From Xaviernesmea oryzae (GTDB taxonomy: Bacteria; Pseudomonadota; Alphaproteobacteria; Rhizobiales; Rhizobiaceae), in the NCBI RefSeq assembly GCF_900177415.1, contig NZ_FXAF01000006.1, positions 1,016,001 through 1,080,000 on the forward strand: a stretch of 64,000 nucleotides of DNA. Direction: 5' to 3'. The notes below the pieces were generated by a model, which did no database searches, had not been told where the DNA came from, and saw nothing but the letters and a program-made list of their open reading frames with translations. The position numbers and the translations under genes were made by a program. Shown one piece after another: positions 1 to 64,000 of the stretch (within the stretch, counting starts at the first letter, position 1; every line of letters starts with the position of its first letter).

Positions 1-536
1 GCGCTTTCGCCAAGGGTCTTTCGGAATGCGCCGATCCCCTCCATATCCTGACGCATCAGCGCACCGGTCATCAGGGCAGCCATGTCCGGATCGGCAAGAG
101 CCTCGTTGAGGATGCGCGCACCGATACGCAGCGTGCTGATGTCGTCGCCGTTGGAGAAGTGAATCCGCATGGCTTCACGCAGATATTTCAGCTGGTGGCG
201 GGATTCCGTCGAGCCTGCTACCTGGAATGCCTGCGCTGCCTCCTCCTTCATCCGGAGCTTCACGAGCGTGGCACCCAGCAGGGCGTAGTGCCTGGGGTCC
301 TTGTCTATGTCCAGCAGCCGGTTGAGGATCGCCAGAACATCGTGATATTCGCGCTTGTCGAAGCTCTTTTGAGCCGCTGCGTAGTCCCTTTGCACCTTGA
401 GGCTTTTCAAGTCTTCCCACTCCAGTGATTGCTGCGCCGGCAGCTCGGGGCCGGCCTCTGGGCCCATGATGGCGGACGAAGCTTGCTTGAAACCATCGTG
501 AAAGAGCCGGGCCGTCGTAAACCGGCGGTTAACCAT
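1..536 (-). CDS. TPR-containing protein of unknown function (3' part outside window)
   Basis: An open minus-strand frame runs off the left edge. The visible part has a charged N-terminal segment, then about 110 residues of helical repeats that read like tetratricopeptide repeats (for example YAAAQKSFDKREYHDVLAIL followed by RHYALLGATLVKLRMKEEAA). No signal peptide or membrane segment is seen. I put the start at the ATG at 536; an internal ATG at 467 is the alternative, and neither has a good ribosome binding site. It is divergent from the first flagellin gene, and rhizobial motility loci often carry an uncharacterised gene here. A role in flagellin handling or modification is only a guess from position. 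Confidence 0.6.
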   Translation of the reverse strand, partial: MVNRRFTTARLFHDGFKQASSAIMGPEAGPELPAQQSLEWEDLKSLKVQRDYAAAQKSFDKREYHDVLAILNRLLDIDKDPRHYALLGATLVKLRMKEEAAQAFQVAGSTESRHQLKYLREAMRIHFSNGDDISTLRIGARILNEALADPDMAALMTGALMRQDMEGIGAFRKTLGES

Positions 537-650
537 AAAAGAGGGTGCTTTCGTTCCGTCCTGCCGTCTAAAGAACTTGGCAAGAATTGGCTGCGAGATT
601 TCCCACACACGACGGGTTTGGTATCTCTTCAGGACTGAAGGAACCGATTG

Positions 651-735
651 GCATGATGCCGGACCGGAGTGACCGGTAAAGTATTCAGTCCGGTATGTCC
701 CCCCAAAAGTATTTCGTTCAAAGGGACAATCAATT
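651..735 (+). promoter_or_regulatory. flaA leader: GCATGATGC box and Shine-Dalgarno-sequestering hairpin
   Basis: The box GCATGATGC (651-659) is an interrupted palindrome repeated before the other flagellins. Further down, TGTCCC at 696-701 can pair perfectly with GGGACA at 723-728, which overlaps the AAGGGA ribosome binding site 10 bases before the flaA start at 736. The loop is 21 bases. The pairing is conserved with base changes before the next two flagellin genes. That it is transcribed and folds this way is inference. Confidence 0.5.
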
Positions 736-1992
736 ATGGCAAGCATTCTCACCAATGTTAACGCTATGGCGGCGCTCCAGACCCTGCGCGGCATCAGCAA
801 CGACATGCAGACGACGCAGGACCGGATCTCCTCCGGCATGCGCGTCGGCACTGCTTCCGACAACGCCGCCTACTGGTCGATCGCGACCACGATGCGTTCC
901 GACAATGCCGCTCTTTCCTCCGTTCAGGATGCGATTGGCCTCGGCGCCGCCAAGGTCGACACCGCCTATTCCGGTATGGAAGCAGCGATCGACGTTGTTC
1001 AGGAAATCAAGAACAAGCTGATTACTGCCGCAGAAGGCAGCGCCGACAAGAAGAAGATCCAGGAAGAAATTTCGCAGCTTCAGGATCAGCTGAAGAGCAT
1101 CTCTTCCTCGGCTTCGTTCTCGGGCGAGAACTGGCTGCAGGCCGATATCGGCGGTAGCGCCGGCGACGACGGCGTGGTTGTCGCCGACAGTGCGATCACC
1201 AAGCAGATCGTCGGTTCCTTCACGCGTGACGGCAACGGCAACGTTTCGGTCAAGACCATCAACGTCAAGCTTGACGAAACGAACGTTCTGTTCGACCTTT
1301 CCGGCGGCGATGCGGGCATTCTGGACTCCAACATCATGCAGGGCTACCGCGTCGTCAAGGACGCGAGCGGTGCGAAGGCCTACGCCAAGGTCAACACCGA
1401 CGGCATCAACCCGACCGACACCACCTATACCTGGAAGGACATCGGTGGCGACGTTTGGGCCAAGTTCGACACCAACGGCGATATCTCGACGGCCACGTCC
1501 GGGTCCTACCTGGTCAAGGTCGGCGGCGCTTTCGTCGATGCCGTGGACGCCAAGGGCACGGTCGACGCGACCGCCATCGTCACCGCCGGCATCGCCTATG
1601 CCACGGGTGTTTCCGTGTCCGAACTCGACATCACCAAGCTCGACGACTACCGCGAGAGCGGTAACGACAAGAACCTCGGTATCGGCGACGGCACCTATGC
1701 CAGCGATGAGAACATCATCGCCGCTCTGACCTCCTTCGTCGACGGTCAGCTCGAACTGATGACCAGCGCTGCCGCGAAACTCGGTGCGGTGTCGAAGCGC
1801 ATCGAGATGCAGGAGGACTTCGCTTCCAAGCTGTCCGACTCGCTCGAGCGTGGCGTCGGCCGACTGGTGGACGCGGACATGAACGAGGAGTCGACGAAGC
1901 TCAAGGCCCTGCAGACGCAGCAGCAGCTCGCGATCCAGGCCCTCTCGATCGCCAACTCCGACTCGCAGAACATCCTGTCGCTCTTCCGTTAA
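736..1992 (+). CDS. flaA: Flagellin FlaA
   Basis: Structural subunit of the flagellar filament, exported unfolded through the flagellar type III system. The 418-residue product has the typical conserved ends: an N-terminal D0/D1 region (residues 1-140, with SSGMRVGTASDNAAYWSIAT and SFSGENWLQ) and a C-terminal D1/D0 region ending in NILSLFR. The centre (about 145-330) is the surface-exposed part. There is no signal peptide, as expected for type III export. The ATG at 736 follows AAGGGA. It is the first of four tandem flagellin genes and is transcribed alone, judging from the strong terminator at 2039-2079. Its central region is almost identical to that of the next gene. Rhizobia commonly build complex filaments from several flagellins, with FlaA the principal one; that role is inferred here. 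Confidence 0.97.
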   Translation: MASILTNVNAMAALQTLRGISNDMQTTQDRISSGMRVGTASDNAAYWSIATTMRSDNAALSSVQDAIGLGAAKVDTAYSGMEAAIDVVQEIKNKLITAAEGSADKKKIQEEISQLQDQLKSISSSASFSGENWLQADIGGSAGDDGVVVADSAITKQIVGSFTRDGNGNVSVKTINVKLDETNVLFDLSGGDAGILDSNIMQGYRVVKDASGAKAYAKVNTDGINPTDTTYTWKDIGGDVWAKFDTNGDISTATSGSYLVKVGGAFVDAVDAKGTVDATAIVTAGIAYATGVSVSELDITKLDDYRESGNDKNLGIGDGTYASDENIIAALTSFVDGQLELMTSAAAKLGAVSKRIEMQEDFASKLSDSLERGVGRLVDADMNEESTKLKALQTQQQLAIQALSIANSDSQNILSLFR

Positions 1993-2038
1993 TCGGAGGC
2001 GCGATGGCGTGGAGGCTGACCACGCCGCCAGGCTTCAG

Positions 2039-2079
2039 AAGGGCCGCGTCCGAAATTGGACGCGGCCCTTTTGTTTTTT
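2039..2079 (+). terminator. Rho-independent terminator after flaA
   Basis: AAGGGCCGCGTCC (2039-2051) pairs perfectly with 2058-2070 across a six-base loop, a 13-bp stem, and is followed by TTGTTTTTT. It lies 46 bases after the flaA stop and separates flaA from flaB. Confidence 0.93.
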
Positions 2080-2105
2080 CATACGCTTCAATGTTCATTA
2101 ACCAT

Positions 2106-2244
2106 ATTGGGGTTACCTAGAGCCATCGAAACGGCGAGTTAACCAAAAAAATTAATTGGTTAGCAGGCATGATGCTGACCGCTGTTCCCGGTGGAATCCG
2201 GAATGTCCCTTTTCGTAATCAGCCACTCAAGGGGCACTCAGAAA
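2106..2244 (+). promoter_or_regulatory. flaB upstream region: shared boxes and SD-sequestering hairpin
   Basis: ATTGGGGT (2106-2113), CATCGAAAC (2124-2132) and GTTAACC (2138-2144) recur in the same order before the third flagellin. GCATGATGC is at 2167-2175. TGTCCCTT (2204-2211) can pair with AAGGGGCA (2229-2236) with one G-U pair and a 17-base loop; the 3' arm contains the ribosome binding site for the start at 2245. Confidence 0.5.
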
Positions 2245-3501
2245 ATGACCAGCATTCTTACCAATATCGCAGCTATGGCTGCTCTCCAGACCCTGCGCTC
2301 TATCGGCCAGGATATGGAAACGACGCAGGGCCGCGTCTCTTCCGGCATGCGCGTCGGCACTGCTTCCGACAACGCCGCCTACTGGTCGATCGCGACCACG
2401 ATGCGTTCCGACAATGCCGCTCTTTCGGCCGTTCAGGACGCACTCGGCCTCGGCGCCGCCAAGGTCGACACGGCTTACGCCGCGATGGAATCGGCGATCG
2501 ACGTTGTTCAGGAAATCAAGAACAAGCTCGTTGCCGCCTCCGAACCTGGCGTCGACAAGGCCAAGGTCCAGGAAGAAATCACTCAGCTTCAGGACCAGCT
2601 CCGCAGCATCGCTTCCTCGGCTTCGTTCTCGGGCGAGAACTGGCTGCAGGCCGATATCGCCGGTAGCGCCGGCGCCGACGGCGTGGTTGTTTCGGATGAT
2701 CCCGTCCTCAAGCAGATCGTCGGTTCCTTCACGCGTGACGGCAACGGCAACGTCGCGGTCAAGACCATCAACGTCAAGCTCGACGAAACGAACGTTCTGT
2801 TCGACCTTTCCGGCGGCGATGCGGGCATTCTGGACTCCAACATCATGCAGGGCTTCCGCGTCGTCAAGGACGCGAGCGGTGCGAAGGCCTACGCCAAGGT
2901 CAACACCGATGGCATCACCCCGACCGACACCACCTATACCTGGAAGGACATCGGTGGCGACGTTTGGGCCAAGTTTGACACCAACGGTGATATCTCGACG
3001 GCCACGTCCGGGTCCTACCTGGTCAAGGTCGGCGGCGCTTTCATCGACGCAGTGGACGCCAAGGGCACGGTCGACGCGACTGCCATCGTCACCGCCGGCA
3101 TCGCCTATGCCACGGGTGTTTCCGTGTCCGAACTCGACATCACCAAGCTCGACGACTACCGTGAGACCGGTAACGACAAGAACCTCGGTATCGGCGACGG
3201 CACCTATGCCAGCGATGAGAACATCATGGGTGCACTGATCTCGTTCGTAGACGGTCAGCTCGAACTGATGACCAGCGCTGCTGCCAAGCTTGGCTCGATC
3301 TCGATGCGCATCGAAATGCAGGAGAACTTCGCTTCCAAGCTGTCCGACTCCATCGACAGCGGCGTCGGCCGACTGGTGGATGCGGAGATGAACGAGGAGT
3401 CCACGAAGCTCAAGGCCCTGCAGACGCAGCAGCAGCTCGCGATCCAGGCCCTCTCGATCGCCAACTCCGACTCGCAGAACATCCTGTCGCTCTTCCGTTA
3501 A
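2245..3501 (+). CDS. flaB: Flagellin FlaB
   Basis: Second filament subunit, 418 residues, with the same conserved N-terminal and C-terminal export and polymerisation regions as FlaA, ending in NILSLFR. An upstream in-frame start at 2191 exists but would add 18 residues before the flagellin N-terminus; the ATG at 2245, eight bases after AAGGGGC and giving MTSILTN as in the neighbours, is the right one. Unusually, the central region (about codons 165-330) matches FlaA almost base for base, whereas the ends differ more, which suggests gene conversion. The gene has its own leader and a terminator at 3530-3557. Confidence 0.97.
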   Translation: MTSILTNIAAMAALQTLRSIGQDMETTQGRVSSGMRVGTASDNAAYWSIATTMRSDNAALSAVQDALGLGAAKVDTAYAAMESAIDVVQEIKNKLVAASEPGVDKAKVQEEITQLQDQLRSIASSASFSGENWLQADIAGSAGADGVVVSDDPVLKQIVGSFTRDGNGNVAVKTINVKLDETNVLFDLSGGDAGILDSNIMQGFRVVKDASGAKAYAKVNTDGITPTDTTYTWKDIGGDVWAKFDTNGDISTATSGSYLVKVGGAFIDAVDAKGTVDATAIVTAGIAYATGVSVSELDITKLDDYRETGNDKNLGIGDGTYASDENIMGALISFVDGQLELMTSAAAKLGSISMRIEMQENFASKLSDSIDSGVGRLVDAEMNEESTKLKALQTQQQLAIQALSIANSDSQNILSLFR

Positions 3502-3529
3502 TCGGATCGCGTCAGAACCATCGAAGAAG

Positions 3530-3557
3530 GCCGCGCCCTCCGGGGCGCGGCTTTTTT
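3530..3557 (+). terminator. Rho-independent terminator after flaB
   Basis: A 9-bp G+C stem (3530-3538 with 3543-3551) closed by a TCCG loop is followed directly by six T. It lies 28 bases after the flaB stop codon. Confidence 0.93.
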
Positions 3558-3623
3558 GTGCTTCATTATTTTTTATTAACTTTCCTAAAGGGAATTTAAC
3601 CTTTGTTAACCATTCGCCGCTTA

Positions 3624-3751
3624 ATTGGGGTCATCGAAACGAAGGGTTAACCAAGACGAAAAAGAGGTTAACAGGCATCAGGCCGAACCGTCGTTCACCG
3701 GTGAGATCCGGAATGTCCCTTTCCCATCAGCCAAATCAAGGGGCAATCAAG
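3624..3751 (+). promoter_or_regulatory. Upstream region of third flagellin gene: shared boxes and SD-sequestering hairpin
   Basis: ATTGGGGT (3624-3631), CATCGAAAC (3632-3640) and GTTAACC (3646-3652) repeat the flaB arrangement with the first two boxes moved together. GCATCAGGC (3675-3683) is a weaker copy of the GCATGATGC box. TGTCCCTT (3714-3721) pairs with AAGGGGCA (3738-3745) across a 16-base loop, covering the ribosome binding site for the ATG at 3752. Confidence 0.5.
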
Positions 3752-5002
3752 ATGACCAGCATTCTTACCAATATCGCAGCCATGGCTGCGCTCCAGACGC
3801 TGCGCTCCATCGACAGCGATATGGAAAAGACCCAGGGCCGCGTTTCCTCCGGCCTGCGCGTTGCCACCGCCTCCGACAATGCCGCCTATTGGTCGATCGC
3901 GACCACCATGCGTTCCGACAACAGTGCTCTTTCGGCCGTTCAGGACGCACTCGGCCTCGGTGCCGCCAAGGTTGACACGGCTTATGCCGCGATGGAAACC
4001 GTCGTCGACGTCGTCAAGGAAATCAAGAGCAAGCTCGTCGCCGCCTCCGAAGCCGGCGTCGATAAGGCAAAGATTCAGGAAGAAATCACCCAGCTTCAGG
4101 ATCAGCTCCGCAGCATTGCGGCATCGGCTTCATTCTCCGGCGAAAACTGGCTGCAGGCCGATATCGGCGGTCAGACCAACGCGACGACCGGTCTCATCGA
4201 GGCGGGTAGCCCCGTGATGAAGCAGGTCATCGGCTCCTTTATCCGCGATGCCAATGGCAATGTCTCGGTCCAGGCCATTCAGGTCGAACTCGACGAGACG
4301 AACGTCCTCTTCGACCTTTCCGGCGGTGATGCCGGTCTGCTCGACGCGGAGGCTTTCAACGGCCTGCGCAAGGTGACGGATACCAACGGCGACGCCAGAT
4401 ACGTCAAGCTGTCGACCGAGTCGGTCGACACGACCTGGAAATCGCTCGGCAACGACGTCTGGGCAAAGATGGACAGCAACGGCGATGTGATAACCGACTC
4501 GAACGCCCAGTATCTCGTCAAGGTTGCCGGAGCGTTCCTCGATGCGGTCGATATCGCCGGCACGTTCAATGTCGACACCAACCATGCGGTGACGGGTACC
4601 GACGTCACGTATGCCCAGGATATCTCGATCTCCGAACTGGATATTACCAAACTCGATGATTATCGCGAGGCGAGTAACGCAAGCTACCTCGGCATGGGTA
4701 CCGATGTCAGTGACGCCAATATCATGGACTACCTGATTTCCTTCGTCGACACGCAGCTCGAAGGGCTCATCAGCTCCACCGCAAAGCTCGGTTCGATCTC
4801 CATGCGCATCAACATGCAGGAGGATTTCGTTTCCAAGCTGACCGACTCCATCGACAGCGGTATCGGCCGTCTGGTGGATGCGGACATGAACGAGGAGTCG
4901 ACGAAGCTCAAGGCCTTGCAGACCCAGCAGCAGCTCGCGATCCAGTCGCTGTCGATCGCCAACACCAATTCCGAGAATATTCTGTCGCTCTTCCGTCAGT
5001 AA
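3752..5002 (+). CDS. Flagellin (third of four)
   Basis: A 416-residue filament subunit with the standard conserved ends (MTSILTNIAAMAALQTLRSI at the start, ENILSLFRQ at the end) and its own central region that is clearly diverged from FlaA and FlaB. The ATG at 3752 follows AAGGGGCA; an in-frame ATG at 3701 would add 17 residues that do not fit the family. It has its own leader and terminator, so it is probably monocistronic. Rhizobial species name the third and fourth flagellins differently (flaC or flaD), so I give no letter. It is likely a minor filament subunit that can copolymerise with FlaA. Confidence 0.96.
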   Translation: MTSILTNIAAMAALQTLRSIDSDMEKTQGRVSSGLRVATASDNAAYWSIATTMRSDNSALSAVQDALGLGAAKVDTAYAAMETVVDVVKEIKSKLVAASEAGVDKAKIQEEITQLQDQLRSIAASASFSGENWLQADIGGQTNATTGLIEAGSPVMKQVIGSFIRDANGNVSVQAIQVELDETNVLFDLSGGDAGLLDAEAFNGLRKVTDTNGDARYVKLSTESVDTTWKSLGNDVWAKMDSNGDVITDSNAQYLVKVAGAFLDAVDIAGTFNVDTNHAVTGTDVTYAQDISISELDITKLDDYREASNASYLGMGTDVSDANIMDYLISFVDTQLEGLISSTAKLGSISMRINMQEDFVSKLTDSIDSGIGRLVDADMNEESTKLKALQTQQQLAIQSLSIANTNSENILSLFRQ

Positions 5003-5065
5003 GCGGCGCTCTTGGCTGGAGCGGTTTCGTCCCGCTCTGACACGGCACAATATTCCGGACAGAAG

Positions 5066-5093
5066 ACCGCGTCTCGCAAGAGGCGCGGTTTTT
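5066..5093 (+). terminator. Rho-independent terminator after third flagellin gene
   Basis: ACCGCGTCT (5066-5074) pairs with AGGCGCGGT (5081-5089) across CGCAAG, with one G-T pair, and runs into TTTTTC. It is 64 bases after the stop codon. Confidence 0.88.
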
Positions 5094-5198
5094 CGTGTCG
5101 CCGCGTGGCTTGCGCGAAGCCTGCACGATCGTCGCCTTCGGGGGTTAAGACCTCATTAAGACCTTGCCAATCCGCGTTTGCCTTTGATAACTGTCGTT

Positions 5199-5213
5199 TT
5201 AACGATTTGTTAA
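5199..5213 (+). promoter_or_regulatory. TTAA-N7-TTAA site (CtrA-type box) before fourth flagellin gene
   Basis: TTAACGATTTGTTAA is a perfect match to the TTAA-N7-TTAA recognition sequence of the alphaproteobacterial cell-cycle regulator CtrA. It lies 113 bases before the start at 5326. A GCATGATGC box follows at 5256-5264. Binding is inferred from the motif only. Confidence 0.5.
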
Positions 5214-5325
5214 GAACGACAGGCCGCCTGCGCATCGGATGCGGGAGGGCGGTGAGCATGATGCCTCTGGTCGTTTCCGGTGCTCCACTCCGGATCTCTC
5301 AGAACCTTTGACCGAGGCACGGCCA

Positions 5326-6612
5326 ATGACCAGTATCCTGACCAACACCGCCGCCATGGCGGCCTTGCAGACCCTGCGCGCGATCAACCGCAATATGGAA
5401 GTCACCCAGGCCAGGGTTTCATCCGGCATGCGCGTCCAGACGGCGGCGGACAATGCGGCCTATTGGTCGATCGCCACGACGATGCGTTCGGACAATCACG
5501 CGCTGTCGACGATTCAGGATGCTCTCGGTCTTGGTGCTGCGAAGGTGGATACCGCTTATGCGGCCATGGAAAGCGCCATCGACACGGTAATGGAGATCAA
5601 GTCCAAGATCGTCGCGGCTTACGGTGTCGGCGCCAACCGCAACAAGATTCAGGAAGAGATCGCGCAGCTCCAGGAGCAGCTCAAGAGCATTTCCAACTCT
5701 GCAACCTTTTCGGGTGAAAACTGGCTGCAGGACTATATCAGCGACGGCAGCACGAACGCCCAAGAAAAGCCGCTGCTCAAGCAGGTCGTCGCGTCGTTCA
5801 CCCGTACCGCTTCGGGCGAGGTCGCGATCCAGACCGTCGATTATACGCTGAACTCCAAGACGGTTCTCTTCGATCTCAGCGGCGGCAATCTCGGCATTCT
5901 GGATTCGTCGGTCGAATTCGTCGCCGAAAGCGAAACGGCCGTGACCGTCACCACTGCGAATGGCACCCAGGCTCCGACGAGCGCGGGCTATGCGGTTCCC
6001 GTGTACAACGAGAGCGATCTGGCGGCTCTCGGCACGGACGCAAACGCAGCCGATGCGCGCATCTACGAGGTCGGCGGCAGTTTCTATTTGAAGGTAGCCG
6101 AAGGACAGTGGGTCGAGGTGACGGATACGGATCCCGCCACCGCGCCGGTGGTGACGACCCCCGTCCATCAAAATGGCGGAACGAACTACTATTTCGTTGT
6201 CACTGCCGCCAACAACCTCGACAACCGCAGGCTCGGCATTTCCGTCTCGACGCTCGACATCGACAAGCTGGACGAAATCGCCGTGAAGATGAACACGATG
6301 GTTCCGGGCTCCGCGCCGGACAACGAGGCTGTGCTCGACATGCTGGAGCGCTTCCTCGACAAGCAACTGATGGCGATGACGAGTGCCGCTTCCAGTCTCG
6401 GTTCGATCCAGAAGCGCATCGACCTGCAGGAGGATTTCGTCGCCTCGCTGACGGATGTCATCGACAAGGGCGTCGGGCGACTGGTCGATGCGGACATGAA
6501 CGAGGAATCGACGCGCCTGAAGGCCCTCCAGACCCAGCAGCAGCTCGGCATTCAGTCGCTGCAGATCGCCAACACCAACGCCGAAAACATCCTTCAGCTC
6601 TTCCGGCAGTAG
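5326..6612 (+). CDS. Flagellin (fourth of four)
   Basis: A 428-residue flagellin with conserved ends (MTSILTNTAAMAALQTLRAI; ENILQLFRQ at the C-terminus) and the most diverged and longest central region of the four (about residues 145-330). The ATG at 5326 was chosen because it gives the family N-terminus and follows CGAGG; an upstream ATG at 5239 in frame would add 29 residues. Its leader differs from the other three: it lacks the TGTCCC/GGGGCA hairpin but has a perfect CtrA-type site and a GCATGATGC box. No convincing terminator follows; 6613-6896 holds G+C-rich partial repeats and nothing else that I can identify. Confidence 0.95.
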   Translation: MTSILTNTAAMAALQTLRAINRNMEVTQARVSSGMRVQTAADNAAYWSIATTMRSDNHALSTIQDALGLGAAKVDTAYAAMESAIDTVMEIKSKIVAAYGVGANRNKIQEEIAQLQEQLKSISNSATFSGENWLQDYISDGSTNAQEKPLLKQVVASFTRTASGEVAIQTVDYTLNSKTVLFDLSGGNLGILDSSVEFVAESETAVTVTTANGTQAPTSAGYAVPVYNESDLAALGTDANAADARIYEVGGSFYLKVAEGQWVEVTDTDPATAPVVTTPVHQNGGTNYYFVVTAANNLDNRRLGISVSTLDIDKLDEIAVKMNTMVPGSAPDNEAVLDMLERFLDKQLMAMTSAASSLGSIQKRIDLQEDFVASLTDVIDKGVGRLVDADMNEESTRLKALQTQQQLGIQSLQIANTNAENILQLFRQ

Positions 6613-6896
6613 CACGTATAGGTTGATGCCGTTCGCCATGCGGCGGCGCCGGTCGGGCGCTGCCGGCACCCGTCGGACCTTTCCGCGGTCCGCTGCGGTG
6701 CGGCATCTTCATCTTCGCGCAAGTTTGACTTCCTACCGTTCCGCTGCGGTCCGGCGAATGTTCTGATCTCGCCGCGAGCGAACGAATGGCAACCTTATCG
6801 GGATGATACGATGACGGCAGCGGCGAAATTTCGCTCTCTCAGCAGGCTCATGAAGAGCGCTGGGCGAAAGGGCATTGCAGGGCAGGGGACTGCCTG

Positions 6897-7538
6897 ATGA
6901 GTGCTTCGCTCGCCCGATACTTGAAGGATTTCAGTGAGCCCCAGACGGTGCCGCTGCCCCTGATGACCGATGATTTTGCAGGCGGCTTAGAAGACGGCCT
7001 GGCCCTTCCTCCCCTGGCCGACGAACAGATCGATGTCGAGGCGGAGCGGGCCGAAGCCTATGCGAAGGGTTATGATGCCGCTTCCGCGGAATTGCGGCAA
7101 CGCTTCGAGGAAGAGCGCCAGGCGCTCCTTGCGGCTCATGCGCAGGAAACGGCGGCCCTGCGCGAAAGATATGAGACGGAGGCCGCGGCGCTGATTGCTG
7201 CCCGGCTTCAGGAAATCGCCGGACTGACGGCCGAGGCCGTCAGCGGCCAGACGGCCGGCATTCTGGCGCCTCTGCTCGATGAGGCGCTCGTCGCAAAGGC
7301 GGTGTCCGACATGGCGGATATCATTCGCGGCAGCATGCTCGAAGGGGACATCGGAACGCTGAACGTGCACGGCCCGCTGCATCTGTTCGAGAAACTGAAA
7401 ACGGCGCTTGGAACATCCACCCCGCTGCTGCGCCATATCGAAGCACCCGACCTCGATATCACGGTCGATATCGGTGAAACCGCGCTTGTGACCCGCATGT
7501 CTGCGTGGTCGGCGAGTCTGAAGAAGGTACTGGGATGA
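6897..7538 (+). CDS. FliH-like flagellar assembly protein
   Basis: A 213-residue soluble protein. An Ala/Glu-rich coiled coil fills residues 45-105 ([20 protein letters not shown]), and the C-terminal 80 residues end in [20 protein letters not shown], which resembles the C-terminal part of FliH/HrpE/YscL proteins that hold the export ATPase FliI at the export gate. The stop codon overlaps the motB start (ATGA at 7535-7538), so the two are translationally coupled. FliH function is inferred from architecture and position; rhizobial genomes often list this gene only as a hypothetical flagellar protein. Confidence 0.65.
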
Positions 7539-8815
7539 GCGACGGCGAAAACCATCATCACGGCAAGAACGAGGTCATCATCGTCAAACGGCATGGCGGC
7601 GGGCACGATGATGGTCATCACGGCGGTGCCTGGAAGATCGCCTATGCCGACTTCATGACCGCGATGATGGCCTTCTTCCTCGTGATGTGGCTGGTCAATG
7701 CGGCCAATGAGGAAACCAAGGCCTCGATGGCGAGCTATTTCAATCCCATCAAGCTTTCCGACGAGACGCCCGCCGAGAAGGGCCTCGAAAAGCCGGTCGA
7801 TGCCGCCGAGGGCCGCGAAGAGGGCGAGCGCTCCCGGATCAAGGCGGACGCCGACGTCCAGGGCTCCGCGGCGGCGACGGGCGAGGACATGACCTCGACC
7901 TCCGGCGACGAACCGAATTATTCGGAAGCGGATTTCTTCGAGAATCCCTATTCCGTTCTGGCCGAGATCGCGCAGGAGGTCGGCCAGCAGGCCAATGTCA
8001 GCGCCAAGGGCGAGGGCGGCGCAAGCGATTCCGGCCCGGCGACCGGCGCCGATGGCGGCCAGGCCTATCGCGACCCCTTCGACCCGGATTTCTGGACCAG
8101 GCAGGTTCAGGTGACGCGGGCCGACGGTCCCGAACAGGCTGTCAGGGCGGTTCCGAGCGAGGACCCACTGGCGCAAATGGGCCAGGCGCCGCAATCCCCC
8201 GATACGCAGCATCAACAGTCCCTGGCTGCCGTGGCACCATCGCCGAGTCCCGATCAGTCGCAATTGGATGAGGCTTCCGCTCAAGCCGAGAAAGCGGCAA
8301 ATCTCGATGGGCAGAAGCCGGAAGATGGCGCAAAGGCCGAAGAACAGGCGCAGAAGGCGGCCGATCAGCTGCGCGAAGAAATCCGGCAGCAGATTTCCGG
8401 CATCGCAGGCAAGCTTGCGGAAGGCCTGGTCGTGACACCCGCCGAAGGCGGGCTGCTGGTGACGATCTCCGATCAGATCAGCGATCCGATGTTCAATATC
8501 GGTTCGGCCGTGCCGCGTCGGGAAATGGTGCTGGCGATGGAAAAGATCGGCCAGATCCTCAAGGATCGCAAGGGCAGCATCGTCCTTCGCGGTCATACGG
8601 ACGGCCGCCAGTTCAAGGGAACCGAAAACGACAACTGGCGGCTTTCGATGGCCCGCGCGCACAGCGCCTATTACATGCTGGTGCACGGTGGTCTGGCGGA
8701 AGACCGCATCAAGCAGGTTTCCGGTTTCGCGGACAGGCGGCTTCAGGTGGCGGACGATCCGCTGGCGGCGGCGAACCGGCGCATCGAAATCCTGCTCCAG
8801 GCGGACGAGGGATAG
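7535..8815 (+). CDS. motB: Flagellar motor stator protein MotB
   Basis: Stator subunit that works with MotA to couple proton flow to rotation and anchors the stator to peptidoglycan. The 426-residue protein has a His/Gly-rich cytoplasmic N-terminus, one membrane segment at about residues 40-56 with the proton-binding Asp39 in [12 protein letters not shown], a very long acidic, Ala/Gln-rich linker (about 60-290) and a C-terminal OmpA-like peptidoglycan-binding domain (about 300-425, with LRGHTDGR and NRRIEI). The linker is far longer than in enteric MotB, as known for rhizobia whose MotB interacts with MotC. The ATG at 7535 overlaps the previous stop; a GTG at 7505 would add ten residues without support. 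motA is not in the window. Confidence 0.96.
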
Positions 8816-8817
8816 CG

Positions 8818-10092
8818 ATGGCGCTTGCGGGCACACGGTTCCTGTTCGTGGCCGGCCTCGCTTTCGGGGCCGCGTCGGCATATCCGGCAATGGCGCAGGA
8901 TCGCAGCGATCTGGCCCCCTATGCGATGCTGCGATCTTTGCAATTCGTGCAGGATTCGGTCGTTCGCGGTGATCATTCCGCCGCGGAAATGCAGCGCTTC
9001 ATGCTGGAGACGATCGACCGGCGGCTGAGGACCGCAGACTCCTCGGTCTTCGAGGATCCCCGCAATGTCGACGCCGCGCTGATCTATGCCATGAGCGGCG
9101 GCAATCCCGGGACGCTCGAATATCTCGCTTCACGCGACATAGCCGGCAATTTCGACAGCCGCGTTGCAGACGCATTGAGGAAATACCTGAGCGGCAAAGG
9201 CACGCTCGTTGCCAAAAGCCTGGCCGAAATGACCGAGGAGTATCACGACGAGAAGATCGGGCCCTACCTCGCGCTGGTCAGCGGCAACGTGTCGGTGGTC
9301 AAGGATCCTGAGGGCGCTCTGGTCTTTTACGACTGGGCGCGGCTGACGGCTCCCGGCACGATCATAGAAGAGGCGGCGCTCCGCCGCTCCGTCGCAATCG
9401 CCGTCGATGCCAACCTGGTGGGCCAGGCGCTTTCGTATTCGCGCAAATATGCCCGGCGTTTCGTGCATTCTCCCTATGCCAGCCAGTTCGCCGATTTCTT
9501 CGTGCAGCTCGTCGTCGGACATTTCGGCGAGATCACGGAAGAGGATATCGACGGTACGCTGGAATTCATGGACGTTGACCGCCGCCGGGAAGTCTTCCTG
9601 CGCATCGCCCGCGCAGCCGCGGTTGCCGGCAAGAACGACCTTGCCCGCCTCGCGTCCTCGAAAGCCGAGGCGCTCGGCGGAAATCCCACTCCCGAAGCGC
9701 TTGCGCGCCTCTATGGCGGTCTCGCCGACATCCCGACGAACGATATCGATGCGGCCATGCAGGCGATAGCCGACGTTCCGGAAGAAGCCCTGTCGCCGCG
9801 CGACAGGGCCTTGCGCCAGGCGGCGCAAGCCGTAGCGGAGCAGGTCCTTAGCCCGCCGATGGTCGAAAGCCTCGCACAAGAAATGCCTGTCACTATGAAC
9901 AATACAGAAGACGCGAACCCTCAAGCCGCGTCGCCCAGAAATGAGATCGCTGGGCCTGCCCCCGCCACGGAAGGTCCGATGGCCGGCACCGCTGCCAACT
10001 TCGATCCGGCCTTCCAGACATTCGTCGATAGCGGTCGTTCGAAATTGCTTGCCATCGATGAAATGCTGAAGGAGGAGAGCGCTTCCAAATGA
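8818..10092 (+). CDS. motC: Periplasmic motility protein MotC
   Basis: A 424-residue secreted protein with a signal peptide that probably ends at AYPAMA-QD (residues 23-24). The body is alpha-helical with no recognisable enzyme motif. In S. meliloti, MotC is a periplasmic partner that stabilises MotB and is needed for motor torque; the identification here rests on size, signal peptide and position directly after motB (two bases) and before fliK (four-base ATGA overlap at 10089). It is restricted to rhizobial-type motors. Confidence 0.9.
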   Translation: MALAGTRFLFVAGLAFGAASAYPAMAQDRSDLAPYAMLRSLQFVQDSVVRGDHSAAEMQRFMLETIDRRLRTADSSVFEDPRNVDAALIYAMSGGNPGTLEYLASRDIAGNFDSRVADALRKYLSGKGTLVAKSLAEMTEEYHDEKIGPYLALVSGNVSVVKDPEGALVFYDWARLTAPGTIIEEAALRRSVAIAVDANLVGQALSYSRKYARRFVHSPYASQFADFFVQLVVGHFGEITEEDIDGTLEFMDVDRRREVFLRIARAAAVAGKNDLARLASSKAEALGGNPTPEALARLYGGLADIPTNDIDAAMQAIADVPEEALSPRDRALRQAAQAVAEQVLSPPMVESLAQEMPVTMNNTEDANPQAASPRNEIAGPAPATEGPMAGTAANFDPAFQTFVDSGRSKLLAIDEMLKEESASK

Positions 10093-11552
10093 TTACCGAT
10101 ATCTTGGGTGGTAAAGCTGGCGCTACGGATGCGGCTTCTTCCGCAAAACATGCCGTCGCAGGCCGGAAGGATGCCGACGGTTCTCCAAGCGGATTCGCCG
10201 ATGCGCTTTCGGGCTATGGGCGCGATGCGCATTCCCAGCAGCCGGACGACGTGCCGGAAGGCGAGGGGGAGGCCGTCCCTGAAGACCCCATGGCGGATGC
10301 GCAGCCTGCCAAGACGAAGCCGATCATCGATCTCAGGCCGGAATCCCTGCGCACAAGATCCGGTGAAGCGGAAAACTCGGCCGAGCCTCTGAAGCCGGAA
10401 GAGACGCGGAAATCCGGAGAGCGGCAACTGACCGCGGCGGAGAAGAAGCTCCGCGATGCGCTTGCGGCTGCCAAGGCCGTCGCAAAGCAACTGGATGAGC
10501 TTCACGAAAAGAACGCAGCTTCCGGAAAGGATATGGCGCCGGACGGCGAGGATGCCGATCTGGACCTGTCGATGCTTTCCGCCGACGACGCGAAGATCGC
10601 CGATGTCCTGTCGCTCCTGAACGGAGCGGAGACGAAGGCCGCCGAGCTGAACGCGACGATGCCGAAGAATGCTGCCGGAGCTCAGAACAAGCGAGGTAAG
10701 GATGCCGACGGCCGGTCCGATGAACCCGGCGCCCTTCCGGTCAATGATCCAAAACGCGCCGCGCTGATGAGCGACTCAGCGGCGGACCCGCTTTCGATGC
10801 CTTCGGACCCGGATACGGCTGTTCCCGGCACGCGCGCGTTCCGTTTCAGCAATGCCCGCGGTGAAGGTCCGAGCGTCGATATGACGGTCGATGGCGGCCG
10901 CGGCGGGCGCACAGCTGCCGTGGAGTTCAAGTCGTCCTCCAACGGTGCTGCCGAAAACGTCACCGTGCTCGACTCTCGCCGGTTCCTTGGGCTGGCGCCG
11001 AATTCCAACGGCGCGAACCTGACGGCGGTGCTTTCCGGCGATCCCGAATGGGCGGCGGCGATGCATCCGAGCTCGGCTCTTTCCAATGCGGCGGCGCAGA
11101 GCAGCACCGGGACGGTGGTGAACATGCTCAAGCTGCAGATGAACCCGCACGAACTCGGCTCGGTGACCGCCACCTTGCGCCTTCACGGCGAGGAATTGAA
11201 CGTTCATCTGACCGTCGAGACGCGCGCGGCCTATAGGCAGCTCAGCGACGACAGCGGCGGCATCCTGGATGCGCTCCGTGCACAGGGCTTCGCCGTCGAT
11301 CAGGTAACGATCAGCATCGCGTCGACGGCGGGTTCGGACGCCGCCGGCAGCCAGCAAGGGCAGGCGGGACAGACGGGCCAGCAGAACATGGCCGAAGGCG
11401 GGCGGCAGGGGCAGGCTGCCGGTCGCGGCCAGGAACAGGCCGCTAACCGGCAGGCGGATGAGCAAGGCGCAAGGAATGCAAATGACGCTGCATTGGACAA
11501 CGCGACGGCTGCCGTTTCTGGCGGCGCTCGTCCTGACCATCTCTACCTCTGA
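10089..11552 (+). CDS. fliK: Flagellar hook-length control protein FliK (formerly MotD)
   Basis: Controls hook length and the export switch from hook to filament proteins. The 487-residue product has a long disordered, charged N-terminal part and the conserved Flg_hook domain at about residues 340-420 (MLKLQMNPHELGSVTATLRL, then ILDALRAQGFAVDQVTISIA). A Gln/Gly/Ala-rich tail (about 420-465) follows. In S. meliloti this gene was first called motD and later shown to be FliK. The start overlaps the motC stop, and its last 71 bases overlap the next gene in another frame. Confidence 0.92.
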   Translation: MITDILGGKAGATDAASSAKHAVAGRKDADGSPSGFADALSGYGRDAHSQQPDDVPEGEGEAVPEDPMADAQPAKTKPIIDLRPESLRTRSGEAENSAEPLKPEETRKSGERQLTAAEKKLRDALAAAKAVAKQLDELHEKNAASGKDMAPDGEDADLDLSMLSADDAKIADVLSLLNGAETKAAELNATMPKNAAGAQNKRGKDADGRSDEPGALPVNDPKRAALMSDSAADPLSMPSDPDTAVPGTRAFRFSNARGEGPSVDMTVDGGRGGRTAAVEFKSSSNGAAENVTVLDSRRFLGLAPNSNGANLTAVLSGDPEWAAAMHPSSALSNAAAQSSTGTVVNMLKLQMNPHELGSVTATLRLHGEELNVHLTVETRAAYRQLSDDSGGILDALRAQGFAVDQVTISIASTAGSDAAGSQQGQAGQTGQQNMAEGGRQGQAAGRGQEQAANRQADEQGARNANDAALDNATAAVSGGARPDHLYL

Positions 11553-12177
11553 AGCCGGCGCCGGATCGCTGTTCAGTTCGGGAGGATGGGCAGGCCGGGG
11601 ATCTGCTCCCGCCGAGGAAAATCCCGCACCCAAGGCCGTGCGGCACTCGCCTGCAAGTCCGGCGGCCCTCGGGGTGCCGGCCAATCCCGGCGCCTGCGAG
11701 CGTGAAATCCAGGCGGCTGCGGCGAAGTATGGCATACCGGAAGGTATTCTCTATTCGGTGGGTCTCACCGAGACCGGCCGCAAGGGGAGCCTCAGCCCTT
11801 ATGCCATGAATGTGGAGGGGAAGGCGTATTTCCCCCCTTCGCAGCAGGAGGCGATGACGACCTTCTATGCCGCCAGGCAGCAGGGCAGGAAGCTCATCGA
11901 CATAGGCTGCATGCAGATCAACCATCATTTCCACGGCGAGAATTTCTCTTCCCCCGAGGAAATGTTCAACCCTCAGCGCAACGTGGAATATGCGGCCAAG
12001 TTTCTCCGCAATCTCCATGACAGGCATGAGACCTGGACGATGGCGGTGGCCAGATACCATGCGGGGCCTAACAACGATCCCGCGCAGAAGAAATATGTGT
12101 GCCGCGTGATCAGCAATCTTGTTGCAACGGGCTACGGAAAATGGACTTCCAATGCTTCCCGGTTCTGCGACGGGTAG
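11482..12177 (+). CDS. Secreted lytic transglycosylase of the flagellar locus
   Basis: A 231-residue exported peptidoglycan hydrolase. The signal peptide runs to about residue 28 (LPFLAALVLTISTSEAGAG). The SLT fold is shown by the catalytic glutamate in VGLTETG, by IGCMQINHHFH and by VARYHAG. It probably opens the cell wall for rod or stator assembly, replacing the muramidase half of enteric FlgJ, since the rod-binding half is a separate gene at 22391. I chose the ATG at 11482, preceded by AAGGA at the right distance; the ATGs at 11458 and 11476 are alternatives. It starts 71 bases inside fliK. Confidence 0.85.
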   Translation: MTLHWTTRRLPFLAALVLTISTSEAGAGSLFSSGGWAGRGSAPAEENPAPKAVRHSPASPAALGVPANPGACEREIQAAAAKYGIPEGILYSVGLTETGRKGSLSPYAMNVEGKAYFPPSQQEAMTTFYAARQQGRKLIDIGCMQINHHFHGENFSSPEEMFNPQRNVEYAAKFLRNLHDRHETWTMAVARYHAGPNNDPAQKKYVCRVISNLVATGYGKWTSNASRFCDG

Positions 12178-12458
12178 GCAATCTTCAGTTGAATTTGCAA
12201 AACGAAGAATCGCAAAATTGCAATTGCCCTACTTTGTGGCGCAAAATGGCAATGCAAGCATTCTTTTGCGATGCGTTAATTTTTCCACTGGAAACTTGTG
12301 TGTGAAAATCGCACACCCACTATATCTAGTGCAAATCGGGAGCTAAAGGTTAATCAACTATTAATTTGTTTGGTTAATTTCACGCAGCTTGTCTCGGATT
12401 CCGCCGATTCGTACCCATAGCCTCATCGAAACACCACAACTGATTCGGAGGCGGACGA
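12178..12458 (+). promoter_or_regulatory. AT-rich control region upstream of rem
   Basis: This 281-base gap is markedly more A+T-rich than its surroundings. It contains GTGTGTG-AAAAT-CGCACAC (12298-12316), an imperfect inverted repeat, several related GCAAAA/TTGCGATGCG words, a perfect TTAA-N7-TTAA site (12350-12364), a GGTTAAT word at 12372-12378 and CATCGAAAC (12424-12432) as seen before flaB. In S. meliloti rem is activated by the LuxR-type pair VisNR; which of these words serves it is not visible here. Confidence 0.5.
12350..12364 (+). promoter_or_regulatory. TTAA-N7-TTAA site (CtrA-type box) before rem
   Basis: TTAATCAACTATTAA matches the full CtrA recognition sequence and lies 95 bases before the rem start codon. 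It would place the motility regulator under cell-cycle control. Motif evidence only. Confidence 0.5.
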
Positions 12459-13130
12459 ATGATCGTAGTGGTTGATGAGCGTGAGCTCGTGAAAGACGGT
12501 TACACTTCTCTTTTCGGGCGGGAGGGAATTCCTTCCCAGGGGTTCGATCCAAGGGAATTCGGCGAGTGGGTAAACACCGCGGCAGATTCGGACATCGCTG
12601 CGGTCGAAGCCTTTCTGATCGGCCAGGGTGAGCGCGCGCTCGAATTGCCGCGGGCGATCCGGGACCGGTCGATGGCGCCTGTGATCGCGGTCAGCGATCA
12701 GCCCTCCCTGGAGGCGACCCTTGCCTTCTTCGACAGCGGCGTCGACGACGTGGTGCGCAAGCCCGTCCATCCCCGTGAGATCCTGGCGCGTGCCGCTGCG
12801 ATCCGCCGGCGCCTGAAGGCGATTGCAAACTACACGGACATCGGCGCGATCCGGGTCTTCTCCGACGGCCGCGATCCGGAGATCGATGGCGACGTTTTCC
12901 CGCTGCCGCGCCGCGAGCGCCGCATTCTGGAGTATCTGGTCGCCAATCGCGGCCGCCGTGTTTCCAAGACACAGATCTTCAATGCCATCTACGGCATCTT
13001 CGACGAGGAAGTCGAAGAGAACGTCGTCGAAAGCCATATCAGCAAGCTGCGCAAGAAGCTGCGCAAGAAGCTCGGCTTCGATCCCGTCGATTCCAAGCGT
13101 TTCCTTGGCTATTGCATCGACTGGAACTGA
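12459..13130 (+). CDS. rem: Rem, OmpR-type activator of late motility genes
   Basis: Transcription factor that in S. meliloti is turned on by VisNR and activates flagellar, motor and chemotaxis genes in growing cells. The 223-residue protein has a receiver-like domain (about 1-115) and a C-terminal winged helix (about 130-220, with [20 protein letters not shown] and [13 protein letters not shown]). The receiver keeps acidic D6-E7 and the KP motif (VRKPVHP), but the phosphate-accepting Asp is replaced by Glu50 (AAVEAFLIG). It probably acts without phosphorylation and may be locked in an active-like state. No partner kinase is encoded next to it. The ATG at 12459 follows CGGAGG. Confidence 0.93.
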
Positions 13131-13232
13131 TTTTCAGCGGGGCCTTGCCGCATATTTCGCGGGATGGAAGGCAGACAGCTTCACGCAAGGCCCGCAACTT
13201 ACTCTCTCCATCAGACAAACAGGAGATTTCCT

Positions 13233-14552
13233 ATGAGTATTTTCGGCACGATGAAGACGGCCGTCTCGGGTATGAATGCTCAGGCCAACCGCCTCGGCAC
13301 GGTTGGCGACAATATCGCCAATTCCAGCACGGTCGGTTACAAGCGCGCCTCGACGGCGTTTTCCTCGCTGGTCCTGCCCTCGACCCAGGGCTCGTATTCT
13401 TCGGGTGGTGTCGAAACCAACGTCCGCTACAGCATCTCCGAGCAGGGCGGCATCCAGTACACGACGTCGAACACCGACCTCGCCATCCAGGGCGAAGGCT
13501 TCTTCATCGTCAGCGATCCGAACGGTTCACCTTATCTGACCCGCGCCGGCTCGTTCCAGAAGGACTCGAACGGCTATCTCGTCAACACGGCCGGCTACCA
13601 GCTCATGGGCTATCCCTATGGCTCGAACCCGCCGGCGGCCGTCGTCAACGGCTTCAACGGCCTCGAGGCGATCAACATCAACGACTTCGGTCTGATATCC
13701 TCGCCCTCCAGCCAGGGCAGCTTCCCGGCCAACCTGAACAAGGAAGCGACGGCCGTTACCGGCGATACGCCTGGCGACAACCTCGCAACCAGCACCTATA
13801 CCAACAAGAGCTCGCTGACGGGCTACGACCATGCCGGTGCAAAGGTTCTCTACGATTTCTACTACACCAAGATCGACGACAACACCTGGGAAGTGACGGT
13901 CTTCCGTCAGGATCAGTCGACCAACGGCGGCTTTCCATATGTCGGCTCGGACGGTACGCCTGCTACGGCCATCAAGTCGACTTCGACGCTTAGGTTCGAT
14001 CCGAACACAAACAAATTGGTGGCCGGCAACTACAACCCCGGTCCGCCGCCGACCGGTTCCGACAAGCAGATTGTCATTACGGATCCGACCGACGGCGCCA
14101 CGCCGGCGCAGACGATCACCATCGACCTCTCCGATATGACGCAGTTCGCCACCGCCTTCACGCCGGGCAAGGGCATCATCGACGGCAATTCGCCGAGCCC
14201 GATCACCGATGTTCAAATCGGCGGCGACGGCGTCGTCACGGCCGTCTATCAGGATGGCGGCCGCCGTCCGATCTATCAGCTCGCGCTGGCGACGGTTCCG
14301 GCGATCGACAAGCTGCAGCCGCAGAACGGCAACGTCTATCTGCCGACCAACGACTCGGGCGTCGTGACCATCGGCTTCCCGACGAGCGGCGCCTTCGGCC
14401 AGATCTACTCCGGTGCGCTTGAAAGCTCCAACGTCGATATCGCCAACGAGCTGACAGAGATGATCGAATCCCAGCGCGTCTACACGGCGAATTCGAAGGT
14501 CTTCCAGACCGGCTCCGATCTGATGGACGTACTCATCAACCTGAAGAGATAA
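13233..14552 (+). CDS. flgE: Flagellar hook protein FlgE
   Basis: Subunit of the hook, the flexible joint between rod and filament, exported by the flagellar type III system. The 439-residue protein starts MSIFGTMKTAVSGMNAQANR, the usual rod/hook N-terminus, has GDNIANSSTVGYKRA at residues 23-40, and ends with the matching helix SQRVYTANSKVFQTGSDLMD. The ATG at 13233 has AGGAGA upstream; the frame stays open back to 13164 but that extension does not fit the family. It follows rem by 102 bases and heads the flgE-flgK-flgL run. Confidence 0.96.
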   Translation: MSIFGTMKTAVSGMNAQANRLGTVGDNIANSSTVGYKRASTAFSSLVLPSTQGSYSSGGVETNVRYSISEQGGIQYTTSNTDLAIQGEGFFIVSDPNGSPYLTRAGSFQKDSNGYLVNTAGYQLMGYPYGSNPPAAVVNGFNGLEAININDFGLISSPSSQGSFPANLNKEATAVTGDTPGDNLATSTYTNKSSLTGYDHAGAKVLYDFYYTKIDDNTWEVTVFRQDQSTNGGFPYVGSDGTPATAIKSTSTLRFDPNTNKLVAGNYNPGPPPTGSDKQIVITDPTDGATPAQTITIDLSDMTQFATAFTPGKGIIDGNSPSPITDVQIGGDGVVTAVYQDGGRRPIYQLALATVPAIDKLQPQNGNVYLPTNDSGVVTIGFPTSGAFGQIYSGALESSNVDIANELTEMIESQRVYTANSKVFQTGSDLMDVLINLKR

Positions 14553-14599
14553 TCGGCCGAAATCATCGAGAGAATAAGTCTCAAGAGGTTATTTAAGAA

Positions 14600-16069
14600 A
14601 TGTCGCTTTCGTCAGCATTGTCTACGGCCCAGTCCATCTTCAACAACTCCGGCACCCAGTCGTCGGTAGTTTCGAAGAACATCGCCAATGCGCAGAACCC
14701 GGATTATGTCCGCCGTTCCGCAATGGTCGTGACCGGCGGCAATGGGGCCATGATCGGCGACATCGTCCGCTCCCAGAATGCGCCGCTCCTGCGTCAGACG
14801 ATCGAGAGCTCGTCGGTGGCGAGCGGCCAGCGGACGCTTCTGAACGGCCTTGAATCGATCAAGAACCTGATGGGGGGGAACAACAACGAGTTCTCTCCCG
14901 CCAAGCTGATCACGGCCTTCCGCAACAATCTCGATGCATTCGCCTCCAAGGCGAACGATACCGGCCTCGGCATGGCCGTGATTTCCAGCGCGCAGGACCT
15001 GGCATCGGGCCTGAACACGGCGGCCAACGAACTCCAGCAGATCCGCAAGGATGCCGACGAGCAGATCAAGCAGAATGTCGATGACCTGAACGCGTTGCTC
15101 GCCAAGCTCGAGGCGGTCAACAACCAGGTCAAGAATGCGACGGCGAGCGGCGCCGATGCCAATGACGCGCTCGACGAGCGCGAAGGGCTCGTCAAGAAGA
15201 TCTCGGAAATCGTCGGCGTCACGTCCTACATTCGCGAAAACAACGACCTGGTGCTCTATACCTCGGACGGCGTGACGCTGTTCGAATCCGTTCCGCGGAA
15301 GGTAACGTTCCAGCCCACGGCCGGTTTCGATGCGGCGACCACCGGAAGCGGCGTCTATATCGACGGTGTGGCGCTCAAGGCCGGCGAATCCGCCAATACC
15401 ACAGCCAAGGGTTCCATCCAGGCGCTGTTGCAGCTCCGCGACGAAATCGCTCCCACCTTCCAGAGCCAGCTCGACGAGATTGCCCGCGGCCTGATCACCG
15501 CGTTTGCGGAAACGGGACCGGACGGGACGCTCACGCCCCTAACGGGTCTCTTCACCTACAAGGACAGCGCCGGTGTCCAGCAGACGGCCGTCCCCGCCGC
15601 CGGCGTGACCGTTCCGGGTCTTGCTTCGCGCATCCTCGTCAATCCGATCGTCGTTCCCCCGACCGGCACGCCCGACAAGCTGCGGGACGGCGGCATCAAC
15701 GGCGTGGCTTATGTGGTCAATACGGGCGGCAGCAGCTATGGCGACCTGCTGGACAAGTATAACGAAAACCTCGAAGGGCCGATGGCGTTCGATCCGGACA
15801 CGGAAATCGCCGACGCTCCGGACCTTCTGTCCTTCGCATCCGACTCCATGGGTTGGCTGGAGCAGCTTCGCAGCACGGCGACCTCCGCCGACGAGACGAA
15901 GACGGCCATGCTGACCCGCTCTCTCGAAGCCTATTCCAGCAATACGGGCGTCAGCCTCGACGAAGAACTGTCGCTGCTTCTTGATATTGAACAATCTTAT
16001 AAGGCCGGCACGAAGCTGATGGCGACGGTCGACGAAATGATGCAGGCCCTCTTGGATATTGCGAGCTGA
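14600..16069 (+). CDS. flgK: Hook-associated protein 1 (hook-filament junction) FlgK
   Basis: First of the two junction proteins that connect hook and filament. The 489-residue protein has the N-terminal pattern SSALSTAQSIF and VSKNIANAQNPDYVRR and the C-terminal helix DEELSLLLDIEQSYKAGTKL typical of FlgK. The centre contains coiled-coil segments around residues 145-200. It lies 47 bases after flgE and two bases before flgL, so the three are probably co-transcribed. Confidence 0.96.
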   Translation: MSLSSALSTAQSIFNNSGTQSSVVSKNIANAQNPDYVRRSAMVVTGGNGAMIGDIVRSQNAPLLRQTIESSSVASGQRTLLNGLESIKNLMGGNNNEFSPAKLITAFRNNLDAFASKANDTGLGMAVISSAQDLASGLNTAANELQQIRKDADEQIKQNVDDLNALLAKLEAVNNQVKNATASGADANDALDEREGLVKKISEIVGVTSYIRENNDLVLYTSDGVTLFESVPRKVTFQPTAGFDAATTGSGVYIDGVALKAGESANTTAKGSIQALLQLRDEIAPTFQSQLDEIARGLITAFAETGPDGTLTPLTGLFTYKDSAGVQQTAVPAAGVTVPGLASRILVNPIVVPPTGTPDKLRDGGINGVAYVVNTGGSSYGDLLDKYNENLEGPMAFDPDTEIADAPDLLSFASDSMGWLEQLRSTATSADETKTAMLTRSLEAYSSNTGVSLDEELSLLLDIEQSYKAGTKLMATVDEMMQALLDIAS

Positions 16070-16071
16070 TC

Positions 16072-17181
16072 ATGAAGACATCGTTCATTTCCACATTATC
16101 CATTCAGACCACGATGCGGAATTCGATCGCAGGCGTGCAGCGTGAAATGGTGAAGGCGAACCAGGAAGCGGTAAGCGGGAAGCACGCGGATATCGGCGTC
16201 ACCCTGGGTGCCAGCACGTCCCGCGCGCTCGATCTCTCCCGCGACATCACGCGCATCGAATCCCTTTACAGCACTGCATCGCTCGCGACACAGCGGCTCG
16301 AAAGCGCGGAACTTTCGCTTTCGAAGATGAACGATCTCGCTCTCGAGATCCAGAGCGCCATCCTGACGCTCGGCAATTCCACGGACGAGACGAGCCTTGC
16401 GACGGCGCGCATGACGATGCAGAACTCGCTCGACGCCTTCACGAGCTTCGCAAACACGGCGGTCCAGGGCGAATACATCTTTGCGGGCATCAATACCGAC
16501 GTGAAGCCGATGCAGGATTATTTCGCGCCGGGCTCCCCGGCGAAGGCGGCTTTCGACACCGAGCTCAACTATTACATGTCGTCGCAGGTCCCGCCCGTCG
16601 CAAGCCTGTCGGCGATGACGGAAGACCAGATGAACGGCTTCCTCGACGATCTCGAAGCGAAGTTCAACGGCACTGCTACGTTGACGTCTCCGCCGCACCC
16701 GGCGGCTCTGAACGGGCAGGACCTCTGGACGACCTTTTTCTCCAGCGCCAGCGACGAGAACATGAAGAGCCGCGTCAGCTCGACCGAGGTCGTCGAAAGC
16801 TCGACCAATGCCAATAGCGCCGGCATGCGGAATTTCGCGTTCGCCTCGATCATCTCGATGGAGCTCCTGCAGCCCAACATGGACGCCAAGGCCCGCGAGA
16901 CGGTGAGCGCGCGGACAGGGGCCGTCATCGCCAAGGCGATGAACGGTGTAGATAGCATTAACCAGCAACGGACTATGGTAGGCGTCTATACGGAACGTGT
17001 CTCCAAGGCTGAGGAAAGGTTGGAGGCGCAGAAAGATATTCTGGTGAAGGGTCTCGGAGACATGGAGAATGTCGATCCGGAGGAGGCCGCGACCCGTCTC
17101 AACACCATGAAGACCCTTCTCGAGACCGCATATACCGTAACGGCGAGAATTCAGCAGCTGAGTCTAGCCAACTTCCTTTGA
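16072..17181 (+). CDS. flgL: Hook-associated protein 3 FlgL
   Basis: Second junction protein, which contacts the first flagellin subunits. The 369-residue product is flagellin-like at both ends (QREMVKANQEAVSGKHADIG near the N-terminus; EEAATRLNTMKTLLETAYTV and final LSLANFL) and shorter in the middle. It begins two bases after flgK, so translation is probably coupled. Confidence 0.95.
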   Translation: MKTSFISTLSIQTTMRNSIAGVQREMVKANQEAVSGKHADIGVTLGASTSRALDLSRDITRIESLYSTASLATQRLESAELSLSKMNDLALEIQSAILTLGNSTDETSLATARMTMQNSLDAFTSFANTAVQGEYIFAGINTDVKPMQDYFAPGSPAKAAFDTELNYYMSSQVPPVASLSAMTEDQMNGFLDDLEAKFNGTATLTSPPHPAALNGQDLWTTFFSSASDENMKSRVSSTEVVESSTNANSAGMRNFAFASIISMELLQPNMDAKARETVSARTGAVIAKAMNGVDSINQQRTMVGVYTERVSKAEERLEAQKDILVKGLGDMENVDPEEAATRLNTMKTLLETAYTVTARIQQLSLANFL

Positions 17182-17219
17182 TGATTAAAGGAAGGCCCGT
17201 GAAGATGAAGGATACATGA

Positions 17220-17567
17220 ATGTACCAATTTTCATATGCCGAGATCATGGAGGATGGCGTCGCAAACGCCAAGGATCGTGAACGGCAGGCCCTCGATCGC
17301 TCCATCGAGATGCTGATCGCGGCTCGCGACGAGGGTAGTTACTCGCGCACGACGATCGAAGCCCTGTTTTATACCCGGCGTGTCTGGATTCGCTTCATCG
17401 AGGATCTGAAACAGCCGGATAACGAATTGGCCACCGAACTGCGTGCGGACCTGATCTCGATAGCCATCTGGATATTGAAGGAATGCGAGAAGATCAGAAA
17501 ACGCGACTCGACCAATTTCCAGGGCATCATTGACGTGACCACCATCATCAGGGATGGACTTAAATGA
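17220..17567 (+). CDS. flaF: Flagellar biosynthesis regulator FlaF
   Basis: A small cytoplasmic protein (115 residues) of the FlaF family, needed for flagellin production in alphaproteobacteria. It is helical throughout and carries the family pattern [16 protein letters not shown] and [12 protein letters not shown]. In Caulobacter, FlaF and FlbT act on flagellin in opposite directions at the mRNA or protein level. The stop overlaps the flbT start (ATGA at 17564-17567), so the two are made together. The ATG at 17220 is preceded by AAGGATAC. Confidence 0.95.
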
Positions 17568-18013
17568 AAAGTACGCTTCGCATCTCCTTGAAATCCGGTG
17601 AGCGGATATTCATCAACGGCGCCGTGTTGCGCGTTGATCGAAAGGTCGCGCTGGAATTCCTCAACGACGTCACGTTCCTTCTGGAAAACCACGTTCTTCA
17701 GCCGGAGGATGCGACGACGCCGCTTCGGCAGCTCTACTTCATCGCCCAGATGATGCTGATCAATCCCGATGGAAAGGAGCAGTCGTCGGCGCTGTTCCGC
17801 AAGTCGGTCGCCATGCTGCTCACCTGCTTCCACGACGACGAGGTGCAGGCGGAATTGAAGCGCATCGACGGCATGGTCGCATCCGGCCGCGCCTTCGACG
17901 CCTTGAAGGCGATCCGCGCCCTCTATCCGGTGGAAGACCGCATTCTGAACAACCAGGAAATCGCTCCGGCCACCGTCGAGCGCATCCGCAAGGAGATCGC
18001 ACCATGGCGATAG
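17564..18013 (+). CDS. flbT: Flagellin mRNA regulator FlbT
   Basis: A 149-residue protein of the FlbT family. In Caulobacter FlbT binds the leader of flagellin mRNA and limits its translation and stability until the hook is complete; in Brucella it acts positively. Here it keeps the family N-terminus ([20 protein letters not shown]). Translation is coupled to flaF upstream and to flgD downstream, whose start at 18004 lies inside the flbT end. Likely targets are the leaders of the four flagellins in this window, three of which share a hairpin over the ribosome binding site. Confidence 0.95.
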
Positions 18014-18489
18014 ATCCGATTAGCTCGGCGACGGCCAATCCCTGGGCAAACGCCGGCGCATCGACCGACGCTGCCAAGAATGCCAGTTTGAACTACAACA
18101 ACTTCCTGCGGCTCCTCATCGAGCAGATGAAGCATCAGGACCCGACCGATCCGATGGATGCGACCGAGCAGATCTCGCAGCTTGCGACCTTCTCGCAGGT
18201 CGAACAGTCGATCCAGACGAACAATCATCTGAAGAGCATGCTTCAGGCCGAGGCATTGACCCGCGCCACCGATCTCGTCGGCAAATACATCAAGAGCGCC
18301 GACGACACGCTCACGGGCAAGGTCAAGGAAGTCGAGGTCTATGCGGACGGCGTCGTTGCCATTACGGAAAACAACGACAAGATCTTGCTGCAGGCCGGCG
18401 TCGTGTTCTCGGACCAGCCGCTCTCGACCGGCGACGATGATGCATCCGACGGGTCGACCGAAGGCGACAACAGCGGTACAGATACTTAA
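18004..18489 (+). CDS. flgD: Flagellar hook cap / hook assembly protein FlgD
   Basis: Scaffold needed for addition of hook subunits. The 161-residue protein has the conserved N-terminal part ([20 protein letters not shown] and [13 protein letters not shown]) and a short C-terminal part with an acidic tail ([17 protein letters not shown]). It is shorter than enteric FlgD (about 230 residues) because the C-terminal Ig-like region is reduced, which is usual in rhizobia. It overlaps flbT by ten bases. Confidence 0.93.
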
Positions 18490-18518
18490 CGAAAATCCCG
18501 CGAATCGGAGTCGGCTCG

Positions 18519-18785
18519 ATGAATGAAGCTGATGCCCTCGATATCATGCAGGCGGCGATCTGGACGATCCTGATCGCCTCCGGTCCGGCTGTCCTTGTCG
18601 CCATGGTGGTGGGCGTGACGATCGCCTTTCTCCAGGCCCTGACGCAAGTTCAGGAAATGACGCTCACCTTCGTGCCGAAGATCGTTGCCATCATGGTGAC
18701 GATCGGCATTACGGCGCCGTTCATCGGCGGCCAGATCAACCTTTTCGCCAATCTCGTCTTTTCGCGGGTGCAATCGGGCTTCTGA
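18519..18785 (+). CDS. fliQ: Flagellar export gate protein FliQ
   Basis: An 88-residue inner membrane protein of the FliPQR export gate. Two membrane helices are visible (about residues 12-36 and 50-70) with the family motif VAMVVGVTIAFLQALTQVQE and LTFVPKI. The ATG at 18519 follows CGGAGT. It begins 29 bases after flgD and stands 123 bases before flhA. Confidence 0.95.
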   Translation: MNEADALDIMQAAIWTILIASGPAVLVAMVVGVTIAFLQALTQVQEMTLTFVPKIVAIMVTIGITAPFIGGQINLFANLVFSRVQSGF

Positions 18786-18908
18786 CCCGGTTGCCGCCCG
18801 GTTTCCCTTTTGCCTTCCCCCATTTTCGCGCAAGCTTCGACCGATAGTCAGGATGGTGAACTGGTAGGAGAATGTCCTGCCGCCATCTCATGAAGAGACG
18901 GGAAAGCC

Positions 18909-20996
18909 ATGGCGCAACCACCTGCACTATCCATACCGAAGGTAACTCCGAGCGGCCGCGACATCGGTTTTGCCCTCGGCATCGTCGCCATCCTCTGTAT
19001 CCTTTTCCTGCCGATACCGCCTTTCCTGATCGATATCGGCCTTGCCTTCTCGATCGCGTTCTCGGTGCTGATCCTGATGGTGGCGCTGTGGATCCAGCGA
19101 CCCTTGGATTTCTCCTCCTTCCCGACCGTCCTGCTGATCGCGACCATGGTGCGACTGTCGCTCAACATCGCGACGACGCGTGTGATCCTGTCGCACGGCC
19201 ACGAGGGGCATGGCGCGGCGGGCAACGTCATTCAGGGCTTTTCAGGCCTGGTGATGTCCGGCGATTTCGTGATCGGCGTGATCGTCTTCATGATCCTCAT
19301 CACGGTGAACTTCATCGTCATCACCAAGGGTGCGACCCGTATCGCGGAAGTCGGCGCCCGCTTCACCCTCGATGCGATCCCCGGCAAGCAGATGTCGATC
19401 GACGCCGACCTGTCGGCCGGCATCATCGACGAGAAGGAGGCGCAGCGCCGCCGCTCCGAACTGGAAGAGGAAAGCTCCTTCTTCGGAGCCATGGACGGTG
19501 CGTCGAAATTCGTGCGCGGCGACGCGATCGCCGGTCTCATCATCACTGCGATCAACATCTTCGGCGGCATCATCATCGGTTACTTCCGCCATGGCATGCC
19601 GATCGGCGAGGCGGCGGACGTATTCGTCAAGCTTTCGGTCGGTGACGGCATCGTCTCGCAGATCCCGGCCCTCATCGTTTCGCTCGCGGCCGGCCTGCTC
19701 GTCACTCGCGGCGGCACGTCCGGGTCCACCGACAAGGCCGTCGTCGATCAGCTCGGTGGCTATCCGCGCGCCCTTTCCGTCGCGGCCGGCCTCATGGGCC
19801 TGCTGGCGATCGTTCCTGGCCTGCCTTTCCTGCCCTTCGTGACGCTCGGTGGCCTGATGGGCTTCGGCGCCTGGCTCGTGCCGCGTCGCATCGAAGCGGA
19901 GAACAAGGCGCGCCGCGAGGACGAGGAAAAGAAGGTCGTCCAGAGCAAGGAAGCCGAGAAGGATTCGGTCAAGTCCGTCCTCAAGACCGCCGAGATCGAA
20001 TTGGCGCTCGGCAAGCAGGTCTCGACCCGGCTGCTCGGCGCGCACCAGGAGCTCGCCTTCCGTGTCGGCAAGATGCGCAAGAAGTTCGCGACCCAATACG
20101 GTTTCGTCGTGCCGGAAATCAAGGTTGCCGACGACATCGCCATTCCGGAAAAATCCTACCAGATCCGCATCCACGGCACGACGATCGCATCGAACGTCCT
20201 GCGTGTCGGCGACGTGCTTGTCGTGACGGGATCGGGCCGCAAGCCGAGCATTCCCGGCGACGAAATCCGCGAACCCGCCTTCGGCATGCCGGCCGTCTCG
20301 ATCCTCGAAACCTTCGCGGAAGACCTGAAGCGCGAGGGCTTCCACCCGATCGACAACGTCTCGGTCGTGCTGACCCATCTGTCGGAAGTCATCCGCAACA
20401 ATCTGCCGCAGCTTCTCTCCTACAAGGACGTCAAGATCCTGATCGATCGGCTCGATCCGGAATACAAGAAGCTCGCCGACGAGATCTGCTCGTCGCATAT
20501 GTCCTATTCGGGCCTGCAGGCGGTCCTGAAGCTGCTGCTTGCCGAGCGCGTCTCGATCCGCAACCTGCATCTCATTCTCGAAGCCGTGGCGGAGCTCGCG
20601 CCGCATGTCCGCAAGACCGAGCAGATCGTCGAACATGTGCGCGTGCGCATGGCGCAGCAGCTCTGCGGCGACCTTGCCGACAACGGGGTGCTCCGCGTAC
20701 TGCGCCTCGGCAACAAGTGGGACATGCTGTTCCACCAGGCGCTGAAGCGCGACAACAAGGGCGAAGTGGTGGAGTTCGACATCGATCCGCGTACGCTTGA
20801 AGAATTCAGCGAGCAGGCGACCAAGGTCATCCGCGAGTTCATGGATCGCGGCCTGCCCTTCGTGCTCGTCACCTCGCCGGAGACGCGCTCCTATGTGCGG
20901 ATGATCATCGAACGCCTGTTCGCGACCCTTCCGGTTCTCTCCCATGTGGAGCTCGCCAAGGGTCTCGAAATCAAGATACTCGGCGCGATTTCGTGA
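18909..20996 (+). CDS. flhA: Flagellar export protein FlhA
   Basis: Major gate component of the flagellar type III export apparatus; its cytosolic domain docks chaperone-substrate complexes. The 695-residue protein has eight membrane helices in the first 330 residues, with the FHIPEP-family signature region ([15 protein letters not shown], then AGLLVTRGG), and a C-terminal cytosolic domain from about 350 to the end. The length is normal. It is followed within the fliR leader by a perfect 15-bp inverted repeat. Confidence 0.97.
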
Positions 20997-21002
20997 TGGA
21001 CT

Positions 21003-21035
21003 GTTTCAAGGCCGAATGGAATTCGGCCTTGAAAC
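21003..21035 (+). repeat. Perfect 15-bp inverted repeat between flhA and fliR
   Basis: GTTTCAAGGCCGAAT (21003-21017) and its exact complement (21021-21035) are separated by GGA. No T run follows, so it is not a standard terminator. It begins seven bases after the flhA stop and ends 32 bases before the fliR start, so it may be a transcript-stabilising or processing hairpin, or a copy of a dispersed rhizobial palindrome. Confidence 0.85.
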
Positions 21036-21067
21036 GCTCTAAGCTGTCCGTAAAGGACGATTCTCCC

Positions 21068-21820
21068 ATGATTACCGACCCGCAAGGGACCATTCTCGCG
21101 CTTTTCCTTGCGTTCTGCCGCATGGGCGGGTGCATGATGGTTCTGCCGGGCTTCGGAAGCGCCCGCATTCCCCCGCAGGTCAGGCTTTTTGCGGCGGTCG
21201 CGGTCTCCATTGCGATGCTGCCGCTCCTCTGGGACATGATCTATCCCAAGGTGTCTTCCCCCGGCGCCACCTATGTCGGTCTTATCTTCACCGAGGTGCT
21301 GATCGGCGTCGTCTATGGCCTGATCGCCCGGCTCTATACGCTGGGCATGCAGTTTGCCGGCGCGATCCTGACCATGTCCATCGGCTTCACGGCACCCGGC
21401 GGCCACGACATTCTGGAAGACACCTCGGAAAACCAGATGACCAACCTCCTGACCCTGAGCGGTCTTCTGCTGTTGTTCATGATGGATTTCCACCATGTCG
21501 TCTTCCGAGCCCTCGTCGATTCCTACACGGCGACGCCGGTTGGGGCCGTGATCGATTCGCAGAAGATATTGATCACGCTGACGGACACGTTGCGCGCATC
21601 GACGATGATCATGCTGCGGCTGGCAAGCCCGTTCCTGATCTATGGCCTGATGTTCAACGTGGCGATCGGCCTCATCAACAAGCTCGCGCCGCAGATCCCG
21701 GTCTTCTTCATCTCGACGCCTTTCCTCCTGATGGGCGGGCTTTTCCTTCTCTATCTTTCGATCGCCGCGCTCATCCGCCAGTATGCGGATGGTTTCGCGC
21801 CGATCTTCATGTCGTTCTAG
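21068..21820 (+). CDS. fliR: Flagellar export gate protein FliR
   Basis: A 250-residue polytopic inner membrane protein of the FliPQR gate, with six predicted membrane segments and family words CRMGGCMMVLPGFGSARIP and FTAPGGHDILEDTSENQM. The ATG at 21068 has AAGGA 12 bases upstream; the frame is open back to 20993 inside the hairpin region, which I do not take as coding. The next gene starts eight bases downstream. Confidence 0.95.
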   Translation: MITDPQGTILALFLAFCRMGGCMMVLPGFGSARIPPQVRLFAAVAVSIAMLPLLWDMIYPKVSSPGATYVGLIFTEVLIGVVYGLIARLYTLGMQFAGAILTMSIGFTAPGGHDILEDTSENQMTNLLTLSGLLLLFMMDFHHVVFRALVDSYTATPVGAVIDSQKILITLTDTLRASTMIMLRLASPFLIYGLMFNVAIGLINKLAPQIPVFFISTPFLLMGGLFLLYLSIAALIRQYADGFAPIFMSF

Positions 21821-21828
21821 GAGACGTG

Positions 21829-22230
21829 ATGGCGGTGTCAGGCAAGCGGTCGGAGAAGCTGAAGCGCCTCGTGGCGGTACAGCGGCATATCGAGAAGATG
21901 GCCGAGCACGAGCTCGCGGCGACGACCCGTCACCGCGCCGAGGTCAACCAGTCGATGGAAGAGGTCATCGATGCGATCGGCTCGATGGAGCCGGTGCACC
22001 GGCAGTTCTCGCAGCATTACGCCGAGCGCTTCGGGCGGTTGACGACCAAGGAGCGCCAGCTCGCCGGCGTCCAGCAGGTCCAGGAGATGAAAGTCCTGAA
22101 GGAGCGCACCAAGGCGGACCGCCTTGAGGAAAACATGAAGGACGCCCGCGATCACGAAGACCGCGAGGCTGCCGACAATTCCATCTACGAACTCATTGAG
22201 ATCACTCTCGGCGTCCAGCTGATCAAATAG
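21829..22230 (+). CDS. FliJ-like flagellar coiled-coil protein
   Basis: A 133-residue, highly charged, almost entirely helical protein with a long coiled coil (about residues 5-120: LKRLVAVQRHIEKMAEHELA, then KERTKADRLEENMKDARD). This architecture fits FliJ, the stalk of the export ATPase that escorts chaperones. In rhizobia the gene after fliR is usually listed as a hypothetical flagellar protein. The ATG at 21829 lies nine bases after the fliR stop with TAGGAGA before it. The FliJ role is an inference. Confidence 0.65.
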   Translation: MAVSGKRSEKLKRLVAVQRHIEKMAEHELAATTRHRAEVNQSMEEVIDAIGSMEPVHRQFSQHYAERFGRLTTKERQLAGVQQVQEMKVLKERTKADRLEENMKDARDHEDREAADNSIYELIEITLGVQLIK

Positions 22231-22390
22231 CTGCGCCAGCCTCCAGCAAGCTTCGAACGGCATAGTTCCCTTCAACGCACCGACCGCCCGGCAGGAATCG
22301 CAGCCGGGTGGAGCATGTGCCGATTCAAACTGTTGCCGTGTGCCTTGCGTCTTTTGGACGTGGTTCGCGGAAGTCATGAAAGGAGCTGAC

Positions 22391-22942
22391 GTGGCGATTT
22401 CACCTCCGAGCGATCTGGTTCTGGACGTCGTTCGCGCCGCCGACCCCACTGCCGTTCAGGAAGCCCAGGCCAGGCTGAAGGCGCACAAGGCGGCCTTTGC
22501 CGCGACAAGCCTTGCGGACGCCGGCAAGGGTTTCGGCGCAGCCATGGATATCATCGATACGCCGGCCACCAAGGCGGGCCTCGGCAATCCGGAGGCGCCG
22601 AAGAAAGCTGTCGAAATGCCGGAGGAATACCGCAAGTTCGAAGCCTCCGTGCTGCAGACGTTCGTGAACTCCATGCTCCCCAACGAGACCGAGGAAGTTT
22701 ACGGCAAAGGGTCGGCGGGCGAGTTCTGGAAAAGCATGATGGCCGAGCAGATCGCCGACGAAATGTCCAAGAGGGGCGGCGTCGGTATTGCCGAGCAGAT
22801 GTATTCGCAGGCGCTCGCCCGGGCCGAGCGGCATGGCGTGGTCAACACCAGCACCGACGAGAATGACCGCAGCCGCGCAATGAGCATGATTACCGATTTC
22901 GAGCGTCAGATTCTCGGCGTCGGCAAGAAGAGTGAGGCCTGA
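22391..22942 (+). CDS. Rod-binding protein (FlgJ N-terminal domain / CheL-like)
   Basis: A 183-residue protein with the rod-binding domain at about 75-165 (FEASVLQTFVNSMLPNETEE and FWKSMMAEQIADEMSKRGG). In enteric bacteria this domain is fused to a muramidase in FlgJ; here the muramidase role is probably filled by the separate transglycosylase at 11482. Alphaproteobacterial versions are also called CheL. I chose the GTG at 22391, which has AAAGGAG six bases upstream; the ATG at 22376 lacks a ribosome binding site. Confidence 0.85.
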   Translation: MAISPPSDLVLDVVRAADPTAVQEAQARLKAHKAAFAATSLADAGKGFGAAMDIIDTPATKAGLGNPEAPKKAVEMPEEYRKFEASVLQTFVNSMLPNETEEVYGKGSAGEFWKSMMAEQIADEMSKRGGVGIAEQMYSQALARAERHGVVNTSTDENDRSRAMSMITDFERQILGVGKKSEA

Positions 22943-22943
22943 C

Positions 22944-23333
22944 ATGATTCAGACTGGGGCAGAAAATATGGAAGTCGTTTCGAATGATTATCGCATCAAG
23001 ACCGTGCTCGGCCGGCTGGAGATGATAATCGACAACGAGAACCAGCGGCTTGGCCGCGATCCGGAATTCGATCTCAAGGTGTCGAACGCCCACAAGAGCC
23101 GTTGCCTTTATGAGCTGACCATGCTGTTCCGCGGCACCGACCCGAAGGAGCTGGCCATCGGCTACATCGACCAGATGCATGGATTGAAGGCGAAGCTCGC
23201 CCTCAACGCCCGGCGGGTCGAGGCACATCTGCATGCCGTGCGCGCGGTCGCCGATCTCCTGAAAAGCGCCGCCCGAGATGCCGACGGCGACGGCACCTAT
23301 ACCCAGGAACAGTTCACCTACGGCGAAGCCTGA
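22944..23333 (+). CDS. flgN: FlgN-type export chaperone (probable)
   Basis: A 129-residue helical protein (IKTVLGRLEMIIDNENQRLG and YELTMLFRGTD). Size, helical content and position beside the hook-associated genes fit the alphaproteobacterial FlgN family, chaperones for FlgK and FlgL. The ATG at 22944 overlaps the preceding reading frame's end by one base of spacing and has GAGG nearby; an internal ATG at 22968 is the alternative. The stop TGA shares its last base with the next start. Confidence 0.7.
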   Translation: MIQTGAENMEVVSNDYRIKTVLGRLEMIIDNENQRLGRDPEFDLKVSNAHKSRCLYELTMLFRGTDPKELAIGYIDQMHGLKAKLALNARRVEAHLHAVRAVADLLKSAARDADGDGTYTQEQFTYGEA

Positions 23334-23875
23334 TGGTCAAGCTCCTTCTCACGGGTCTATGGGTCTGCATCGTCACGCTCGGGGCAGTGTATTTCTCCGT
23401 GCAGATGTCTGCCGCGCCTGCGCCGGTCGATGAGGAGGCCAGGAGGAAAGAGATGCAGGAGCTGGTGCGCGGCGAATCGATCACCATTCCGGTGATCTCG
23501 AACGGCGCGATCACCGGTTATTTCCTGAGCCGCGTCTCGTTCATGATGGACAAGGAGAAGATCAGAAACGTCAAGCTTCCCATCACCGAGCTGACGACGG
23601 ACGGGCTTTTCACGCTGCTGATCGGCAACAAGATGGTCGATCTCAGCAAGCCCGGAGCCTTTGACCTCGAGAAGTTCCGCTCGAGCATCAAGGACGACAT
23701 GAACAGCAAGCTTGGTGAAGGGCTGGTGGCGGAAGTGCTGGTCGAACAGCTCGACTACCTGTCGAAGGAGGACATTCGCAACAATGCCTCCCGCGGCAAC
23801 AAGAACCCGAACCCGGGCCAGAAGATCGTGGAAGGCGTGAAGATCGACGCGCCGGCGCAGCCCGCTGCCCATTGA
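23333..23875 (+). CDS. Membrane-anchored periplasmic protein, conserved in rhizobial flagellar loci
   Basis: A 180-residue protein with an uncleaved N-terminal signal anchor (residues 3-24, LLLTGLWVCIVTLGAVYFSV), a compact beta-containing domain (about 50-140) and a Pro/Asn-rich tail (PNPGQKIVEGVKIDAPAQPA). I recognise no enzyme motif. The start ATG overlaps the stop of the gene before it (TGATG), so it belongs to the same operon and probably has a role at the basal body or in chaperone-linked export. This is the last gene of the flagellar block. Confidence 0.75.
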   Translation: MVKLLLTGLWVCIVTLGAVYFSVQMSAAPAPVDEEARRKEMQELVRGESITIPVISNGAITGYFLSRVSFMMDKEKIRNVKLPITELTTDGLFTLLIGNKMVDLSKPGAFDLEKFRSSIKDDMNSKLGEGLVAEVLVEQLDYLSKEDIRNNASRGNKNPNPGQKIVEGVKIDAPAQPAAH

Positions 23876-23961
23876 ACGGCGTTCCACTTTCGGAAACGCG
23901 CAGAGCCGGTCGTCATGGCCGGTTCAGACTGCTGGCAAAGCTTCGAAAATCTCTGATCGTC

Positions 23962-24030
23962 ATGCTCGGGCCTGTCCCGAGCATCTGCAAACCGTTGACG
24001 TTTATAGATCCTCGGCACAAGGCCGAGGAT
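23962..24030. repeat. RIME-like intergenic repeat with two palindromes
   Basis: ATGCTCGGG-CCTGT-CCCGAGCAT (23962-23984) and ATCCTCGGC-ACAAG-GCCGAGGAT (24008-24030) are two hairpins separated by 23 bases. The arrangement and the word CTCGGGCCTGTCCCGAG match the well-known Rhizobium intergenic mosaic elements, which occur in many copies outside genes. Copy number cannot be judged from one window. Confidence 0.75.
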
Positions 24031-24066
24031 GACGCCGAGCAAGAAACACGGTTTGTTATCAAGCTG

Positions 24067-24090
24067 AGCCGGCCGCCATGGCCGGCTTTT
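24067..24090 (+). terminator. Terminator hairpin downstream of flagellar block
   Basis: AGCCGGCC (24067-24074) pairs with GGCCGGCT (24080-24087) over GCCAT and runs into TTTT/CC. It is about 190 bases after the last flagellar gene and ends before the next gene starts at 24212. Confidence 0.6.
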
Positions 24091-24211
24091 CCGTTTCGGG
24101 AGTCCCGGAAATGCACGGATCGCCGGCATTTTAACGACCGGCTTAAATGGAGGTTCAGGGCGCTCTGCTAGAGGTACCGGAGAATTGCCGTGCCTCATGT
24201 GGAGCGTATCG

Positions 24212-24856
24212 ATGAACGCATCGGGAGAATTCCAGGCCTTCGCGTCGCCGCGGTCCCCGTTCGGCCTGCGCGTCTGCGATCTTGGATGGACCGCAGCCCT
24301 CGGGTTTGTGGAGAGCCTGATTTCGATGCAGGGTAATCGCACGACGCTGGCGTTCCTCGACGCGAGGACGGCTCTGCGCCAGGCGGCCGATGCCGGCTAT
24401 CGCGACGAATTGCGCCGCGGGCTGCTGCTGCCGTCCGGCGGACGGACCTTTGGCTTCCTGATGAAAGCGCTGCGGGAAGGGCCGCTACCGGCCCGCTACT
24501 CGGCAAGGACATTCGTGCCTGCACTGCTGACCTTCCTGGAGAAAGGCCGTCGGATCGGTATCGCTGGCGAGGATATCGCCCGTATCGAAGCTCTTCGGGA
24601 TCATTTCGTCCGCCATGCGCCCTGGCACGACATCGTGGCGATCGCTCCGGATCGGGAGATCGCACAGCCTTTCGATGTGGTCATCGTCGATGCGCCGCGC
24701 TTTGCCGAGGAGAAGCGGATCGAGCTCCGGCTGGCGGCGCTCCGCACCGGACTGGTAGTGATGGCGGGATCGGGCCTGTCCGGGTTCATCGAAGGCAGGC
24801 CGGCTCTTGCTGCCGCGAAAGCCGGAGTGGGTTCGGCCGAGCCGTCCTTCGCCTGA
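24212..24856 (+). CDS. WecG/TagA/CpsF-like glycosyltransferase, catalytic Asp missing
   Basis: A 214-residue protein whose order of motifs follows the WecG/TagA/CpsF family: an early helix, RTTLAFLDARTAL in place of the usual T-x-N-x-x-H, then LLLPSGGRTFGFLMKALREG in place of LPDG, ARTFVPALLTFLEKGRRIGI (the G-T-D/E-L-x-P region), and a distant copy of the GxPxQE region (VDAPRFAEEKRIEL). The Asp of LPDG, essential in TagA, is Ser here. It may be inactive or use altered chemistry. The ATG at 24212 follows GGAG. It lies 94 bases before a Wzz-like gene, so the pair probably serves a surface polysaccharide. The 24857-24950 gap is A+T-rich. Confidence 0.65.
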   Translation: MNASGEFQAFASPRSPFGLRVCDLGWTAALGFVESLISMQGNRTTLAFLDARTALRQAADAGYRDELRRGLLLPSGGRTFGFLMKALREGPLPARYSARTFVPALLTFLEKGRRIGIAGEDIARIEALRDHFVRHAPWHDIVAIAPDREIAQPFDVVIVDAPRFAEEKRIELRLAALRTGLVVMAGSGLSGFIEGRPALAAAKAGVGSAEPSFA

Positions 24857-24950
24857 CGAGTTAACTCTTTATTTGCCATGATAATTTAGACTGCCTTAAT
24901 CAACAGGCTGCCCGCGGGATTCCGGCAGCCCCGGTTAGCGCGGTCATCCC

Positions 24951-26696
24951 ATGGATCAATCGGCGAATATCAGCGAAGACCGAAACCTCCAGCCTGCGGC
25001 AAAGCGCGTCAGGTCCGCGCTGGCCGGAATGCGGTCTGCTTTCCTGAAGGCGGGCGCTCTCACATTGGCCGGCGGCCTCTTGCCGCTCCTCTTTGTCGAA
25101 GCGGTGCCGCAGAAATTCCAGGCCGAAACCCGGCTGCAGGTCGAGGCGGCGGGCGAGAGCGCGGTGAGTGAAGCCGTGGCGGCGCTCCGTTCGAAGGCGA
25201 GCCTCGACAATCTCATCCGCGCGCTCAACCTCGGGCGCAACAGCGAGTTTTCCGTCGACCGGCCGAGCGCGGCGCGGGTCATGTCGGATATCGTCTCCGG
25301 AGAGGAAACGACCGTCGCGCAGGCCGAGAACCGATTGCGGGATCGGCTTTCGCAGGCGATCGCGGCCACCTATGACCGCAGCACCGGTCAGCTCGTCATT
25401 TCGGTAACGGCGTCGCAACCGGATATGGCGGCGCGGATTGCCAACATGGTCGGTGACAGCCTCCACGACCGGATCGTCGTTGCAGGTGTCGGAACGTCCG
25501 ATCCGTTGGTGGAGAGGCTCCGCCAGACCCTTGAACGCGCCGAGGCGGCTCTCTCCGGCTTCATCGGAGAGACGGGCGAACAGAAGCTTTCGCAGCTGCG
25601 CCGGGCGGAAAGCGAAAGCCGCCAGCTTGTGGCGGAGATCGCCGATGCGGAAACGCAGCTTGCGGACCTGAAGCAGAAGGCAGCGCAGGCGTCCGCCATG
25701 AAGCTGGAAGACGTGCTGAACAAGCCTCTGCCGGACAGTCTGGAATTCACCGGTCTCGACTATCAGCGGCAAAGGCATGTGGAAGCCAAGCTTGCGGTCG
25801 ACCAGCTTTCGGGCAATCTCGGCCCGCGCCATCCGCAGCTGCTTGCAGCCCAGGGGGCATTGGAAGCGGCGCGCGCCGATATTCAGACGGCCCTGAAACA
25901 GCTTGCAACGTCGCTTCGCCAGCAGGAGAGCGCCGCCGCGAAGCATCTGGCCCAGCTCAGGACCAAGCAGGCCGCGAAGCCGGACGACGAGCAGATTGCC
26001 GGTTCCGCCGCAAGGCTTGCGGCGCTGGAAACGGCGGCCGACGAGGCGCGCCGGAATTATCTCGAAGCGCTTCATCGCTCGGAGGCGGAGACCAGGGTGT
26101 CGGCCGCCAAGGTCGAGGTCCTGGCCCCGGCTGCCGCCGAGAACGCCCAGACGCTTGGTCCCTCGCTCGCCGAGATATCCGGCGGCGGGGCGCTGATCGG
26201 CTTCTGCCTCGGCGTAGCGTTCGCCTTCTTCACGCGGCGTAAGCCGCGGCCGGCGGACATGGTCGATGAAGCGGAATCCGGCCTGGTGGACGAGGCGGAC
26301 CATGCCGGCGATCTGTATTGGCCGGAAGCTGTTCCCGAGGCGCCAAATGCTTTCTGGGAGGATGACGATCCGGTTCATCATGAGCCGGCCTACCACGAGC
26401 TGCAGTCACCCTTGCGCCCGCGCTATCCGGCGCCAGCCAATGACAGCCCGCTTGCGGACCATATCCGCGAAATGCTGATGGCCAATCGCCGGCCGGTTCC
26501 GGAAAGCGATCTGCCGCCGCTGGTCGCTGCGGTGATATCCGGTCGTCTTGCCGACGCCCCGTCCTATACGACCCCGCGTTTCTCCGAGGAGGATATCCGC
26601 AAGGCGGAGGAACTGGAGGAACTGCGCCGCGAGATGGCGGAACTACGCGAACGCGTGCAGTTGTATTCAGCCCGCCGAAGCGTGGCGAGAAGATAA
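24951..26696 (+). CDS. Wzz/GumC-type polysaccharide chain-length or co-polymerase protein
   Basis: A 581-residue inner membrane protein of the polysaccharide co-polymerase type. A first membrane segment (about residues 33-51) is followed by a periplasmic region with the Wzz fold start (VPQKFQAETRLQVEAAG) and long coiled coils (about 180-260 and 270-390), and a second segment at about 403-426 (GGGALIGFCLGVAFAF). The 155-residue cytosolic tail is acidic, ends in a coiled coil (EELRREMAELRERVQL) and has no Walker motif, so this is not a BY-kinase fusion. It probably sets chain length of an exopolysaccharide, but no polymerase or flippase gene is present here. Confidence 0.8.
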   Translation: MDQSANISEDRNLQPAAKRVRSALAGMRSAFLKAGALTLAGGLLPLLFVEAVPQKFQAETRLQVEAAGESAVSEAVAALRSKASLDNLIRALNLGRNSEFSVDRPSAARVMSDIVSGEETTVAQAENRLRDRLSQAIAATYDRSTGQLVISVTASQPDMAARIANMVGDSLHDRIVVAGVGTSDPLVERLRQTLERAEAALSGFIGETGEQKLSQLRRAESESRQLVAEIADAETQLADLKQKAAQASAMKLEDVLNKPLPDSLEFTGLDYQRQRHVEAKLAVDQLSGNLGPRHPQLLAAQGALEAARADIQTALKQLATSLRQQESAAAKHLAQLRTKQAAKPDDEQIAGSAARLAALETAADEARRNYLEALHRSEAETRVSAAKVEVLAPAAAENAQTLGPSLAEISGGGALIGFCLGVAFAFFTRRKPRPADMVDEAESGLVDEADHAGDLYWPEAVPEAPNAFWEDDDPVHHEPAYHELQSPLRPRYPAPANDSPLADHIREMLMANRRPVPESDLPPLVAAVISGRLADAPSYTTPRFSEEDIRKAEELEELRREMAELRERVQLYSARRSVARR

Positions 26697-26813
26697 GCGC
26701 CTGCGACATCGAATCCGCTTGCATTTGCCGTCTGCGACCAGCATAGGCGTTGGCGGGCAGATTTCATTCATCTCCCATGTATACATGGTAACGGTTTCAA
26801 GCGGGAGGCGCGC

Positions 26814-27713
26814 GTGGCTGTAGTGATCGATGGAAAAGAGGCGGCGGCGTCCGTCATCGTGGCCGTGACCGAGGCGGCGGGTTCTTTGGAAAAGGAGACG
26901 GGCGTCAAGCCGGGCCTTGCGGTCGTCATCGTCGGCGATGATCCGGCAAGCCATGCATACGTCAATTCCAAGAGCAAGATGGCCAAGCAGTGCGGCTTCA
27001 ACTCGATTCAGCACAGTCTGCCGGAAGAGACGACGCAGGAAGAGCTCGAAAAGCTCGTCGCCGAGCTCAATGCCGATCCTGCCGTCCACGGCATCCTGGT
27101 CCAGCTTCCGCTGCCGAAACATCTGAACGCCGAGCCGGTCATCCTGTCGATCTCGCCGGAGAAGGACGTCGATGGTCTGCACGTCGTCAATGCCGGCAAG
27201 ATCGCCACCGGTGACCTGGAAACCGGCCTCATCTCCTGCACGCCGGCGGGCGCCATGTTGCTCGTCCACCGTATACACGGCCGTGACCTTTCCGGCCTGA
27301 ACGCCGTCGTCATCGGCCGCTCCAACCTGTTCGGCAAGCCGATGGGCCTCTTGCTGCTCGCCGCCAACGCGACCGTCACCATGGCGCATTCTCGGACGAA
27401 GGATCTTGCCTCCGTCTGCCGCAACGCCGACATCCTCGTCGCCGCCGTCGGGCGTCCGCAGATGGTGAAGGGCGACTGGGTTAAGCCCGGTGCCACCGTG
27501 ATCGATGTCGGCATCAACCGCGTCGCCGCGCCCGACAAGGGCGAGGGCAAGACCCGCCTCGTCGGCGACGTCGCCTATGCGGAGGCCGCCGAGGTCGCGG
27601 GCGCCATCACGCCCGTTCCGGGCGGCGTCGGACCCATGACCATCGCCATGCTGATGGCCAATACGGTGACCGCGGCCTATCGCACCGCGGGGAAAGCGGC
27701 GCCAAAATTCTGA
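26814..27713 (+). CDS. folD: Bifunctional methylene-THF dehydrogenase / methenyl-THF cyclohydrolase FolD
   Basis: Interconverts 5,10-methylene-THF and 10-formyl-THF through two reactions, supplying one-carbon units and NADPH. The 299-residue protein has the catalytic lysine K53 in [13 protein letters not shown], the [12 protein letters not shown] segment, the Rossmann nucleotide-binding motif [10 protein letters not shown] and the C-terminal [15 protein letters not shown]. The usual PCTP motif reads SCTP. The start is a GTG at 26814 with GGGAGG upstream. It appears monocistronic; an imperfect inverted repeat (27748-27779) separates it from aglE. Confidence 0.97.
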
Positions 27714-27747
27714 CGCCGGAACGGCGCATTCTTCCATCCACATATGA

Positions 27748-27779
27748 CGCTTTCGGAGGGGTTGACTCCTCCGAGAGCG
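27748..27779. repeat. Inverted repeat between folD and aglE
   Basis: The arms 27748-27761 and 27766-27779 match at 12 of 14 positions (CGCTTTCGGAGG core) across TTGA. There is no T run. It may end the folD transcript or serve as an operator for the agl operon, whose start is 72 bases further on. Confidence 0.6.
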
Positions 27780-27851
27780 CGTTAAATCTCTTCCCATATC
27801 TTGGAACTCCCGGCAGAGTAGCAAAAACCGGGGCAATGGGAGGGTTATTTC

Positions 27852-29213
27852 ATGAAGGCATCATTTTGGATCGGCACGGCGCTCGCGGTTTTGATCGCCG
27901 GCGGCGCCGGTGCCCAGGAGTTGAAATTTCCGCCGGGGCAGGATTCGCGTTTCAATTGGAAGAGCTATGAGGATTTCAAGGCCGCCCATGCGGATCTGAA
28001 GGGACAGGGCCTGACCCTGTTCGGCCCCTGGCGCGGTGAAGACGAGATCCTGTTCAACAGCGTGCTCGCCTATTTCAATGCGGCGACCGGCGTCGACGGC
28101 CGTTATTCCTCCTCGGAAAACTACGAACAGCAGATCGTCATCGATACCCAGGCCGGCTCGCCTCCGAATATCGCCATCATTCCGCAGCCCGGTCTTCTGA
28201 CGGACCTTGCCGCCAAGGGGTTTCTCACCCCGCTCGGCGATGAGACCGCGAATTGGGTGAAGGAGAACTACGGCGCCGGCCAGTCCTGGGTCGATCTCGG
28301 CATGTATCCGGGCAAGGACGGCAAGACGGCCTACTTCGCCTTCCCGTTCAAGGCCGACCTGAAATCTCTCGTCTGGTATGTCCCCGAAAACTTCGAGGAG
28401 GCCGGTTACGAGGTCCCGAAGACCATGGAGGACCTGATCAAGCTCAGCGACCAGATCGTCGAGGACGGCGGGGTTCCGTGGTGCATCGGTCTGGGCTCCG
28501 GCGGCGCGACCGGCTGGCCGGCGACCGACTGGGTCGAGGACATGATGCTGCGCACGCAGTCTCCCGAGACCTATGACAAATGGGTGAAGAACGACATCAA
28601 GTTCGATGATCCGGCTGTCGTCGGCGCCATCGAGGAATTCGGCAAGTTCGCCAAGAACGAGAAATATGTGAGCGGCGGTGTTGCGGCCGTCGCCTCCACC
28701 GATTTCCGCGACAGCCCGAAGGGCCTCTTCGACATTCCGCCGAAATGCTACCTGCATCACCAGGCGTCGTTCATCTCGTCCTTCTTCCCCCCGGACAAGA
28801 AGCTGGGCACCGATGCGGACTTCTTCTACTTGCCGACCTACGCCTCCAAGCCGGAGCTCGGCACACCGGTTCTCGGCGCCGGCACGCTGATCGCCATCAC
28901 CAGGGATTCGCCTGCCGCACAGGCATTCATCGAATTCCTGAAGACGCCGATCGCCCATGAGGTCTGGATGGCGCAGGCCGCTTTCCTCACGCCGTACAAG
29001 GGCGTCAATCTTGAAGCCTATGCGAACGAGCCGCTGAAGAAGCAGGGGGAAATCCTCACCTCCGCCACCACCTTCCGGTTCGACGCTTCGGACCTGATGC
29101 CGGGCAAGATCGGCGCCGGCGCCTTCTGGACGGGCATGATCGATTATGTCGGCGGCAAGGATGCCAAGACGGTCGCGTCCGATATCCAGAAGGCCTGGGA
29201 CGGCTTGAAGTAA
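27852..29213 (+). CDS. aglE: Alpha-glucoside-binding periplasmic protein AglE
   Basis: Solute-binding protein of the alpha-glucoside (maltose, sucrose, trehalose) ABC importer. The 453-residue protein has a signal peptide that ends near GGAGA-QE (residues 21-23) and the MalE-like extracellular binding protein family 1 fold, with no lipobox. The ATG at 27852 follows GGGAGGG. It heads aglEFGAK in the same order as in S. meliloti, but the LacI-type repressor gene aglR that precedes aglE there is absent here. A hairpin repeat element separates it from aglF. Confidence 0.93.
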   Translation: MKASFWIGTALAVLIAGGAGAQELKFPPGQDSRFNWKSYEDFKAAHADLKGQGLTLFGPWRGEDEILFNSVLAYFNAATGVDGRYSSSENYEQQIVIDTQAGSPPNIAIIPQPGLLTDLAAKGFLTPLGDETANWVKENYGAGQSWVDLGMYPGKDGKTAYFAFPFKADLKSLVWYVPENFEEAGYEVPKTMEDLIKLSDQIVEDGGVPWCIGLGSGGATGWPATDWVEDMMLRTQSPETYDKWVKNDIKFDDPAVVGAIEEFGKFAKNEKYVSGGVAAVASTDFRDSPKGLFDIPPKCYLHHQASFISSFFPPDKKLGTDADFFYLPTYASKPELGTPVLGAGTLIAITRDSPAAQAFIEFLKTPIAHEVWMAQAAFLTPYKGVNLEAYANEPLKKQGEILTSATTFRFDASDLMPGKIGAGAFWTGMIDYVGGKDAKTVASDIQKAWDGLK

Positions 29214-29231
29214 CGGGGGCTTTCCGGATAG

Positions 29232-29308
29232 CCCCTAACCCCGCCTCCGCTTCGCTCGGCGCACCTTCTCCCCGCATGCGGGAGAAGGTTCCGGCAGGCC
29301 GATGAGGG
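29232..29308. repeat. Palindromic intergenic repeat inside the agl operon (aglE-aglF)
   Basis: A 10-bp stem (29263-29272 with 29280-29289, CCTTCTCCC core) lies between flanks reading CCTCCGCTTCGCTCGG and CCGGCAGGCCGATGAGG. The same words occur in the element at 33263-33389, so this is a shorter copy of a dispersed repeat. It sits directly after the binding-protein gene. Confidence 0.8.
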
Positions 29309-29381
29309 ACAATCCGGCGGCTAATGTAGACCTGGCGATGATACATAAGATCCGCAAAGAGCGGAGAATGGAGAGGGGAGC

Positions 29382-30395
29382 ATGATATCGCAGATCGTCT
29401 CGGCCGTCGGCGTCGTCATCGCCGGCGTTTTTGCGTGCGCGCTGTATTACTGGCTCTCCGACAAGCTGCTTCAGATCGTCTTTCCGGTGCCGAAGGAGAA
29501 TGTCCGGGCGGCATCGATCAACCTCAACCGCCGGGCGGTCGTCCGTCCCTGGCTGTTCATGGGGCCGGCGCTGATCCTGCTCGGGGTCTATCTGGTCTAT
29601 CCGGTCGTCGCGACCTTCATCCTGTCCTTCTACGATCGGGGTGGCGTCAATTTCGTCGGCCTTGCGAATTATCGCTGGGCGATTTTCGACGGGCAGTTCC
29701 GCCAGTCGATCTTCAACAACATCCTCTGGCTTGCCGTCGTGCCGGCCGCCTGCACCTTCTTCGGCCTCGTCATCGCCGTGCTGACCGACCGCATCTGGTG
29801 GGGCAACATCGCCAAGAGCCTGGTCTTCATGCCGATGGCGATCTCCTTCGTCGGCGCTTCGGTGATCTGGAAATTCGTCTACGAGTACCGCGGCGGCAAC
29901 GAGACCCAGATCGGCCTCCTGAACGCCATCGTGCAATCCTTCGGCGGCGATCCGCAGGTCTGGATATCGATGCCCTTCTGGAACAACTTCTTCCTGATGG
30001 TCATCCTGATCTGGATCCAGACCGGTTTCGCCATGGTCATCCTTTCGGCGGCGCTGCGCGGCATTCCCGAAGAGACGATCGAAGCGGCCGTCATCGACGG
30101 CGCCAACGGCTGGCAGATCTTCTGGAAGATCATGGTGCCGCAGATCTGGGGGACGATCGCCGTCGTCTGGACGACCATCACCATCCTGGTGCTGAAGGTC
30201 TTCGATATCGTGCTGACCATGACCAACGGCCAATGGAGCACGATGGTGCTGGCGAACCTGATGTTCGACTGGATGTTCCGCGGCGGGGGAGATTCCGGCC
30301 GAAGCGCCGTCATCGCCCTTGTCATCATGGCGGCCGTGACGCCGATCATGATCTGGAACATCCGCCAGGCGAACAAGGAAATGGGGGGACATTGA
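29382..30395 (+). CDS. aglF: Alpha-glucoside ABC transporter permease AglF
   Basis: One of two membrane subunits of the agl importer (MalF type, 337 residues). It has an extra N-terminal membrane helix (residues 5-28), then six more, and the cytoplasmic EAA loop that contacts the ATPase AglK (EETIEAAVIDGANGWQIFWK). The ATG at 29382 follows GGGGAG. It ends one base before aglG begins, so the two permeases are translationally coupled. Confidence 0.94.
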   Translation: MISQIVSAVGVVIAGVFACALYYWLSDKLLQIVFPVPKENVRAASINLNRRAVVRPWLFMGPALILLGVYLVYPVVATFILSFYDRGGVNFVGLANYRWAIFDGQFRQSIFNNILWLAVVPAACTFFGLVIAVLTDRIWWGNIAKSLVFMPMAISFVGASVIWKFVYEYRGGNETQIGLLNAIVQSFGGDPQVWISMPFWNNFFLMVILIWIQTGFAMVILSAALRGIPEETIEAAVIDGANGWQIFWKIMVPQIWGTIAVVWTTITILVLKVFDIVLTMTNGQWSTMVLANLMFDWMFRGGGDSGRSAVIALVIMAAVTPIMIWNIRQANKEMGGH

Positions 30396-30396
30396 G

Positions 30397-31557
30397 ATGA
30401 ACGCTGCCGCCAGCCTCCGCCGCATCGGTCTTCCGCGCCTCGTCGTCCACCTGTCGGTGCTGCTGATCTGCATCATCTGGCTGATCCCGACGCTCGGCAT
30501 CCTCGTCACCTCCTTCCGCGATCCGGCACAGATCACTTCCTCCGGCTGGTGGACCGCGTTCACCAGCGCCTCCCAGACCACGGCGTCGCGATTGGCCGAT
30601 CCGTCCGCTGCCCGGCAGGAAGGTTCGAACTACGTCATCTCCGGCTCGGTCTTCGAGGAAGGGCAGGGCGGAACCGTCAGGGCTTTCGGCACGCGCGTCG
30701 CCGCACCTGCGGAGTTCGAGGCCGGCCAGCCGGCCGATCTCGGAGACGGGGAAACGCTTACCGTCAACGGGGACGGCAGCTATACCTATACGAAGAACGG
30801 CCCGTTCGAAGGCGAGCGCGGCCGGCGTGTCTATCTGCAGGTCGCGACGCCGCCGACCTTCACCACCCAGAACTACAACACCGTGCTCACCTCGCAGGGG
30901 ATCGGCCAGGCCTTCGTCAATTCGCTGACTGTCGCCATTCCTTCGACCATCATCCCGATCCTGATCGCGGCCTTCGCGGCCTATGCGCTCTCCTGGATGG
31001 AGTTTCCCGGCCGGGCCCTGATCATCGCCATGGTGGTGGGGCTGATCGTCGTGCCGCTGCAGATGTCGCTCATCCCGCTGCTCAGGATGTACAACGAGAT
31101 CGGCGCCTTCTTCGGCGTGCCGTCGAGAAGCTATGCCGGTATCTGGCTCGCGCATTCCGCTTTCGGCATGCCGCTCGCCATCTATCTCCTGCGCAATTAC
31201 ATCGCCGGCCTGCCGAAGGAGATCATCGAATCTGCCCGCGTGGACGGCGCGAGCGATTTCGAGATTTTCGTCAAGATTATCCTCCCGCTGTCCTTTCCGG
31301 CTCTTGCGTCCTTCTCGATCTTTCAGTTCCTGTGGACCTGGAACGACCTCCTCGTCGCCATGGTCTTCCTCGGGACCAACAGGGAACAGCTCGTCCTGAC
31401 CGGCGCCTTGAACGCGCTTTTAGGCTCGATGGGCGGAAGGTGGGAAATTCTGACGGCTTCGGCCTTCATCTCCATTCTTGTGCCGCTTTTGGTGTTTTTT
31501 GGCTTGCAGCGATATCTCGTCCGCGGGCTGCTCGCCGGCTCGGTCAAGGGCGGCTGA
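30397..31557 (+). CDS. aglG: Alpha-glucoside ABC transporter permease AglG
   Basis: Second membrane subunit (MalG type, 386 residues). A membrane helix at about 14-35 is followed by a periplasmic insert of about 125 residues (50-170), longer than in MalG, then five helices. The EAA loop reads KEIIESARVDGASDFEIFVK and the C-terminus ends RGLLAGSVKGG, as usual for this subfamily. The ATG at 30397 follows GAGATG at the end of aglF. Confidence 0.94.
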   Translation: MNAAASLRRIGLPRLVVHLSVLLICIIWLIPTLGILVTSFRDPAQITSSGWWTAFTSASQTTASRLADPSAARQEGSNYVISGSVFEEGQGGTVRAFGTRVAAPAEFEAGQPADLGDGETLTVNGDGSYTYTKNGPFEGERGRRVYLQVATPPTFTTQNYNTVLTSQGIGQAFVNSLTVAIPSTIIPILIAAFAAYALSWMEFPGRALIIAMVVGLIVVPLQMSLIPLLRMYNEIGAFFGVPSRSYAGIWLAHSAFGMPLAIYLLRNYIAGLPKEIIESARVDGASDFEIFVKIILPLSFPALASFSIFQFLWTWNDLLVAMVFLGTNREQLVLTGALNALLGSMGGRWEILTASAFISILVPLLVFFGLQRYLVRGLLAGSVKGG

Positions 31558-31584
31558 GCAACCTCGAACACAATAGGATTCTGA

Positions 31585-33240
31585 ATGAGCATTTCCGCAG
31601 AAGCTTCCGCAGCGCCGGACAAGGACTGGTGGCGCGGAGCCGTTATTTATCAAATTTACCCCCGTTCTTTTCAGGATTCGAATGGCGATGGCATCGGCGA
31701 TCTCAAAGGCATTACCGCGCGTCTGCCGCATGTGGCCGCGCTGGGCGCCGACGCCATCTGGATCTCCCCTTTCTTCCCGTCGCCGATGCGTGATTTCGGC
31801 TACGACGTTTCGAACTACACCGATGTCGATCCGATGTTCGGCTCGCTTTCGGATTTCGACGGGCTGATCGCCGAAGCCCATCGGCTCGGCATCAAGGTGA
31901 TGATCGATCTTGTGATGTCGCACAGCTCCGACCAGCATCCCTGGTTCATCGAAAGCCGGTCGAGCCGCTTCAATCCCAAGGCGGACTGGTATGTCTGGGC
32001 CGATGCCAAGCCGGACGGCACGCCGCCCAACAACTGGTTGTCGATCTTCGGCGGGTCCGCCTGGGCGTGGGACCCGACCCGCATGCAGTATTACATGCAC
32101 AACTTCCTGACCTCGCAGCCGGACCTGAACCTCCACAATGCCGAGGTTCAGGACGCATTGCTCGACATGACCCGCTTCTGGCTGAAGCGCGGCGTCGACG
32201 GCTTCCGGCTTGATACCATCAACTTCTATTTCCACGACAAGGAACTGCGCGACAACCCGGCGCTGGAGCCCTCCCGGCGCAACGCCTCGACGGCCCCGGC
32301 CGTCAATCCCTACAACTTCCAGGAACATCTCTACGACAAGAACCGCCCGGAGAACCTGGAGTTCCTGAAGCGCTTCCGCGCCGTGCTGGACGAGTTTCCG
32401 GCGATCGCGGCGGTCGGCGAAGTGGGCGACAGCCAGCGCGGCCTCGAAATCGTCGGGGAATACACGTCCGGCAACGACAAGATGCACATGTGCTACGCCT
32501 TCGAGTTCCTGGCCCCCGATCCGCTGGTGCCGTTGCGGGTCGTCGATGTCCAGAATGCCTTTTCCGCCGCCGCGCCCGACGGCTGGGCCTGCTGGGCTTT
32601 CTCGAACCACGACGTGGTGCGCCACGTCAGCCGCTGGGGGCAGGACGTTCTTGACCGCGACAGCTACGCCAAGATGGTCTCCGCCATCCTGATGACGCAG
32701 CGCGGTTCCGTCTGCATCTATCAGGGCGAGGAACTGGGCTTGACCGAAGCGGATATCGCCTATGCCGACCTGCAGGACCCTTACGGCATCCAGTTCTGGC
32801 CGGAGTTCAAGGGACGAGATGGCTGCCGCACGCCGATGGTCTGGGACGCGCAGGCGCTGCAGGCGGGGTTCTCGACCGCTGAAAAGACCTGGCTGCCGAT
32901 CCCGGTCGAGCACCAGCTCCGTGCGGTCAGCGCCCAATATGGCGATCCGGCCTCGGTGCTGGAGCAATATCGCCGCTTCCTGGCTTTCCGCAAGCAGCAT
33001 CCGGCTTTCGTCAAAGGTGATATCCTGTTCCTGCCTGAAGACGGTTCGGTGCTGGGCTACAAGCGGCAGTATGGCAACGAGACGGTGCTTTGCCTGTTCA
33101 ACATGGGTGCTGCGCCGGCCGCGGCCGATCTGCCGATCGGTGATTGGGATGTGCTGACCGGCCACGGTTTTGAAAGCGGGCTGGAAGATAGAAGCGTGAC
33201 GTTGCCTGCTTGGGGGGCGTTCTTCGCCCGCCATGTTTGA
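31585..33240 (+). CDS. aglA: Cytoplasmic alpha-glucosidase AglA (GH13)
   Basis: Hydrolyses imported alpha-glucosides to glucose. The 551-residue protein is a GH13 enzyme: nucleophile Asp210 in GFRLDTINF, acid/base Glu279 in AVGEVGDS, and the stabilising Asp343 in FSNHDVVR; region I reads DLVMSHSSDQHPWF. No signal peptide is seen, so it acts in the cytosol after uptake by AglEFGK. It starts 27 bases after aglG. The glucose formed would enter the Entner-Doudoroff route encoded nearby by zwf, pgl and edd. Confidence 0.95.
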   Translation: MSISAEASAAPDKDWWRGAVIYQIYPRSFQDSNGDGIGDLKGITARLPHVAALGADAIWISPFFPSPMRDFGYDVSNYTDVDPMFGSLSDFDGLIAEAHRLGIKVMIDLVMSHSSDQHPWFIESRSSRFNPKADWYVWADAKPDGTPPNNWLSIFGGSAWAWDPTRMQYYMHNFLTSQPDLNLHNAEVQDALLDMTRFWLKRGVDGFRLDTINFYFHDKELRDNPALEPSRRNASTAPAVNPYNFQEHLYDKNRPENLEFLKRFRAVLDEFPAIAAVGEVGDSQRGLEIVGEYTSGNDKMHMCYAFEFLAPDPLVPLRVVDVQNAFSAAAPDGWACWAFSNHDVVRHVSRWGQDVLDRDSYAKMVSAILMTQRGSVCIYQGEELGLTEADIAYADLQDPYGIQFWPEFKGRDGCRTPMVWDAQALQAGFSTAEKTWLPIPVEHQLRAVSAQYGDPASVLEQYRRFLAFRKQHPAFVKGDILFLPEDGSVLGYKRQYGNETVLCLFNMGAAPAAADLPIGDWDVLTGHGFESGLEDRSVTLPAWGAFFARHV

Positions 33241-33262
33241 AAAGGGAAAGTGCGTGTCGAGA

Positions 33263-33389
33263 CCCCCCTCACCCGGCCTCCGCTTTGCTCGGCCACCCTC
33301 TCCCCAAGGGGAGAGGAGGGAATAGCGATGGCGCGGCATGGCTCTTCTCCCCAGCGGGGAGAAGGTGCCGGCAGGCGGATGAGGGGGAA
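33263..33389. repeat. Palindromic intergenic repeat inside the agl operon (aglA-aglK)
   Basis: Outer arms CCCCCTCA and TGAGGGGG bracket two hairpins: CCTCTCCCC-AA-GGGGAGAGG (33297-33316) and CTTCTCCCC-AGC-GGGGAGAAG (33344-33364). Flanking words match the element at 29232-29308. It is typical of dispersed rhizobial intergenic repeats and lies between two genes of one operon. Confidence 0.85.
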
Positions 33390-33430
33390 CCGCGAATAAA
33401 GACATTTATGAGGAAAAGGGGAGGAAAATC

Positions 33431-34519
33431 ATGGCTGGCGTCGTTATGAAGGATATCCGCAAGGCTTATGGCCAGGTGAAGGTGCTGCATGGCATCGACC
33501 TGGACATCAAGCAGGGCGAGTTCGTGGTCTTCGTCGGTCCTTCGGGCTGCGGCAAGTCCACGCTTCTGCGCATGATATCCGGGCTTGAGAGCATCACCGG
33601 CGGCGAGATGTATATCGACGGCCAGCTCGTGAACGAGGTGCCGCCGTCCCGGCGCGGCATTGCCATGGTTTTCCAGTCCTATGCGCTCTATCCGCATATG
33701 ACGGTCTACGACAACATGGCCTTCGGCATGCGGATCGCCCGCGAGAGCAGGGACGAGATCGATCGCCGGGTCCGCTCGGCGGCGGAGATCCTCCAGCTCA
33801 CGCCCTATCTCGACCGCCTGCCGAAGGCGCTGTCGGGCGGTCAGCGGCAGCGCGTCGCGATCGGCCGCGCCATCTGCCGCGACCCCAAGGTCTTCCTGTT
33901 CGACGAGCCGCTGTCGAACCTCGATGCGGCGCTGCGCGTCGCGACCCGCATCGAGATCGCCAAGCTCAAGGAGCAGATGCCGGACACGACGATGATCTAC
34001 GTGACCCACGACCAGGTGGAGGCCATGACGCTTGCCGACCGCATCGTCGTGCTTTCGGCCGGCCGCATCGAGCAGGTCGGCGCTCCGCTGGAACTCTACG
34101 AGCGTCCGCAGAACCTCTTCGTGGCCCGCTTCATAGGCTCGCCCGCGATGAACATCATCCCGGCGACCGTCACCGGGACAGGCGAGGCGACCATGGTTTC
34201 GATGAAGGGCGGCAAATCGGTGCGCGTGCCGGTGGCGACCGGTACCTCCGAAAAAGGCAAGGCGGCAAGCTTCGGCGTGCGCCCGGAAGACCTTTCGGTC
34301 GCGACGGGCGAGGATTACCTCTTCGAAGGGCGGATTTCCATCGTCGAGGCGCTCGGCGAGGTGACGCTGCTCTATATAGAGGGCCTCGCCGATCGCGAGC
34401 CGATCATTGCCAAGATCCCCGGCATTCTGGATGTAACGAAGGGCGAGACGATACGCTTTTCGGCCGATCCGAGGAAGCTGCACCTTTTCGATGCGGAAGG
34501 TAAGACTTTTCGCATCTGA
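33431..34519 (+). CDS. aglK: Alpha-glucoside ABC transporter ATPase AglK
   Basis: ATP-binding subunit (362 residues, MalK/UgpC type). Walker A GPSGCGKST lies at residues 36-44, followed by the Q-loop (FQSYALYPHM), signature LSGGQRQRVAIGRA, Walker B VFLFDEPLSNLD and the switch His in YVTHDQVEAM. The C-terminal regulatory TOBE-type domain (about 235-360) is present. It is separated from aglA by a repeat element but keeps the operon order of S. meliloti. Confidence 0.94.
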   Translation: MAGVVMKDIRKAYGQVKVLHGIDLDIKQGEFVVFVGPSGCGKSTLLRMISGLESITGGEMYIDGQLVNEVPPSRRGIAMVFQSYALYPHMTVYDNMAFGMRIARESRDEIDRRVRSAAEILQLTPYLDRLPKALSGGQRQRVAIGRAICRDPKVFLFDEPLSNLDAALRVATRIEIAKLKEQMPDTTMIYVTHDQVEAMTLADRIVVLSAGRIEQVGAPLELYERPQNLFVARFIGSPAMNIIPATVTGTGEATMVSMKGGKSVRVPVATGTSEKGKAASFGVRPEDLSVATGEDYLFEGRISIVEALGEVTLLYIEGLADREPIIAKIPGILDVTKGETIRFSADPRKLHLFDAEGKTFRI

Positions 34520-34643
34520 AGGATAACCGGTCGTTCACTATATTCGGGCAAGAGTTGGCCGCAGTTGTTCCAAAGCTAGACTTCAAAACGCTCTGTTAAA
34601 GTTCGCCGGCTAGCTTTTTCTTATTAAGAGAAGGAGGGATGTC

Positions 34644-35054
34644 GTGGGTGCGGCTCCAGATAACAAAAAGCACTTTTTGAACAAGGAAGAGTCTTTCATG
34701 TACGACCGGGAAAACCGGTTCAAGATGGAAGACACGATGAACAACGCGCGTATCGAGTACACGGAGAAGGGCGTGATGAACATGGCGCAGCGCCGCTGCG
34801 ACATACTGCGCATCTCCCGGAGCGGCGCCGTCATCGGCATTCTCACGCAGTACAACCTGCCGCAGCAGTTTTACCTCGATATCCCGGATGCCCGCATCAC
34901 CAAGATCGGCTGCCTGCTGATGAAGACCTTTGCCAACAATACGATCGAGGTCCGCTTCCTCCGCCTGCTGTCCGAGAAGGAGATGAACCGCATCTTCGTC
35001 TTTTCCACGCATCCGAACCACAAGGATCGAACGATCGACATCCGGGCCTGGTAA
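34644..35054 (+). CDS. PilZ-like domain protein (degenerate)
   Basis: A 136-residue cytosolic protein. The segment RRCDILRISRSGAVIGI, followed by short beta strands (QQFYLDIPDARITKIGCLL), resembles a PilZ domain, which binds cyclic di-GMP, but the arginine pair and the D/N-x-S-x-x-G motif are imperfect, so nucleotide binding is doubtful. I chose the GTG at 34644 because a strong AAGGAGGG lies five bases upstream; an internal ATG at 34698 has a weaker AAGGAAG. It stands alone between aglK and edd with a terminator after it. Confidence 0.7.
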   Translation: MGAAPDNKKHFLNKEESFMYDRENRFKMEDTMNNARIEYTEKGVMNMAQRRCDILRISRSGAVIGILTQYNLPQQFYLDIPDARITKIGCLLMKTFANNTIEVRFLRLLSEKEMNRIFVFSTHPNHKDRTIDIRAW

Positions 35055-35080
35055 GGTAAACGGACGATTTCCAAGCAACG

Positions 35081-35105
35081 AAGGGCGGCCCAAGCCGCCC
35101 TTTTT
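35081..35105 (+). terminator. Terminator after the PilZ-like gene
   Basis: AAGGGCGGC (35081-35089) pairs with GCCGCCCTT (35094-35102) over CCAA and ends in a T run (TTTTT, 35101-35105). It lies between converging genes; the minus-strand side lacks a good T run. Confidence 0.88.
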
Positions 35106-35109
35106 GCGT

Positions 35110-36927
<1,818 letters not shown>

Positions 36928-37049
36928 GGTCTTGTCCTCTTTGGTCAACCCCGGCTTGGGAGAGGCCGCGGACCTTCGACAAGGCCCTTAAGCCACCGGG
37001 ATTGCTCCTATTGAAAATCCGGTGCCGGAAGCGCCGGGAGCGTGGGCCC

Positions 37050-37748
37050 TTACGGCGCCCAGTAGATCTGAAGCGGCGAAACGGCGCGGTTCAGCACGGC
37101 GCGGATCGGCATTTCGGCCTCGTCGGAGCCGGCCTTCGCCTTTATGAGCACGTCCTTCTTGCCCTGTCCTTCGATATGGAGCGCCAGCAGGCGGGCATCC
37201 GAAAGGCTGGCGAAGGAGAAGGTCAGCCGCTCTTCGCCGGCTCCTTCCGCCTCCATGGTCAGCACGCCGCGCGGGCCGGAAAGGTCGAGCGCTCGCTGCA
37301 GATTGTTGCCGTGGGGGAAGAACGAGGCGGTGTGGCCGTCCGTTCCCATGCCGAGGATCGCCACGTCGAAGGGGTTGCCGATGCGGGCGGCCTTTTCCGT
37401 CGCCATGCGTGCTGCCTCCTCGATCGAGGAACAGTCGTAATAGAGCGGGATGAAATTCGCGGCCGCTGCCTTGTCCCTCAAAAGATGCGTTGCGACCAGG
37501 AGATGGTTGGAACGCGGATTGTCGGCCGGCACGAAGCGCTCGTCGACCAGCGTCACCGTCACCTTGCTCCAGTCGATGTCGCGGGTCGAAAGCGTTTCGA
37601 AGAACCTCTTCGGCGTCGAGCCGCCCGAGACGGCAAGCGAGGCAGAGCCCCGCTCCTCGATCGCGGCGGCAAGGCATGCCGCGACCTCGTCCGCCAAGGC
37701 GGCGGCGAGTGCTGCTGCATCCGGAAATTCATGCATGTTCGCGGTCAT
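37050..37748 (-). CDS. pgl: 6-Phosphogluconolactonase Pgl
   Basis: Hydrolyses 6-phosphogluconolactone to 6-phosphogluconate. The 232-residue protein is of the SugarP_isomerase/NagB-related type, with AVSGGSTPKRFFETL near residue 40, TLVDERFVP and ILGMGTDGHTASFFPHG. It lies 23 bases downstream of zwf, whose product it uses. Confidence 0.95.
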   Translation of the reverse strand: MTANMHEFPDAAALAAALADEVAACLAAAIEERGSASLAVSGGSTPKRFFETLSTRDIDWSKVTVTLVDERFVPADNPRSNHLLVATHLLRDKAAAANFIPLYYDCSSIEEAARMATEKAARIGNPFDVAILGMGTDGHTASFFPHGNNLQRALDLSGPRGVLTMEAEGAGEERLTFSFASLSDARLLALHIEGQGKKDVLIKAKAGSDEAEMPIRAVLNRAVSPLQIYWAP

Positions 37749-37771
37749 TGCCTTTTCTCAACCTTAGCGCC

Positions 37772-39244
37772 TTAACCCTCGTGCCAAGTGCGGCCGTCGC
37801 GCTCGATGAGAGCGATCGCCTGGCTCGGACCCCAGGTGCCGGCGGTATAGCCCTGCACCTGCTGGCCGGTCGCTTCCCAGCCCTTCAGGATCGGATCGAC
37901 CCATCGCCATGCGGCTTCCACTTCGTCGCGGCGCATGAACAGCGTCTGGTTGGAGCGGATCGTATCCGTCAGCAGCCTCTCGTAGGCGTCCGGGTTGCGG
38001 ACCGCGAAGGATTCCGCAAAGCTCATGTCGAGCGAGACTTCGCGCAGCCGCATGCCGCCGGGACCGGGATCCTTGATCATCAGCGACTGCTTGACGCCTT
38101 CGTCCGGCTGCAGGCGGATGATGAGCTGGTTCGCCGAAATGCGGCCCGCCCCCGTATCGAAGATATTGTGCGGGATCGGCTTGAAGGTGATGACGATCTC
38201 CGAGACGCGGTTGGCAAGCCGCTTGCCGGTTCGGATGTAGAAGGGCACGCCCGCCCAGCGCCAGTTGCCGATCTCGGCCTTGATGGCGACGAAGGTTTCG
38301 GTGTTCGAGACGCCGCCTTCCAGTTCGTCGAGATAGCCCTTGACCGGACCGCCGGCGGAAGCGCCGGCACGATACTGGCCGCGCACCGTCATCTGTTCGA
38401 CATTGGCTTCGGTGATCGGCTTCAGGGCACGCAGCACCTTGAGCTTCTCGTCGCGCACCGATTCCGAATCCATGGAGGAGGGCACTTCCATGGCGACAAG
38501 GCAGAGAAGCTGCAGGATATGGTTCTGCACCATGTCGCGCAGTGCGCCGGCCGTGTCGTAATAGCCGGCGCGGCCTTCGAGGCCAACCGCTTCGGCGACG
38601 GTGATCTGCACATGATCGATATGCTCGGCGTTCCAGAGCGGTTCGTAGAGGGCGTTGGCGAAGCGCAGCGCCATCAGGTTCTGCACCGTCTCCTTGCCGA
38701 GATAGTGGTCGATGCGGAAGATCTGCTCTTCCCGGAAGACCCTGCCGATCGTGTCGTTGAGTTCGAGCGCCGAGGCGAGGTCGCGGCCGATCGGCTTCTC
38801 GACGACGATGCGGGTCGATTTGGTGATCAGCTTGTGGTCGCGGATCTTCTCGGAGATCGCGCCGAAAATGCCGGGCGCCACGGCGAGATAGAAGACGCGG
38901 ACGCGTTCCTTGCCGTCGTCGATGATTTTCTTGAGTTCGTCCCAGCCCTGATCGGTCTTGGCATCGACGGAGACGTAATAGAGGCGCTGGCAGAATTTCT
39001 TGACTTCCGCTTCGTCGAATTCGCCCTTCTTCAGGTGCTCCTTCAGGGCATCCTCTGCGAACTTGCGGTAATCCTCATGCGAAAGCGCGCTGCGCGAGGC
39101 GCCGATGATGCGTGTGGGCTCGGTGAACTGGCCCTCGATCTGACGATGGTAGAGGGCGGGAAGGAGCTTGCGCTCGGCAAGATCGCCGGTACCGCCGAAG
39201 ACGATACAATCAAAAGGTTCGACTGGGATGATCTGGCTGCTCAT
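37772..39244 (-). CDS. zwf: Glucose-6-phosphate dehydrogenase Zwf
   Basis: Oxidises glucose 6-phosphate to the lactone and makes NADPH. The 490-residue protein has the N-terminal Rossmann motif (VFGGTGDLAERKLLPALY) and the catalytic segment RIDHYLGKETVQNLM. The ATG at 39244 gives the family N-terminus; the frame remains open upstream to 39490 but that region has no flagged homology and contains the terminator of the preceding operon. First gene of zwf-pgl-edd, ordered as the reactions proceed. Confidence 0.96.
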   Translation of the reverse strand: MSSQIIPVEPFDCIVFGGTGDLAERKLLPALYHRQIEGQFTEPTRIIGASRSALSHEDYRKFAEDALKEHLKKGEFDEAEVKKFCQRLYYVSVDAKTDQGWDELKKIIDDGKERVRVFYLAVAPGIFGAISEKIRDHKLITKSTRIVVEKPIGRDLASALELNDTIGRVFREEQIFRIDHYLGKETVQNLMALRFANALYEPLWNAEHIDHVQITVAEAVGLEGRAGYYDTAGALRDMVQNHILQLLCLVAMEVPSSMDSESVRDEKLKVLRALKPITEANVEQMTVRGQYRAGASAGGPVKGYLDELEGGVSNTETFVAIKAEIGNWRWAGVPFYIRTGKRLANRVSEIVITFKPIPHNIFDTGAGRISANQLIIRLQPDEGVKQSLMIKDPGPGGMRLREVSLDMSFAESFAVRNPDAYERLLTDTIRSNQTLFMRRDEVEAAWRWVDPILKGWEATGQQVQGYTAGTWGPSQAIALIERDGRTWHEG

Positions 39245-39295
39245 CGCTGTTCTTTCGTCCTGCATGGTTGGGGGCATGTTTATTCTAATCGATTT

Positions 39296-39322
39296 AAAAA
39301 CGCTAGCCCAAATCGGGCGTTT
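39296..39322 (-). terminator. Terminator of the puuA-puuB operon
   Basis: On the minus strand AAACGC pairs with GCGTTT around an inner CCC/GGG stem with a small bulge and then runs into TTTAAATC. It lies 26-52 bases past the puuB stop and ahead of zwf. Confidence 0.7.
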
Positions 39323-39347
39323 GAATGGGCGGCACTCTTGAACCTTG

Positions 39348-40637
39348 TCAGAGCCTGTCGCGCAGCGCAAACCACGTGAGGGCAAGGAAAAGCAGCGGAG
39401 TCCGCATATGGCGTCCGCCCGGGAAGGCGGGGATTTTGAGCGAGGCGAGGTGATCGAGATCGGTTGCCTTGCCGGCGACCATATCAGCATAAAGTTTGCC
39501 GCAATAGTTTGACAGCATCACGCCATGGCCGGAATAGCCGCCGATCGAGGTGACGCCCGGCATGACCTCCCGCACGAAAGGTTGGCGAGGCATGGTGATT
39601 CCCACATTGCCGCCCCATGCATGGGTGATCTCCACGTCCCTGAGCGCCGGATAGGTGTCGACGATCTGCTTGCGGATGGCGTTGGCGGTATCCCTGGGGT
39701 CGCGCGAGGAATAGACCTCCCGGCCACCGAAGAGCAGCCGGTTGTCTTTGCTCTTGCGGAAATAGCGCACCACGAAACGCGAATCGGCAACGGCCTCGCC
39801 GCCGGGAATGACATGCGGAAAGTCGTCGAGCGGCGCAGTGGCGGCGATGAAGGAACCGATCGGCATGATATGCGCGGCCGTCTTCGGCTCCAGGTCGCCG
39901 ATATAGGCATTGGTGGCGATCAGCACCCGGTCGGCGGTCAGCATACCGGAGGGCGTGTCCACAACGGTCTTGCCGCCCGCCTGTCGGATCGCGGTGGCCT
40001 TGGTCATCTCGAAGATCTGCGCCCCGGCGGAATGCGCGACGCGGGCAAGCCCGACAAGCAGCTTCAAAGGGTGGATATGACCCGTACCAGTATCGCGCAC
40101 GCCGCAATAATAGTCCTTCGTGCCGAGCCGTTCGGCGGTCTCTTGCGCATCCATGAAGGCGATGTGCGGATAGCCGTAGCGCTCGGCCGCGATATCGGCA
40201 TTCGCCCGGTAGTCCCTGTCATGGCCCGGCTTGTGGGAAACGTTCATCTGCCCCGGCATGTAATCCATGTCGATGCCGTGTGTTTCGGCGAAGTCGAGAA
40301 GATATCGCTTGGCGTCCTCCGCCATGTCGAACAGCGCCTTGGAGCGTTCGTAGCCGATTTCCTTCTCGAGGTCTTCCGGCCACCAGCGCTGGCCGGTGCC
40401 CATCTGCCCGCCATTGCGGCCGGAGGCGCCGTCCCCGAACCGGTTCGCCTCGATCAGCGCGACGGAAACGCCGGCCTTCGCCAGATTGCAGGCCGCCTGC
40501 AGGCCGGTATAGCCGCCCCCGATGATCGCCACGTCGACCGTCTTCGAACCGTCGAGGGCCGGATAGGCCGGCCGCTCGCCGACGGTTGCCTGATACCAGG
40601 AGATTCCCGGCGCGATCGGGCTCTGCCATGAATCCAA
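39348..40637 (-). CDS. puuB: FAD-dependent gamma-glutamylputrescine oxidase-type oxidoreductase PuuB
   Basis: A 429-residue DAO-family flavoprotein. The FAD-binding motif is VDVAIIGGGYTGLQAACNLA (about residues 34-53), and ASGRNGGQMGTGQRWW is the typical PuuB/OrdL segment. PuuB oxidises gamma-glutamylputrescine to the aldehyde. It follows a glutamine-synthetase-like puuA by ten bases, which supports the assignment, but related oxidases act on other amines. No puuC or puuD is seen nearby. Confidence 0.85.
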   Translation of the reverse strand: MDSWQSPIAPGISWYQATVGERPAYPALDGSKTVDVAIIGGGYTGLQAACNLAKAGVSVALIEANRFGDGASGRNGGQMGTGQRWWPEDLEKEIGYERSKALFDMAEDAKRYLLDFAETHGIDMDYMPGQMNVSHKPGHDRDYRANADIAAERYGYPHIAFMDAQETAERLGTKDYYCGVRDTGTGHIHPLKLLVGLARVAHSAGAQIFEMTKATAIRQAGGKTVVDTPSGMLTADRVLIATNAYIGDLEPKTAAHIMPIGSFIAATAPLDDFPHVIPGGEAVADSRFVVRYFRKSKDNRLLFGGREVYSSRDPRDTANAIRKQIVDTYPALRDVEITHAWGGNVGITMPRQPFVREVMPGVTSIGGYSGHGVMLSNYCGKLYADMVAGKATDLDHLASLKIPAFPGGRHMRTPLLFLALTWFALRDRL

Positions 40638-40647
40638 GACACCGACC

Positions 40648-42087
40648 TCACACGTTGAGAAGCAGGAACTCCCGCTCCCAGGGGCTGATCACCTGCATGA
40701 AGGTCTCGAACTCGCCGCGTTTCACGCCCGCATAGAGACCGATGAATTCCGGGCTGAAGACCTCCGCCAGCGCCGGATCGGATTCGAGCAGGGAGACGGC
40801 CTCGAGCAGGCCGCGCGGCAGGTCGATCGCGCCTTCATTGGCTGTATCCTCGGTCGCCGGTCCGGGTTCGATCCCTTTCATGATGCCGAGAAGCCCGCAG
40901 CCGAGCGAAGCCGCGAGCGCCAGATACGGATTGGCGTCCGAGCTCGGCAGCCGGTTTTCGACGCGGCGGGCGGCGGCATCCGAGACCGGCACGCGGAACG
41001 CGGTCGTTCGGTTGTCGTAACCCCAGGCCGTATTCACCGGCGCCGACATGTCGGGCGTCAGGCGGCGGTAGGAGTTCACATAGGGCGCCATCATCACGAG
41101 CGTCTTCGGCACATAGGCCTGCATGCCGCCGATGAAATGGAAGAACTCCCGGGACGGAGAGCCGTCCGGATTCGAGAAGATGTTCTTGCCGGTCTTGATG
41201 TCGACGACCGACTGGTGGATGTGCATGGCCGATCCCGCCTGGCCCTGCATGGGTTTTGCCATGAAGGTGGCGTAGATGCCGTGCTTCATCGCCGCCTCGC
41301 GGATGGTGCGCTTGAACAGGAAGACCTGGTCGGCGAGCTCGACCGGATCGCCGTGCCGCAGGTTGATCTCGAGCTGCGCCGGGCCTTCCTCGTGGATCAG
41401 CGTGTCGATCTCCAGTCCCTGCTTTTCCGAGAAATGATAGATGTCGTCGATGAGTTCGTCGAATTCGTTGATGCCGGCGATCGAATAGCCCTGGCCACCG
41501 AGGATGGAACGCCCCGACCGCCCCTTCGGCGGATGCAGCGGATAGTCCGGGTCGTCGTTCTTGGCGACGAGATAGAATTCGATCTCCGGCGCCACCGCCG
41601 GCTTCCAGCCGCGCTCCTTATAGAGCTTCAGGACATTCTTGAGCACGTTGCGCGGCGTATAGGCGACCGCCTTGCCGTCCGTATCGACGATGTCGCAGAT
41701 CACCTGGGCGGTCGGATCGGTTTCCCAGGGCACCACCGACAAGGTCGAAAGGTCCGGCACCAGCTTGAGATCGCTGTCGCGCGGTTCGTAGCGGAAATTG
41801 CCGGTCTCTTCCGGATATTCGCCGGAGATCGTATGGCGATAGAGGGCGGAGGGCAGGGCCAGAGAGGTGTTCGAGGTGAATTTCGACGACGGCATCATCT
41901 TGCCGCGCGGTACGCCGGCGAGATCGGGCGTGATGCATTCCACATCCTCGATCCCGCGCGCTCTCAGCCATGCCGTGGCCTCCCGCCAGTCCGCCACGCC
42001 TCGAAGCGAGGTAAGCGTCGGTTGGGCAACGGCAGCTTTCGCCACGGTGCCGATGGCGGGGGCGGGTTTGGATTTCTTCTGCGGCAT
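40648..42087 (-). CDS. puuA: Gamma-glutamylputrescine synthetase-type glutamine synthetase PuuA
   Basis: Ligates glutamate to putrescine with ATP, the first step of the Puu route. The 479-residue protein is a glutamine synthetase homologue: APEIEFYLV, EEGPAQLEIN, GSAMHIHQS and NRLPSSDANPYLALAA are its metal- and ATP-binding segments. The adenylylation-site tyrosine region of true GlnA is not evident. It heads puuA-puuB. The potFGHI importer 5 kb away could supply putrescine. Some rhizobial homologues use other amines, so the substrate is inferred. Confidence 0.85.
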   Translation of the reverse strand: MPQKKSKPAPAIGTVAKAAVAQPTLTSLRGVADWREATAWLRARGIEDVECITPDLAGVPRGKMMPSSKFTSNTSLALPSALYRHTISGEYPEETGNFRYEPRDSDLKLVPDLSTLSVVPWETDPTAQVICDIVDTDGKAVAYTPRNVLKNVLKLYKERGWKPAVAPEIEFYLVAKNDDPDYPLHPPKGRSGRSILGGQGYSIAGINEFDELIDDIYHFSEKQGLEIDTLIHEEGPAQLEINLRHGDPVELADQVFLFKRTIREAAMKHGIYATFMAKPMQGQAGSAMHIHQSVVDIKTGKNIFSNPDGSPSREFFHFIGGMQAYVPKTLVMMAPYVNSYRRLTPDMSAPVNTAWGYDNRTTAFRVPVSDAAARRVENRLPSSDANPYLALAASLGCGLLGIMKGIEPGPATEDTANEGAIDLPRGLLEAVSLLESDPALAEVFSPEFIGLYAGVKRGEFETFMQVISPWEREFLLLNV

Positions 42088-42216
42088 GACACACCGGAGT
42101 GAGGTTGATCGGAACTCCCATCATAATCACGGATTGGCGATTGGCGAGGGGGAGCAGCCATTGACTTTGCGCGGCCGATCGAAAACAGCAGCATCTCGGA
42201 AAACAAGGAGCGCCGG

Positions 42217-43398
42217 GTGACGCGGAAATTCGATGTGGTGGTTCTAGGCGCCGGCGCGGCAGGCATGATGTGCGCCATCCGGGCCGGCGGGCGAGGGCGC
42301 TCCGTACTCGTGATCGACCACGCCAGGGCGCCGGGCGAGAAGATCCGCATCTCCGGCGGCGGACGGTGCAACTTCACCAACATCCATGCGGGCGCGAAGA
42401 ATTTCCTTTCCGCCAATCCGCACTTCGCCAAGTCCGCACTCGCGCGTTATACGCCGCGGGATTTTCTCGACATGGTGGAGGCGCACGGGATCGCCTGGCA
42501 CGAGAAGACGCTCGGCCAGCTCTTCTGCGACGAAAGCGCCAGGGACATCATCCGCATGCTGCTTTCCGAGATGAAGGCGGCGAATGTCGTCCTCGAACTG
42601 CAGAAACAGGTCACGACGGTGGAGAAGACGCTCGACGGTTTCCGCATAGGCACGTCCGACGGCCCCGTGGAGGCACTGTCGCTGGTGATTGCGACCGGCG
42701 GCAAGTCCATCCCGAAAATGGGCGCCACCGGCTTTGCCTACGACATAGCCAGGCAATTCGGCCTGAAGATCGTCGAGACGCGGCCGGCACTGGTGCCGCT
42801 GACGCTCGACCCGAACCTTCTGGAAAAGCTCTCGCCGCTCTCCGGCATCGGTGTGCCGGCCGAGATCCGCCATGGCAGGACGGCCTTCCGTGAAGCGCTG
42901 CTCTTCACCCACCGGGGCCTGAGCGGCCCCTCAATCCTGCAGATTTCCTCCTACTGGCGCGAAGGCGACGAGATCACGCTTGCGATCGAGCCCGACCTCG
43001 ACATCGCTGCTGCCCTCAAGACCGGCCGCAAGGCGAACGGCCGGCAGGCGGCGCAGACCGTGCTTGCGGAAATCTTGCCGAAGCGGCTCGCCCAGTTTTT
43101 TGTCGAAAGCCGCGGCATCACGGGGCACCTCGCCGACCTTTCCGACAAGGCGATCGACAGCCTGGCAGGCTCCATCCAGAACTGGACGGTGCGGCCTGCC
43201 GGATCGGAGGGCTACCGCACGGCGGAGGTGACGCTGGGCGGGGTCGACACCTCCGAGCTGGATTCGAAAACCATGCAGGCGAAGGCGGTGCCCGGCCTTT
43301 ATTTCATCGGCGAATGCGTCGATGTGACGGGCTGGCTCGGCGGTTACAATTTCCAGTGGGCCTGGGCCTCCGGCTATGTCTGCGGTGAGAGTTTGTAA
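42217..43398 (+). CDS. BaiN/HI0933-family FAD/NAD(P)-dependent oxidoreductase
   Basis: A 393-residue flavoprotein of the HI0933 (YhiN/BaiN) family. The N-terminal dinucleotide-binding motif is VVLGAGAAGMMCAIRAG, followed by ISGGGRCNFTN, diagnostic for the family, and a C-terminal GECVDVTGWLGGYNFQWAWA that closes the FAD site. The physiological substrate is unknown. The start is a GTG at 42217 with AAGGAG six bases before it. It is divergent from puuA. Confidence 0.88.
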   Translation: MTRKFDVVVLGAGAAGMMCAIRAGGRGRSVLVIDHARAPGEKIRISGGGRCNFTNIHAGAKNFLSANPHFAKSALARYTPRDFLDMVEAHGIAWHEKTLGQLFCDESARDIIRMLLSEMKAANVVLELQKQVTTVEKTLDGFRIGTSDGPVEALSLVIATGGKSIPKMGATGFAYDIARQFGLKIVETRPALVPLTLDPNLLEKLSPLSGIGVPAEIRHGRTAFREALLFTHRGLSGPSILQISSYWREGDEITLAIEPDLDIAAALKTGRKANGRQAAQTVLAEILPKRLAQFFVESRGITGHLADLSDKAIDSLAGSIQNWTVRPAGSEGYRTAEVTLGGVDTSELDSKTMQAKAVPGLYFIGECVDVTGWLGGYNFQWAWASGYVCGESL

Positions 43399-43541
43399 TA
43401 AGGCAAGGTGATTCAACACTTCTTAATGGGCGTCCGCCATCCTGCCTTAATGCCAGCCAAATCCCATGCTTTTAAGACTGGTATGCGTTGCCTGCCGGCT
43501 CGCGGCAGGGCGCCAAACAACGTGTTTAGGGTTCAGGAACG

Positions 43542-43679
43542 ATGCAGAAAACCCGCCGTGCCCGTGCAATCGCCATCGCTTTGGTCAAGGACGACGCAAA
43601 ATTGCGGCGGCTCAGGCTTTTGGCAATCGCAATCGGCGCCACGGCAGCGCTTCTTTCGGTTCCGGTCCTGTTCGGCTGA
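43542..43679 (+). CDS. Small membrane protein (45 aa), hypothetical
   Basis: A 45-codon frame encodes a basic N-terminal part (MQKTRRARAIAIALVKDD), a short charged stretch and one hydrophobic helix (LLAIAIGATAALLSVPVLFG). An AGGAA lies just before the ATG. The pattern of a positively charged start and a single membrane segment fits a small inner membrane protein. I do not recognise the family. Confidence 0.45.
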   Translation: MQKTRRARAIAIALVKDDAKLRRLRLLAIAIGATAALLSVPVLFG

Positions 43680-43879
43680 ACTGAACTCTCGCCGCAAAGG
43701 TGATTTTCCTGATGCAGCGTTTCGCTGATCCCGCGCTGACGGAATTCACGCACGCCTGCCATATGTCAGAATATTGACGAGCCACTGCGGCGCTAGATAG
43801 GCGAAGCGCTCTTCGGCGCAGCGGCCTGCAACCTTGTTCTTCCTTTGGAAATGCGTGGAGAGGATGGCGCGATCGAGAC

Positions 43880-44050
43880 ATGCGGTTGGAGCGTGTCGGC
43901 GACGAGATCGCGAGCCTCCGTCATAGCCAGTGGATCGTGATGAACGATGACGATCGCCACCGGCGTGAAATCCGCACGGTGGTCGATCGCATGGTGAAGT
44001 TCGTCAGGGGATATGCCGAGCTTTTTGCCGGCCGGCGGCCTTGGGGATGA
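43880..44050 (+). CDS. Small hypothetical protein (56 aa)
   Basis: A 56-codon frame with protein-like composition (RLERVGDEIASLRHSQWIVM, then a helical, charged C-terminal half ending GRRPWG). GGAGAGG lies 13 bases upstream. No family recognised. It may be a remnant of a longer gene, since the frame is open upstream without a start. Confidence 0.3.
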   Translation: MRLERVGDEIASLRHSQWIVMNDDDRHRREIRTVVDRMVKFVRGYAELFAGRRPWG

Positions 44051-44086
44051 ACCCGCTGCTTACTGCCCCTTGCTTACTGCCCTTGC

Positions 44087-44338
44087 CTACTGAATGCGGT
44101 TGGTGACGACCACCGGGATCATCAGGTCGCCCCAATGGCCGTCGCCGCCATGGTGACGGGCGGAACGCATGAGCTCGACCGAGACGCCTGCATCCACCGC
44201 TTTCATGATGGCGTGGTTGAGGCGGTGCAGGTCATTGGCGAGCGTGCGGACCGCCGCCTGCTGCTCGGGCGTCATCGCGGTCGCCTGTTCCTCGGCGCGT
44301 TCCTTGACATGGGTCTGGATGTTGGTCTGGATGTTCAT
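44087..44338 (-). CDS. Small conserved hypothetical protein downstream of aceA
   Basis: An 83-residue protein with an amphipathic helical core (EQQAAVRTLANDLHRLNHAI) and a His/Gly-rich segment (ARHHGGDGHWGDLMIPVVVT). No signal peptide. It follows aceA on the same strand, separated by a 24-bp inverted repeat; a gene of this size sits after aceA in related rhizobia too, as I recall. Function unknown. Confidence 0.65.
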   Translation of the reverse strand: MNIQTNIQTHVKERAEEQATAMTPEQQAAVRTLANDLHRLNHAIMKAVDAGVSVELMRSARHHGGDGHWGDLMIPVVVTNRIQ

Positions 44339-44366
44339 GGCATTTCTCCTCTCGTTGGTCTTAGTC

Positions 44367-44477
44367 TCCTCCCCACAAGGGGGAGGGGCTCTCTGCGACG
44401 CGGCTCCCTCTCCATAATCATTGAAGGTGGGCTACCGAGCGGGCGGTGGGTTAAGCCCCTCCCCCTTGTGGGGAGGG
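44367..44477. repeat. Long inverted repeat between aceA and the small downstream gene
   Basis: The arms 44367-44390 and 44454-44477 are complementary at 23 of 24 positions (CCTCCCCACAAGGGGGAGG core) and enclose 63 bases. Each arm is itself a short palindrome. It resembles the C/T-rich intergenic repeats in the agl operon and may end or stabilise the aceA transcript. Confidence 0.8.
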
Positions 44478-44495
44478 TTGGGGAGGGGAGTTCTG

Positions 44496-45785
<1,290 letters not shown>

Positions 45786-45982
45786 TGCCATCTCTCCCAT
45801 GTGGCCTGCTTGTCCGCCTCGATGCGGTTTTCATGTGACCAGTTTTACAGATGGAAATGCTGCATCGCCACAAAAGATGCAATTTTGGGGAATTGAAAAG
45901 GGTTATGATGTCTTGTCTTTCACAAAGGCTTCTGTGAAGATGTCAAAGTAGTAAAAGCGAACGCTTGTAAAATTGGTGACAA
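45786..45982. promoter_or_regulatory. Divergent control region aceA / ScfR regulator
   Basis: The region contains an inverted repeat TTCACA-N8-TGTGAA (45919-45938), AGCGAACGCT (45955-45964) and a GATGTC word repeated at 45907-45912 and 45939-45944. A+T-rich words near TGCAATTTTGGGGAATTG (45878-45895) resemble operators of RamB-type regulators. Which element is used cannot be decided from sequence. Confidence 0.5.
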
Positions 45983-47401
45983 ATGGCGGAGCGAAAGATA
46001 TTTGCCGGCCCTCGCGTGCGGCGGGTGCGGTTGGGCCTCGGGTTGACGCAGACGGCCATGGCCGAAGCCCTCGGCATCTCGCCTTCCTATCTCAATCTCA
46101 TCGAACGCAACCAGCGGCCGCTGACCGTCCAGCTCCTCCTGAAGCTCGCCTCCGTCTATAAGGTCGATCTCGACGCGCTGCAGGGCGAGGGCGGCGGTCT
46201 GGCAGGCCGGCTCCGCGAGGTGTTTGCCGATCCGCTCCTGTCCGGTGAAATTCCGGGAGATCAGGAAATCATCGAGGTCGCCGAGGCGGCTCCGAACGCC
46301 GCGCTGGGGCTGATGAAGCTCTACCGGGCCTATCGCGAACAGGCCGAACGGCTCTCCGATCTTGCCGATCTTCTGGCGCGGGAGGGCCACGAAACCTCGC
46401 TCGCCGGCACGCGCCTCCCCATCGACGAGGTGCGCGAGACGCTGGAACGGCGCCCGAATTTCTTTGCGCGCATCGAGGATGCGGCGGAGGCTCTCGCCGC
46501 CAGGCTCGGCACGGGCGATGAACTGCCGGGCGCGCTGAAGGCGTGGCTGAAGAGCGAACGGGGCATCGTCGTGCGCACGCTTCCCGTCCACGTCATGCCT
46601 AACCTGCGCCGCCGCTACGACCGCCATTCGATGCGGCTCTTCCTGTCGGAACGGCTGTCGCCCTTCGACCGGACGCGCGAAATGGCCATGGAAGTCACGC
46701 TCCTGGCATTTAGGGCCGAGATCGCTGCGGAGCTTGAAGAACTCGCCTTTTCCACCAACGAGGCAAGGCGCATCGGCCGCTTCGAGCTGGCCCGCTATGC
46801 CGCCCATGCGCTGATGATGCCCTATGGCGATTTCCTGTCCGCCGCCCAGCGGACCCGCTACGATCTCGATGTGCTGCGCTCCCGTTTCGAGGTCTCGTTC
46901 GAGCAGGCCGCGAACCGGCTGACCTCGCTCGCGCGTCCGGGTGCGGCGGGCATTCCGTTTTTCCTGATGGAACTCGATCATGCCGGCAACGTCATCCGCC
47001 GGGCGGGCACGCAAGGTTTTCCGCATGCCCGGTTCGGCGGGCACTGTCCCAAGCTCGGCATCCACGCGGCCTTCGGCCAGCCGGGGCAGATCCTCGCCGA
47101 CCGGGTCGATATGCCCGATGGCGGCGCGTTTCTCACGCTGTCGCGGACGCTCGAAGGACCGCAGGCGGGTTTCGGCGAACGCGTCCGCCGCACGGGCGTG
47201 CTTCTCGGTTGCGATCTGCCGGATGCCGGCGAAACCGTTTATGGAGAGGCCTTACCCGGCCCGTCCGGCGCCGTGCTCGCGGGCACGGCTTGCCGTCTCT
47301 GCGAGCGGCAGGGCTGTCTTTCCCGGGCCGAACCGCCCATCACGCGGCCGCTCGGACTTGACGAAATGGTAACGGGTCTCAGCGCTTTTGATTTTCAATA
47401 G
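45983..47401 (+). CDS. ScfR/RamB-type transcriptional regulator (XRE HTH plus short-chain acyl-sensing domains)
   Basis: A 472-residue regulator with an N-terminal XRE helix-turn-helix (residues 8-63, LTQTAMAEALGISPSYLNLI), a degenerate ImmA/IrrE-like domain (about 180-300) and a C-terminal ScfR sensing domain with four cysteines (KLGIHAAFG, then CRLCERQGC). The HExxH zinc motif of true ImmA proteases is missing. Relatives (RamB, PrpR-like) control acetate and propionate genes in response to acyl-CoA compounds. Divergent position next to aceA indicates control of the glyoxylate shunt. Not a restriction or phage regulator. Confidence 0.88.
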   Translation: MAERKIFAGPRVRRVRLGLGLTQTAMAEALGISPSYLNLIERNQRPLTVQLLLKLASVYKVDLDALQGEGGGLAGRLREVFADPLLSGEIPGDQEIIEVAEAAPNAALGLMKLYRAYREQAERLSDLADLLAREGHETSLAGTRLPIDEVRETLERRPNFFARIEDAAEALAARLGTGDELPGALKAWLKSERGIVVRTLPVHVMPNLRRRYDRHSMRLFLSERLSPFDRTREMAMEVTLLAFRAEIAAELEELAFSTNEARRIGRFELARYAAHALMMPYGDFLSAAQRTRYDLDVLRSRFEVSFEQAANRLTSLARPGAAGIPFFLMELDHAGNVIRRAGTQGFPHARFGGHCPKLGIHAAFGQPGQILADRVDMPDGGAFLTLSRTLEGPQAGFGERVRRTGVLLGCDLPDAGETVYGEALPGPSGAVLAGTACRLCERQGCLSRAEPPITRPLGLDEMVTGLSAFDFQ

Positions 47402-47521
47402 CTTTGCGGCGGCGCATAATGCCTCTTGTGGCGAGAAAAATTCCTTTTTACTCTGCCGGAAAAACGAGGGAATTTATGCGCGAGCTCCCCGCTTGCGTGA
47501 AAAAGTGGAACAGGAGAGATC

Positions 47522-48616
47522 ATGAAAACCCATTTGCTCCGTCTTGCCGCCGCCGTTGCCGCGACGGCGGTTGCCACCGCTGTCATGGCTCAGGAACGGG
47601 TGGTGCATGTCTATAACTGGTCCGATTATATCGATGAGTCCATCCTGTCGGATTTCACCAAGGAAACCGGCATCAAGGTCGTCTACGACGTGTTCGACAA
47701 CAACGAAATCGTCGAGACCAAGCTGCTCGCCGGCGGTTCGGGTTACGATGTCGTGGTTCCGACCGGTCCTTTCCTGGCCCGCCAGATCCAGGCGGGCGTC
47801 TTCCAGAAGCTCGACAAGTCGAAGCTGCCGAACCTTTCCAATCTCTGGCCGGAAATTTCCGAGCGGCTCGCCAAATACGATCCCGGCAACGAATATGCCG
47901 TGAATTACATGTGGGGCACGACAGGTATCGGCTATAATGTCGAGAAGGTGAAGGCCGCGCTCGGCGACGTGCCGATCGACAGCTGGGACGTGATCTTCAA
48001 GCCGGAAAACGCCGAAAAGCTGAAGGCGTGCGGCATCAACATCCTCGATGCCTCGGACGAGACCTTCGCCATCGCCATGAACTACATCGGCAGGAACCCC
48101 GACAGCAAGGAAACCGCCGATCTCGAAGCCGGTGGCGAGGTCTACCAGAAGATCCGTCCCTTCGTGAGAACGTTCAACTCCTCCTCTTACATCGATGAGC
48201 TTGCCACCGGCGATACCTGCATCTCGATTGGCTGGTCGGGCGACGTGCTGCAGGCAAAGGCGCGCGCCGAGGAAGCCAATAACGGGGTCGAGGTCAATTA
48301 CATTATCCCGAAGGAAGGCACCTATATGTGGTTCGACAATCTCGCGATCCCGGCGGATGCGAAGAATGTCGAAGAGGCACACGCATTCATCAACTACCTG
48401 ATGAAGCCGGAAGTGATCGCCAAGGCCTCCAACTACGTTCAATACGCCAACGGCAATCTCGCCTCGCAGCAATTCCTCGACAAGGAAGTGCTGGAAAACC
48501 CGTCGGTCTATCCGCCGTCCGAGGTCGTATCGAAACTGTTCACCATTTCGCCCTATGGCCCGCGGGAGCAGCGCGTGCTGAACCGGGTCTGGACGCAGAT
48601 CAAGACCGGTAGCTGA
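47522..48616 (+). CDS. potF: Putrescine/polyamine-binding periplasmic protein PotF
   Basis: Binding protein of the polyamine ABC importer, 364 residues. The signal peptide ends near ATAVMA-QE (residues 22-24), followed by the diagnostic HVYNWSDYIDESIL at the mature N-terminus and GTTGIGYNVEKV. The ATG at 47522 follows AGGAGAG. It begins potFGHI and is followed by a hairpin that may raise its level above the membrane subunits. Confidence 0.93.
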   Translation: MKTHLLRLAAAVAATAVATAVMAQERVVHVYNWSDYIDESILSDFTKETGIKVVYDVFDNNEIVETKLLAGGSGYDVVVPTGPFLARQIQAGVFQKLDKSKLPNLSNLWPEISERLAKYDPGNEYAVNYMWGTTGIGYNVEKVKAALGDVPIDSWDVIFKPENAEKLKACGINILDASDETFAIAMNYIGRNPDSKETADLEAGGEVYQKIRPFVRTFNSSSYIDELATGDTCISIGWSGDVLQAKARAEEANNGVEVNYIIPKEGTYMWFDNLAIPADAKNVEEAHAFINYLMKPEVIAKASNYVQYANGNLASQQFLDKEVLENPSVYPPSEVVSKLFTISPYGPREQRVLNRVWTQIKTGS

Positions 48617-48624
48617 TCTGAAGA

Positions 48625-48650
48625 CGGGGCAGGCGGAAACGTCTGCCCCG
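48625..48650 (+). promoter_or_regulatory. Hairpin with GAAA tetraloop between potF and potG
   Basis: CGGGGCAGGCG (48625-48635) pairs with CGTCTGCCCCG (48640-48650) with one G-T pair over the loop GAAA. There is no T run, so it is more likely a stability or partial termination element than a full terminator. Confidence 0.75.
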
Positions 48651-48688
48651 AACGCTTGCAGTCTACGATGGGCGAAATGGGGTAGGGC

Positions 48689-49846
48689 ATGGCGAAATCA
48701 CTTGGACCGGTAAAGCGCAAATTCTCTCCCTGGACCGATCCAGCGGCCGTCCCCTTCATCCGTTTCGAAAATATCACCAAACGCTTCGGCGATTTCACCG
48801 CCGTCGACAACCTGACGCTGGACATCTACGAGCGGGAATTCTTCTCGCTGCTCGGTCCTTCAGGCTGCGGCAAGACGACGTTGATGCGCATGCTGGCGGG
48901 GTTCGAGGAGCCGACCGAAGGCCGCATCCTGCTGCAGGGCAAGGACATTTCCGGCGTGCCGCCCTATCGCCGGCCGACCAACATGATGTTCCAGAGCTAT
49001 GCGCTCTTCCCGCATATGACGGTGGAGAAGAACGTCGCCTTCGGCCTCGAGCAGGACAACCTGCCAAAGGGAGAAATCTCGGCCCGCGTCGAGGAGATGC
49101 TGAAGCTCGTCAAGCTGGAGCCTTTCGCCAAGCGCAAGCCGAACCAGCTTTCCGGCGGTCAGCGCCAGCGCGTGGCGCTCGCCCGCTCGCTCGCCAAGCG
49201 GCCGAAAGTGCTGCTGCTTGACGAGCCGCTCGGGGCGCTCGACAAGAAGCTGCGCGAGGAAACGCAGTTCGAGCTGATGGACATCCAGACCAATCTCGGC
49301 CTCACGTTCCTGATCGTCACCCATGACCAGGAAGAGGCGATGACGGTTTCGGACCGTATCGCGGTCATGGACAGGGGCGTCATCGTGCAGGTGGCGACGC
49401 CGGCGGAAATCTACGAGGCGCCGAACAGCCGTTATGTCGCGGATTTCATCGGCGACATCAATATATTGGAAGGCACGGTCGTCTCGACCGAGAGCGCTCT
49501 TGGCGCGCCGGGCGCCGTGCGGATCGATTGCGACGGCATTGCGGTTGCGGTCGAACAGGAATGCCAGGCGGTGAAGGGCGACAAGGTCGCCTTCGCGATA
49601 CGGCCGGAAAAAGTGCGCATCTCTCCCGACCAGCCGGCCGAGACCTCCGTCAATGCCGTCTATGGCGAGGTCTGGGATATCGGGTATCTCGGCGACTTCT
49701 CGGTCTTCCTCGTCAAGCTCGCCGACGATCGGATCGTTCGCGCCGCGCAGGCCAACGTCTCTCGCCTTGTCGATCGGCCGATCACCTTCGGCGACATGGT
49801 CTGGCTCACCTGGCCGCTCGATGCCGGCCTCGTGCTCACACGCTGA
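48689..49846 (+). CDS. potG: Polyamine ABC transporter ATPase PotG
   Basis: ATP-binding subunit of the importer, 385 residues. Walker A GPSGCGKTT at residues 56-64, Q-loop FQSYALFPHM, signature LSGGQRQRVALARS, Walker B VLLLDEPLGALD and switch His in IVTHDQEEAM are all present, with a C-terminal TOBE domain (about 290-380). It starts 72 bases after potF and 12 bases before potH. Confidence 0.94.
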   Translation: MAKSLGPVKRKFSPWTDPAAVPFIRFENITKRFGDFTAVDNLTLDIYEREFFSLLGPSGCGKTTLMRMLAGFEEPTEGRILLQGKDISGVPPYRRPTNMMFQSYALFPHMTVEKNVAFGLEQDNLPKGEISARVEEMLKLVKLEPFAKRKPNQLSGGQRQRVALARSLAKRPKVLLLDEPLGALDKKLREETQFELMDIQTNLGLTFLIVTHDQEEAMTVSDRIAVMDRGVIVQVATPAEIYEAPNSRYVADFIGDINILEGTVVSTESALGAPGAVRIDCDGIAVAVEQECQAVKGDKVAFAIRPEKVRISPDQPAETSVNAVYGEVWDIGYLGDFSVFLVKLADDRIVRAAQANVSRLVDRPITFGDMVWLTWPLDAGLVLTR

Positions 49847-49858
49847 AGCGGAGGGGAA

Positions 49859-50776
49859 ATGGCGACCGTTTCCGAAACCCATACCGCCAAGAAGCCGAGC
49901 CCCGCCCGCTGGCTTGTCGTTGCGGTGCCCTATGTCTGGCTGCTGCTCTTCTTCGCGGCGCCCTTCCTGATCATCCTGAAGATATCGCTGTCGGATACGG
50001 CGATCGCCATGCCGCCCTACACGCCGCTTTTCCAGGGATTTGGCGCACTTGGCGACTTCGCCTCGAAGCTCGATTTCGAGAACTACCTCTTTCTCACGGA
50101 CGATCCCCTCTATATTAGGTCCTACCTGTCGTCGCTCAGGATCGCGGTGATCTCCACCTTTCTGCTGCTGTTGATCGGCTATCCCATGGCGCTCGCCATG
50201 GCGCGCGCGCCGACGTCGCTCAGGCCGACGCTCGTCATGCTGGTCATCCTGCCGTTCTGGACGTCGTTCCTGATCCGCGTTTATGCCTGGATCGGCATTC
50301 TGAAGCCGGACGGCCTTCTGACGCTGCTTCTCCAGACGATCGGTCTTCTGGGGCCGAACGAGCAGGTGCAGATATTCAGGACCGATATCGCCGTCTTCAT
50401 CGGCATCGTCTATTCATACCTGCCCTTCATGGTCCTGCCGCTCTATGCGGCGCTGGAGAAGATGGACAACACGCTGCTGGAGGCAGCGAACGATCTCGGC
50501 TGCCCGCCGCTGAAAGCTTTCTGGAAGATCACCTTCCCGCTGTCGCTGCCGGGCGTTGTCGCCGGCTCGATGATCTGCTTCATCCCGATCACCGGCGAAT
50601 TCGTCATCCCCGATCTTCTGGGCGGTGCCGACACGCTGATGATCGGCAAGACGCTCTGGACGGAATTCTTCGGCAATCGCGACTGGCCGCTCGCTTCCGC
50701 CGTGGCGGTGATCCTGCTCGTCATGCTGGTCGTGCCGATCGCCATCTTCCAGAACCAGCAGAAGAAGGTGGTCTGA
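49859..50776 (+). CDS. potH: Polyamine ABC transporter permease PotH
   Basis: First membrane subunit, 305 residues, six membrane helices (first at about 23-44). The cytoplasmic EAA loop reads NTLLEAANDLGCPPLKAFWK. The long first periplasmic loop is typical of PotH. It begins 12 bases after potG and ends one base before potI. Confidence 0.94.
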   Translation: MATVSETHTAKKPSPARWLVVAVPYVWLLLFFAAPFLIILKISLSDTAIAMPPYTPLFQGFGALGDFASKLDFENYLFLTDDPLYIRSYLSSLRIAVISTFLLLLIGYPMALAMARAPTSLRPTLVMLVILPFWTSFLIRVYAWIGILKPDGLLTLLLQTIGLLGPNEQVQIFRTDIAVFIGIVYSYLPFMVLPLYAALEKMDNTLLEAANDLGCPPLKAFWKITFPLSLPGVVAGSMICFIPITGEFVIPDLLGGADTLMIGKTLWTEFFGNRDWPLASAVAVILLVMLVVPIAIFQNQQKKVV

Positions 50777-50777
50777 G

Positions 50778-51596
50778 ATGAGGGCCTCCCGCTTCGACGC
50801 CACCGTCCTGACGCTCGGTTTCGCCTTCCTCTATATTCCGATCGTCATCCTGGTGATCTATTCGTTCAACGCGTCCAGGCTGGTCACTGTCTGGGGCGGG
50901 TTTTCGCTGAACTGGTACCGTACGATGTGGTCGAACCAGGGGCTGATGGACGCCGCCTGGGTCACGGCGCGCGTCGGCGTCATCAGCGCCACGCTCGGCA
51001 CCGTGCTCGGCACGCTTGCCGCCCTGGCTCTCGTGCGATTCTCCCGGTTCCCGGGGCGGATGCTGTTCTCGGGCATGATCTATGCGCCGCTCGTCATGCC
51101 GGAAGTTATTACCGGCCTGTCGATGCTGCTCCTTTTCGTCGCGCTCAACATCGACCGCGGCTTCTGGACGGTCATCATCGCGCATACGACCTTCACCATG
51201 TGCTACGTGGCGATCGTCGTGCAGTCGCGGCTGCTCACCTTCGACCGGAGCCTGGAGGAGGCGGCACTCGATCTCGGCTGCCCGCCGGTCAAGACCTTCT
51301 TCAAGATCACCCTGCCGCTGATCATGCCGGCCGTCATCGCCGGGTGGATGCTGGCCTTCACGCTGTCGCTGGATGATCTGGTGATCGCGAGCTTCAACAC
51401 GGGACCCGGGGCGACGACGCTGCCGATCAAGATCTATTCGCAGGTGCGGCTCGGCGTGACGCCGGAGATCAACGCCATCTGCACCATATTGATCGGGCTC
51501 GTGACGATCGGCGTCATCATCGCTTCGATCGGAACGAAGCGCGCCGAAATGCGCCGCATCCGCGACGAGCATGTCGCCGCGCGCGGCACGACGTGA
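50778..51596 (+). CDS. potI: Polyamine ABC transporter permease PotI
   Basis: Second membrane subunit, 272 residues, six helices, EAA loop RSLEEAALDLGCPPVKTFFK and the conserved LSLDDLVIASFNTGPGATTL. Its stop codon lies at the edge of a perfect 20-bp palindrome shared with the stop of the converging asmA-like gene. Confidence 0.94.
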   Translation: MRASRFDATVLTLGFAFLYIPIVILVIYSFNASRLVTVWGGFSLNWYRTMWSNQGLMDAAWVTARVGVISATLGTVLGTLAALALVRFSRFPGRMLFSGMIYAPLVMPEVITGLSMLLLFVALNIDRGFWTVIIAHTTFTMCYVAIVVQSRLLTFDRSLEEAALDLGCPPVKTFFKITLPLIMPAVIAGWMLAFTLSLDDLVIASFNTGPGATTLPIKIYSQVRLGVTPEINAICTILIGLVTIGVIIASIGTKRAEMRRIRDEHVAARGTT

Positions 51597-51615
51597 TAGG
51601 CGCCGCGGCGCCTAT
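51596..51615. terminator. Perfect 20-bp palindrome joining two convergent stop codons
   Basis: ATAGGCGCCGCGGCGCCTAT is a perfect palindrome that includes the last base of the potI stop and the whole asmA stop (minus strand, 51612-51614). As RNA it gives an 8-bp stem with a four-base loop in both directions. It may end or protect both transcripts, although T runs are lacking. Confidence 0.55.
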
Positions 51616-53474
51616 TCCGCGACCTTTGGCGGCGGAGCCTGCGAAATCGACCATATGACGGGGTTCGGCCAGGAACCGCCGATGAAAACCATCAGGGGCG
51701 CGGCACCCGCGCCTTGCGCCGGCGGCTGAATGCTGGCGGAAAGAGCCAGGCTGTTGTTGACGTAGGAAACGACGCCGGAAAGGGCGATCGTTTCGCCGGG
51801 GCCGACGAGCTTGCCTTCGCGGATATCCGCCGAACCGCCCTTCAGGTCGGCCGATATGTCGATGCTGTCAAATTCGAGATTGCCGCCGCCGGCTTCGCTC
51901 AAGGGGAAATAGGGTTTCTGCGTTGCAAGTTGCCGGATGCCGGCCAGATTGACGCCGGGCAGGGAACCCCGCTCGGTCCGAAAGCGGATGGTGCCCTTCG
52001 CATTGCGCCACGCCTCGGTCGTCAACGACCGGTCGGCGTCGAGCGACAGTTCCAGGGACCCCCGCGCGGCGGGCAGTGGCCCGGCCAGTCCGAGCTCCCT
52101 GACGATGTCGCCGAAATCGGCACTCTGGACGGAAAGGTGCAGGGCAATCCCTCCGGAGGCTCCGCCTTTCGTCGTGGCGATCCGGCCCGTCAGGCGGCCG
52201 GTTTCGAAGTCGCTGTCGACGATGTCGATGCGCGATTGTTCCGCCGTGTTCATCACGCTCATCGCCGCTTCGGCAAGCTGGAACGGGCCAAGGGTCGCCT
52301 GTTGCGCGGAAAGCCTCAGATCGAGTTCCAGCCGGTTGCGCAACCCGTTGTTTTGTCCCGCGCCGTCGCCGCTGCGCGGCGCGATCGCGGCAAGGACACC
52401 CGAAAAATCCATCCGGTCGAAAGCGAGCGTGCCGGTCAGCCTCGGCAGCCGGTCCGGCGGCAGAACGAGGTCGAGAATGCCGGTTGCCCTGGCGTCGTTG
52501 AGGCTGAGCGACAGGTTTTCGAAGCGGAGGGCTTCGTCGTTCGTGACGAGGCGGGCGCTCAAGGAAAGGCTTTTCAATCGTTCCGTGCCATCGAAATGCA
52601 CGCCGGACCAGGCCATGGCTGAGGAAAGATCGGGGATCGTGAGTTCGGCATCGCCGGAAAGGAACGCATGTGCTGCAAGGTTGGCGGTACCGTTGAAGCG
52701 GCCGCGCAGAAGGTCCGATTCGACGGAGCCGGAAGCATTTCCGCTTTTGCCCGACAGCAGCAGCAGAGGTTGCGAGCTGCTGATGTCGATCGCCAGCCTG
52801 CGGCCGTTCATCTCCCCATCGGCTCTTATGTTCAGACCGCGGGAAAGCCAGGGCCAGTGGAGATCGCCGTTGATCGAGGCGAACCGTGTGACGCGGCCGC
52901 TCGCGACGTCGGAGACCTCAAGGGTTCCGTTGGTGATCTTGACGTCGCCCATCTGCGCATCGTCGCCGGAGGGCAGGGACTGGCCGCCGCCGTCGGCCTT
53001 CGCTTCCCGCACGGCACGGCTGAGCAGCCCGTCGTTCGCCCAGTCCAGCCGACCGTTCGCGTCTCGCAGAATGTAGATTTCCGGGTTCGTGAGATGAAAA
53101 TCCTCGAATTCCGGCCGGCCCAGCAGCGCCTCGAAGAGATCGAAGGAGGCGGAAAGCCGCGAAACGCGGCCGAGAACCCGCTCGCCGCCATCCGCCTGTT
53201 TGCGGATGGTGATCTCCCTGAGCGTGATCCTGGGCTCCGGCCAGAAGCGGATATCCGGCACGCCCTCGATCGTCACGTCATGGCCGGTCCACTGGGCGAC
53301 CGCGCGCTCCATGCTTTCCCGCACCACGGTCGAGGAGATGAGGAACGGCGCGACGATCTGATAGAGCGCGAAGAGGACCAAAGCGACGAGGATGCCGATC
53401 AGCAGCCCGCGCCGTCGCCTGCCAAGCGGGCGGCTTGAGATTTTCCGCAGATTTCCGATCCCGTTGGTCAGCAT
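51612..53474 (-). CDS. AsmA-family protein
   Basis: A 620-residue envelope protein with one N-terminal membrane anchor (about residues 24-45, LLIGILVALVLFALYQIV) and a long periplasmic part. The AsmA N-terminal pattern is VTIEGVPDIRFWPEPRITL, and the AsmA-like C-terminal region (about 400-600) includes RGSLELSLDADRSL and the DIREGKL segment. AsmA-like proteins help phospholipid transport to, or protein assembly in, the outer membrane. The precise paralogue is not identifiable. Confidence 0.85.
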   Translation of the reverse strand: MLTNGIGNLRKISSRPLGRRRRGLLIGILVALVLFALYQIVAPFLISSTVVRESMERAVAQWTGHDVTIEGVPDIRFWPEPRITLREITIRKQADGGERVLGRVSRLSASFDLFEALLGRPEFEDFHLTNPEIYILRDANGRLDWANDGLLSRAVREAKADGGGQSLPSGDDAQMGDVKITNGTLEVSDVASGRVTRFASINGDLHWPWLSRGLNIRADGEMNGRRLAIDISSSQPLLLLSGKSGNASGSVESDLLRGRFNGTANLAAHAFLSGDAELTIPDLSSAMAWSGVHFDGTERLKSLSLSARLVTNDEALRFENLSLSLNDARATGILDLVLPPDRLPRLTGTLAFDRMDFSGVLAAIAPRSGDGAGQNNGLRNRLELDLRLSAQQATLGPFQLAEAAMSVMNTAEQSRIDIVDSDFETGRLTGRIATTKGGASGGIALHLSVQSADFGDIVRELGLAGPLPAARGSLELSLDADRSLTTEAWRNAKGTIRFRTERGSLPGVNLAGIRQLATQKPYFPLSEAGGGNLEFDSIDISADLKGGSADIREGKLVGPGETIALSGVVSYVNNSLALSASIQPPAQGAGAAPLMVFIGGSWPNPVIWSISQAPPPKVAE

Positions 53475-53645
53475 GGTCCACGCGAATATAGGAAATGGCA
53501 GGACTGTGCAATTCTGTGCTCCGGTCCTCCGGCTGTCCCCTTTATCATGCAGTGCAACATGCTATACAGGCCCACGTGCCAAGGCCCTTGGCCGGTATGT
53601 TTGGAGGCCTTCCCCCGGGATTGGCCTCTTTGAGGTGGAGGAGGA

Positions 53646-55604
<1,959 letters not shown>

Positions 55605-55667
55605 CCCGGCTCCCGGTCTGTATCGCGATGATACGTTTTCGGCGTGAATTCCGGAAAATGGACGCCG

Positions 55668-55682
55668 TTAACTCCGCATTAA
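55668..55682 (+). promoter_or_regulatory. TTAA-N7-TTAA site (CtrA-type box) in gap after acsA2
   Basis: TTAACTCCGCATTAA is a full CtrA-type site 64 bases after the acsA2 stop, although no protein gene starts downstream of it: the next gene converges from the right. It could control an unannotated RNA ending at 55827. Confidence 0.45.
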
Positions 55683-55699
55683 GCCGCATTGGTCAAAAG

Positions 55700-55827
55700 T
55701 GGAGCAACATGGTTTCGTCTCGTGTATGGAAGGCGCGTAGCCGCGAGCTTTCATAGACATGACGTCTCCACCGACCCTCGTTGGACAGCATTAAACTTCA
55801 AAGGCAGCTTCGGCTGCCTTTCTTTTG
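55700..55827 (+). ncRNA. Candidate small RNA between acsA2 and the iron permease gene
   Basis: The 257-base gap 55605-55861 has no protein-coding frame that I trust, a CtrA-type site at its left and a strong terminator at 55800-55827. The interval contains a C-rich unpaired-looking word (TCTCCACCGACCCTC, 55767-55781) of the kind that base-pairs with ribosome binding sites. The left end is not defined; 55700 is a placeholder downstream of the box. Confidence 0.3.
55800..55827 (+). terminator. Strong terminator hairpin with TTCG loop
   Basis: AAAGGCAGC (55800-55808) pairs perfectly with GCTGCCTTT (55813-55821) over TTCG and runs into CTTTTG. It lies 195 bases after the acsA2 stop. The hairpin can also form from the opposite strand, 41 bases past the end of the converging permease gene. 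Confidence 0.85.
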
Positions 55828-55861
55828 GCCTGGTATGCACCCCTGGATTGCCGATGCGGAG

Positions 55862-57532
55862 CTACCGCAATCTGTCGAGCGAACGCGAAACCAGCATGAC
55901 CGGGACGAGACCCGCCAGGATGATGATGATCGCCGCGACCGAAGAATCCTCGATCTTCGCACGCGAGGCGTCCTCGTAGACGAGTGTCGCCAGCGTGTTG
56001 AAGTTGAACGGACGAAGCAGGATCGTCGCCGACAGTTCCTTCATCGTTTCGATGAAGACGAAGAGCGCCGCAACCAGCAGGGCGGGGCGCATGTTGGGCA
56101 GCAGAACAGACCACAGCGTCTGCCGGCGGTTCCGCCCGAGCGCGCGGGCGGCCATGTCGAGATGCGGCGAAAGTTTTTGAAAGCCCGCATCGAGATTGCC
56201 TTCCGCCATCGTCATGAACCGCACCGTACAGGCATAGACGATCGCAAAGCCGGTGCCGGAAAGCAGAAGCCCCGTTGAAATCCCGAGATTCGCGCGCAGG
56301 AAACCGTCGAGCGCATTGTCGAAGCCGGCGAGCGGGATCAGCACGCCGATCGCCAGAACCGTGCCCGGCACGCCGTAGCCGAGCGAGGCGATGCGGCCTG
56401 CGAAAGTCGCAAGCGCCGAATGCTCGCTGCGGGCGGCATAGGAAAAAATGAAGCCGAGCGAGACCGCGCAGAGTGCGGCGGCGGCCGATACGGCGATGCT
56501 GTTCCACAGCGCGTCGAGGAGCCGCGGATCGGCGAAGTTTTCGACACGCGCCAAGGCGAAACGGCCCAGAACCAGGAAGGGAATGAGGAACCCGACCGCT
56601 ATGGGCAGCGCGCAAAAGACGGTCGCAAGCCAGGCCCGCGCCCCGGAAAGCGCCGGCCGCGCGGTGGCGTTGACCATGGCCGTCGTCCTGTTGCCGGCAA
56701 AGCGCTGCTGCCGGCGGGCGGCGCGCTCCACGAGGATCAGGATGGCGACGACGAGCAGCATGACGGCGGCGATCTGTGCCGCGCCCGAAAGGCTGCCGCG
56801 GTTGAGCCAGGTGTCGTAGATCGAGAAGGTCAGCGTGTTGACGCCCAGGAATTCCACCGCGCCGATATCGTTCAGCACCTCCATCATGACCAGCGTCAGG
56901 CCGATCATGATCGCCGGCCGCGCCATGGGTATCTGGACCCTGAGGAACACCCGAAGCGGCCCGGCGCCGAGCGTGCGGGCGACATCTGCCGCCGCCCGCC
57001 CCTGCATCATGAACATCGAACGGCAGGCAAGATAGACATAGGGGTAAAGCACGGAGGAGAGCACCAGCACGGCGCCGCCGAGCGAGCGGATATCCGGAAA
57101 CGAGTAGTCGCGCGCCGTCCTGTAGCCGAAGGCCTGCCGGTACCAGGTCTGCACCGGGCCTGTGAAATCGAGAAATTCCCCGAACGCGTAGGCGGCCAGG
57201 TAGGACGGGATGGCAAGCGGCAGCACCAGCGCGGCCGAGAGCAGCCGGCGGCCGGGATACTCGAAGCTTGTCACCAGCCATGCCGTCATGATGCCGAAGA
57301 GAGCCGTCATGAGACCGGTGAAGAAAAGCAGCGAGATCGTCCTGCCCGTGGCGCGCGGCACGACATTGGCGATGATGTGCCGCCAGGTTTCGTCGCCGCC
57401 CGAGGCAGCGATCCAGAAGATCGCCAGGATCGGCAGCGCGACCACGGCCGCGATGCCGACCGCGAGCCAGGAGAGCGGCCTGCGCGGCTGGCGCGCTCTT
57501 GGCACCGGTATATCGGATGTCGAAACCTGCAA
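55862..57532 (-). CDS. fbpB: Ferric-iron-type ABC transporter permease (two fused permease domains)
   Basis: A 556-residue inner membrane protein with about 12 membrane helices arranged as two homologous permease halves, as in FbpB/SfuB/AfuB and ThiP. EAA-like loops are visible in both halves (ADVARTLGAGPLRVFLRVQI, and AARALGRNRRQTLWSVLLPN). The size and the helix pattern favour a ferric-iron importer over thiamine (ThiP). It starts 43 bases after cbrA stops and so may be read with it. Neither a binding protein nor an ATPase gene is adjacent; in related rhizobia these are encoded elsewhere or further on. Confidence 0.8.
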   Translation of the reverse strand: MQVSTSDIPVPRARQPRRPLSWLAVGIAAVVALPILAIFWIAASGGDETWRHIIANVVPRATGRTISLLFFTGLMTALFGIMTAWLVTSFEYPGRRLLSAALVLPLAIPSYLAAYAFGEFLDFTGPVQTWYRQAFGYRTARDYSFPDIRSLGGAVLVLSSVLYPYVYLACRSMFMMQGRAAADVARTLGAGPLRVFLRVQIPMARPAIMIGLTLVMMEVLNDIGAVEFLGVNTLTFSIYDTWLNRGSLSGAAQIAAVMLLVVAILILVERAARRQQRFAGNRTTAMVNATARPALSGARAWLATVFCALPIAVGFLIPFLVLGRFALARVENFADPRLLDALWNSIAVSAAAALCAVSLGFIFSYAARSEHSALATFAGRIASLGYGVPGTVLAIGVLIPLAGFDNALDGFLRANLGISTGLLLSGTGFAIVYACTVRFMTMAEGNLDAGFQKLSPHLDMAARALGRNRRQTLWSVLLPNMRPALLVAALFVFIETMKELSATILLRPFNFNTLATLVYEDASRAKIEDSSVAAIIIILAGLVPVMLVSRSLDRLR

Positions 57533-57574
57533 ATTCCACTCCTCTTTATGGGAGGAGTGCTAACCGCCGGGAGA

Positions 57575-60500
57575 TCAGTTCGCAAGCACCCGCGGCGAGG
57601 GGAAGGTGATTTCCACCAGCGTGCCCTCGTTCGGCGCCGAGGTGATCGCGAAGGCGGCGCGGTTCGCGTCCACCATCGCCTTGGTGAGCGGCAGGCCGAG
57701 GCCGGTGCCGTCGCCGCGCTTGCGGGCGCTGTTTGCCACCTGCCGGAACGGCTTCATGGCGAGTTCGAGTTCCGAGCGGGTCATGCCGATGCCCGTGTCG
57801 CGGACGCGGAGCACCACGTTGCCGTTCGCCTCGTAAGCCGTCGAGACGACGATCTGTCCGCCTGATGGCGTGAAGCGGATGGCGTTCGACAGGATGTTCA
57901 GCACGATCTGCTTGATCGAACGGAGATCGGCCACCACCGGCGGCACGGCATGCGAAAGCGCGGTGCGGATGATCACCCGCTGGCTGTTCGCCTGCGGCTG
58001 TACCAGCGAGACCGCTTCCGACACCGTCTCGTTCAGGCCGACGGCGATGAAATCGAGCTCCATCTCGCCCGCCTCGATCTTGGAGATGTCGAGCAGGTCG
58101 TTGACGATGTCGAGCACGTGACGGCCGGAGCGGCCGATATCATTGGCATATTCCACGTAGCGCGGATGGCCGATCGGCCCGAAGCGCTCCGTCGCCATCA
58201 TGTCGGCAAAGCCGATGATCGCGTTGAGCGGCGTGCGGATTTCGTGGCTCACATGCGCCAGGAACTCGCTCTTGTGGGCATTCGCCGTTTCGGCGGCACG
58301 CTTGGCGGTGCGCAACTCCTCCTCGGTCCGCTTCCACTGGGTGATGTCGCGGATGACGGCGCAATAGCCGTTCGAGGAGGTGAGCTTGCCGATCGTCATG
58401 AAGAGCGGCAGGAAGCCGCCGGATGCCTCGCGGCCGATCACTTCCCGGCCGTCGTTCAGCACGCTTGCGACGCCATGGCCGGAAAGCCCGCTGAGATAAT
58501 CGAGGATCGCCCGCTGGCTCTCATGGGCAAACAGCATGACGAAGGGCTGGCCGTTGATCTCTTCGTTGTCGTAGTTGAAGAGCCCGCTCGCCGCACGGTT
58601 CAAGGAGCGGATATCGCCTTCCGCACCGATGATCACCACACCGTCGGTCGCCGTTTCCAATATGGCGCGCAGTTCCTCCACCTCGACCTGCAACCGTGCG
58701 AGCTGGTCGGCCGGACGCAGGGGACGCAACGGAATGACCTCCGCCGCCTCGCCGCTCTCCGGCAATTCCGGGTTTTCGGACGAGATCGGCATCAGGGCAA
58801 GCATGAGCGCGGTCGAATCGTCCCAGCGGACGGATTGCAGCCGCGCCGTCACCGGGACGACGGCGTCGTCGGCGCGCACCACGACCATGCCCCCCGCTTC
58901 GGTCGTCTTGCCTTCCAGATCCTGCCGCTGCAGAAGCGCATCGAGCCCGCCCAGCTCCGCCAGTTCTTCGATGGACGAATAGCCGGTGAGCCGCAGGAAT
59001 TCGGGGTTGCCGTGGATCAGAACGTCGCCGTTATGCACAAGCAGCGCGATCGGCATCTGGTCGATGATCTCGGCCGAAAGACCGATCCGCTCGCGCACGG
59101 GGATCATCTGGGTCAGGAGCTCGCGGTCGGAAAGTGCGGGAGGGCCGGCAGGCTCTTCCGCAGCTGTTTCTGCACTATCCGGCTCGGCAGCCGGTTCCTC
59201 GGAAACCTCGTCCGCCTCCTGGGCGGAGGCCTCGGAAATGTCGTCCTCCGTTTCGGATGTCGGCGCCGAGGCGGTCGCTTCCGCTTCCGGCACGTCTTCC
59301 GCAGCGGGTTCGTCAGTCTCCTCGGATGCGGAAAGTTCCTTTTCACCGCTTGGCGGGGCGTGCGAACCCTGGCCGGGATCGATCGCGACCTGTTCCAGCG
59401 GTTCCGCCTGTTCGGCAACAGGCGTTTGCAGCTCGGACGGGTTCTCCGGAGTTGCTTCCTCCTCGCCGCGGCCGACGAACGTGTCGAGCTGCCGGGCGAT
59501 CTCGCGGAAAGCCGCTTGCTCTCCGGGTGTCAGCCCGTCGCGCCGGACGGATCTGCGTTCCTCGAGCTGGATCACCTTGTCGGAATGGCGGCGGCCGGGA
59601 TTGCCCACGACCTTGAGCGCCGGCGGTTCGCCTTCCGGCCAGTCGAGCAGCGACGGCATCTGCCCGTCCGAAGCAGGGACACCGGCCTCTTCCGGCGACG
59701 GCAGTTCGGAACGCAGCTCTTCGGACGATTCGGACGGAGCCGCCCCGTCGGCGGCGGCCGAGTTGCCGGCCTGGTCGGCAGCCTCTCGGTCTTCTGCGAC
59801 TGTTGGCTCTTCCTGCCGCTCGGCAGGGCTTTCTTCCGGCGCCTCATCGGATCCGAACGCGGTTTCAGCTTCCGGTGCGGCGACGTCCTCCGGCACGGAG
59901 CGGGTCAGCGTAAGGCCGATGGCGTTCGGGTCTTCCGTCGCATCGCCGATGCGCACGATGCCGAAGCCGCGGAAACCGTCGAATTCGCGGGTGCGCGTAT
60001 AGGTGGGCAGCGCGGCGAGATCGACTGGTACCATGAGCGAGGTGCCCTCGACGGGCCACCAGATGGTCTTGCCGGACCACGTGTCGCGCTTGTTGAGCAA
60101 TTCGGCGATTTTTCCGTCCGGATCGAGATGGAAGAGGGCCGCAAGATCGGTAAAGGCCATGCCGTTGATATCGGCGGCATGCGGGCCGACCGCGTCTGCG
60201 AATTCGCTCGAAACCTCGCTGAACCGTCCCGAGGCATCGATCTTCCAGACGAAGCGGATGGCGCGCCCGTCGCGGCGGAAGATGAAGCCGTCCTGCTCGG
60301 GCGCGACGTCTTCGGTTGCCGGTACGGCGGCTTCGATGGTTTCGGTTTCCGCGTCGTTCGCCGTTTCGCCTTCCTGTGGTTCGTCAGCGAGAGTTTCCGC
60401 GGTTTCGGCCGCGGCAATGGCCTCTTCGACGGGCTCGTCCGTCTCAATCATTTCGTCCGCGGCCTGTTCCGTCCGCTCTTCGTCGGCAGGCGTGGGTGGG

Positions 60501-61408
60501 GCGGCTTCGAAGTCTTCGCCGGTTTGGAGCGAAACTTCCTCTTCCGGCTCTTCCGTGTCCTCGATTTCGGAAACGGCGGCGATCACGTCGGCGTAGCCGT
60601 CGGCCGGTACGGCCTCGACCGTGAAATCCTCGTTCTTTTGATCGAAGGCGGGTGCGGACTGCTGCTCTTCGGCCGACGCCTCGGCCTGACCGGGGTCCGG
60701 CGCATCGTCCTTCGGCTCAAAACTGTGTTCCGCTGCGATACGCTCCTGTGGGGTCTCCACCGTGAACAGGAGATGCAGTGCGGGCTCGTCGGAAAGCTTG
60801 CCGATCGCGGCCGGCAGATAACCCTTGACGGTCGGGATCGGCCGCTTGGCGAGCCGGCTCGGATCGCTGCCGGCCATGGTAGCCAGCATCTTGGCCGTCT
60901 GCGAGGTGACGCCGAGATCGGCGAACTCGGCGGAAGCGGCGAGCACGTCGCCGTTATCGTCGAGCACCGCCATATGCGTATCGGGATCGTCGAACCCCTC
61001 GATCATGCGTGCGGCACAGGCGGAGGGTGACAACCGGCCCTTTTCCGCCGGCGCGCTGAACAGGACGGCCGCTTCCCCCTGGACCTCGATGAGTTCGCAG
61101 ACAGCCTGCACCGCAATGCGCTGGAACCCCGAAGCGACGCGGATGGTGAAATGCCGGACATCGCCGATGGCGCCGAGCTGGCGGGCGGCCGCTTCCGTCT
61201 GCCGGAAGGCGATGTCGACGCGGTTCGGTCCCTGGTCGAGGAAATCGTAGATGGAATCGAAACCAAAGAGATCGGCACCGCGGCCATTGGCCCAGAGCGG
61301 GCTCTTCATGTCCGGTGAAAACAGCACGATCGCTTCGCCAGCCGCAAAACGAGCGCGTACGCGCTCGTGCACGGCAATGTCGATGAACGGATACTGGACT
61401 GCGGACAT
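57575..61408 (-). CDS. cbrA: PAS-containing sensor histidine kinase CbrA (PdhS/PleC/DivJ family)
   Basis: A 1277-residue cytosolic kinase. A sensor-like N-terminus (1-220) is followed by an acidic Ala/Glu/Pro-rich stretch (about 230-375), a PAS-like domain (about 377-490), a second long acidic linker (about 510-775), two PAS domains (about 790-900 and 910-1020), the HisKA box with phospho-acceptor His1055 (HVSHEIRTPLNAIIGFADMM) and an HATPase domain (DTGIGMTRSE, GDGTGLGLPLTKAM). No receiver domain follows. In S. meliloti CbrA acts on DivK and so on CtrA, affecting division, motility and succinoglycan. The ATG at 61408 is supported by a divergent promoter region with a CtrA-type site 43 bases upstream. 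Confidence 0.85.
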   Translation of the reverse strand: MSAVQYPFIDIAVHERVRARFAAGEAIVLFSPDMKSPLWANGRGADLFGFDSIYDFLDQGPNRVDIAFRQTEAAARQLGAIGDVRHFTIRVASGFQRIAVQAVCELIEVQGEAAVLFSAPAEKGRLSPSACAARMIEGFDDPDTHMAVLDDNGDVLAASAEFADLGVTSQTAKMLATMAGSDPSRLAKRPIPTVKGYLPAAIGKLSDEPALHLLFTVETPQERIAAEHSFEPKDDAPDPGQAEASAEEQQSAPAFDQKNEDFTVEAVPADGYADVIAAVSEIEDTEEPEEEVSLQTGEDFEAAPPTPADEERTEQAADEMIETDEPVEEAIAAAETAETLADEPQEGETANDAETETIEAAVPATEDVAPEQDGFIFRRDGRAIRFVWKIDASGRFSEVSSEFADAVGPHAADINGMAFTDLAALFHLDPDGKIAELLNKRDTWSGKTIWWPVEGTSLMVPVDLAALPTYTRTREFDGFRGFGIVRIGDATEDPNAIGLTLTRSVPEDVAAPEAETAFGSDEAPEESPAERQEEPTVAEDREAADQAGNSAAADGAAPSESSEELRSELPSPEEAGVPASDGQMPSLLDWPEGEPPALKVVGNPGRRHSDKVIQLEERRSVRRDGLTPGEQAAFREIARQLDTFVGRGEEEATPENPSELQTPVAEQAEPLEQVAIDPGQGSHAPPSGEKELSASEETDEPAAEDVPEAEATASAPTSETEDDISEASAQEADEVSEEPAAEPDSAETAAEEPAGPPALSDRELLTQMIPVRERIGLSAEIIDQMPIALLVHNGDVLIHGNPEFLRLTGYSSIEELAELGGLDALLQRQDLEGKTTEAGGMVVVRADDAVVPVTARLQSVRWDDSTALMLALMPISSENPELPESGEAAEVIPLRPLRPADQLARLQVEVEELRAILETATDGVVIIGAEGDIRSLNRAASGLFNYDNEEINGQPFVMLFAHESQRAILDYLSGLSGHGVASVLNDGREVIGREASGGFLPLFMTIGKLTSSNGYCAVIRDITQWKRTEEELRTAKRAAETANAHKSEFLAHVSHEIRTPLNAIIGFADMMATERFGPIGHPRYVEYANDIGRSGRHVLDIVNDLLDISKIEAGEMELDFIAVGLNETVSEAVSLVQPQANSQRVIIRTALSHAVPPVVADLRSIKQIVLNILSNAIRFTPSGGQIVVSTAYEANGNVVLRVRDTGIGMTRSELELAMKPFRQVANSARKRGDGTGLGLPLTKAMVDANRAAFAITSAPNEGTLVEITFPSPRVLAN

Positions 61409-61450
61409 GAAACGAAACCTACGGGGCTTTTGTGACCGTATTTCTGCGGT

Positions 61451-61465
61451 TTAACGGATTGTTAA
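61451..61465 (-). promoter_or_regulatory. TTAA-N7-TTAA site (CtrA-type box) before cbrA
   Basis: TTAACGGATTGTTAA is a full CtrA-type site 43 bases upstream of the cbrA start. CbrA is known to influence CtrA through DivK, so a CtrA site here would close a feedback loop. phaP lies on the other side at 61644, 178 bases away. Confidence 0.55.
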
Positions 61466-61538
61466 TACCCTTCGCGCGGCCGCGGGTCGAGAGTGGCGGC
61501 AACCCAAACCGGAGATAGGGTTAATTCCGAGACTTGCT

Positions 61539-61589
61539 CATTGTGCGCCGCACAATGATATTGCAATGCACAATGAGATAGACTATATA
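61539..61589 (+). promoter_or_regulatory. phaP promoter with overlapping operator
   Basis: TTGCAA (61561-61566) and TATATA (61584-61589) are 17 bases apart, a good sigma-70 promoter. Just upstream is the perfect palindrome CATTGTGC-GCC-GCACAATG (61539-61557), and GCACAATG recurs at 61568-61575 within the spacer. This arrangement of TGC-bearing repeats over a phasin promoter fits repression by PhaR/AniA, the regulator of polyhydroxybutyrate granule proteins. Confidence 0.65.
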
Positions 61590-61643
61590 AGAGGCATGAG
61601 GTCTTCGGTGCTGCCGAAGAAAACGCCAACGAGGATTTGAACG

Positions 61644-62090
61644 ATGGCATACAGGACTGACGATATCTTTTCCTTTTCCGCTTTCGATCCGGCCAAGCTG
61701 ACCGAAAGCTTCCGTGAGTTCGCCGAGAAGGGCGCCACCCAGTCTCGCGACGCCTATGCTAAGATGAAAGTCGCTGCGGAGGAAGCCACCAAGACGGTGG
61801 AAACCACGATGCAGTCCGCCCAGGCAGGCTCCGTCGAGCTTGGATTGAAGGCGATCGACGCGCTGCGCACCAATGCCGACATGTCGCTCTCCCATATGGA
61901 AGCGCTGCTCGGCGTGAAGTCTGTTTCCGAACTTTTGGAACTGCAGACCGCCTTCATCCGCAAGCAGGCCGAAGTGACCGTCGAGCAGGCCAAAGCCATG
62001 CAGGACGCCGCCCGCAAGCTCGCCGAAGACGTCGCGAAGCCCGGCAAGGAAGCTGCCGAAAAGGCCATGGCGACCTTCAAGGCCGCCTGA
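61644..62090 (+). CDS. phaP: Phasin (polyhydroxybutyrate granule protein) PhaP
   Basis: A 148-residue amphipathic helical protein of the alphaproteobacterial phasin family (FREFAEKGATQSRDAYAKMK and SVSELLELQTAFIRKQAEVT). Phasins coat storage granules of polyhydroxybutyrate and limit their coalescence. The ATG at 61644 follows GAGGATTTGAACG. S. meliloti also has phaP beside cbrA and acsA2. Terminator at 62118-62147. The upstream operator suggests control by granule state. Confidence 0.93.
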   Translation: MAYRTDDIFSFSAFDPAKLTESFREFAEKGATQSRDAYAKMKVAAEEATKTVETTMQSAQAGSVELGLKAIDALRTNADMSLSHMEALLGVKSVSELLELQTAFIRKQAEVTVEQAKAMQDAARKLAEDVAKPGKEAAEKAMATFKAA

Positions 62091-62117
62091 TTTCCGCGGC
62101 CCTGTTTTGCAGGAAAC

Positions 62118-62147
62118 GGCCGGAGTACGCTCCGGCCTCTTCTATTT
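62118..62147 (+). terminator. Terminator after phaP
   Basis: GGCCGGAG (62118-62125) pairs with CTCCGGCC (62130-62137) over TACG and is followed by TCTTCTATTT. It lies 28 bases after the phasin stop. Confidence 0.8.
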
Positions 62148-62217
62148 GCGGAAAGGGCTTGCAAAAAGCGTCCGATCGCCGTATGTGACCCGCAATACCG
62201 CTTAGGCGGCTTCTCGT

Positions 62218-62294
62218 GCGGTTGTAGCTCAGTTGGTTAGAGCGCAGGTTTGTGGCACCTGAGGTCAGTGGTTCGACCCCACTCAACCGTACCA
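62218..62294 (+). tRNA. tRNA-His (GTG anticodon), CCA encoded
   Basis: A 77-base cloverleaf: acceptor GCGGTTG with CAACCGT, D arm GCTC/GAGC, anticodon stem CAGGT/ACCTG with loop TTGTGGC giving anticodon GTG, variable AGGTC, and T arm AGTGG-TTCGACC-CCACT, then A and CCA. The usual -1 G of tRNA-His is not obvious, a variation known in alphaproteobacteria. No integrase gene or duplicated tRNA end is seen nearby, so it is not marked as an integration site. Confidence 0.95.
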
Positions 62295-62386
62295 TTTTCC
62301 ACAGCAATATACCTTGATCCCGACGCTTTTCCGCGCCCTGCCATCTTTCGACCCGAAAGCGAACACATTTTTGTGCACTGCACTAC

Positions 62387-62405
62387 ACGATCTTGTCAGG
62401 ATCGT
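62387..62405. promoter_or_regulatory. Inverted repeat upstream of small HTH gene
   Basis: ACGATC and GATCGT are separated by seven bases. A perfect palindrome GGGCAGCTGCCC lies at 62463-62474, closer to the gene. Either could be an operator for autoregulation by the HTH protein starting at 62521. The rest of 62295-62520 shows nothing else that I can identify. Confidence 0.35.
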
Positions 62406-62520
62406 TAACATGCCTATCTTTGGGGCAGCGAGTGCCTAAATTTTTGGACGCCCGCGTCTTTTGGGCAGCTGCCCCCTTCACCTGCCCGGTTGTCCGGCAG
62501 GCCTTTCCAGAAGGAGAGTC

Positions 62521-62772
62521 ATGAGCATGACCATTTCCATCAATAATTTCGCATCCGCGAACGGAACAAAGCTTTCCCTGCAGAATATCGCCGCTGCCGT
62601 CGCCGAAGCGCGCCGTGCCGTAGGCTATAGTATCGAGGAGCTTGCCGTGACGACCGGCCTCGTCAACGACGAGATCGTTCGCATCGAAAACGGTACGGAT
62701 GCCGATCCCGCCAAGTTGAAGCGCATCGCGGCAGCCTTGCAGGTTCCGGTTTCGACATTTCTTCCTTCCTGA
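62521..62772 (+). CDS. Small XRE-family HTH protein
   Basis: An 83-residue protein that is mostly one Cro/C1-type helix-turn-helix domain (about residues 22-80; VAEARRAVGYSIEELAVTTG and LKRIAAALQVPVSTF). There is no second domain, so it is likely a small DNA-binding regulator. The ATG at 62521 follows AAGGAGAG; an ATG at 62527 is also possible. It is not paired with a toxin gene: the next gene is a LysR regulator on the other strand. Confidence 0.85.
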   Translation: MSMTISINNFASANGTKLSLQNIAAAVAEARRAVGYSIEELAVTTGLVNDEIVRIENGTDADPAKLKRIAAALQVPVSTFLPS

Positions 62773-62784
62773 TTTCTCAGGTTT

Positions 62785-62812
62785 CCGGCCGCTTCGGCGG
62801 CCGGTCCCTTCC
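62785..62812 (+). terminator. Probable terminator after small HTH gene
   Basis: CCGGCCGC-TTCG-GCGGCCGG (62785-62804) is an 8-bp perfect stem with a TTCG loop, followed by TCCCTTCC. The T run is weak. Confidence 0.55.
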
Positions 62813-62892
62813 AAAAGGCCGCTGAGGCCGACAATCCCCCAAATTTGGCATCCCCCAGCAGGCTCGGTCGCGAAGCTTGCGGTTCCGCGTCG

Positions 62893-63792
62893 TCAGGAAG
62901 AACTGAACGGCCAGGTGAAAACCCAGCCTTCCTCGGCCACCAGCTCTTTCAGGAACTCGACGACGGCTCTCAGCCGCATCAGGTCGCGCGTCGTCTCGTG
63001 ATAGGTGGTCCAGTAGGACCGGCGGATGACGATCTCCGGCAGCACGCGGACGAGTTCCGGATATTGCCGCGCCACGTAGTCGTGCAGGATGCCGATGCCG
63101 GCACCGGAACGCACCGCCTCGGTCTGGCCGATCGCGCTCGATATCTCGAAGCTTGCATCCCAGTTTCGCATCACTTCGCCGGTGAAATTGAGCGAAGGGG
63201 AGAAGATCAGGTCTTCGACATAACCGATCCGCGGGTGTTCTCTCAGCGCCTCCAGCGTTGGCGGGTTTCCGGCCTGGTCGAGATAGGTTTTCGAGGCGTA
63301 GAGCCCGAGCGTATAGTCGGTGAGCTTGGACGAGACGAGCCGGCCCTGTTCCGGCCGCTCGATGGTGATGGCGATGTCCGCCTCGCGCTGGGAAAGCGAG
63401 AAGGATCGCGGCACCGGCACGAGCTGTAGTTTCAGTTCCGGATGCCGCCGCGTCAGGCGGCCGAGCCGGGAGGCAAGGAAGGAGACGCCGAACCCGTCCG
63501 GCGCGCCGATCCGGACCGTTCCGGCAATCGCCGTGTCGATCCTGCCGGTGCTTGCCTGTGCGGCCAGCATTTCCGTTTCCATCCGCTCGGCGGCGCGGAA
63601 GAAGACCTCACCCTCGGCGGTCAGCTCGCAGCCGTTGGTGCGGCGGATGAGCAGGCGCGTGCGCAGGTCCTCCTCCAGCGCCGTGATCCGGCGTCCGAGC
63701 GTGGCGTGATTGATTCCGAGCCGCCGCGAGGCGGCGAGAATCTGGCCGCTCCGCGCAACGGCAAGGAACATGCGCACATCATCCCAGTTCAT
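62893..63792 (-). CDS. LysR-family transcriptional regulator
   Basis: A 299-residue LysR regulator with an N-terminal winged helix (residues 1-60; MFLAVARSGQILAASRRLGI and ATLGRRITALEEDL) and a substrate-binding-like domain (about 90-295). The ATG at 63792 has GGAG six bases upstream; the frame is open to 63912 but the extension overlaps the next promoter. It is divergent from mmsA, so it probably controls it, as LysR proteins commonly regulate the adjacent divergent gene. An inverted repeat between them is a candidate operator. The effector is not known. Confidence 0.9.
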   Translation of the reverse strand: MNWDDVRMFLAVARSGQILAASRRLGINHATLGRRITALEEDLRTRLLIRRTNGCELTAEGEVFFRAAERMETEMLAAQASTGRIDTAIAGTVRIGAPDGFGVSFLASRLGRLTRRHPELKLQLVPVPRSFSLSQREADIAITIERPEQGRLVSSKLTDYTLGLYASKTYLDQAGNPPTLEALREHPRIGYVEDLIFSPSLNFTGEVMRNWDASFEISSAIGQTEAVRSGAGIGILHDYVARQYPELVRVLPEIVIRRSYWTTYHETTRDLMRLRAVVEFLKELVAEEGWVFTWPFSSS

Positions 63793-63809
63793 GGGAAACT
63801 CCAATGTCG

Positions 63810-63856
63810 AATTCTGCACAACGGATGCGTAAACTACGGCGTTGCTCTGTGCAATT
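63810..63856. promoter_or_regulatory. Candidate LysR operator between lysR and mmsA
   Basis: AATTCTGCACA (63810-63820) and TGTGCAATT (63848-63856) form an imperfect inverted repeat whose arms are 27 bases apart, centred in the 122-base divergent gap. Spaced dyads of this kind are typical of LysR binding regions. Confidence 0.45.
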
Positions 63857-63914
63857 CTGAGAGTATCCTCGGCTATCCAGAAAAGAGCGCCGTCAAGGCA
63901 GGAGGAGCACACCC

Positions 63915-64000
63915 ATGCGTGAGATCGGGCATTTCATCGGCGGCAAGCGCGTCGCCGGCACCAGCGGCCGCACCTCGAACGTCTTCAACCCCGCAACCGG
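63915..64000 (+). CDS. mmsA: Methylmalonate-semialdehyde / malonate-semialdehyde dehydrogenase (start only)
   Basis: Only the first 28 codons lie in the window. The N-terminus MREIGHFIGGKRVAGTSGRT followed by NVFNPATG is characteristic of the CoA-acylating methylmalonate-semialdehyde dehydrogenase family (MmsA/IolA). GGAGGAG precedes the ATG. The gene continues past the right edge, and the valine-catabolic versus inositol-catabolic role cannot be decided here. Confidence 0.8.
   Translation, partial: MREIGHFIGGKRVAGTSGRTSNVFNPAT

Follow-up and report, generated by a model that had tools for sequence, protein, structure and literature searches.

Three flagellin mRNAs of Xaviernesmea oryzae probably begin with two adjoining hairpins, the second covering the ribosome site

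Introduction

Besides that of Campylobacter flaA, further flagellin leaders are bound by CsrA/RsmA. Brucella, another genus relevant here, belongs to the same order as the genome analysed in this work. In the CsrA/RsmA systems a protein controls translation through the flagellin leader, a likeness that is putative for the locus described below; they differ in that CsrA was not found in this genome and GGA is not conserved in its leaders. The fljK leader of Caulobacter crescentus is a 5' UTR under post-transcriptional control and is bound by FlbT (Anderson and Gober 2000, as relayed in reviews). According to secondary papers, FlbT is a repressor of flagellin in Caulobacter but has been described as an activator in Brucella, where it is proposed to act via the fliC 5' UTR; a 2015 review counts the way in which FlbT acts on flagellin among the unresolved questions.

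The locus studied here resembles fljK in being a flagellin 5' leader with putative post-transcriptional control, and Brucella fliC in its order and in putative action through the 5' UTR, a comparison made from published descriptions. A catalogued structured RNA of the same order, flg-Rhizobiales RNA (RF01736), also lies near flagellar genes, but has 141 positions and three stem-loops, and overlaps the start of a flgF-like gene (by eye, in the one sequence inspected).

Results

Two predicted hairpins precede three flagellin genes

The window, that is, the whole 64,000-nucleotide stretch analysed, carries four flagellin genes and candidate regulators, named after the sequence-only reading that preceded this analysis and after rhizobial usage:

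736 to 1992, forward strand: flagellin 1 (flaA), Pfam PF00669/PF00700
2245 to 3501, forward strand: flagellin 2 (flaB), Pfam Flagellin_N and Flagellin_C
3752 to 5002, forward strand: flagellin 3, Pfam Flagellin_N and Flagellin_C
5326 to 6612, forward strand: flagellin 4 (flaC-type), Pfam
12459 to 13130, forward strand: OmpR-type regulator, Pfam Trans_reg_C above cut-off, Response_reg below its own cut-off
17220 to 17567, forward strand: flaF, Pfam PF07309, E 3.5e-34
17564 to 18013, forward strand: flbT, candidate trans-acting regulator, Pfam PF07378, E 1.3e-42

By position and domains, the OmpR-type regulator resembles Rem/FtcR. FlbT is encoded in this genome; Pfam confirmed the flbT gene at 17564, where it had been read, in the same flagellar cluster as flaF and the three leaders. 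The first three flagellin genes are homologous, the other two products being 89% and 67% identical to flagellin 1, and each is preceded by a box, a predicted first hairpin (HP1) and a predicted second hairpin (HP2) covering the Shine-Dalgarno (SD):

651 to 659, forward strand: GCATGATGC box before flaA, putatively promoter-like or marking the transcript 5' end (sequence)
672 to 694, forward strand: HP1 of the flaA leader, ACCGG (672-676) with CCGGT (690-694) (minimum-energy fold; HP1 covariation over 39 selected leaders)
696 to 728, forward strand: HP2 of the flaA leader, TGTCCC (696-701) with GGGACA (723-728), covering the SD (minimum-energy fold; model match 671-730, 48.6 bits)
2167 to 2175, forward strand: GCATGATGC box before flaB (sequence)
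2188 to 2201, forward strand: HP1 of the flaB leader, CCGG (2188-2191) with CCGG (2198-2201) (fold)
2204 to 2236, forward strand: HP2 of the flaB leader, TGTCCCTT (2204-2211) with AAGGGGCA (2229-2236) (fold; model match 2186-2238, 50.4 bits)
3675 to 3683, forward strand: box variant GCATCAGGC before the third flagellin (sequence; pattern GCATNANGC)
3698 to 3711, forward strand: HP1 of the third leader, CCGG (3698-3701) with CCGG (3708-3711) (fold)
3714 to 3745, forward strand: HP2 of the third leader, TGTCCCTT (3714-3721) with AAGGGGCA (3738-3745) (fold; model match 3696-3747, 47.8 bits)

Both hairpins appear in the unconstrained minimum-energy RNA fold of each of the three leaders. The HP2 pairings had been proposed beforehand, and a sequence check found them exactly where they had been placed. 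As also proposed, their 3' arms carry an SD-like G run in all three leaders; they stop 7, 8 and 6 nt upstream of the ATGs at 736, 2245 and 3752. The accompanying argument, that arms which differ between genes and remain complementary point to selection, does not hold for these genes: the 5' core TGTCCC is identical in all three, and the 3' core differs by one base (GGGACA or GGGGCA), a one-sided U-A to U-G change between paralogues. A GGA-type RNA-protein site suggested just before the stem consists of some of the paired bases in the 3' arm of HP1 together with one variable base, and flaA reads CCGGTA, so that there is no GGA there. The CsrA/GGA reading was rejected because GGA is not conserved and CsrA (PF02599) gave no match in the genome, the control being positive in 3 of 14 genomes.

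Searches of Rfam at the gathering score returned only a tRNA within the window and nothing in the 15 flagellin loci searched out of 78, and at E 5 no relevant family was found in region 500-5500. RF01736 was absent from the window matches and reached at best 17.8 bits in the genome (chance level, on another contig) versus a gathering score of 55; we regard it as a different RNA from the leader element.

Single-leader energetics are ordinary

Taken one leader at a time, HP2 energies are ordinary versus shuffles, and single-leader folding was rejected as proof of the element. The cost of opening the SD at 28 C is 8.5-9.2 kcal/mol versus shuffle means of 6.7-7.6, and was matched by 59-80 of 300 shuffles, with the flaA segment starting downstream of the first HP1 arm. 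The energy of the duplex between upstream sequence and SD was matched by 394-620 of 2000 shuffles in the three leaders (median p 0.29 over 159 leaders), and whole-leader folding z-scores were -2.38, -0.71 and -0.81. The excess over chance comes from conservation, not from the energetics of HP2 in single leaders.

The element recurs before flagellins across the order

Covariance model R1 was run on the 6.07 Mb genome, where a first look gave 1473 candidates and 150 of these were scored; the three leaders reached 47.8-50.4 bits and the next best 19.3; among these scored candidates, the three leaders are the only strong sites. A sample of 199 genomes of the order gave 43 matches in 27 genomes, 41 of them directly upstream of a listed Flagellin_N match; one genome (G532) was removed as chance, leaving 26 that are credible. 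The pairing, whose absence from related genomes had been named beforehand as refuting, recurs before flagellins across the order sample, and in Bradyrhizobium, Pseudovibrio, Hyphomicrobium and others. Outside the order, a class sample of 289 genomes held no credible match, a possible difference from the Caulobacter system; the three weak matches in it were rejected, none being upstream of a flagellin in the translated frames.

A parser accepting two hairpins passed 139 leaders, of which nine misparsed ones (ATGC:GCAT) were excluded, so that both hairpins are found in 130 of 198 distinct leaders, one of the 130 being a doubtful flaC-type row. The failures are in part parser misses and in part real exceptions, namely flaC-type leaders and those of Mesorhizobium, in which HP1 is retained and TGTCAA is present. 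The distance from the end of the GCATNANGC box to HP1 is 11-15 nt in 118 of the 130 two-hairpin leaders, and 12-13 nt in 105 of those 118. The arms persist while loops vary from 4 to 18 nt in HP1 and from 11 to 25 nt in HP2. The joint is usually 2 bases, a length that was itself a parser requirement, and 3 in five leaders (L015, L018, L019, L020, L047). With anchors independent of pairing, for which 29 of 229 leaders had no box and 41 no ATG anchor, all 4 bp of HP1 are Watson-Crick pairs in 144 of 159 leaders (13% in a simple shuffle control of a looser version of the test). An upstream open reading frame from the AUG of NATGTCC was rejected, its frame not being kept (0/1/2 in 29/50/50 of 129 leaders).

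HP1 shows two-sided changes and HP2 modest covariation

Two alignments were analysed: A2, with 35 non-redundant rows of 98, 19 of 117 leaders having been set aside beforehand by sequence anchors, and A3, for which 139 leaders were reduced to 41 non-redundant rows and 39 of these were used, a flaC-type row and an alternative-fold row being left out. RNAalifold, to which the helices were not supplied, returned HP1 and HP2 on both, with the caveat that the sequence anchors used to choose A2 rows are complementary to each other, and that A3 rows were chosen because both hairpins were present; the covariation terms were only -0.07 (A2) and -0.46 (A3). Across aligned leaders the arms are nearly invariant as sequence.

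The covariance analysis of rhizobial leaders that had been called for supports the pairing in part. Covariation in A2 was not above shuffles (reached in 68 of 500). In A3, HP1 scored 0.117 versus 0.039 when shuffled (0 of 500), with slid versions at most 0.079. Among the leaders examined, HP1 arms are altered and still pair as TCGG:CCGA (L070), CGGG:CCCG (two leaders) and CCGA:TCGG (two Notoacmeibacter leaders). The pair flanking HP1 is Watson-Crick in 39 of 114 distinct HP1 strings versus 22.0 expected (0 of 10000); its 3' side is A in 58 of the 114, with a pairing T in only 4 of those. For HP2, pair 3 is UA, UG or CG in all 39 rows of A3, and covariation is modest (3 of 500 shuffles, with two slid versions near it at 0.140 and 0.123). 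The predicted SD-sequestering helix is thus kept in relatives, and the proposal of a structured, conserved flagellin leader covering the SD is supported, as a prediction, by folds and order-wide recurrence.

The fourth flagellin leader

Three features had escaped the sequence-only reading: HP1, the short joint between the two hairpins, and the fourth flagellin, whose leader has HP1 without HP2:

5256 to 5293, forward strand: fourth flagellin leader, box 5256-5264, HP1 CCGG (5277-5280) with CCGG (5290-5293), no TGTCCC arm (sequence; fold)
5262 to 5319, forward strand: candidate alternative SD-covering helix, TGCCTC (5262-5267) and GGTC (5269-5272) with GACC (5310-5313) and GAGGCA (5314-5319) (duplex -19.9 kcal/mol)

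The genome search reported no R1 match for this leader, and its folding z-score is +0.58. The alternative helix has an uncorrected shuffle p of 0.03; the segment folded, 5272-5326, begins only where the first arm of this helix ends, and its fold was therefore unable to show it. Among the 37 leaders that lack the HP2 anchor, 6 gave uncorrected p values of 0.014-0.042 for such a 5'-end helix, and 3 of the 135 leaders that have the anchor reached p <=0.05; across flaC-type leaders the permutation p was 0.069, not significant (control set 0.094). These values are suggestive, as a lead only, of an alternative 5'-end helix in some flaC-type leaders. Leaders of this type retain GGCA near the SD without TGTCCC, and this part of the 3' arm may therefore be conserved for another reason.

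FlbT and the element

Each of the 26 genomes of the order sample that credibly carry the element also has FlbT, and 112 of the sample's 138 FlbT genomes are without the element at E 0.001 (strict filters). In a tree of 61 FlbT proteins, of which 26 were linked to the element, 6 were second copies and 29 were taken by eye, hence non-randomly, from element-less clusters, one deep clade has the element at 26 of its 39 rows and the other at 0 of 22; the long branches between the two clades may be falsely joined according to a tool warning. In all 6 element genomes with two FlbT proteins, the element lies near the first-clade kind. FlbT is compatible as the regulator of the leader element, and the association with one clade may reflect no more than the joint inheritance of a single flagellar system.

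Discussion

As modelled here, the three flagellin mRNAs probably start with a pair of small hairpins lying side by side, the second covering the ribosome site, and the locus most likely carries a real, uncatalogued cis-acting translational leader element. Its presence, predicted fold and conservation, its near-confinement to flagellin leaders, the covariation of HP1 and, in a sample picked by hand, the link to one FlbT clade are what we computed. The literature, as far as consulted, yielded no mapped flagellin transcription start, so the hairpins in RNA remain predictions.

Chance complementarity in three recent paralogues would agree with the homology of the genes and the ordinary single-leader statistics, but is already unlikely, indeed scarcely credible, given recurrence before flagellins in other genera such as Bradyrhizobium and HP1 arms that are altered and still pair. 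A target for a base-pairing small RNA, with HP2 loops as the seed, would explain why loop sequence is kept by paralogue type; loop GTAT[TC]T[ACT]G accompanies GGGACA (37 of 130 leaders) and loop GCCA GGGGCA (57 of 130), but the loops differ between paralogues, and we consider this very improbable. Box, CCGG repeats and TGTCCC could instead be parts of a flagellin promoter or operator whose pairing is incidental. The nearly fixed distance from box to HP1, the nearly invariant arms and CtrA, reported as a direct regulator of flaA, flaB and flaC in S. meliloti, agree with such a DNA-level element; the variable spacing of the CCGG and HP2 arms is unlike an operator dyad, and HP1 stays paired through two-sided changes, which makes this explanation improbable.

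An RNA element acting without FlbT deserves more weight, although we still think it unlikely. HP1 would then be a 5'-terminal stem against mRNA decay, and HP2 would set low constitutive translation or melt like a thermometer. HP1 lies 11-15 nt past the box, possibly near the 5' end, and is present in leaders without HP2, and the predicted SD opening cost is lower at 37 C (7.6-8.2 kcal/mol) than at 20 C (9.3-10.0 kcal/mol), as for any helix; near-exclusive use before flagellins and association with one FlbT clade better fit a flagellar regulator. On balance we thus favour, with reasonable though limited confidence, a cis-acting two-hairpin leader in which a trans-acting factor, the best candidate being FlbT (with FlaF), shifts HP2 between closed and open. 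In this two-hairpin model, HP1, with CCGG-type arms and a variable loop, would lie near the transcript 5' end, and HP2, usually two bases beyond it, would pair UGUCCC with GGGRCA in the SD region, thereby lowering ribosome access. The factor, putatively the FlbT encoded in the same cluster, would most likely read HP1 and the joint, and its gating of HP2 would restrict flagellin translation to times when the protein can be used in filament assembly. What we infer here is transcription of the region, control of translation by HP2, its reading by FlbT and the sign of that control.

A bolder version, an order-wide FlbT-responsive switch, strikes us as rather doubtful: HP1 and an invariant joint A would form the FlbT site and HP2 the SD gate, and flaC-type leaders would escape without HP2, their SD being covered instead by another helix that involves the extreme 5' end. 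If true, flaC would be the rhizobial counterpart of Caulobacter FljJ, a specialised flagellin that is a co-repressor with FlbT and has a separate translation schedule. The element offers a concrete target for FlbT, a regulator whose sign differs between Caulobacter and Brucella, and a conserved target of about 55 nt, together with one paralogue naturally lacking the gate, makes the FlbT question directly testable in rhizobia.

Two predicted hairpins in the flagellin leaders

The window carries flagellin genes starting at 736 (flaA), 2245 (flaB), 3752 (third) and 5326 (fourth, flaC-type). Before the first three, the sequence-only reading had placed a hairpin (HP2) whose TGTCCC arm pairs with the Shine-Dalgarno (SD) region; re-reading of the sequence confirmed the positions of the arms, and the three downstream genes are flagellins, as it had claimed. 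When 671-736, 2183-2245 and 3693-3752 were folded as RNA without constraints, HP2 was present in each structure, together with a second helix, HP1, directly upstream. We refer to the two hairpins together as the element; a short conserved box lies upstream of HP1.

HP1 (unconstrained folds) and upstream box
flaA leader: HP1, ACCGG 672-676 with CCGGT 690-694
flaB leader: HP1, CCGG 2188-2191 with 2198-2201
Third flagellin leader: HP1, CCGG 3698-3701 with 3708-3711
GCATNANGC box, before flagellins 1-4: 651-659, 2167-2175, 3675-3683, 5256-5264

The single-leader statistics of HP2 are unexceptional. In the three window leaders, its SD opening energy was equalled in 59-80 of 300 shuffles and the upstream/SD duplex energy in 394-620 of 2000; the latter test gave a median p of 0.29 over 159 leaders. 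Whole-leader fold z-scores were -2.38, -0.71 and -0.81 for flagellins 1-3. The earlier argument for selection from arms that differ yet remain complementary did not hold: the three genes share one and the same core 5' arm, and the sole core 3'-arm difference is U-A versus U-G.

Flagellins 1 and 2 (736-3501) share 89% protein identity, and long stretches of their DNA are near-identical by eye; this sequence likeness suggests a recent duplication or gene conversion.

Conservation and covariation

Leaders of relatives came from 33 loci of the same genome and genus (best matches only, 57 genomes searched) and from 78 named loci, drawn from the best 80 of at least 582 relatives, in Neorhizobium, Agrobacterium, Rhizobium, Ensifer, Shinella, Mesorhizobium, Pseudovibrio, Bradyrhizobium, Tardiphaga, Hyphomicrobium, Notoacmeibacter and others. 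With HP1 defined as four Watson-Crick pairs and HP2 as at least five of six standard pairs, a parser accepted both hairpins in 139 of 198 distinct leaders; nine were misparsed and removed, leaving 130, one of them a doubtful flaC-type row. Among these, the HP2 arms were TGTCCC:GGGGCA in 66 and TGTCCC:GGGACA in 43, and loops spanned 4-18 nt in HP1 and 11-25 nt in HP2. Across genera, the sequence of the HP2 loops (702-722, 2212-2228, 3722-3737) is conserved within each paralogue type: GTAT[TC]T[ACT]G accompanies GGGACA (37/130), and GCCA accompanies GGGGCA (57/130). With anchors independent of pairing, HP1 was perfect in 144 of 159 leaders; inspection by eye showed that several of the remaining 15 form the helix in a shifted register. 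RNAalifold returned HP1 and HP2, and no other helix, on both A2 (35 rows chosen by anchors complementary to each other) and A3 (39 rows chosen for carrying both hairpins).

The covariance check proposed for rhizobial leaders favoured HP1 in A3, gave a modest result for HP2, and showed no excess over shuffles in the 35 rows of A2 (68/500); these shuffles leave the relatedness of the leaders in place. In A3, HP1 with its flanking pair scored 0.117 versus 0.039 when shuffled (reached in 0/500), and slid versions scored at most 0.079. The flank pair was Watson-Crick in 39 of 114 distinct HP1 strings versus 22.0 expected (0/10000), a standard pair being formed in 54 of 56 strings when the 3' base is not A, and in only 4 of 58 when it is. 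Altered arms still pair as TCGG:CCGA in a Pseudovibrio leader, CGGG:CCCG in two rhizobial leaders and CCGA:TCGG (as GCCGAA:TTCGGC) in Notoacmeibacter. HP2 alone scored 0.150 versus 0.122 shuffled (3/500), which we rate as modest because slid versions come to 0.140 and 0.123; across the 39 rows, the third HP2 pair is always UA, UG or CG.

Because inter-arm spacing varies and arm changes are two-sided, we argue that HP1 probably acts as RNA, and the transcription start would thus lie upstream of it. The end of the GCATNANGC box is 11-15 nt from HP1 in 118 of the 130 leaders, and the 40 nt upstream of the box hold no strongly conserved block; the box could correspond to the 5' end of the transcript or to a flagellin promoter of an unusual kind.

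Near-confinement to flagellin leaders

A covariance model of the element (R1), searched against the 6.07 Mb own genome with 150 of 1473 first-look candidates scored, gave three strong matches (50.4, 48.6 and 47.8 bits), which are the three leaders; the next reached 19.3 bits (E 0.16). Under strict filters, 199 genomes of the order yielded 43 matches in 27 genomes, at least 41 of them directly upstream of a Flagellin_N match by coordinate comparison; for one (G427:C1:1982118), there is no Flagellin_N among the matches listed. The match in genome G532, which has neither a flagellin nor an FlbT match, was set aside as chance, leaving 26 credible element genomes. Outside the own genome, a 289-genome sample of the class gave just three weak matches (E 0.003-0.005), none before a flagellin as far as translated frames show.

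Leaders that depart from the pattern

The fourth flagellin keeps the box and HP1 and lacks the TGTCCC arm, as do relatives' leaders resembling it. In some flaC-type leaders, strong pairing is predicted between the SD and a segment located at and beyond the box (-19.9 kcal/mol for the window type); for this helix, shuffles gave an uncorrected p of 0.03 for the window type, and permutation across such leaders p 0.069. Mesorhizobium leaders keep HP1, with TGTCAA replacing TGTCCC; in four of them, GGTA-N4-TACC lies over the SD and the TGTCCC arm is absent, making this motif a possible replacement gate.

Departing leaders
Fourth flagellin leader, window 5256-5326: HP1, no HP2, candidate long-range helix covering the SD
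Mesorhizobium GGTA-N4-TACC, directly before the flagellin ATG, which is at 3326 in L106, 3329 in L108, 3326 in L116 and 3302 in L118

Two Methylobacterium-type leaders carry an HP1-like pair. Since leaders of these three kinds carry HP1 or a similar pair, HP1 seems to be more widespread than HP2.

Upstream of the fourth flagellin, 5199-5213 reads TTAA-N7-TTAA followed by G, near the CtrA consensus TAA-N7-TTAAC; CtrA is reported to control flagellin genes directly in S. meliloti (PMC4433202).

FlbT as candidate reader

FlbT, a candidate regulator encoded in the same flagellar cluster, was found in 138 of the 199 order genomes, and Flagellin_N in 151. All 26 credible element genomes encode FlbT. 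In 25 of them the gene shares a contig with the element, and the nearest element is some 12-32 kb away; the exception, G476, has FlbT on a different contig. Six element genomes (G091, G460, G484, G490, G516, G521) carry two FlbT genes, one of which is 12-21 kb from an element. Sixty-one FlbT proteins from the order, a non-random sample, fell into two deep clades in a tree for which the tool warned of long branches between the clades. The element stood beside 26 of the 39 rows in one clade and none of the 22 in the other; the element label required 5 changes versus 19.8 when shuffled. Both clades coexist in the genomes with two FlbT genes, and the element is linked to only one: in all six, the neighbouring FlbT belongs to the first clade and the other copy to the second. 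This association fits FlbT as the reader of the element, and it also fits plain co-inheritance of one flagellar system.

In Caulobacter, FlbT is reported to repress flagellin together with FljJ, a flagellin paralogue that serves as co-repressor (eLife 2020, PMC7591256), and reports on Brucella describe FlbT as an activator (PMC4347634, PMC9812332, PMC8781033). The fourth flagellin is possibly an FljJ-like regulatory flagellin. No Rfam family matches at the element's location, and we found no description of the element in the portions of the openly licensed literature that the search covered. The joint between HP1 and HP2 has an A before TG that does not vary among the 39 A3 rows. In the mechanism that we propose, HP2 would gate the SD of the flagellin mRNA, HP1 and this joint would act as a recognition platform, and FlbT would be the most likely factor to recognise it.
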